The notes under the pieces: generated by a model
Told to the model about the DNA's origin: nothing
Databases searched by the model: none
Seen by the model: the letters and a program-made list of their open reading frames with translations, nothing else
In this document: positions 1 to 34,064 of the stretch, in pieces
Layout of the letters: each line of letters starts with the position of its first letter
Numbering within the stretch: the first letter of the stretch is position 1
Program-made: the position numbers and the translations under genes
Source: Acidobacteria bacterium 5-1
GTDB lineage: Bacteria; Acidobacteriota; Blastocatellia; Pyrinomonadales; Pyrinomonadaceae
DNA length: 34,064 nt
Reading direction: 5' to 3'
NCBI GenBank assembly: GCA_002050455.1
Contig: MWZA01000171.1
Coordinates: 1 to 34,064, forward strand

Positions 1-107
1 CTTTTCGCCGCGAATTCCTTTCCCGAGCCACGCTTTTGCCACCCGCCAGTGAACGGACACGGTGATTGGCGCGATGCCTAAAACTTCCGCTGTTTCTTCA
101 ATCATCA

Positions 108-352
108 AACTGCAAAATAACGCGGAAGCTCTCAAATATTTCGAGCAGGCTCTCGAAAACAGCCGTCGTCTTGAACGCAAATCCATCCAGGCGTATGTTT
201 TGAGCGAATGCGGAAACGCGCAGGCAACAGTCGGAAACAAAAACGAGGCTTTGAGCTTTTACCGGCAGTCGCTTGAGTTATGGAAAAACCTCAAACAGGA
301 CAAAGTTGTTACAAGTCTTGAAGAGAAAATTGCTAAATTAGAGGCGAATTAA
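108..352 (+). pseudogene. TPR-like protein fragment (5' end lost; ORF 62-352 is a chimera starting in antisense sigma-factor sequence)
   Basis: Translation ...NNAEALKYFEQALENSRRLERKSIQAYVLSECGNAQATVGNKNEALSFYRQSLELWKNL has TPR-like spacing. Bases 1-~107 are a reverse-complement near-copy of ~1235-1341, so the ORF N-terminus is not TPR coding. Confidence 0.6.
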
Positions 353-776
353 GTTTCCTCAATTCATCTATCAGAGACAAAACTTCCTTGACGGCTTGCG
401 GCACGGCACGTTCAACCGGCAAAGTCATTACACACCATAGATGAGTCAAGTGTATTATGCCTTTTAGTAATATCCGGACATTATGAAAATAATGTTGTGA
501 GACATTAAATAAAACATAAGTTGCGTGAGGTCTTACAAACTACACTTTTTGAAACCGAAAATTGAAGCCGAATTCCCCTTTATACTTAAAAAGGCACGAC
601 CAATACATTTTCAGGCAAGCTATCTCTGCACGAAAAAATCACAAAACTTAGTAAGTTTTTCAAATTATTTTGAAAAAAGATTGTTATTCCTGTATTTATC
701 TGCTAGAATCGTGGCAAATTTCTTAACTTTTGCAAAGCGAAAATCAGTCTGTTTTGATTTTGCCCACTTCCACTAT

Positions 777-1352
777 ATGAGTGACACTCAGCAAATAACC
801 GAGATGCTCGCGGCATGGAGTAGTGGAGATGAATCCTCAATTGACCGCTTGCTGCCGATGGTGGAAACCGAGCTACGCCGGATTGCGCACAATTATATGC
901 GGCGCGAAAATCCGGGTCATACATTGCAAACGACCGCTCTGGTTAACGAGGCTTACCTGAAACTGGTTAAACAAACCGATGTTACATGGCAGAACCGGAT
1001 GCAGTTTTTCGGTATCTCGGCGCAGATTATGCGGCGCATTCTGATAAATCACGCCCGCGACAAAAAAGCCGACAAACGCGGTAAAGGCGCGCCGCACGTT
1101 AATCTGGACGATGTCTCCATTCTCACGCCGGAAAAATCAAATGAACTTATAGCCTTAGACGATGCGCTAACGAAACTGGCTGAATTCGATCAGACGAAAA
1201 GCCGGATTGTCGAGCTAAGATATTTCAGCGGTTTGACGATTGAAGAAACAGCGGAAGTTTTAGGCATCGCGCCAATCACCGTGTCCGTTCACTGGCGGGT
1301 GGCAAAAGCGTGGCTCGGCAAAGAAATTCGCGGCGAAAAGAAAGATATATAA
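777..1352 (+). CDS. ECF-like sigma-70 family RNA polymerase sigma factor
   Basis: MSDTQQITEMLAAWSSGDESSIDRLLPMVETELRRIAHNYMRRE...LVNEAYLKLV...RRILINHARDKKADKRG...VELRYFSGLTIEETAEVLGIAPITVSVHWRVAKAWL; the start at 777 fits family length better than 525. Confidence 0.9.
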   Translation: MSDTQQITEMLAAWSSGDESSIDRLLPMVETELRRIAHNYMRRENPGHTLQTTALVNEAYLKLVKQTDVTWQNRMQFFGISAQIMRRILINHARDKKADKRGKGAPHVNLDDVSILTPEKSNELIALDDALTKLAEFDQTKSRIVELRYFSGLTIEETAEVLGIAPITVSVHWRVAKAWLGKEIRGEKKDI

Positions 1353-1484
1353 CTTTCCATCATTTTTCGTGCCTTAGCAGTTGGAGGATAAATTTTAATT
1401 GCAGGCTCGGATTTACATTCTGTGAATCAGGCTAGTCATAAATCTCATTTCAACGAGATTTGGCTCTGCAATAACCCTGAAATA

Positions 1485-4433
1485 ATGCAAGCGGATCGCT
1501 GGAAAAATATTGAACAAATTTTTAATGTCGCCGTCGCACTATCGCCCGCCGAGCGAACGGAATATCTACCGGTGGCTTGCGGCGACGACATGGGATTGCG
1601 CGAAGAAATAGATTCGATGCTGACCGAAGATTCAATACACGACGACTTTTTAGGTGAATCGGTTTTCGCTCTCGGAGCAACTCTGCTCGAATACGACGAA
1701 CTACTCAGCCAGTCCGAATTCGCCTCCTACAAACTGCAAAAACTCCTTGGGCGGGGCGGAATGGGGGCGGTTTATCTGGCGGAAGACACGCGGCTCGGAC
1801 GATTGGTGGCGGTGAAGGTTTTGCCGCCCGCGCTTGTGGAAGACCAACAGAGCTTGTCGCGTTTTCGTCAAGAAGCGAGAGCCGTGTCGCAGCTCTCGCA
1901 TCCAAACATCGCGCATATCTACGAATTCGGCGAAACAAACGGGCGCTTATTTTTGGCGATGGAATACGTCGCCGGAAAAACCGTCCGTGAATTGATTAAG
2001 GAAAAAGCTATATCAGGTTCTCTCGCCTTGAATATTGCCAAACAAATTGCCCTCGCGCTGATTTCAACCCACGAGCGCGGTATTATCCATCGTGACATCA
2101 AACCTGAAAACATCATTGTTAAGGACGATGGGTTAGTAAAAGTTCTGGATTTCGGTCTGGCAAAACTGAACGAGCCAAAGATAGAAACATCGGTTGACGG
2201 CGACGCGCTGCCGTCACAAATATCCACCCAATCGGGAATGATTTTGGGAACCGTCGGTTATATGTCGCCGGAACAGATACGCGGCAAAGAACTCGATTCG
2301 TCAACCGATTTGTGGAGTTTAGGCGTGGTGTTGTTTGAAATGCTTACTGGAAAGCGTCCATTTCAGGGAGAAACGCCAAGCGATGTCCAAGCCGCGATTC
2401 TCAAAGATGAACCGCTCTCGTTAAACGAATCTAAAAGCGCGTTGAACATCAATCAAATTATTAAAAAGGCTCTGACTAAAAACATTGCCGAGCGTTATCA
2501 AACCGCCCACGAATTTGCCGAAGACATCGAGCAGGTACAATTGCAATCGGATTCAAATTTTCATAACAGTCATCGTTACTTCGCCGTAACTAACACTAAT
2601 GAATCTTCTGCCAAACATTTACCGTCCGCCGACGAAACAAATAAAATTTTGAGCTGGCAATTTATTTTACCCGGCGTTCTAATTTTAGCGGCAGTCGCCG
2701 GTTGGGTGATTTTTCAGATTGCGGCTCAAAGGCAATTCGTTCCCAATAAATTCGCCAATTTGCGAACAGAACGCCTGACCAACAGCGGCAGCGCCCTGCG
2801 AGCTGCCATCTCGCCGGACGGTAAACTTCTGACTTACGTTTTTGAAGAGGCGGGAAACAGAGGCGTATTTTTGCGCAGCCGAAACGCTTCCGGCAAATTT
2901 TCCGCTGAGGCAATTGCGCTCGTCGCGCCCTCCGCCAGCCGACAAATACGCGGAGTGAGTTTTGCGCCGGACGGACAACAAGTTTATTTTCGGGCTAAAA
3001 CAACGGAAGACACTACTTTTCACATTTACCGCGTTTCGGTTGGAGGCAGCGAGCCACAGAAAATTATCGATGACGCTCAATCGACACCGAGTTTCTCGCC
3101 CGACGGCAAACAAATGGTGTTTCTGCGGGCAAATCAGGACAACAGCCGTGGAGATTTAATCATTGCCGAGGCTGACGGCACCAACCCGCGCGTTTTCTAC
3201 TCACGCCAGTCGCCTGAATTTTTTTCGCATCAAGCGCAGCCTGCCTGGTCGCCCGACGGAAATACAATTCTTTGCTCGACCGGCACCAGAGCCGACAACC
3301 GTGAGCAAATGCTCCCGCTCTCCATTCGCATCAGCGATGGTCAAACGCAGCCTGTTTTCAAAGAGCCTTGGGGACAAATATGGACAACTCACTGGGTCGA
3401 AGGCGGCAGCGCGTTTATTATGACCGGGCGGCAAGATCGCTCCATTGACAATAATCAGTTGTGGCACGTCGCATATCCGAGCGGCGAGGTGACGCGCCTG
3501 ACCCATGATTTTAACGATTACTACGGCATTTCGGTTTCCGAGCAGACAGATGATGCGGGAGTTGAGTTGACCAGCGTTATTCTGAAACGCACAACGCAGC
3601 TTTGGAAAGTAAATTTGGCAACTCCCGCCGAAAACGCCGCGCAGCCGATAACTCAACCTGGAGGCGACGACGGTTTCGGCGTTTCGTGGGCGCGGAGCAG
3701 CGACAAAGTTTTTTATGGATCGGTAATCGCCGGCAATCCCGATATTTGGGTGATGAATGCAGACGGCACAGACCGCCGCCAATTAACATCTGATTGGCAT
3801 TTGGACTCGCAGCCGACCGTTACTCCCGACGGGCGATACGTCATTTTTGGCTCTTTGCGTTCGGGCATCGAATCGCTCTGGCGGATGAACGCAGACGGAA
3901 GCGAACAGACATTATTGGTTCAGGATGCGCTCCGCGAACCTCTGGCAATTATGCCTGACGGATTGATTTATTATCACAGCACAAAAGGCGGCGCGGCGAT
4001 GTGGCGAGTTCCGGTCGAAGGCGGGCAGCCGGAGAAACTCTTTGCCGGAAGATACTTCCCTTCCGCCGTCTCGCCCGACGGCAAATTTCTCGCCGCAAGC
4101 GTTCGTCCCGAAGCAGCTAAAGCATACTCACTTGCCGTATTAGCCGTTGAAGAAAATTCTCTGCGCGTCGTCAGCGAATTCAAACCTGTCGAAGGAGCGG
4201 AGTTGCCGAACTGGCTGCGCTGGACGCCTGACGGCAAAGCAATCGTTTATATCGTCACCAAAAAAGGAATCAGCAATTTATGGGCGCAACCCGTGGACGG
4301 CGGCAAACCCAAACAATTGACTAACTTTACAAGCAACCGCATTTATTCCTTCGATTTTTCGCCCGACGGCAAACAAATAATATGCGCTCGCGGCGAATTA
4401 TCCGGCTACATTGTACTGCTCACAAATGAATAA
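1485..4433 (+). CDS. Serine/threonine protein kinase with C-terminal TolB/WD40-like beta-propeller repeats
   Basis: [56 protein letters not shown] segment near residue 430; repeated 'SPDGK' motifs. ORF also open to 1422. Confidence 0.93.
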
Positions 4434-4746
4434 ATTCGTGGTAAACGAATCAGGTAATTTTTGGTAATTTTTCAAAGCCTCCCGCGAAATTATGGTAATT
4501 CCGACTCGAAAAGGTTATTGTGCCAAAAAATCTAGACGGGTTTAGTTCGGTCTGGCAGAAAGTTGAACTGCTGCAAAAAGCGTTTTAAGCATTTATGCAC
4601 TTTTGTAACGCGCTCAACCGAAATGTCATAGACAATCAAGACATACATAAATTTTCAAAAAATATAAAAAGTTGCTGACTTTTTTCCTTTTGTATGTTAT
4701 AAAACTTTCACCCGAATTTTCCAAGCAGTTTTATCAGATAATAAAA

Positions 4747-5751
4747 ATGAGTTATCGCACGGCTCTCACGGAGCGACTCATCCAAACTCTCTTTAAGTTG
4801 ATTCGTCGCCCGCATTCGCGGCAAGAATTGGCGCGTGAATACGGCGTAAATGCCAAAACCATCAGCCGCGATATTGACGCGCTTTCGCTTGAATATCCAA
4901 TTGTCATAAGGCGTGAAGGAAGAGAGGTTTTCTATCAATTTGCCGAGGGCTTTAAATTTGAATTTCCCCAAATATCAATTGAAGAACTCGCCACGATTCT
5001 GCTTGCACAAAAATCTATCGCCGGAATCGGCATTACCGCCAAAGGCTCGGTTTATGCCGGGTATGCCGACTCCTTGCTTGAAAAAATCAGAAAATCTCTG
5101 CCCAATTCCGTCCGCGAAAGAATGGACGCGCTTTCAAATGTGTATGGCTCGGCGGCGATTCCGGCAAAGAATTTCGCTCGCCATACCGAAACGATTGACC
5201 GCTTGGCTTCGTGCGCGGTGCGGCAAAAACGAGTTTCACTGTATTATCATTCGCTCGGTAGTAATGAAGAAAAGACGCGCGTTTTAGAGCCATACGCCGT
5301 TTATTTCGACCCCGACGGCGCAACTTTGAAACTCGTCGCCTTTGAACCGAATTACAAAACGCTCCGCGTGTTTTCGATTGAACGAATCGCCAATGTGAAA
5401 GAGTTAAATGAAAACTTCAAGCGTCCAAAAGAATTCAGTCTTAAAGAATATCTCGACGATAATTGCTTTAACGGCATTCACGGCAAATCCGTAACGGTTC
5501 GGTTAAAAGCAAAAGGCATCACGGCGCGAATCTTTGCGGAAAGAAAATTTCACCCGACGCAAAAAACAATTGAAAAGAAACAACGTCGCGGTGCATCGCC
5601 GGAAACCATCATGATTGAAATGCGTGTGGCAAACGGCAGAGGATTAATCAGATTTATCTTAAGCTGGCTTCCCAACGTCGAGGTCGTTTCGCCGAAAGAG
5701 ATTAAAGAAGAAGTCAGAGAAGTTTTATTAAAGGGTTTAGAAAATTTTTAG
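4747..5751 (+). CDS. Helix-turn-helix WYL-domain transcriptional regulator
   Basis: N-terminal HTH (SRQELAREYGVNAKTISRDIDALSLEYPI) and WYL-like central domain (VSLYYHSLGSNEEKTRVLEPYAVYFDPDGATLKLVAFEPNYKTLRVFSIERI). Confidence 0.88.
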   Translation: MSYRTALTERLIQTLFKLIRRPHSRQELAREYGVNAKTISRDIDALSLEYPIVIRREGREVFYQFAEGFKFEFPQISIEELATILLAQKSIAGIGITAKGSVYAGYADSLLEKIRKSLPNSVRERMDALSNVYGSAAIPAKNFARHTETIDRLASCAVRQKRVSLYYHSLGSNEEKTRVLEPYAVYFDPDGATLKLVAFEPNYKTLRVFSIERIANVKELNENFKRPKEFSLKEYLDDNCFNGIHGKSVTVRLKAKGITARIFAERKFHPTQKTIEKKQRRGASPETIMIEMRVANGRGLIRFILSWLPNVEVVSPKEIKEEVREVLLKGLENF

Positions 5752-5828
5752 ATAAATCTCTCAATCAAGGAGAATACTTGTCCGTTTTGATTGTTACAAT
5801 GCTTTTATAAATTATAAGGAAAACTAAA

Positions 5829-6521
5829 ATGAGGCTTCACTTTACACTTTCGCCAAACACAAAACCCGTCCCATTTGATTACCAACATTGGCTGACGGGC
5901 GTATTTCACAAATGGCTTGCAGACAATGATTTGCACGATAAAATCAGCCTTTATTCGCTTTCTTGGTTGGATGGAAGCCGAAGAGTCGTCAATCGTTTGG
6001 AGTTTCCAAACGGCGCGAGTTGGTTTGTCAGTTTTTACGAAGACGAATATGTCGAAAAACTTGTGAATGGCGCGTTGAGCGACCCAGAAATGTTCTGCGG
6101 AATGCGCGTCCTGCAAATCCGGCAGCAAACCACGCCCGATTTCGGCACAAAATACAAATTTAAAGTAGCAAGTCCGGTCTTTGCGAAAGGCAAAACTCCA
6201 GCAAATGGCAAACCGCCGCATCATTATCTTTTCAACGAACCGGAAACCGACGCAATTTTAACCGCCACGCTCATTCACAAAATGGACGTTGCCAACCGCG
6301 AAGCCGACGAAGTAAGATTTACCGGCGCAGACAAACAAGTAAAAGTCGGCTTTGACCGCGAGTTTGCAAACCCGAAAATAAAACTCGTCCGCATCAAAGA
6401 CACCGACCACAAAGCAAGCATCTGCCCCATAATTGTCGAAGGCACACCCAAAGCCGTGCGCTTCGCCTGGAACGTCGGCATCGGCAACAGCACGGGAAGT
6501 TGTTTTGGTGCATTAGCTTGA
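5829..6521 (+). CDS. cas6: CRISPR-associated endoribonuclease Cas6
   Basis: MRLHFTLSPNTKPVPFDYQHWLTGVFHKWL... with C-terminal Gly-rich loop GIGNSTGSCFGALA; first gene of the cas cluster. Confidence 0.93.
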   Translation: MRLHFTLSPNTKPVPFDYQHWLTGVFHKWLADNDLHDKISLYSLSWLDGSRRVVNRLEFPNGASWFVSFYEDEYVEKLVNGALSDPEMFCGMRVLQIRQQTTPDFGTKYKFKVASPVFAKGKTPANGKPPHHYLFNEPETDAILTATLIHKMDVANREADEVRFTGADKQVKVGFDREFANPKIKLVRIKDTDHKASICPIIVEGTPKAVRFAWNVGIGNSTGSCFGALA

Positions 6522-6557
6522 TTTGAAAGATATTTGATTAATTTTTTGAAAACAGAC

Positions 6558-6586
6558 TTGACTGTCACGAAAAAATTTTCTATTGT
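6558..6586 (+). promoter_or_regulatory. Candidate sigma70 promoter TTGACT-N17-TATTGT driving the cas6-cas5 intergenic RNA
   Basis: -35 TTGACT 6558-6563, 17-nt spacer, -10 TATTGT 6581-6586; predicted TSS about 6592-6594. Confidence 0.5.
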
Positions 6587-6602
6587 TAAAAAGATTCATT
6601 GC

Positions 6603-6618
6603 TTAGAAAGACCATAGG
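6603..6618 (-). promoter_or_regulatory. Putative CreA-guided Cascade target: minus-strand protospacer ATGGTCTTTCTAA with 5' CCT candidate PAM
   Basis: Minus-strand 6615->6603 matches pseudo-spacer 6665-6677 (ATGGTTTTTCTTA) at 11 of 13 positions; mismatches are at 6 and 12. Candidate PAM CCT is the complement of 6616-6618. Confidence 0.6.
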
Positions 6619-6631
6619 AGTTTGATTGAAT

Positions 6632-6664
6632 CTTTTTAATTGAACCTTATTTAGGAATAGAAAT
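6632..6664 (+). repeat. Degenerate CRISPR repeat (creA-like pseudo-repeat)
   Basis: CTTTTTAATTGAACCTTATTTAGGAATAGAAAT versus array repeat CTTTTAATTGAACCAATGTGGAATTGAAAC; 5' half nearly identical, 3' handle GGAATAGAAAT versus GGAATTGAAAC. Confidence 0.8.
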
Positions 6665-6700
6665 ATGGTTTTTCTTAAATGAACACGAAAAAAGGTGACG
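6632..6700 (+). ncRNA. Candidate CreA-like crRNA-like RNA (pseudo-repeat plus pseudo-spacer; 3' end unknown)
   Basis: Degenerate repeat followed by a sequence whose seed matches the adjacent promoter-proximal region; cas6-cas5 position resembles the CreTA position in known type I-B loci. 3' boundary is arbitrary. Confidence 0.55.
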
Positions 6701-6738
6701 GTCTTGCTATCAACAATTACCCGGCACCTTTCTATTAC

Positions 6739-6822
6739 GAAGGCGTGGCGGAATTAGGTATACGCATCCGATTCTCAATCGGACGGTATTGAACTTTGCG
6801 GGTTCAAATCCCGCCGCCTTCA
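6739..6822 (+). tRNA. Class-II leucine-type tRNA cloverleaf with CTC (Glu) anticodon
   Basis: Acceptor GAAGGCG/CGCCTTC 7/7; T8 G9; D-stem GCG/CGC with GG in loop (TGGCGGAATTAGGTATACGC, Leu-like); anticodon stem TCCGA/TCGGA with loop TTCTCAA; 14-nt variable region; T-arm GCGGG-TTCAAAT-CCCGC; A73; no encoded CCA. Confidence 0.85.
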
Positions 6823-6869
6823 TCATATTTTGACACAAATGTGTGATGTTTCAAACTGAGAGAGGAAGA

Positions 6870-7601
6870 ATGACAGTAGATTTCAAATTTTTACTTAAAG
6901 AACCGGATTTTTCCGTTCGTGGAAAATTGACTATTGAAGCAATCGCGCCGCTTTCGATGGTGGCGAGCTTGCCGGGCAAATACTATCGTAGTCAGCCCGA
7001 ACCAACTCCGCAAATGCTTTATGGAATGATTGAAAACGCGCTGGGTTGGCACATTTCCGTTAAAGAAAGAAATGAACTCGGCAAAAAATTAAAAAAGAAA
7101 TTTGGAACGGAATTGGGAAAATCAGGCGTTGGCTTTGTTAGTTTGTTGCAATTTCATTTGCGTTTCGGAACTTCTTGTTTGCCGCCGCTTCTTCATTTTG
7201 ACGATTATTGGACACAGCATTTGAGAGGCGGCGGCTTTATCGGTGGAAGCAGAAATTATGACAATCGTTTAATTCCACTGATGAACGCGCAGCGTGGCGG
7301 ACAAATCAACATCGGCGACCAAAGCGAAGAGAAAGGTTTTAGCAAAGACCCGAACAAAATTAACGATTTCAAAGACGGCGACGGCGTTCACGTCAATGTC
7401 GTGCGCGACCTTTTTCCGCAATATTATTCCAGCCCGACACCACGCGAATATATTTTGCCGAAAGGAAAATATAAATTCGTCGTCGAAACTTCAAACGCGC
7501 TGGCAGAAATGATTGGCGAAGCAATTGAAAATCCAGCTGCACCGCTTTATTTAGGTTCAAACGACGGTTGGATTGAAGCCGAATGGGAGGTTTTAACGTG
7601 A
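6870..7601 (+). CDS. cas5: Type I-B-like CRISPR-associated protein Cas5
   Basis: MTVDFKFLLKEPDFSVRGKLTIEAIAPLSMVASLPGKYYRSQPEPTPQMLYGMIENALGWH; SD-like AGAGGAAG before ATG 6870 favours this over ATG 6843. Confidence 0.85.
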   Translation: MTVDFKFLLKEPDFSVRGKLTIEAIAPLSMVASLPGKYYRSQPEPTPQMLYGMIENALGWHISVKERNELGKKLKKKFGTELGKSGVGFVSLLQFHLRFGTSCLPPLLHFDDYWTQHLRGGGFIGGSRNYDNRLIPLMNAQRGGQINIGDQSEEKGFSKDPNKINDFKDGDGVHVNVVRDLFPQYYSSPTPREYILPKGKYKFVVETSNALAEMIGEAIENPAAPLYLGSNDGWIEAEWEVLT

Positions 7602-9298
7602 AAGATTTATTGACAAATTTGATTCACCCTTATTCGCGTTATGGTTTGGCGGTTGCTTTGCTGGAAGCCAGAACTTCGCCTGATGAATTAACCGAAGAAA
7701 ATGTTTCCGAATTTCTCGCACAAACTATTGAACTAGGATTAGAAAATTTTAGATTTGCAACTGACGACAATCCGCAAACGACAAACGTTCTGCATTTTTA
7801 TACAATAAAATCAAAAGATTTAAGACAAAACAGCAAACTCATTCAATCCGCCGGACTCGCCGCGCAAGGTAAGTATCTTGCGCCAACCATTTTAACAACC
7901 GATGGTGACGCGAAAGGAACTTTCGACAATGCAATTAAAATTTTGGAGTTGTTGGAAAAGGGTTCGCCACTTGAAAGCAAATATGTTTTGAGCCGTTCTT
8001 TCGCACCGACAACTGCCAAAATCAACAATGGACGCGGTTCGCAATCACCACCGGATGGAACTTTGTTTGAAGCCGCTTGTTCTGTAATTACGACTTTAAC
8101 CAAAATAAAACCGGCAGCTTGGATTGACGGCAGAAATACAATTATTGTTCCTGATTTGTCACTTGAAGAAAAAAATGTTGATGGTCGTAAAGTTATCGAA
8201 TTAAAAAATTTCGTTGACCTTTTTTCTCAAATGATGATAACGGGTCAAAAAGAAGGCTTAATGAATGCCACACTGCAACCAAAAAAGATAAAAGAAAGTT
8301 CCGCCGCAAAAGAAACCGACAAGACAGAAACGGAAGAAAATAAACCCGCGAAATCCGAATATCGTCGCCCAAAAATCTTCAATGGAAATTATCCTTTTGC
8401 GCCGAGAAATTCGGCGTTTGGGGCAATTGGTTTATTAGCGGCAATCGGCAGATGGGGGAAAATGGCGGGCAAAGTTGCTTGGGCAAAGGAAGTTTTAGAA
8501 TCAATCGCCGGAAAAAAGGACGACCCGACAAAACCGAGCCGTCCGCTTTATCTCATCAGTTATGACGCAATCGAGCAAGTTCAATTTACGCATCACGTCG
8601 TCGGACTTTCGGTTTCGGGCGCACTTTCCGAAATGATTGAATCTCTGGCGCGTGAAACCAGACTTTATGCTGATATGGACGGTGATTTTCCAAATCATTA
8701 TGATTCAAAATTCAAAACAAATTATGAACTTTTTGGTTTGATGGCAAACCGTTTTTTACAACTTTTTACTCAACCCGCGTTTCAAGATTTTTTGGCATTT
8801 CGGGCGGAGTATTCAATAAAAATCGAACCACTTTTAAAGGAGTATTTTATGGAAACAAGAAAAATAAATCGTGAAATTGTCGAATCGGCGCGTGCGCTTG
8901 GACAATGGCTAAATCGTATGGCTTACTTTGTCGCAAAAGGCGAAGTAGAAAAAGAGAAAAACTTGTCTGATTTGGAACAAGCTAAGAAAATTCGACAAGT
9001 CAAAGCGAAAATTTTAACTGCAATTGAGAGTGCGGTAATGAGTGCGAAAACTCCACAAGAAATGTTTTCACTCACATCAATTCGCGCTGTCAGACTTTCA
9101 AACGAAGAAATGCCTGCAACAGTATCTATTTTTGAAGATGAGGCAATCGTTGGCGAAAAACTTTCGCTAAAAGACTCAAAACACTTGCTTACTGCTTACC
9201 TACGTTTGCAGTCGTCTTTTGTGAAGAGAGAAAACAAAATGGATTCGACTGAGCAAAATTCGCCAGTCATTGATGAAAAATATCCGATAGAAAATTAG
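7598..9298 (+). CDS. cas8: Cas8-like large subunit of type I (I-B-like) effector
   Basis: Between cas5 and cas7; GTG start overlapping cas5 stop (GTGA) with GGAGG at 7586-7590; helical C-terminus. Annotated by position and size rather than a diagnostic motif. Confidence 0.78.
   Translation: MKDLLTNLIHPYSRYGLAVALLEARTSPDELTEENVSEFLAQTIELGLENFRFATDDNPQTTNVLHFYTIKSKDLRQNSKLIQSAGLAAQGKYLAPTILTTDGDAKGTFDNAIKILELLEKGSPLESKYVLSRSFAPTTAKINNGRGSQSPPDGTLFEAACSVITTLTKIKPAAWIDGRNTIIVPDLSLEEKNVDGRKVIELKNFVDLFSQMMITGQKEGLMNATLQPKKIKESSAAKETDKTETEENKPAKSEYRRPKIFNGNYPFAPRNSAFGAIGLLAAIGRWGKMAGKVAWAKEVLESIAGKKDDPTKPSRPLYLISYDAIEQVQFTHHVVGLSVSGALSEMIESLARETRLYADMDGDFPNHYDSKFKTNYELFGLMANRFLQLFTQPAFQDFLAFRAEYSIKIEPLLKEYFMETRKINREIVESARALGQWLNRMAYFVAKGEVEKEKNLSDLEQAKKIRQVKAKILTAIESAVMSAKTPQEMFSLTSIRAVRLSNEEMPATVSIFEDEAIVGEKLSLKDSKHLLTAYLRLQSSFVKRENKMDSTEQNSPVIDEKYPIEN
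8849..9298 (+). CDS. cas11: Candidate internally initiated Cas11-like small subunit within cas8
   Basis: In-frame ATG 8849 preceded by AAAGGAG (8836-8842) with a 6-nt spacer; would encode a ~149-aa, largely helical C-terminal product. Confidence 0.6.
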   Translation: METRKINREIVESARALGQWLNRMAYFVAKGEVEKEKNLSDLEQAKKIRQVKAKILTAIESAVMSAKTPQEMFSLTSIRAVRLSNEEMPATVSIFEDEAIVGEKLSLKDSKHLLTAYLRLQSSFVKRENKMDSTEQNSPVIDEKYPIEN

Positions 9299-9323
9299 AA
9301 AAATTTCAAACAGGAGAAAAACT

Positions 9324-10253
9324 ATGGAAATCAAAGGAATACTTGTAACGCTTCTCGCGCCGATGACCGACCACATTGCCAACGGCGGCGAAAAGATTTT
9401 GGGAAACGCTTCGTCAATCAAACAACGTCCTGACGGGCGCGTTTATATTTCAGGACAAAAACAACGCCACGCACTTTTCAGCGCGATGGAACGCTTGAAT
9501 TTTTCAGACGGCAAACGCGGCGAAACTTATGTTTCAAACGGCGACGGCACGACGACAATTATCGAAAAAGATTTACGCGCCGATTTGGGCGGTTTTTTGC
9601 AAACCAAAAAGGAAAGTTATTCAGGACGCAGAACCGCGCCTTTGACCGCTACGCCAGCCGTTGCGCTTGAACCGAGCGAAGTCGGACGCGATTTGTTGAT
9701 TCGTCTGAAAGTCAACGAAAACAAAGACACTCGTGACCAAGCCTTGGCAACCCGTGAATACAGCCAAGACGATATGATGCTGATGAGCTTTTTTATTGAC
9801 ATCGGCGCGGTTAGCATTCGCAAGGATTTCACCTATGAAGGCGAAATGCACTTGCAAACAAATTACAAAAAGCACGTTGACGAAAACGAAAGAAAACGCC
9901 GCGTCAAACTGGCTTTAGAAGCAACAAACTCTTTGACTGATTACGCCAACAACGCCCGAAATGCGACGAGCGGCGAACCGCAGAAAGTTTTAATTGTCTT
10001 CGACTCGAAATTGAGCCGGAAAGCCGCCCGCTATTTCACCGCCGAAGAACCCGAACAGAAAAACATTTTGCGCGAACTTGAAAAACGCAACGCGATTTAT
10101 TTCTTCGGCGACGATACGGCAAGCGAAGGCGACAGCGTTTTTGATGCTTACGAAAAAGCCGCAGAATTCTTGGACGAAAACACTTTGTTTGACCCAAGCG
10201 GCGACGCACAACCGATTACCACCGACGAATATGAGCAGCAATCAAAAGCCTAA
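9324..10253 (+). CDS. cas7: CRISPR-associated protein Cas7 (Cst2/DevR family)
   Basis: MEIKGILVTLLAPMTDHIANGGEKILGNASSIKQRPDGRVYISGQKQRHALFSAMERL, typical DevR/Cst2 N-terminus. Confidence 0.93.
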   Translation: MEIKGILVTLLAPMTDHIANGGEKILGNASSIKQRPDGRVYISGQKQRHALFSAMERLNFSDGKRGETYVSNGDGTTTIIEKDLRADLGGFLQTKKESYSGRRTAPLTATPAVALEPSEVGRDLLIRLKVNENKDTRDQALATREYSQDDMMLMSFFIDIGAVSIRKDFTYEGEMHLQTNYKKHVDENERKRRVKLALEATNSLTDYANNARNATSGEPQKVLIVFDSKLSRKAARYFTAEEPEQKNILRELEKRNAIYFFGDDTASEGDSVFDAYEKAAEFLDENTLFDPSGDAQPITTDEYEQQSKA

Positions 10254-12534
10254 GCCGATTGCCAAACCGACGGGCGTTTTGCTTGAAGAACACATCGAGA
10301 ATCTTTTAAAGCAAGCCGAAATTGCTTTGAAAATGCGCCCGTTTGTCGTGCGAAAATATCTTGAATTGACAGGCGAAGATTTTGCTTCGGCGGTCAAGCA
10401 AAGTGCGCGTTGGCACGACGAAGGCAAAAAGCATAAAGATTGGCAAGGTGCTTGCCAAAAGGATTTTGAAATTTACCAAACTTTTAGCGAAGCCAAAAAG
10501 AAATCTTTACCACATAGTTGGGCAAAGCATATTCAAAAAGCCGGAATCAGACACGAATTAGCTTCGCTCGAAATTATTTACCGCTTGCAAGCAAATGTTT
10601 CCGTTCCAGTTAGAGTTGCAGTTGCGGCGCATCATGGCAAACTCGGCGAAAAGCACGAACATAGATGGCAGGAACATAAAGAATTTCAAAAGTTTTGGGA
10701 TGAATTTTACGGACTCGGACATTCATTTCAAACAGGCGAGAAGGAAAGTTTTGAGCAAGCAATTTTGGAGCGTTATCGTTTTGCAGGTGTTCGTGCTTGG
10801 TTACAGATGATTGACCACCGCGCCAGCGCGTTTGAAGACAGTCAAGAATTGCCGCCGCTCGGAACTTTTTCATACAAATTTCCTTGGAAAGGTAAAGAAC
10901 GCGGCGTTCAAAAGTTGGTCAAAGAAATTTGGGACGAACCATTTGCAATTCTTCGTGCGCCGACGGGCGCGGGAAAAACCGATGCAGCTTTGCTTTGGGC
11001 AAATCATCAAGTCGAAAAAGGACGCGCCGACCGTTTGATTGTGGCGATGCCAACACGCTTTACGGCAAACGCGCTTTCCATTTCTACGACCGAAAAGAAC
11101 TTCAAAAACTTGGGTGATGCTGGACTTTATCATTCAAGCGCGTGGTATCAGCGCATCAAAGACAAACTGAATCCAACTTGGAAAGAAAAATCTTTTATTA
11201 ACAAAGAGCAAGAGTTAGCGCGGAAATTAGAAACGCCCTTTACCGTAACGACAATTGACCATCTTTGCATTTCGCTGACCGGAACACGCGAAGACCATCA
11301 CGCCATCTTTTTTGGCTTGGCTCATTCGTGCGTCGTGATTGACGAGTCTGATTTTTACGACGATTTCACGCAACAAAATATTGTTACTTTGCTTCGTGCT
11401 TTGCGAATTTTGAAAGTTCCGGTTTTGCTAATGAGCGCAACCGTTCCAGAATCAGCGCGGGAAACTTTTTCTAAATCCGGTTTTACGATTGAAAAAATTC
11501 ACGCTGACAATTCTGATATTGAGCGTGAGCGATGTTCGATAAAACGCTATGGGAAATCCGAAAAGCCCGAAGAAATCGAAGAACTTTTGGAACGCGCTTT
11601 GAAGCAGCCAACAATTATTTACGCTAACACAGTTTCACGCGCACAGGCTTATTACAATTGGTTTAGAGCGCGAGATTGCGACGGCATTATTTCGTATCAC
11701 AGCCGTTTTACCGAACCGCACAAGGTGGAAAAAGAAAATCTTCTGCGCGAAATGCTCGGCAAAGAAACTTGGGAAAAAGGAATGCAACACGGCGTTGCGA
11801 TTCTGACGCAAATCGGAGAAATCAGCGTCAACATCAGCGCGGATTTAATGATTTCGGATTTATGTCCGCTTGACAGATTGGCTCAACGAGTCGGCAGACT
11901 TTCTCGTTTTTCCGAAAACATCGGCGAACTTTTTGTTATCGAACCGCAAAGAACAAATAAAAAAGGTGAAATCGAATTTTATCCCGCACCTTACGGCTCA
12001 TTTAGTCCGAATAGCGGTTGGCAAACATCGGAAGCCTTAGCGATGTCAAACGAACTTTTGAAAGACGGAATTTACAGTGCGAAAGATTTTGTTGGTTTGG
12101 TTAATCAACTGTATCCGAGTGAATTAAACATCGAACCGCATGTTCGCGCAAATATCCGCGCACTCGAAGATATGGTTGTCACGAATTGGCTGATTTTGCC
12201 AGTAATAAAAGTTGAGCAAGATGATGACAACGTAGAAGGTAAATGGAAATCGCGTGATATTGCGCCGCAAACAACCGTGTTTGCTGACTATGACATTTGG
12301 TTTGACAATAAAACTACTTATTTCGATAACCAAAGCGAGCGAAAAGAGTTTGAGATGCGATACGGAATTCAATGCTACTCTTGGCAAATAAAAAGAGCAA
12401 TTGAAGAAAACTGGATTGACCCAGTTACATTCACAATTCGTGAGGAAGATGAGGTCTTATTTATAGTTAATTCAAAGTTCTACGATTCTGAAATTGGTCT
12501 AAATTTTCCTTTTGAAAAAGAAATTGACGATTAA
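10231..12534 (+). CDS. cas3: CRISPR-associated HD nuclease-helicase Cas3
   Basis: HD elements (ARWHDEGKKHKDWQ, RHELASLEI, AAHHGKLG) and helicase motifs APTGAGKTDAAL, VIDESDFYD, LLMSATVP, QRVGRLSR; ATG 10231 overlaps the cas7 3' end. Confidence 0.93.
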   Translation: MSSNQKPKPIAKPTGVLLEEHIENLLKQAEIALKMRPFVVRKYLELTGEDFASAVKQSARWHDEGKKHKDWQGACQKDFEIYQTFSEAKKKSLPHSWAKHIQKAGIRHELASLEIIYRLQANVSVPVRVAVAAHHGKLGEKHEHRWQEHKEFQKFWDEFYGLGHSFQTGEKESFEQAILERYRFAGVRAWLQMIDHRASAFEDSQELPPLGTFSYKFPWKGKERGVQKLVKEIWDEPFAILRAPTGAGKTDAALLWANHQVEKGRADRLIVAMPTRFTANALSISTTEKNFKNLGDAGLYHSSAWYQRIKDKLNPTWKEKSFINKEQELARKLETPFTVTTIDHLCISLTGTREDHHAIFFGLAHSCVVIDESDFYDDFTQQNIVTLLRALRILKVPVLLMSATVPESARETFSKSGFTIEKIHADNSDIERERCSIKRYGKSEKPEEIEELLERALKQPTIIYANTVSRAQAYYNWFRARDCDGIISYHSRFTEPHKVEKENLLREMLGKETWEKGMQHGVAILTQIGEISVNISADLMISDLCPLDRLAQRVGRLSRFSENIGELFVIEPQRTNKKGEIEFYPAPYGSFSPNSGWQTSEALAMSNELLKDGIYSAKDFVGLVNQLYPSELNIEPHVRANIRALEDMVVTNWLILPVIKVEQDDDNVEGKWKSRDIAPQTTVFADYDIWFDNKTTYFDNQSERKEFEMRYGIQCYSWQIKRAIEENWIDPVTFTIREEDEVLFIVNSKFYDSEIGLNFPFEKEIDD

Positions 12535-12802
12535 GGAAACTAATTACCATTCAAGGCACATAAGTTTGTTGGGTATAATCGGGTATAACATTGACTATGA
12601 TTGATTCTATCGAAAACATCACGATTGAATTTTCGCCGTCGCACGAGATTTTCAGTTTGATTTTTGAAATTGACGAACCTAAAGATTAACGCAATAAATT
12701 CAGATGGATTGGAATTTTATTTTCACTTGGTAGAAATTTGCTAAATTTGAGAATAGGTTTGGCATTTGAGATAAAATTTATGCAATCAATTTTTGGATAA
12801 AT

Positions 12803-12899
12803 CCTTAATTTAATCAGTGTGGAATTGAAACATAGTTTGCAAACTACGCGCTTGCTGTATCACCTGAAACTTTTAATTGAACCGATGCGGAATTAAAAC
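12803..12899 (+). CRISPR. Degenerate two-repeat mini-CRISPR (one 38-nt pseudo-spacer)
   Basis: Repeat 1 ~12803-12831 (CCTTAATTTAATCAGTGTGGAATTGAAAC; divergent 5' half, intact 3' TGTGGAATTGAAAC); spacer 12832-12869; repeat 2 12870-12899 (CTTTTAATTGAACCGATGCGGAATTAAAAC, 27/30 identical to array repeat). Confidence 0.85.
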
Positions 12900-12913
12900 A
12901 CGGAGCGGACTTT

Positions 12914-13246
12914 ATGCAAACAACATTTGAACAGGCAGTTGAAGTTATTCGGGAACTTTCGGCTGACGATTTTGAAAAATTGGAAGAATGGATTGAAAAG
13001 AGAAAATCGGAACAATCGGCGGAAGAAAATACCGAGCAGGATATATATCAAAAAAGGATGAACTGGCTGAAAGCCAATCGCGCCGAATATGGCGGTCAGT
13101 ATGTTGTTCTTGATGGCGATAGGCTTTTAGGCGTTGCGCCGACTTATCCGCAGGGAAGAAAAATTGCCGAGGCTTGCGGTGTTCCCGATGCTTTTGTCAA
13201 TTATCTTTCCCGACCGGACGAAGAAGGTTTTACGGGAGGCTGGTAA
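12914..13246 (+). CDS. DUF5678-like small protein
   Basis: MQTTFEQAVEVIRELSADDFEKLEEWIEKRK... then NWLKANRAEYGGQYVVLDGDRLLGVAPTYPQGRKIAEACGVPDAFVNYL, DUF5678-like. Confidence 0.65.
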   Translation: MQTTFEQAVEVIRELSADDFEKLEEWIEKRKSEQSAEENTEQDIYQKRMNWLKANRAEYGGQYVVLDGDRLLGVAPTYPQGRKIAEACGVPDAFVNYLSRPDEEGFTGGW

Positions 13247-13653
13247 TGGCGGAGAGTATAAATTTCGTGAAGTCGTTTGCATACGACGCGGGACAAAACG
13301 GTATTAATGTTCCGGTTGAAATAAAACTTTCCGGCAAAGTCGCGGCTTTCGATGCCAAGATTGAAACCGGCTCGACAAACTGCATTTTCGCCCGAAAATT
13401 CGGCGAGGAAATCGGAATCGAGATTGAAAACGGCTTGCCGAAACGTATCAGAACGGTAAGGGAAAGTTTTTTGACTTATGAACATGAAGTTAGGCTCGCG
13501 GTTTTGGGCTATGATTTCGATGTTTTAGTTTGCTTTGCCGAAGACGCTGAATTTCAAACGAATGTTTTGGGAAGATACGGCTTTTTAATGCAAATCAAAC
13601 TCGGTTTGATTGATTATGAAGGCAAAGTTTTGATTAGTCCGTATGACGCATAA
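13246..13653 (+). CDS. Retropepsin-like aspartic-protease-fold protein (ETG in place of DTG)
   Basis: MAESINFVKSFAYDAGQNGINVPVEIKLSGKVAAFDAKIETGSTNCIFARKFGEEIGIEIENG...VLGRYGFLMQIKLGLIDYEGKV; start overlaps upstream stop. Confidence 0.65.
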   Translation: MAESINFVKSFAYDAGQNGINVPVEIKLSGKVAAFDAKIETGSTNCIFARKFGEEIGIEIENGLPKRIRTVRESFLTYEHEVRLAVLGYDFDVLVCFAEDAEFQTNVLGRYGFLMQIKLGLIDYEGKVLISPYDA

Positions 13654-13673
13654 AACATTATACGTATAGCACA

Positions 13674-14171
13674 ATGAACGAACTCACGAAATTTACGGGG
13701 ACGGAAGTCGGATATTATTTTATCTGCCGGAAAAAACTGTGGTGGTTTCATCACGGCATCCAGATGGAAACCGAATCAGACCGCGTGAAGTTGGGGAAGC
13801 TCGTTCACGAAAAATCTTACGAGCGCAAGAAAAAGGAAATCTCGATTGACGGGAAGATTGTGCTTGATTGGCAGGCGGACGGCGTGATTCACGAAGTCAA
13901 ACTTACCGATAGTATGGAAGAAGCGCACGAGTTTCAGCTGCTTTATTACATTTATTATCTCAAGCAAAAAGGTGTTAAAGGTTTACGCGGACAGATTGAT
14001 TATCCGAAGTTGCGGCAAACGCAAATCGTCGAATTAACTGCCGAAAAAGAATCGGAACTCGAAAGGGCTTTGCAGGAAATGGAGAAAATCAGTTCGATGG
14101 ATGCGCCGCCGGAAGTCGAATTTATGAAGATTTGTCGTTCGTGCAGTTATGCCGAACTTTGTTGGGGATGA
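13674..14171 (+). CDS. cas4: CRISPR-associated exonuclease Cas4
   Basis: MNELTKFTGTEVGYYFICRKKLWWFHHGIQMETESDRVKLGKLVHE...VHEVKLTDS-like region; C-terminal cysteine cluster CRSCSYAELC. Confidence 0.93.
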   Translation: MNELTKFTGTEVGYYFICRKKLWWFHHGIQMETESDRVKLGKLVHEKSYERKKKEISIDGKIVLDWQADGVIHEVKLTDSMEEAHEFQLLYYIYYLKQKGVKGLRGQIDYPKLRQTQIVELTAEKESELERALQEMEKISSMDAPPEVEFMKICRSCSYAELCWG

Positions 14172-14221
14172 ACCGATTGCGGATTGCGGAATAACTATGA
14201 ACTTGGTATTTCGCAAATAAT

Positions 14222-14249
14222 CCAAAATCCAAAATCTAAAATCCAAAAT
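14222..14249 (+). repeat. Dispersed 28-nt repeat CCAAAATCCAAAATCTAAAATCCAAAAT
   Basis: Identical to 28618-28645 and exact reverse complement of 28497-28524; 20-nt core also inverted at 23331-23350. Confidence 0.9.
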
Positions 14250-14254
14250 TGAAT

Positions 14255-15463
14255 ATGGCACGTCATTATTATCTAACCCGTTCAGGTCGTTTGCGGCGCA
14301 AGGACAACACGCTTTTGTTTGAGCTTTCAGGCGAGATTGTGGATGAAAAGCCGAAAATTCAAGAAGCGGAAACGGGCAATGCAGAAACCGTCGATGACGG
14401 TTCGGAAGAAGTTCTTTCCACAATTGGACAGAAAATTGGCGCGGATTATTTGGGCGAATTATTTCTTGAATCGGACACGGAAAATCTAATCGAAGCGTGT
14501 TCACTCGTAACGGCTGGTGAAACGGAAAACGATAAGCCGGTGCGCGTTCGGGAAAAGCGTGTGATTCCGGTCGAAGACGTTGACGCGATTTGGTGTTTTC
14601 AGGAACTTGATTTGAATGCGAAGGTTTTAAATTTTCTCGCTTCAAAAAAAATTCCGCTTCATTTTTTCAATTATTACGGCTTTTACACCGGCTCATTCTA
14701 TCCGCGAGAATACTTGCAAGCCGGATTTCTGCTCGTCAAACAGGTCAGGCATTACAGTTCAAATCTAAAACGTCTGCGGCTTGCAAAAGAGTTAATCGGC
14801 GCGGCGCTGCACAACATTTTGCGAAATTTGCGTTATTACGGAACGCGCGGCGTTGATTTATTGGCTGAAACCGAACTCGTGCAGACGGAAGTTTTGCGCC
14901 TTGAAAGCGTCAAGCAGATTAACGAATTAATGGCGTGCGAAGGACGTGCGCGAGCGGCTTATTACAAAGCGTTTGAGAAAATCATCAAGCGCGATGTCGA
15001 ATTTAAAAAGCGTGTTCGCCGTCCGCCCGACAATATGGTCAATGCGTTGATTTCATTTACCAACGGCTTGGTTTATTCATCCGTGCTGACACAGATTTAT
15101 CGCTCGCAACTGGACCCGACGATTTCATTTCTGCACGAACCCGGATTCAGAAGATTCTCGCTGGCACTGGATTTAGCGGAAGTTTTCAAACCGATTTTGG
15201 CAGACAGATTGATATTTCGACTTTTCAACAACAGACAGCTTTCGGAAAAACATTTCGCGCAGGATTTGAATTGTTGTTATTTGAAAGATTCAGGTCGTAA
15301 AATAGTTTTGAAGGAATGGGATGCACGATTGCAGACAACGATTGAACACCGGCGACTTAAACGAAAAGTCAGTTATGAAAGACTCATCAGATTGGAATGT
15401 TACAAACTTGTCAAACATCTGACGGAAGTCGAAGAATATAAAGGTTTTCATGCCTGGTGGTAA
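14255..15463 (+). CDS. cas1: CRISPR-associated endonuclease Cas1
   Basis: MARHYYLTRSGRLRRKDNTLLFEL...KRVIPVEDVDAIWCFQELDLNAKVLNFLASKKIPLHFFNYYGFYTGSFYPRE...GLVYSSVLTQIYRSQLDPTISFLHEPGFRRFSLALDLAEVFKP. Confidence 0.96.
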   Translation: MARHYYLTRSGRLRRKDNTLLFELSGEIVDEKPKIQEAETGNAETVDDGSEEVLSTIGQKIGADYLGELFLESDTENLIEACSLVTAGETENDKPVRVREKRVIPVEDVDAIWCFQELDLNAKVLNFLASKKIPLHFFNYYGFYTGSFYPREYLQAGFLLVKQVRHYSSNLKRLRLAKELIGAALHNILRNLRYYGTRGVDLLAETELVQTEVLRLESVKQINELMACEGRARAAYYKAFEKIIKRDVEFKKRVRRPPDNMVNALISFTNGLVYSSVLTQIYRSQLDPTISFLHEPGFRRFSLALDLAEVFKPILADRLIFRLFNNRQLSEKHFAQDLNCCYLKDSGRKIVLKEWDARLQTTIEHRRLKRKVSYERLIRLECYKLVKHLTEVEEYKGFHAWW

Positions 15464-15651
15464 TAAAAACTACATTAACAGGTTATCAGTTGATGCGGAA
15501 ACACGCGCGAAGCAACTGTGTAAGGATGAAACAATTAATTCAATGTAATAGGATTCACGCCCTTACGCGCGTGCGGGCTTCCGCCAACATCGGCTTTTTA
15601 ACTGCGTAACTTTTAATCAAATAAAAAACACAGTTCTTGAAATCAAAATTT

Positions 15652-15915
15652 ATGTATGTTTTAATTGTCTATGATATTTCGGTTGAACGCGTCACGAAAG
15701 TTCACAAATGTCTGAAACGCTATTTGAATTGGCGGCAAAATTCCGTGTTTGAAGGCGAATTGACCGAAGCGCAAATTGAAATTGTCAAAAATGATTTGCG
15801 AAATATTATGAATAACGAAACCGATTCGGTTCTGTTATATATTGCCAGAGATGAAAAATGGCTGCGTCGTGAAGAGATGGGAAACCAGCGCGGAACGACT
15901 TCTAATTTGTTATAA
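15652..15915 (+). CDS. cas2: CRISPR-associated endoribonuclease Cas2
   Basis: MYVLIVYDISVERVTKVHKCLKRYLNWRQNSVFEGELTEAQIEIVKNDL; alternative TTG start at 15637. Confidence 0.95.
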   Translation: MYVLIVYDISVERVTKVHKCLKRYLNWRQNSVFEGELTEAQIEIVKNDLRNIMNNETDSVLLYIARDEKWLRREEMGNQRGTTSNLL

Positions 15916-16170
15916 TGCAGCAGGATAGATGCTATACGGTAAATCCGCAAAGTCGTCAACCGTCTGGAAATCAGGTAAAACAAAGATAAAACACTTCGCA
16001 AAATTAAATGAACAAAAGCTAAAATATTCTAAGTATTAAAGTTAACCAACGTCGTCAACTTCCCGCACTTTTCACACTACTGCCACCTGACGACCGCAAA
16101 ACAAAAGAAATGATTGCCAAAATTCGCTAAATCCAATAAAATCAATAACACTTATTACTCGGAAATCGGA
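15916..16170 (+). promoter_or_regulatory. Presumed CRISPR leader region
   Basis: AT-rich non-coding stretch between cas2 and the first repeat, on the 5' side given the repeat orientation (...ATTGAAAC 3' end). Confidence 0.6.
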
Positions 16171-17191
16171 CTTTTAATTGAACCAATGTGGAATTGAAAC
16201 CTCGTCTGAAAAGCACTTCGAAGTTGAATCGCCGTCTTTTAATTGAACCAATGTGGAATTGAAACTCGCAAAGCAGAGCGGGCTTTGTTTTTAAAGCCTG
16301 ACTTTTAATTGAACCAATGTGGAATTGAAACGACTTATTGCGGGCGAAGATTTAGCGGCACTCGATGCCTTTTAATTGAACCAATGTGGAATTGAAACAT
16401 GTGCCGGCACGGTTGGAATCGAAACGGCGGCGAACTTTTAATTGAACCAATGTGGAATTGAAACTCGCCAGTTTTGAAAAACAGCGCAGTCGTTTTTGTG
16501 CTCTTTTAATTGAACCAATGTGGAATTGAAACCAAGTTGTCGTTGCTGTGAAAAAAGATGAAGTTAAACTTTTAATTGAACCAATGTGGAATTGAAACCT
16601 CGATGACTCGCTCAACAAAGAAGTCGTTGGAACGCTTTTAATTGAACCAATGTGGAATTGAAACGATTGCAAAACGCATCACTTCAATTTAACAAGAAAC
16701 TTTTAATTGAACCAATGTGGAATTGAAACGAGGCAAGCGAGATTTTAAGCTATGCCCTTGACCTGTCTTTTAATTGAACCAATGTGGAATTGAAACTCTT
16801 TATTCAAGCCACAGCTATTAAAAAGATTCGCAACTTTTAATTGAACCAATGTGGAATTGAAACACGCTTGAGCAGCAAACGCGCTCTGATTTTGCTCACC
16901 TTTTAATTGAACCAATGTGGAATTGAAACGTTGTTTTCCGCGACTGTTTGCTGCAATCACAGATTCTTTTAATTGAACCAATGTGGAATTGAAACTTGAT
17001 ATACAAATGCCGCCCGTCGCTTGCCCCCCCCCTTTTAATTGAACCAATGTGGAATTGAAACGTTTTTCCAAATGGATTCGATTTAACTTATCGCTGGCTT
17101 TTAATTGAACCAATGTGGAATTGAAACATGAGTTGTTGCCTGACTCCACTTCAAACGCCGACTTTTAATTGAACCAATGTGGAATTGAAAC
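16171..17191 (+). CRISPR. CRISPR array, 16 repeats of CTTTTAATTGAACCAATGTGGAATTGAAAC (30 nt), 15 spacers of 34-38 nt
   Basis: Repeats start at 16171, 16236, 16302, 16369, 16435, 16503, 16569, 16635, 16700, 16767, 16834, 16900, 16966, 17032, 17098, 17162; all appear identical. Confidence 0.99.
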
Positions 17192-17255
17192 CTCTGTGGA
17201 TTTATTTTTTATTTTGCCATAACTCACACCTTTACTCACACTTTGAATTGATACT

Positions 17256-17420
17256 TAGTCGGACACAATTAAGTTAAAGTTAGGACAATTTATCACTTGC
17301 CAAATAATCGATAATGGAAAGTTGATAATTGATAAAGGCACGGCTTCCGACCAAATTATCAATTATCAACTTTCCATCTAGTTAGATGGAAATTTAGCTT
17401 GATTTAAATTTGTCCGACTA
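17256..17420. repeat. Nested-palindrome (foldback/MITE-like) element downstream of the array
   Basis: Outer 10-bp IR TAGTCGGACA 17256-17265 / TGTCCGACTA 17411-17420; inner perfect 22-bp IR 17314-17335 / 17356-17377; third small IR CCATCTA-GT-TAGATGG 17374-17389. Confidence 0.8.
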
Positions 17421-17663
17421 CTTATTCGCTGATATTTTAAGAAAAGCCAAGATGACTTTATTATAGCTGAACACAGTGAAATAAACAGATTAGAGTAGAA
17501 GTGAAAGTTCAAGAAAACTATTGAAAACAGCCTAAATTTGATATGTAATCAGCATCTCGGTGCTTCAAATCCATTCACCAACTTCAACAAATTTATAAAG
17601 AGAAAGGCATCTCAATCAAGATGCCTTTTTTGTGTCAAATACCCTTTTATAAGTTTTCAAGGT

Positions 17664-19085
17664 TTATGGGAAAATTCCCAACTCGGCATAGCACACTGCT
17701 ATTTTGTTGAGCGCGTTGATAAAAGCGGCGGTTCGTAAAGTCCCGACTTCTTTTTTTTGTTTTAAGATTTCCCGAATCTGCTGATAAGATGAAATCATTG
17801 TTTCTTCCAAACCCGAATAAACAAGGTCGGCTTCGTCCGCGCCGCGGGCAACCAGATTACGTTCTTCCCTGGTTAATTTTCTGCCAGTTTCCTTCTCAAT
17901 CAACTGCAGCAGCCGGTCAAATGTGCCTTGTTCAAAGCGTTTTTCCATTCTGCCGAAACGAACGTGCGACAGATTTTTGAGCCACTCAAAATAGGAAACC
18001 GTAACGCCGCCCGCGTTCAGATAAATATCGGGAACAACCATAATGCCTTTTTCCTGCAAAATATCTTCGGCATTGGCGGTAATCGGTCCGTTTGCGCCTT
18101 CGCCGATGATTTTTGCTTTGACGCGCGGCGCGTTTTCCGCCGTTATCTGATTTTCGAGCGCGGCGGGAATCAAAATATCGCATTCGATTTCGAGCGCGTC
18201 TTCACGGCGGTCAAGGTTTTTCGCGTTCGGAAAATTAAGAATTGAGCCGGTTTCTTTGCGATGATGCATTAAATCTTCCAAGTTAATGCCGTTTTCATCG
18301 TAAATTGCGCCTTCGTATTCGGCAAACGCAATAATTCTCGCGCCGCCTTCCTGACAGAACTTCGCCGCGTGATAACCGACGTTTCCCAAGCCTTGCACGA
18401 CAACCGTCTTGCCTTCGATTCCCTTTTCCAAACCGATTTCCTTCATATCTTCGGCGTTGTCGCAGACTTCGCGTAGACCGTAAAAAACGCCTAATCCGGT
18501 CGCTTCGTTGCGTCCGCGAATGCCGCCTTGCGAAACGGTTTTCCCCGTAACGCAGCCGAGTGCGTCGATTTGTTCGGGATGAAACGCCAGATAAGTGTCG
18601 GCAATCCAGGACATTTCACGCGCTCCGGTGCCATAATCGGGCGCGGGAACATCTATTGCGGGACCGATGAAATTTTTCTTGATAAGTTCCGCCGTGTAAC
18701 GCCGCGTGATTTGTTCGAGTTCGCTTCGAGAATGATCTTTCGGATTGATTTTCACCGCGCCTTTCGCGCCGCCAAATGGTACATCAACCACCGCGCACTT
18801 ATAAGTCATCAACGAAGCCAGCGCGACGACTTCGTCTGCGCTCGCTTCTTCGGAATATCTGATGCCGCCTTTGACGGGCAATTTATGATGGCTGTGTTCG
18901 GCACGCCACGCGGTTATCGTTTTGTAGCCGTCGCCGGTTCTAATCGGAAACTGAAACGAATAAACGCTGTTGCATATTTTTATCTGGTTCAACAATCCTT
19001 CGGGATGGGGGGTCAAAGCGGCGGCTTTATCAAAATAATGAGCCACACTTGCTAAAAATTTTTTCCCCTGCTGTTCTGCATTCAT
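17664..19085 (-). CDS. Glu/Leu/Phe/Val family (glutamate) dehydrogenase
   Basis: [91 protein letters not shown]. Confidence 0.95.
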
Positions 19086-19263
19086 AACTTAGTTTTTCCT
19101 TCTTGATTAAAATAATAAAAGCAAAGTTATCCTAACTTATCATTTTATCAATTGCAGGAAAAGTTTCACTATCTAATCATTTTTAATGGTAAAAACTGGT
19201 ATCACTTTTTTGCGAAAAATGTTAATGTTAATTTGACTAAAAAAATGGAGGATTTTTTTTATA

Positions 19264-20124
19264 ATGTCTTTAATAATTTGTCCTGAGTGCGCGCACGAGG
19301 TTTCAACAACCGCCTCTGCGTGTCCAAATTGCGGTCATTCATTTGTTCCGCCGGTCGTTACACCGCCCATTCAAAGAAATGTCGTGGTCAGCGAAGTTCC
19401 GCGAGAACGAGAAGGTTTCCCGCCGTGGGCGTTTATCCCGCTCGGCGTTTTGGGTTTATTGCTCGTATTTCTGCTTTTTTACTTTTTGAAGAGCGACGAT
19501 GCCGCCAACGGCAATATTAACGTTAATGTTGCCGCGCAAAGAATACCCGCCAACACGCGCGAAACAACCGTTCGCACTGACACGCAGCCGAATGAAGTAG
19601 TCATTCCGCCGTCGTCCGAACCGCAGCAAGTAATTGTTCCGCCGTCTTCGTCATCGCAGACAACTGTTACGACAGTTCCGCCTGAAACGGTTGCACCGGA
19701 CAGGGGAACAGTTAGCTTAGAAGCAAAAATTGCGACTAAATCGGGAAACATCCAGCCCGTTAAAGACGAAAAGTTTTATTTGCTCGATAAAGATTTGCAA
19801 AGTATTTTGAGCGACGCAAACCTCAGTGATGAAACAGGACAAGGCTTAACTACGGCTTTTGGTTTGTCGGTCGTTTATCCCGATAAATACAGCGAAACCA
19901 GAAAAAAAGCGTTGGATGCCATCAATAAGCACGTTAAATACGACGTTACAACTGATTCAAGCGGTAAAGCGCAAATGAAAGATGTCAAACCCGACAGTTA
20001 TTATCTGTTCGGCATTACCAAAACGCGCAACGGCTACGCCATCTGGAGTTCGCCTGTTTCGATTAGACCGGGTGATAATTCGCTGGTGCTTGACCCGGTG
20101 CGAATGACTGAAATTACTCAGTAA
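19264..20124 (+). CDS. Zinc-ribbon membrane-anchored hypothetical protein
   Basis: N-terminal CPECAHEVSTTASACPNCGHSF zinc ribbon, one TM segment (AFIPLGVLGLLLVFLLFYFL), extracytoplasmic-like C-terminal domain. Confidence 0.8.
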   Translation: MSLIICPECAHEVSTTASACPNCGHSFVPPVVTPPIQRNVVVSEVPREREGFPPWAFIPLGVLGLLLVFLLFYFLKSDDAANGNINVNVAAQRIPANTRETTVRTDTQPNEVVIPPSSEPQQVIVPPSSSSQTTVTTVPPETVAPDRGTVSLEAKIATKSGNIQPVKDEKFYLLDKDLQSILSDANLSDETGQGLTTAFGLSVVYPDKYSETRKKALDAINKHVKYDVTTDSSGKAQMKDVKPDSYYLFGITKTRNGYAIWSSPVSIRPGDNSLVLDPVRMTEITQ

Positions 20125-20191
20125 TAGAAAGTTACAATTAAAATAAGAAAGCGCAGATATTTTGTCTGCGCTTTTTGTTTTTAGTTGGGCA

Positions 20192-21016
20192 TTAAAACTC
20201 AATCCAATCCGTCGGTTCGCGGTGATATGAAATCGTAATTTGCGTTTCGACTTTAAAGAGCGGCGAGCGCATCTGCAAAGCAGTTTGCGCCGTCAGCCGT
20301 GCCAGATGCGGTTCGTTGGCGCGTTGCGAGAGATGTGCTAAAACAATGTGCCGTGCGCTCCCGTCAAAATCATCGGTCAGCCAATCGGATAAATCTTCGT
20401 TTGACAGATGTCCGGTGCGCGACAAAATTCTCTGCTTCAATTCCCAAGTATAAATCGGACAGGTTTTAAGCATATCGCGGCTGTGATTCGATTCGATAAT
20501 GATGCCGTCGCAGCCGCGCAGTTTTTCCTTGATAAGTGTTGTAAAACAACCTAAATCCATCAAAGTTGCGATTCTCACGCCGCCGTTTTTCGCTACAAAA
20601 CCAAAATTATCCACCGCGTCGTGCGGAACGCTGAATGGCTCGAAATCAATATCGCCGATGCAAAAATTCTTGCTTGATTCAATTTCAACCGTCCGATTTT
20701 TTATTTTTTCGGCGCGTTTGGCGGCTTCGTTGTTCTGGCTGCGAGTGTCGCGCAAATAAGCATTTTTCGTTTCACCCGACATATAAACATTACAACCGAC
20801 AGTATTGAGCAAAACGCGCAAACCGCCCGCGTGGTCGCCGTGTTCATGCGTGATTAAAACCGCGTCTAAATCTTTAAAATCCATGCCGACAACTGCCAAA
20901 CGGCGCAAAGTTTCCTTCGCGCTTAAACCGGCATCAACTAAAATTTTTGTTTTTTCGGTGCAGATTAAAACAGAATTGCCTGTCGAACCGCTGCCGAGAA
21001 CTGTAAATTTCATCAA
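20192..21016 (-). CDS. MBL-fold metallo-hydrolase (YycJ/WalJ-like)
   Basis: MKFTVLGSGSTGNSVLICTEKTKILVDAGLSAKETLRRL...VLITHEHGDHAGGL. Confidence 0.9.
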   Translation of the reverse strand: MMKFTVLGSGSTGNSVLICTEKTKILVDAGLSAKETLRRLAVVGMDFKDLDAVLITHEHGDHAGGLRVLLNTVGCNVYMSGETKNAYLRDTRSQNNEAAKRAEKIKNRTVEIESSKNFCIGDIDFEPFSVPHDAVDNFGFVAKNGGVRIATLMDLGCFTTLIKEKLRGCDGIIIESNHSRDMLKTCPIYTWELKQRILSRTGHLSNEDLSDWLTDDFDGSARHIVLAHLSQRANEPHLARLTAQTALQMRSPLFKVETQITISYHREPTDWIEF

Positions 21017-21058
21017 TTAAAGATGTTATCACGAAAATAATTTAACAGATGTTTTTGT

Positions 21059-22006
21059 TTAAACTTTTGCTGAAACTGACGTTCCGCTGCCGCTTTCAGT
21101 TTGCTGCCGCGCGTGATACGAACTGCGCGTTAAAGGCGAAGATTCGACGTGCTTAAAACCCAAACTCAGACCAATCTTTTTCCATTCGGCAAATTCTTCG
21201 GGTGTTACATATCTTTCAACAGGCAGACGTTTTTCGTAAGGTTGGAGATATTGCCCGATGGTCATAATGTCGCAGGAAACGCTTCGTAAATCTTTCATCA
21301 GCGCGACGACCTCTTCAAATTCTTCACCGAGTCCAGCCATAATGCCGCTTTTTGTTTTCATTTGGGAAAAGCGCGTGTCGCGGTAATGCGCCGCGCGTTC
21401 TAAAAGCGTCATTGATTGCTGATATTTTGCATCGGGACGGACGCGGCGATAAAGCCGCGCAATTGTTTCCGTGTTGTGATTAAGAACTTCGGGACGCGCT
21501 GCCAAAACCGTGTTGAGCGCGTCTTCATTGCCTTGAAAATCAGGAATCAAAACTTCGACACGGCACGTCGGGTTCGTTTCGTGAACTTTGCGAATCGTTT
21601 TCGCCCAATGCGCCGCGCCGCCGTCCGGCAAATCATCACGATTGACCGATGTAATAACGGCGTGAGCAAGTCCTAAATGTTTCACCGCTTCGGCAACATG
21701 CGTCGGCTCAAGCGGGTCGAGTTCCATCGGCTTGCCTTTGTTGACCGCGCAAAATCCGCAATGCCGCGTGCAGGTGTCGCCGCCGAGCATAAATGTCGCC
21801 GTTTTGTCCGTCCAACATTCAAAAATGTTCGGGCAACGCGCTTCTTGGCAAACCGTGTGCAGATTCAAACCATCAATCAACTTCAGAACCGCGTTCTGAT
21901 TGGTCGGGTCGCCGATTTTGATTTTCAGCCAATCGGGTTTTGGCAATCTTTCGCGCTTGCGGCTTTTGGCAACAAATTTTTCGATTAAAACTTTTTCTTC
22001 AATCAT
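21059..22006 (-). CDS. lipA: Lipoyl synthase
   Basis: LPKPDWLKIKI...LNLHTVCQEARCPNIFECWTDKTATFMLGGDTCTRHCGFCAVNKGKP radical-SAM motif; start chosen at MIEEKV. Confidence 0.96.
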   Translation of the reverse strand: MIEEKVLIEKFVAKSRKRERLPKPDWLKIKIGDPTNQNAVLKLIDGLNLHTVCQEARCPNIFECWTDKTATFMLGGDTCTRHCGFCAVNKGKPMELDPLEPTHVAEAVKHLGLAHAVITSVNRDDLPDGGAAHWAKTIRKVHETNPTCRVEVLIPDFQGNEDALNTVLAARPEVLNHNTETIARLYRRVRPDAKYQQSMTLLERAAHYRDTRFSQMKTKSGIMAGLGEEFEEVVALMKDLRSVSCDIMTIGQYLQPYEKRLPVERYVTPEEFAEWKKIGLSLGFKHVESSPLTRSSYHARQQTESGSGTSVSAKV

Positions 22007-22117
22007 ATAAATAATAAAACCACAGATTAACACAAATTCAAGCCGATTTTAATTTCAAATCAGTTGTTTATTTGTATTCATCTGTGGTTAAATTTTTTGC
22101 TTTCGCCGAATTCAAAA

Positions 22118-22780
22118 TTATGCGCTGCGTAATCTTTCGTATCGCTCGGCAACCGCGTCCCAATCAACCACGTCCCACCACGCTTTCAGATAATCCGGTC
22201 GGCGGTTGTTGTATTTCAGATAATAAGCGTGTTCCCAAACGTCGTTACCAAAAAGCGGCTCGCGTCCTTTGTGAAACGGCGTGTCCTGATTCGGCATCGC
22301 TTGGATTTCCAATTTGTCGCCGTTGGCGATGACAAAAACCCAGCCCGAACCGAATTGCTTTACGCCCGCGTCGTTGAATTTCGTTTTGAAATCGTCCAAT
22401 GAGCCGAAATCGCGGTCAATCGCCGTCGCCAAATCGCCCGACGGCTTGCCGCCTTCGTTCAATTTCATAATTTTCCAAAACATCGAATGATTGATGTGTC
22501 CGCCGCCGTTGTTTCGCACCGCGCTGCGAATGTCTTCCGGTATCGAGTCCAAATCAGACAAAATCTCCGCCAAAGTTTTGTCCTGCAAATCAGCGTTTTT
22601 CTCAACCGCTTCGTTTAATTTATCAACGTATGCCTGATGATGTTTGTCGTGATGCAGTTTCATCGTTTCGGCATCAATCACCGGCTCGAGCGCGTCGAAA
22701 TCATATTCGAGCGGCGGCAGTTCAAACGGATATTTCGCTGTGTTTATATTGCTTGTTGTCGTTGCAGTTTTCGTTTCCAT
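22118..22780 (-). CDS. Superoxide dismutase (Fe/Mn family)
   Basis: FELPPLEYDFDALEPVIDAETMKLHHDKHHQAYVDKLN, GGGHINHSMFW, DVWEHAYYLKYNNRRPDYLKAWW. Confidence 0.95.
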   Translation of the reverse strand: METKTATTTSNINTAKYPFELPPLEYDFDALEPVIDAETMKLHHDKHHQAYVDKLNEAVEKNADLQDKTLAEILSDLDSIPEDIRSAVRNNGGGHINHSMFWKIMKLNEGGKPSGDLATAIDRDFGSLDDFKTKFNDAGVKQFGSGWVFVIANGDKLEIQAMPNQDTPFHKGREPLFGNDVWEHAYYLKYNNRRPDYLKAWWDVVDWDAVAERYERLRSA

Positions 22781-22909
22781 AAATAATTTTCTCCTTGTTC
22801 GCTGCCGCTTGCGGCGGCAGATAAATTCCAACCGTTTTCAATACTGGCATATAAAATGGTAATGATTTTTCAGTATATCAAAAACCCTTTGTCAAAAAAA
22901 GCCGCATAA

Positions 22910-23242
22910 TTATTCGACTGGTCTTGGTCCCGCGTCAATTCCTTTGACGCTGGCTTGGTTAATGACTTTGACGTGCAAATCATCAATCAAGCGCACCTGA
23001 CACGACAGGCGCGTGTGGTCGCTCAAATCGGTTTTTGTGGCTAAGACAACTTTTTCCGGTTCGCCGATTTCGCCCGGATCGCCCGCTAAAACTTCGACGC
23101 GGCAAGTCGTGCATTTGGCGTTTCCGCCGCACCGATGCAAAATGTCAATGCCGTTGTCTTCAAGACATAAAACGAGTTTTCTTTCTTCTTCCGCTTCAAA
23201 AGCAACAATTCCTTCTGCTGTTTCCGCAGTAATTTTGTGCAT
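22910..23242 (-). CDS. 2Fe-2S ferredoxin
   Basis: HRCGGNAKCTTCRVEVLAGDPGEIGEPEK...RLSCQVRL cysteine pattern. Confidence 0.92.
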   Translation of the reverse strand: MHKITAETAEGIVAFEAEEERKLVLCLEDNGIDILHRCGGNAKCTTCRVEVLAGDPGEIGEPEKVVLATKTDLSDHTRLSCQVRLIDDLHVKVINQASVKGIDAGPRPVE

Positions 23243-23385
23243 TTATCTTTAACTCCTGCAAAACAAATTTTTATAAAACTTCTATTCTTTGAATTTGTCA
23301 TAACTCGGCGGTGAAAAGCAAGCGACGAGATTTTAGATTTTGGATTTTGGATTTGCAATTTGCAATTTTGCGGTTTGAAAAATTT

Positions 23386-24171
23386 TTAGATGGAAAGTGC
23401 TGACCTTTTTTCTTTCGGCGCATCATCGCCTTGATATAAAACTTTCTCCAAAAAAAGTCCCGAAGGCGGCGCGGTAAATTTCGCGGGCGCGTTTGACTCA
23501 AATTTCAAAAGCCTTTGAAAAGCGTCATAAGAAAGATTTCCGCGCCCGACTTCCGCCAGAATACCGACAACTCTTCTGACCATTTTCCACAAAAAACGAT
23601 TTGCGCCGATGCGAAAACAAATCAGATCGCCGTCGGTAAAAACTTCGGCTTTTTCAATGGCGACGATAGTTGATTGTTTTTTTCCTTCTTCTGTTTCGCA
23701 AAAAGACCCGAAATTATGTCTGCCGACAAGCATTTCCGCCGCTTCCCGCATTGCTTTCGCGTCCAGATTATCTTTTATCCACCAAACAAAAATTTTTGCA
23801 AATGCCGTCCGGCGCGTCGAGATTTGATAAAGATAATAGCGCGATGCAGCATCGCGGCGGGCGTTGAAATTTTCGGGCGCGTTGATTACCTTGATAAGAT
23901 TGATGTCGGGCGGCAGTAAATCATTAAATCCTTGCAGAATCTGGCGCGGCGTAATATTTGTCTACAAATCGGAAACAATTAAATGAGCGGTTTGTGAAAG
24001 GGCGTGAACGCCCGCGTCGGTTCTCTCCGCGCCGCCGATTTCGACCTTTCCCGCAAAAAGCTGTCGCGCCGCGTTGACCAATTCACCCTGCACGGTTTTT
24101 GTATTATGCTGAATCTGCCAGCCGCGATAGCGCGTGCCTTCGTATTCGAGTTCAAGTTTCCAAGTGTGCAT
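23386..24171 (-). pseudogene. truA: tRNA pseudouridine synthase TruA interrupted by one in-frame TAG
   Basis: MHTWKLELEYEGTRYRGWQIQHNTKTVQGEL...GGAERTDAGVHALSQTAHLIVSDL*TNITPRQILQGFNDLLPPDINLIKV...; both halves share one frame, TAG at 23962-23964 (minus). Confidence 0.85.
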
Positions 24172-24268
24172 TTGAGTTTGTTGCGTGGTGAAAAATTATT
24201 TGAGTTTAGATTCTTTATATATTTCCGCGCCTGTTTTGATGACATTATCTTGCCAATTGATAAATTTA

Positions 24269-25465
24269 TTACGGAAGCCGCACCAGCCAGTTTTGATACT
24301 GCTCTGTGGCAGTCGCCAACCAAGCACGGATGGAATCAGCATTCGCAGTCGAATTATTATTTCTAAAAATCTGTAATTCTTTGCGCGTTTCCGCTTGAAT
24401 TCCGTTTGAAGCAACTTCCGCCGAAATTCGTAGATTTGTTTTTTCTTTTTCGGTCAGTGTCGGAAACTCTTTAACCAATTCGTTAAAAGAAACGTCATCA
24501 ACTTCTCTTCCCAAAGCGGCAAATTGTTTGTCAAGATTGTCTAAAACGGAAATTTGCGCGTCGGTTTCCGTTGCTTTTTGTAGTAAAGCGATGATTTTTT
24601 TGAGCTGCACTTTGCGTCCGAGTGTAAAGGCGCGAAATCCGGCGGCATTTTTCGCGTCGCCTTCATACGTTCCGTCATCGAAAATTACCGACGAGATAAC
24701 AAGTATTTGATTTTCTTGGACGGGCGGAATTTGCCCGTTTAAAGGTTGTTTATGTTCAAGTGAGTTGCTTATTTCTTTTTCAAATGTCGCACCCGATTCT
24801 ATCAACGGTTTGCCTTTTCCGCCTTGCGGCAAACCCGACAATCTTCTCTGACCGTTCACTGTTGTTTCAAATGTGAATGCGCTGACGGCTTTGGCAGAAG
24901 TATTTAACATCCTGATTTTGTATGAAGGGAGCGTCGAGAAAATCGGTTCGATGCCCGTTATCTGCAATGAATTTGTTTTGTTGACGACAGACGGCAAAAC
25001 AGAAGCTGCCGATGCAACTCGGACAACCGCGATTTCAAACGGTTCAACGCCGAATCTCGCTAAGTCTTTTATCGTTACGCGCTCGTTTTCACGCACCGAA
25101 TACACGCCGACAGTTTCTTCTTTTTCGTGAATCTTTCGTCCTGTAAAAACGGAAACATTGATTTTCACCGCGTCTTTTTCGAGATACGGAACAATTTTAA
25201 CCGCCCTGACCGGAAGCGAATCGGCAGAGATTTGAAAATCCGGTATTCGTTTGAATAATGAATACCAAGCCCATCCTGCTTCCGTCGCGGACTCTGCGAC
25301 TGTCTGATACGCAGGCGGTCTTCCTTTATAAAAATTAATCTCCAGAGTTAATCCGGTCGGAGAACTTTTTTGAGCAAAAGCTGCCAAACCAAATATGTTT
25401 CCCAAAAACAAAATTAAAAATACCGGCGTTAGTTTTTTATACATAATTTTTTCTGCGGCTTTCAA
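24269..25465 (-). CDS. Hypothetical secreted protein
   Basis: Long ORF with N-terminal signal-like hydrophobic segment (MYKKLTPVFLILFLGNIFGLAAFAQ); no family recognised. Confidence 0.7.
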   Translation of the reverse strand: MKAAEKIMYKKLTPVFLILFLGNIFGLAAFAQKSSPTGLTLEINFYKGRPPAYQTVAESATEAGWAWYSLFKRIPDFQISADSLPVRAVKIVPYLEKDAVKINVSVFTGRKIHEKEETVGVYSVRENERVTIKDLARFGVEPFEIAVVRVASAASVLPSVVNKTNSLQITGIEPIFSTLPSYKIRMLNTSAKAVSAFTFETTVNGQRRLSGLPQGGKGKPLIESGATFEKEISNSLEHKQPLNGQIPPVQENQILVISSVIFDDGTYEGDAKNAAGFRAFTLGRKVQLKKIIALLQKATETDAQISVLDNLDKQFAALGREVDDVSFNELVKEFPTLTEKEKTNLRISAEVASNGIQAETRKELQIFRNNNSTANADSIRAWLATATEQYQNWLVRLP

Positions 25466-25530
25466 CTATCAAGGTCGGAGCATCTCTCCTAATTTTATAA
25501 AGTTAGTAAATAGTATGTGCTTTCGGATAT

Positions 25531-25908
25531 TTAATCAAGATTTTTTTCACGAGTGAACCAATAAGCCCAAGCGATTATCGCCAACTGAAGCGGCAAGCGC
25601 AAGTATAAAGCCGCCGGACTAATTTCGGGGAAAAGTTCCGTGTTCATCGCCATATAAATATTGGCAGGAAAAACCGCGATTAAAAGCGCAATCAAACCCC
25701 ACGCGGCAAGGAGCGAGAATTTTGGAATCAAAAGCAAAACGCCGAAAACAATTTCAAAAACTCCACTTAAATAAACCAAAAAAATATGCCAAGGCAAATA
25801 TGGCGGCATAATTTTTAAGTAAAATTCTGTGTTGAGAAAGTGGTTAATTCCCGCCGCAATAAAGCCGATTCCCAACAGCCACTTTAGAAACAGTTTAATA
25901 ATCAGCAT
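25531..25908 (-). CDS. DoxX-like membrane protein
   Basis: Four hydrophobic segments: WLLGIGFIAAGINHFLN...PPYLPWHIFLVYLSGVFEIVFGVLLLIPKFSLLAAWGLIALLIAVFPANIYMA. Confidence 0.85.
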   Translation of the reverse strand: MLIIKLFLKWLLGIGFIAAGINHFLNTEFYLKIMPPYLPWHIFLVYLSGVFEIVFGVLLLIPKFSLLAAWGLIALLIAVFPANIYMAMNTELFPEISPAALYLRLPLQLAIIAWAYWFTREKNLD

Positions 25909-25973
25909 CGGAAATTATTTTATGCTAAATTTTTGATATAATTAAGCAAACTTTTTATAAACATTTATCAATT

Positions 25974-27116
25974 ATGAACTTTGAACTGACGGAAGAACAA
26001 CAGCAGATAAAGATGAGCGTACGCGAATTTGCCGAGAGCGAAATTTTGCCGCACGTGATGGAATGGGACGAAACACAGTATTTTCCCGTTGAATTGCGCC
26101 CGAAACTTGCCGAACTCGGACTGCTCGGAATTATTTTTCCCGAAGAATACGGCGGCGCGGGAATGGGTTATATCGAATATGCAGCGATTATCGAAGAAAT
26201 TGCGCGGATTGACGGCTCGGTTGGTTTGTCGGTGGCGGCGCATAATTCGCTTTGCTCGAATCACATTTACACATTTGGCACGGAAGAACAAAAACAAAAA
26301 TATCTCGTACCGCTTGCCGAAGGGAAAAGTTTCGGCGCGTGGGGTTTGACCGAAGCGGGCGCGGGTTCGGACGCTTCTGGAACGCGCACGACTGCCGTTC
26401 ATTCAAACGGCGGTTACATCGTCAACGGCTCAAAGAATTTTATCACCCACGCGATTGTCTGCAACACTTGCGTCGCGGTTGCCGTTACCGACAAGGAAAA
26501 AGGAGCAAAAGGGATTTCCGCGTTTATTTTCGACAAATCAATGGAAGGTTTTCGCTCCGACAAAAAAGAAAACAAACTCGGAATGCGTGCCAGCGAAACG
26601 GCTTCGGTCGTGTTTGAAGATTGCTATATTCCCGATGAAAATTTGCTCGGCAGCGAAGGCGAAGGCTTTTTGCAGGCGATGAAAATTTTAGATGGCGGCA
26701 GAATTTCAATCGCGGCTTTATCGGTCGGAATCGCGCAAGGCGCGTATGAAGCGGCGGTCAAATACGCAAAAGAAAGAGTTCAATTCGGTCATCCGATTGC
26801 CGAATTTCAAGCGATTCAATTTAAACTCGCAGATATGGCAACACAAATCGAAGCCGCACGACTTTTAACACAGCAAGCCGCATATTTGAAGGACAACGAC
26901 AAACGGGTTACAAAACAATCGGCGATGGCAAAACTTTACGCTTCGGAAGTCGCGGTTAGAGTTTCGGAGGAATCAATCCAGATTCACGGCGGTTACGGCT
27001 ACACAAAAGATTATCCGGCGGAAAAATACTGGCGCGATTCAAAACTCTGCACCATCGGTGAAGGCACAAGCGAGATTCAGAGATTGGTGATTGCCAAGCA
27101 ACTTTTGAAGTCATAA
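25974..27116 (+). CDS. Acyl-CoA dehydrogenase
   Basis: [33 protein letters not shown]...[20 protein letters not shown]...[37 protein letters not shown]. Confidence 0.97.
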
Positions 27117-27181
27117 AGCTAAACTACATCATTCAAAATAAAAAGGAAAATTGATTTTGCTATCAATTTTCCTTTTTTACT

Positions 27182-28492
27182 CTACGCTTCGGTTAAAATT
27201 TTCGCGTTATTGAAACTTGTTTTCTCATCGCGTTTCATTCGCAGAAACCAGACGATTCCCGCGCTTCCCGACAAAACGCCCGAAATCACCATCAACATCT
27301 GCGGCGAGATTGTATAGAGCGAAATTCCTGCTAAATAACTCGCCAGACTAAACATTGTAATTTCCGCGCCGCGGTCAATCGTCGAAATGCGCCCGCGAAT
27401 GTAATCCGGCAGAGAGCGTTGGAAAAGAGTTTCCTGCACCGCGTATTCCACGCCGATAATCACCCGCGAGATAAAGACGAAAAACAGCACCAGCCACAAA
27501 TTCGGCATATAACCGCCGACGGCGAACAAAACTCCGTGAATTATTAAAGTCCAACCGATAAAACTGTTAGTGATATTTTTTAGTTCAACCATTGTGCCGA
27601 TGCGGTGCGCGATAATCATTCCGACAAACATTCCGATACCGCTCACCGTGTAGAGCAATGCGACGGCGGTGTCGGGATTCCAATTTTTTTCGTTGGCAAA
27701 AAAGACTCCGCCCAACTGGTCAAAAACGATATTTATCGCGCCGCCGCCCGTTGCCCAAATGATGTTCATTATCAAAATCGTCATCGCAAAACGGCTATTG
27801 AACATATAATTCAAACCTTCTTTCAATTCAGTCAAGAAAGATGTTCTTCGAATTTTTTCTGACTCGTAATTCGTAGTTCGTAATTCGTAATTTTCTGTTT
27901 CCCGCGTTGCCGCTTCGGGAATCAGCCAGACCGAATAAGCCGAAATCAAAAACGATGCGGCATTGATGATAAACGCGACTTTGTAGCCGAAAATCGCCGC
28001 TGCCCAACCGCCGAGTGCCGCGCCGATTGCCATCAGCAAAAACCTTGAAGAAAACATCAAAGCAGTTCCGGCAAGCAAACCTTCTTTGCCCGAAACATTT
28101 GGCGCGGTGGCATTTTTGGCGGCTTCAAAAAACGCGCCGAATGTGGAAAGCAGAATCGAAGCTAAATAAGCAATCCAGAGATTTTCACGCGAAGTAACGA
28201 GCAAAAAGATGAGTGCCAGAAAGACCCGCGCCAAATCGGTAAAAATCATCACTTGACGGCGCGAAAAACGGTCAACAAAAGTTCCCGCAACGGGCATCAG
28301 CAAAGCAAACGGCAATGTGCGGCAAACCATTAAAATCGCTGCCGCCGTCGGTTCTGCTCCCGAAACAAGACGCACAAGTCCCAAGCCCGCGATGAAGTTA
28401 AACCAATTGCCGAGTTCGGAAACGACTTGTCCCCACAGCAGGTTGCGGAAATTTCGGTTACTGCCGAGTAATTGTCCGTAAGTCAAATTCAT
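27182..28492 (-). CDS. MFS transporter
   Basis: MNLTYGQLLGSNRNFRNLLWGQVVSELGNWFNFIAGLGLVRLVSG...; start set at ATG 28492 because the upstream ORF extension translates a dispersed repeat. Confidence 0.9.
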   Translation of the reverse strand: MNLTYGQLLGSNRNFRNLLWGQVVSELGNWFNFIAGLGLVRLVSGAEPTAAAILMVCRTLPFALLMPVAGTFVDRFSRRQVMIFTDLARVFLALIFLLVTSRENLWIAYLASILLSTFGAFFEAAKNATAPNVSGKEGLLAGTALMFSSRFLLMAIGAALGGWAAAIFGYKVAFIINAASFLISAYSVWLIPEAATRETENYELRTTNYESEKIRRTSFLTELKEGLNYMFNSRFAMTILIMNIIWATGGGAINIVFDQLGGVFFANEKNWNPDTAVALLYTVSGIGMFVGMIIAHRIGTMVELKNITNSFIGWTLIIHGVLFAVGGYMPNLWLVLFFVFISRVIIGVEYAVQETLFQRSLPDYIRGRISTIDRGAEITMFSLASYLAGISLYTISPQMLMVISGVLSGSAGIVWFLRMKRDEKTSFNNAKILTEA

Positions 28493-28496
28493 ATTG

Positions 28497-28645
28497 ATTT
28501 TGGATTTTAGATTTTGGATTTTGGAATGGGCGTAATGCGACTTTGAATAGAAAATTCTGTAACTCAAAAGTTGATATTGATTTCCAGTCTGAAATTTACT
28601 TAAAGTATTTTGTAAATCCAAAATCCAAAATCTAAAATCCAAAAT
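28497..28645. repeat. 149-bp inverted-repeat element with perfect 28-bp termini
   Basis: ATTTTGGATTTTAGATTTTGGATTTTGG 28497-28524 is the exact reverse complement of 28618-28645. Confidence 0.92.
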
Positions 28646-28701
28646 AAAAATGCCGTCAGGTGCGAAACCCAACGGCTTTTACCTTCAGAAAATAATAAAT
28701 T

Positions 28702-29496
28702 TTAAGTTCCCGTAAAATTAGGCGCGCGTTTTTCAAAAAATGCCGTTACACCTTCCCGAAAATCGTTTGATTTGCCCGCTTCGATTTGCAATTCGTGTTC
28801 TAAATCAAGCTGCTGCATCAAATTATTTGAAAACGAAGCATTGAGCATTTTCTTTATTCGCCCGATTGAGCCAGTCGGCGCAAGCGCGAGTTTTTTTGCC
28901 ATTTCCAATGTTTCTTCCATTAAATTTTCCGCCGTTACAACGCGATTTATCATACCGATTTGTAACGCTTTTTCCGCCGGAATTGTTTCACCCGTCATAA
29001 AAATTTCCGCCGCGAGTTTTTCGCCAACTGCACGCGGAAGAAAAAAACTTCCGCCGCAATCGGGCGAAAGTCCGATTCTGACAAACGCTTCGTTGAAACT
29101 CGCGTTTTCCGCCGCAAAAACGATGTCGCAAGCCAACGCGAAATTTGTTCCCGCGCCCGCGCAAACGCCCTGTACCGCCGCGACAAACGGAATCGGCGTT
29201 TCCCGAATGAGCAAAATAACATTGTGCAACACCCGCAAAGGTTCTTCCAAAAACGCTTTGATTCTGCCTTCTTTTTGCCACATCGACTGCATCTCGCGCA
29301 AATCGCCGCCCGAACAAAAAGCGCGTCCCTCGCCAGTTAAAATCACGGCTCGCGCTTTATCTTCAACGGCTTTTTCGATAGCGAGGCGCAAATCTTCCGT
29401 TAATTGCAGTGAAAGCGCATTTAGGGCTTCGGGGCGATTCATTGTGATTGTCGCCACGTTGCCATTTAATTTATATTTAACGGTTTCAAAAGACAT
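28702..29496 (-). CDS. Enoyl-CoA hydratase/isomerase family protein
   Basis: MSFETVKYKLNGNVATITMNRPEALNALSLQLTEDL...GRAFCSGGDLREMQ...VQGVCAGAGTNFALACDIVFAAENASFNEAFVRIGLSPDCGGSFFLPR. Confidence 0.95.
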   Translation of the reverse strand: MSFETVKYKLNGNVATITMNRPEALNALSLQLTEDLRLAIEKAVEDKARAVILTGEGRAFCSGGDLREMQSMWQKEGRIKAFLEEPLRVLHNVILLIRETPIPFVAAVQGVCAGAGTNFALACDIVFAAENASFNEAFVRIGLSPDCGGSFFLPRAVGEKLAAEIFMTGETIPAEKALQIGMINRVVTAENLMEETLEMAKKLALAPTGSIGRIKKMLNASFSNNLMQQLDLEHELQIEAGKSNDFREGVTAFFEKRAPNFTGT

Positions 29497-29552
29497 AAAT
29501 ATAGATTCCAGATTCCAAATTTGGAATCTGGAATTTGAAATTTGAAACTTTG

Positions 29553-29834
29553 CTAAACGAATCTCACCTTTGAACGATTCGCCTGATGACACTCCTTGCA
29601 CAAAACCGAACGTCCGACTTTTGGCTGAAACGGTACGTGGTCGTGTTTGCCACAGTTGTCGCAAACGATTTCAAATCGTGTCGGTGCATTTGCGCTCGAT
29701 GCCGCTTTTTTTGAGCGGCATTTCAGACATCTCTGCGGCGACATCATATTTCGCTGATAAAAATTTTCCTGTTCCCTTTCGGTAAAAACAAAAATTTCCT
29801 TGCATTGCACACATGGAATTTCTACATCCGACAT
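29553..29834 (-). CDS. CXXC zinc-ribbon small protein
   Basis: MSDVEIPCVQCKEIFVFTEREQENFYQRNMMSPQRCLKCRSKK...CDNCGKHDHVPFQPKVGRSVLCKECHQANRS; AGGAGGAAAA upstream. Confidence 0.85.
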   Translation of the reverse strand: MSDVEIPCVQCKEIFVFTEREQENFYQRNMMSPQRCLKCRSKKAASSANAPTRFEIVCDNCGKHDHVPFQPKVGRSVLCKECHQANRSKVRFV

Positions 29835-30214
29835 CGCTTTTCCTCCTTTTTTATTCTTTAGCTCTTTTGCCAAAGAGTTTAACACAAAAAATGCAGGAAA
29901 TATGAACAAAGTTGCAACTTATAGCGGATTTTAGCTAAACGAAGCACAAACTCTAAATTCTAAACTCTCGCATTCTAAACTGTCTGACGAATAAATTTTT
30001 TAGAAAACAGTTGAGAGTTTAAAATTTAGAAGGATGAGTTGGCATCTAAACCGATTTAGCTTATATTTCATTCATCTGAAATTTGCTCTAGTTCAGACAG
30101 TCAGCTTTTTCTTCGATAAAATCATGCTTTCTTTTGACGAATTCAAATTTGAAACGAAGCAACTCCAATTTGCTTTTGGCGTTATTACAACTTTCTTTTC
30201 GCAAAGCAGACCAA

Positions 30215-31159
30215 TTATTTATCGCTTAACGTCTTAACGTGCGCCTTGACCGTTTGCCCAAGCGTTTCCAGATTATAACCGCCTTCGAGACACGAAACAA
30301 TTCTGCCGCCGCAAACTTCATCCGCCCATTGTTTGACCGTGCGCGTCATTTGCACAAAATCACTATCTTCCAAAAGAAGTTGTCCGAGCGGGTCGGTCAA
30401 ATGCGCGTCGAAACCGGCGGAAATCATTATCAAATCGGGCTTGAAACTTCGACGAATATCGCCGAGCGCGTTTTCAAACATCCGCTTTTGCGACTGCGCC
30501 GAAGTTTGCGCTTTAACCGGAACGTTCAGCGTGTAATCTTTGCCGCGCCCGAAACCGGTTTCGCCGCGACTGCCTGTTCCCGGATACCACGGATATTGGT
30601 GCATCGAAAAGAAGAAAACCGTCGGGTCGTCAAAAAAAATTCCCTGCGTTCCGTTGCCGTGATGCACGTCCCAGTCAATAATTGCGACTCGTTCGATTTC
30701 CTTGTATTTGTTTTGCGCGTAACGCACCGCAACCGCAACATTATTGAAAAGACAAAAGCCCATCGCATTTTCGGCGGTTGCGTGATGACCGGGCGGACGC
30801 GCCGCGACAAAAGCATTTTTTGCTTCACCGTTTATCACCGCGTCAACCGCACGACACGCGCCGCCCGCACCGTAAAGCGACGCTTCAAAAGAATGCATCG
30901 AAACAACCGTATCGGCATCGAGATATTCCACACCGTTTTCAAACGCCGTTTCAATCTGCTTGAAGTGCTGCGGCGTGTGCGCGGCTTGAATAATTCCTTT
31001 GGAAACGGGTTCGGCTTTGATGGAATTTAACGATTCCCAAAACTTTTTGTCATTTTCGAGAGCATTCATTATGACCTCGTAACGCTTCGGCGTTTCGGGA
31101 TGTCCAATTCCTGTGTCGTGTTTTTCGTAAATCGGATGATGGATAAGTGCTGTTTTCAT
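30215..31159 (-). CDS. Histone deacetylase family protein
   Basis: ALIHHPIYEKHDTGIGHPETPKRY...AFVAARPPGHHATAENAMGFCLFNNVAVAVRYAQ...IIDWDVHHGNGTQGIFFDDPTVFFFSMHQYPWYPGTG. Confidence 0.95.
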   Translation of the reverse strand: MKTALIHHPIYEKHDTGIGHPETPKRYEVIMNALENDKKFWESLNSIKAEPVSKGIIQAAHTPQHFKQIETAFENGVEYLDADTVVSMHSFEASLYGAGGACRAVDAVINGEAKNAFVAARPPGHHATAENAMGFCLFNNVAVAVRYAQNKYKEIERVAIIDWDVHHGNGTQGIFFDDPTVFFFSMHQYPWYPGTGSRGETGFGRGKDYTLNVPVKAQTSAQSQKRMFENALGDIRRSFKPDLIMISAGFDAHLTDPLGQLLLEDSDFVQMTRTVKQWADEVCGGRIVSCLEGGYNLETLGQTVKAHVKTLSDK

Positions 31160-31407
31160 CTTTTATTTGTTACTGCACGCCTAAATTTTTTATTTTTATT
31201 AAATCAATTTAGGACTTTCTCAAAATACAGAAAAAAGAGCAAAACTATTAACTGTTCACTCTATACTTTTAACTGATTTACAAAGAAAAATCTTTTTATC
31301 GCAAGATAGTTAATAGTCAATAGTGAGCGGCTGATAATTTGCTATTAGAATCTTCAATTTTTGAGATACTCCTGCAATTATAAAAAAAATAATCTCTTCT
31401 TTTCCGC

Positions 31408-31498
31408 CTTTGCGCCTTTGCGTCTTTGCGGGAATCCTCCCGAAACAAACACTATTAGTTATCCTTTTAATTTCCCGCAAAGACGCAAAGGCGCAGAG
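31408..31498. repeat. Intergenic inverted repeat (27-nt arms, one mismatch)
   Basis: CTTTGCGCCTTTGCGTCTTTGCGGGAA 31408-31434 versus TTCCCGCAAAGACGCAAAGGCGCAGAG 31472-31498. Confidence 0.88.
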
Positions 31499-31529
31499 TT
31501 AACCTTTTCGCCTATTTCTAATTCTTGAT

Positions 31530-32303
31530 TTATATTATTTCAAATTCTGCGACAACCGGCGCGTGGTCTGAAGGACGCGGTGCGCCGCGTGGTTTTCTAT
31601 CAATCCAACAGGCGATGCATTTTTCCGCCAAACTTTTTGAAGTCCAAATGTGGTCAATCCGCAAGCCTTGATTTTTGAAAAACGCGCCTTCGCGGTAATT
31701 CCACCACGAAAATTTTTTCTCGTCGCCGTTTATTTGACGGAAAACATCCACAAAACCCCATTGTTTGACGTGATGAATGGCGGCGCGTTCCGGCTTTGTA
31801 AAATGCAGTTTGCCTTCCCAGAATCCCACGTTCCAAACATCGCGCTCATCAGGCGCGACGTTAAAATCTCCGCACAATAAAACATCTCCGTCGCAGGCGC
31901 AGGTTTCATCAAAAAATTTTCGCAGACGCTGCAGCCAATCTAATTTAAAAGCAAATTTATCCGTCCAAAGTTCCGTGCCGTTCGGAATATATGTGTTGAC
32001 AATGCGAATGTCTTTAATTGTTGCGGCAATCAAACGTTTTGGCGCGTCTAATACGTCATCGTGAAAATTTTTCTGCACGTCTTTTATCTCGTGCTTCGAC
32101 AAAATCGCCACGCCGTTATACGATTTTTGTCCCATAATCACCGCGTTATAACCGATTTTCTGGATTCCTTCAAGCGGAAATTTTTCGTCAACGCATTTTG
32201 TTTCCTGCAAACATAAAACGTCAATATCGTGCGTTTTGAGCCAGTTCAAAACTTGTTCCAAGCGGACGGCGATAGAATTTACATTCCAAGTTGCGATTTT
32301 CAT
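31530..32303 (-). CDS. xth: Exodeoxyribonuclease III
   Basis: MKIATWNVNSIAVRLEQVLNWLKTHDIDVLCLQETKCVDEKFP...LCGDFNVAPDERDVWN...LRIDHIWTS...PSDHAPVVAEF. Confidence 0.95.
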   Translation of the reverse strand: MKIATWNVNSIAVRLEQVLNWLKTHDIDVLCLQETKCVDEKFPLEGIQKIGYNAVIMGQKSYNGVAILSKHEIKDVQKNFHDDVLDAPKRLIAATIKDIRIVNTYIPNGTELWTDKFAFKLDWLQRLRKFFDETCACDGDVLLCGDFNVAPDERDVWNVGFWEGKLHFTKPERAAIHHVKQWGFVDVFRQINGDEKKFSWWNYREGAFFKNQGLRIDHIWTSKSLAEKCIACWIDRKPRGAPRPSDHAPVVAEFEII

Positions 32304-32378
32304 TTTATTTTGCCACAGAGAACACAGAGTTTTCTGAGAATAATTCAAACCGAAAGTGTTTTATTCTGTAAATCCTGT

Positions 32379-33314
32379 CTATCCATGTAAGTTTTTCTTT
32401 GTATTTCGCTCCCAAAACACACCGTCGGCAAAACCTTGAATCGTTTTATTGTTCTCGGCTAAATCAAGCCGCTTTTCCGCCAAAAGACAAAACCTTTCGT
32501 CCGCTTCGATGCCGACAAAATCTCTGCTCAACTTTTTAGCGGCAACGGCGGTTGTGCCGCTTCCCGAAAACGGGTCAAGAATCAAATCGCTTTCGTTTGT
32601 GCTTGCCAAGATAATTTTTGCTAACAGTTTTTCGGGCTTTTGCGTCGGATGCGCTGTATTTTCCGGCATTGACCAGAACGGAACGGTTAAATCCGTCCAT
32701 AAATTCGATGGCGAAGTTAAACGAAAATTTCCGCTTTCTTCTTCGTGCCAATCTTTCGGCTTGCCATTTTCTCTATACGGCGCAAGCACTTTGCGTTTTG
32801 TTTTAACATTTTCGAGATTAAAAACGTAATCGTCAGAAACAGTAAAAAACCAAATATCTTCCGCCGCGTTTTTCCAATTTCTTAACGCGCCGCGCCCCTT
32901 TTCGCGTTCCCAAGTGATGCGGTTTTGCAGCCCGAAATACTTCAAACCGACGCGCTGAATCGCCGAAGCCGAACGCCAATCGCCGCAAATGTAAATTGAT
33001 GCCGTCGGCTTTAGTAATTTAATCGTTTTCGACAACCACGAATCGAGCCAATTTTCATAAGCGTCAAGCGAAGTTTGCCGAAAAGAATTCGCGCCAAAAT
33101 CCTTTGTCAAATTATACGGCGGGTCGGCAAATAATAAGTCAAAAGAATTTTCGGGCAACTTTCCCAAAACACCAAAAGCATCGCCGCAGATTATTTTGTT
33201 GCGGCAATCGCTCAAATTATTATTCGCATAAATCAAACGCTTGCGGTAAATTTCGATTTCTTGTGCCGATAAATCTAACGTGCGGTTGCGCGGTGCGCGA
33301 ATTTTTATTTTCAT
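32379..33314 (-). CDS. Site-specific DNA methyltransferase (DPPY before FSGSGT order)
   Basis: CGDAFGVLGKLPENSFDLLFADPPYNLTKDFG ... LILDPFSGSGTTAVAAKKLSRDFVGIEADERF. Confidence 0.93.
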   Translation of the reverse strand: MKIKIRAPRNRTLDLSAQEIEIYRKRLIYANNNLSDCRNKIICGDAFGVLGKLPENSFDLLFADPPYNLTKDFGANSFRQTSLDAYENWLDSWLSKTIKLLKPTASIYICGDWRSASAIQRVGLKYFGLQNRITWEREKGRGALRNWKNAAEDIWFFTVSDDYVFNLENVKTKRKVLAPYRENGKPKDWHEEESGNFRLTSPSNLWTDLTVPFWSMPENTAHPTQKPEKLLAKIILASTNESDLILDPFSGSGTTAVAAKKLSRDFVGIEADERFCLLAEKRLDLAENNKTIQGFADGVFWERNTKKNLHG

Positions 33315-33901
33315 TATTCCATTACAATTCTGACGGTTTGCACGCCGTTTTCAACTTTTACTTCGACAATTTTCGGTTCGCTGCCTTTTGGAATAACCGT
33401 AATATTTCCATCGCGTTCCAGATAAGCAGTTTTTATTTCATCGAGCGTTTCGACTTTGCCTTTTTCCCGCGCCGCTTGCAGTAAATCATTTTCACCGATT
33501 TTGCTTTTACGCATTTCCTTGTCCAGCACTTCGCCGTCCACCACAATTTTGCGCGGAGTATTTTTGACGATTTTGCTGAATCGCTGCGAATAAAAAGAGA
33601 GAACGGCGATAAGCGAGTGCAGTCCGACCAGCGCGGAGATAACAAAAATCATATCTATAAAACGTATTGCGCCCGTGATAGCGCGGCTCAAAATCGAGCC
33701 GACAATAAAGCCGAGCAGAATATCGAAGGTCGTATAACTGCCCATAAAACGCCGTTTGCCGACTCGTATTAAAAGGAGCGCGACGATATAAATAACAATC
33801 GTTCGCAAAACAAGCTGCCACAGCGGAAGCGCGGCATCAACTTCGCCCGCGCCGATTATCCAAATGATTTGTTTCCATAAATCCTGAAGCATAAATTTCA
33901 C
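33314..33901 (-). CDS. DUF421/YetF-like membrane protein
   Basis: LVLRTIVIYIVALLLIRVGKRRFMGSYTTFDILLGFIVGSILSRAITG...PRKIVVDGEVLDKEMRKSKIGENDLLQAAREKG. Confidence 0.92.
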   Translation of the reverse strand: MKFMLQDLWKQIIWIIGAGEVDAALPLWQLVLRTIVIYIVALLLIRVGKRRFMGSYTTFDILLGFIVGSILSRAITGAIRFIDMIFVISALVGLHSLIAVLSFYSQRFSKIVKNTPRKIVVDGEVLDKEMRKSKIGENDLLQAAREKGKVETLDEIKTAYLERDGNITVIPKGSEPKIVEVKVENGVQTVRIVME

Positions 33902-33957
33902 CTTTGAATTTTTTATTATGACAGGCGAAAGTGTAAATGAAAATATGCGTTTTTTAG

Positions 33958-34064
33958 TTAATTGGTAAGCAGAAGCAAAGCGAGAAGCGCGGCACGTTTG
34001 GGAATATCGTCAATTAAAATATATTCTTCAAGCGTGTGCGCGCCGCTCCCCGAAACGCCCAAAC
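33958..34064 (-). CDS. C-terminal end of an M20-like peptidase (runs off window)
   Basis: Minus-strand translation ...[34 protein letters not shown]. Confidence 0.6.

What the first reader, a model, noticed from the sequence alone, without database searches (positions are those of the whole stretch)
6558..6700. CreTA-like CRISPR-repressed RNA module between cas6 and cas5
A degenerate repeat (6632-6664) is followed by a pseudo-spacer starting ATGGTTTTTCTTA (6665-6677). On the minus strand, 6615->6603 reads ATGGTCTTTCTAA. Positions 1-5, 7-11 and 13 match; only 6 and 12 mismatch, the positions flipped out of pairing in type I Cascade-crRNA complexes. CCT lies directly 5' of this protospacer, a plausible type I-B PAM. 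The target begins about 10 nt after the predicted start of the TTGACT-N17-TATTGT promoter, so binding would repress it. The layout and the intergenic location after cas6 resemble known CreTA loci in type I-B systems. With 10 matches fixed at positions 1-5 and 7-11, a chance hit per site is about 1 in 4^10 under uniform composition, somewhat more likely in AT-rich DNA.
Basis: partly seen in the sequence, partly recalled or inferred. Interest (0 to 1): 0.94.

Follow-up and report, generated by a model that had tools for sequence, protein, structure and literature searches.

The report
CRISPR-silenced module with miscoding tRNA
Between two CRISPR genes of a soil acidobacterium sits a small switch in which a crRNA-like RNA probably guides the CRISPR complex to silence its own promoter; in this genome and three relatives the switch is followed by an aberrant tRNA (a leucine-type body with the wrong anticodon, or a truncated tRNA), which would be a new kind of CRISPR-controlled RNA toxin if confirmed.

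Summary
At 6665 a pseudo-spacer follows a degenerate repeat and matches the opposite strand at 6615->6603 at positions 1-5, 7-11 and 13, with PAM CCT, under a sigma-70-like promoter; a chance seed hit in such an intergenic region is about 0.002. Three relatives of the same family (G110, G001, G042) carry the same architecture at other positions in their cas operons. Repeat-like elements, pseudo-spacer and target all differ in sequence, yet the seed pairing survives, position 12 is mismatched in all four and position 6 in three, and the PAM is always CCN. So the CreTA-like reading is supported. In the window (6739-6822) and G001 it is a leucine-type class II tRNA with a non-leucine anticodon (CUC, Glu; UCU, Arg); in G110 and G042 a tRNA-like RNA with a reduced or missing D-arm. 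Best reading: Cascade-CreA represses a promoter driving an aberrant, probably mistranslating tRNA (an unreported CreT class) and downstream cas genes. Guide and target are well supported by sequence; toxicity is inferred. Leader-RNA toxin, pure cas autoregulation (CreR) and tRNA punctuation remain open.

The parts
6558..6586 (+). Promoter P1 (TTGACT-N17-TATTGT), the predicted target of repression
   Evidence: 9 of 12; better promoters in the same place in relatives: TTGACA-N17-TAAAGT (G110), TTGACA-N17-TATAGT (G001), TTGACT-N18-TAGAAT (G042)
6589..6638 (+). Leader between P1 and the pseudo-repeat, with a weak A+T-rich hairpin; candidate site of a small leader toxin RNA
   Evidence: fold -8.9 kcal/mol, z -1.3
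6603..6615 (-). Seed target (protospacer) of the pseudo-spacer
   Evidence: 10/10 seed match, mismatches at positions 6 and 12
6616..6618 (-). PAM CCT; CCN in all four modules
6632..6664 (+). Degenerate CRISPR repeat (PsiR1) giving an 8-nt 5' handle ATAGAAAT
6665..6687 (+). Pseudo-spacer of creA; 6672-6687 (TTCTTAAATGAACACG) may be a trace of a second degenerate repeat
   Evidence: sequence; seed match
6691..6731 (.). Hairpin between creA and the tRNA; its long T run lies on the minus strand, as in the three relatives
   Evidence: fold -11.1 kcal/mol, z -1.96; sequence
6739..6822 (+). Class II tRNA, leucine-type body with anticodon CUC (Glu GAG codon); no encoded CCA; proposed toxin
   Evidence: ARAGORN; Rfam tRNA 58.5 bits; nearest native tRNA is a Leu tRNA
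6827..6854 (-). Possible antisense promoter (TTGAAA-N16-CAAAAT) 3' of the tRNA
   Evidence: similar sites in G001 and G042; near background frequency
5829..6521 (+). cas6
   Evidence: TIGR01877, 1.2e-18
6870..7601 (+). cas5 (Cas5p)
   Evidence: TIGR03488, 4.1e-30
7583..9298 (+). cas8 (Csp2)
   Evidence: TIGR03487, 2.6e-70
9324..10253 (+). cas7 (Csp1)
   Evidence: TIGR03489, 1.5e-130
16171..17191 (+). CRISPR array, 16 copies of CTTTTAATTGAACCAATGTGGAATTGAAAC

Best explanation
A CreTA-type module with a new kind of toxin. P1 transcribes a leader, a crRNA-like RNA (creA) and, by reading on, an aberrant tRNA and the following cas genes. Cas6 cuts the degenerate repeat, CreA loads into Cascade, and Cascade-CreA binds the target just downstream of P1 by seed pairing (1-5, 7-11, PAM CCN), which represses P1 without cutting it. 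If Cascade is lost or blocked, P1 is released and the tRNA accumulates. In the window its leucine-type body should be charged with leucine, because bacterial LeuRS does not read the anticodon (general knowledge), while its CUC anticodon reads GAG, so Leu would be put in place of Glu; in G001 Leu in place of Arg at AGA. The tRNA-like RNAs of G110 and G042 would act as defective tRNAs. Shown by sequence: promoter, degenerate repeats, seed match, PAM, tRNA, conservation in four loci. Inferred: processing, repression, read-through into the tRNA, charging, toxicity.
For: Seed match with mismatches exactly at 6 and 12 and PAM CCT; the same ten positions were shown to be needed, and 6 and 12 dispensable, in H. 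hubeiense CreTA (PMC8501985). Same layout in three relatives: G110 upstream of cas6, G001 and G042 between cas8 and cas7 of an I-B system; mismatch at 12 in 4/4, at 6 in 3/4; PAMs CCT, CCG, CCA, CCT. Background: 8611 handle-like sites in 1.2 Mb of 93 cas loci gave essentially no such match outside arrays and real degenerate repeats (one 10/10 exception, L049 at 122). tRNA or tRNA-like directly 3' of creA in 4/4: window 58.5 bits, G001 62.5 bits, G110 32.1 bits over the cut-off of 29, G042 fold z -5.0. No tRNA between cas genes in the cas loci without creA. Window and G001 tRNAs are closest to Leu tRNAs and to each other, and the hosts also have genuine tRNA-Glu(CUC) and tRNA-Arg(UCU).
Against: No expression or toxicity data. 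The hairpin between creA and the tRNA could stop part of the P1 transcript, and its strong T run is on the minus strand in 4/4, which suggests an antisense transcript that the model does not explain. Known CreT RNAs lie between the promoter and creA, not behind creA. The tRNA types differ (two chimeric, one truncated, one without D-arm), so one shared toxic action is not obvious. All four loci are from one bacterial family, so they are not fully independent.
Confidence: 0.55

Rival explanations
1. Classic CreTA: the toxin is the short leader RNA between P1 and the pseudo-repeat (hairpin plus mini-ORF), and the tRNA is a passenger.
For: In H. hubeiense the order is promoter, creT, creA (PMC8501985). 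The window leader has AGGAG five bases before UUG AAU CUU UUU AAU UGA and a hairpin; the G042 leader also folds.
Against: No shared mini-ORF or rare-codon pair in the four leaders by eye; leader folds are weak (z -1.3, -0.3, -1.2, -2.0). It does not explain the aberrant tRNA in 4/4.
Confidence: 0.18
2. CreR-like autoregulation: CreA only adjusts transcription of the downstream cas genes; there is no toxin.
For: P1 points into the cas operon in all four loci and no + strand promoter is predicted between the window tRNA and cas5. CreR is known in type I systems (PMC12737573).
Against: Does not explain the tRNA; in G110 a separate promoter lies in front of cas6. It may act together with the toxin model.
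Confidence: 0.15
3. The tRNA-like RNA is a processing signal: RNase P and RNase Z cut it out, separating creA from the cas mRNA; its coding identity does not matter.
For: Only acceptor and T-arm are needed for such processing (general knowledge), which fits the reduced D-arms of G110 and G042.
Against: The window and G001 keep a full D-arm, U33 and A37, a paired variable arm and A73 (sequence); the G042 element lacks a T-loop, which such processing would need.
Confidence: 0.08
4. Chance neighbourhood: the seed match and the tRNA are unrelated accidents.
For: The window pseudo-spacer is T-rich and alone is the weakest of the four.
Against: P about 0.002 for the seed alone, and three relatives repeat the whole arrangement with different sequences.
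Confidence: 0.04

Closest known systems
CreTA of Haloarcula hispanica and H. hubeiense (type I-B; PMC8501985, PMC9458426)
   Same: Degenerate repeats outside the array, pseudo-spacer with seed pairing at 1-5 and 7-11 and free positions 6 and 12, PAM, target at the promoter, place inside or next to the cas operon, one or two repeats.
   Different: Known toxins are small RNAs whose mini-ORF sequesters a rare tRNA; here the companion is itself an aberrant tRNA and lies behind creA. PAM CCN instead of TTC; bacterial I-PGING and I-B hosts.
CreTA of Acinetobacter (type I-F; PMC10097628)
   Same: Bacterial; target site downstream of the toxin promoter.
   Different: Toxin is a small hairpin RNA with a mini-ORF, not a tRNA.
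CreR cas-regulating RNAs (reviewed in PMC12737573)
   Same: crRNA-like RNA guiding Cascade to a promoter in front of cas genes.
   Different: Generally not coupled to a toxin gene; here a tRNA gene lies in between.
Tandem tRNA gene arrays of the same bacterial family
   Same: Also contain divergent tRNAs, some with a long variable arm and a Glu or Lys anticodon.
   Different: Long tandem arrays, not next to cas genes or creA as far as seen.

Membership tests
CreTA (type VIII toxin-antitoxin) | crRNA-like creA with one or two degenerate repeats outside the array | tested here: met
   26 aligned identities to the 30-nt array repeat in the window, 18 to 22 in relatives; 5' handle 6-7 of 8
CreTA (type VIII toxin-antitoxin) | Partial complementarity (1-5, 7-11) to a promoter region, with PAM | tested here: met
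   10/10 in three loci, 9/10 in G001; PAM CCN in all four
CreTA (type VIII toxin-antitoxin) | Located in or next to a type I cas operon | tested here: met
CreTA (type VIII toxin-antitoxin) | Guide and target change together in relatives | tested here: met
   four loci with different seeds, all matched
CreTA (type VIII toxin-antitoxin) | Toxic RNA expressed from the targeted promoter | not testable with these tools
   candidate tRNA and leader identified; toxicity needs an experiment
CreTA (type VIII toxin-antitoxin) | Cas6 processing and Cascade-dependent repression | not testable with these tools
   needs small-RNA sequencing and reporters
CreTA (type VIII toxin-antitoxin) | Toxin is a tRNA-sequestering mini-ORF RNA (haloarchaeal subtype) | tested here: inconclusive
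   no shared rare-codon mini-ORF in the four leaders by eye; a window mini-ORF exists but uses common codons
CreR | Target promoter drives cas genes | tested here: inconclusive
   P1 faces the cas genes in 4/4, but G110 has a further promoter before cas6
Functional leucine tRNA | Leucine anticodon | tested here: not met
   anticodons CUC (window) and UCU (G001) on leucine-type bodies

The most novel reading that the evidence does not exclude
CRISPR-Cas can be made addictive by a Cascade-silenced mistranslating tRNA: a leucine-charged tRNA with a foreign anticodon that rewrites Glu or Arg codons as Leu once Cascade fails, possibly held down in addition by an antisense RNA.
Probability: 0.42. 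Interest if true: 0.94.

Novelty: new variant of a known kind. Interest (0 to 1): 0.86.

Why it matters
CreT toxins are poorly conserved and only a few mechanisms are known. A tRNA-type CreT would add genetic-code corruption to the means by which CRISPR-Cas protects itself from loss or from anti-CRISPRs. It also gives a practical handle for finding such modules: aberrant tRNAs inside cas operons. The claim can be tested directly in a laboratory E. coli strain with an 84-nt gene.

Tried and rejected
Cas7-based scan of 85,462 species: 17 loci; apart from G110 all Bacteroidetes, none with a tRNA between cas genes. Cas6 and Cst2 searches over class and phylum with seed scans: no further tRNA-type module. 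tRNAs near cas genes in L121 (no other cas gene recognised beside its cas6), L123 (normal Arg tRNA beside cas6), L135 (type III-A, cognate Leu anticodon), L058 (opposite strand) and L189 (array end): rejected as unrelated. Rfam hits rteR, Plastid-ycf2 and SNORD124: below cut-off, rejected. PAM from array spacers: two exact spacer scans of IMG/VR found nothing. A Herpetosiphon plasmid I-B locus has only 32 bp between Cst1 and DevR, so no module there. Two-repeat mini-array 12802-12899 as a cas regulator: best target only 9/10, inside cas4, not pursued. The window pseudo-spacer is dropped by the low-complexity filter, so its significance rests.

Full report
What was checked. The region 6522-6869 lies between cas6 and cas5 of an I-PGING-type locus. 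A Markov model of the local composition gives P = 0.0017 for a 10/10 seed hit anywhere in 350 nt on either strand, before the PAM is required. The repeat-like element scores 17.6 on a repeat-likeness scale on which non-array hits elsewhere reached about 17, so its identity rests on position and partners as well as on score.

What was missed. ARAGORN and Rfam find a tRNA at 6739-6822, 58.5 bits. It is a class II tRNA: D-loop with GG, a 14-nt variable region that can form three pairs, T-loop TTCAAAT, discriminator A. Its nearest relative among the native tRNAs compared is a Leu tRNA of G001 (60 aligned identities). Its anticodon loop TTCTCAA gives CUC, which reads the Glu codon GAG. The genome has two ordinary tRNA-Glu(CUC) genes, so this gene is not needed to read GAG. 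GAG makes up 12 per 1000 codons in ten long window ORFs, so misreading would touch many proteins.

Relatives. Searches by Cas5, Cas7 and Cas6 led to three more modules in the same family. G110 (Acidobacteria gp4 AA16; L043/L047): promoter, target TTGCACTGGCTATTGGG with PAM CCG, two degenerate repeats around a pseudo-spacer of about 36 nt, hairpin, then a 70-nt tRNA-like RNA with a tiny D-arm and anticodon CCA. G001 (L115), type I-B, between cas8 and cas7: TTGACA-N17-TATAGT, target with PAM CCA, two degenerate repeats, hairpin, then an 85-nt leucine-type tRNA with anticodon UCU, Arg. G042 (L129), same place: target with PAM CCT, two degenerate repeats, hairpin, then a tRNA-like RNA without D-arm, acceptor GGCGAGG/CCTCGCC, anticodon-like loop CTTTCAA (UUC), fold z -5.0. 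The last is not seen by ARAGORN and gives no tRNA hit in Rfam even at a relaxed E-value; that it is a tRNA derivative is my reading of its fold.

Pairing pattern. Pseudo-spacer against target: window matches 1-5, 7-11, 13; G110 1-11, 13-17; G001 1-5, 7-10, 13-18; G042 1-5, 7-11, 13-16. Position 12 is mismatched in all four, position 6 in three. This is the pattern that mutagenesis established for H. hubeiense CreTA, where positions 6 and 12 are free and the other ten of the first twelve are needed (PMC8501985). The four seeds differ completely, so guide and target have changed together.

Specificity of the tRNA link. In the cas loci examined in Bacteroidetes and Acidobacteriota no ARAGORN tRNA lies between cas genes except in creA-bearing loci. 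A hypergeometric estimate of mine (three ARAGORN-positive among four creA loci, none in about 60 others) gives about 1e-4; shared ancestry weakens it, and the G110 element lies upstream of cas6 rather than between two cas genes. The hairpin loop TGGATTTG..AGCCC is shared by G001 and G042 and occurs nowhere else in either genome, which shows that these two modules are homologous and that the hairpin belongs to them.

Unexplained strand features. In all four modules the hairpin between creA and the tRNA has its T run on the minus strand (sequence; one passes the terminator scan), and promoter-like sites face back across the tRNA in the window, G001 and G042. This could be an antisense RNA that restrains the tRNA; the promoter counts alone (2-3 found against 0.7-1.5 expected in shuffles, both strands) are not significant.

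Mechanism. The best-supported step is Cascade-CreA repression of P1. What P1 expresses is less certain: leader, creA, tRNA and cas genes. I favour the tRNA as the toxin because it is present in 4/4, is aberrant in 4/4 in different ways, and is not a normal gene of its isotype. Leucyl-tRNA synthetase charges by body and A73, not by anticodon (general knowledge), so the window and G001 tRNAs should mistranslate. The truncated versions in G110 and G042 cannot be explained in exactly the same way and may stall or titrate translation factors. A cas-feedback role can coexist.

Literature. The held library (open-access papers only, no preprints) has CreTA papers with tRNA-sequestering or hairpin toxins and none with a tRNA toxin; the original Science 2021 report and its supplement were not readable here, so absence from the literature is not proven.

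Noticed in passing
window 12802-12899: Two-repeat mini-array between cas3 and the next genes, with a divergent first repeat and a spacer that begins with an inverted repeat (ATAGTTTGCAAACTA). Best candidate target 9/10 inside cas4 (13909 +, PAM CCG); could be a second regulatory crRNA.
   Followed up: partly
L059 7166-7476 (minus), Saprospiraceae I-PGING locus: Repeats between cas6 and cas5, one followed by a pseudo-spacer matching a site at 7467 at 1-5 and 7-11, mismatched at 6 and 12, PAM CCG. A CreA- or CreR-like element without a tRNA.
   Followed up: partly
L129 5493-5565 (minus): D-armless tRNA-like RNA in G042, not found by ARAGORN or Rfam; folds with z -5.0.
   Followed up: partly
L066, L067, L071, L078, L267, L268: Tandem arrays of about 10-20 or more divergent tRNA genes in relatives, some with a long variable arm and a Glu or Lys anticodon.
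   Followed up: no
L115 1557-1628: Short remnant 67% identical to the window-type Cas6 next to a different, complete cas6 in G001, pointing to replacement of cas6.
   Followed up: no
window 14219-14249 and 28615-28645: Identical 31-nt repeat AATCCAAAATCCAAAATCTAAAATCCAAAAT at two places 14 kb apart.
   Followed up: no
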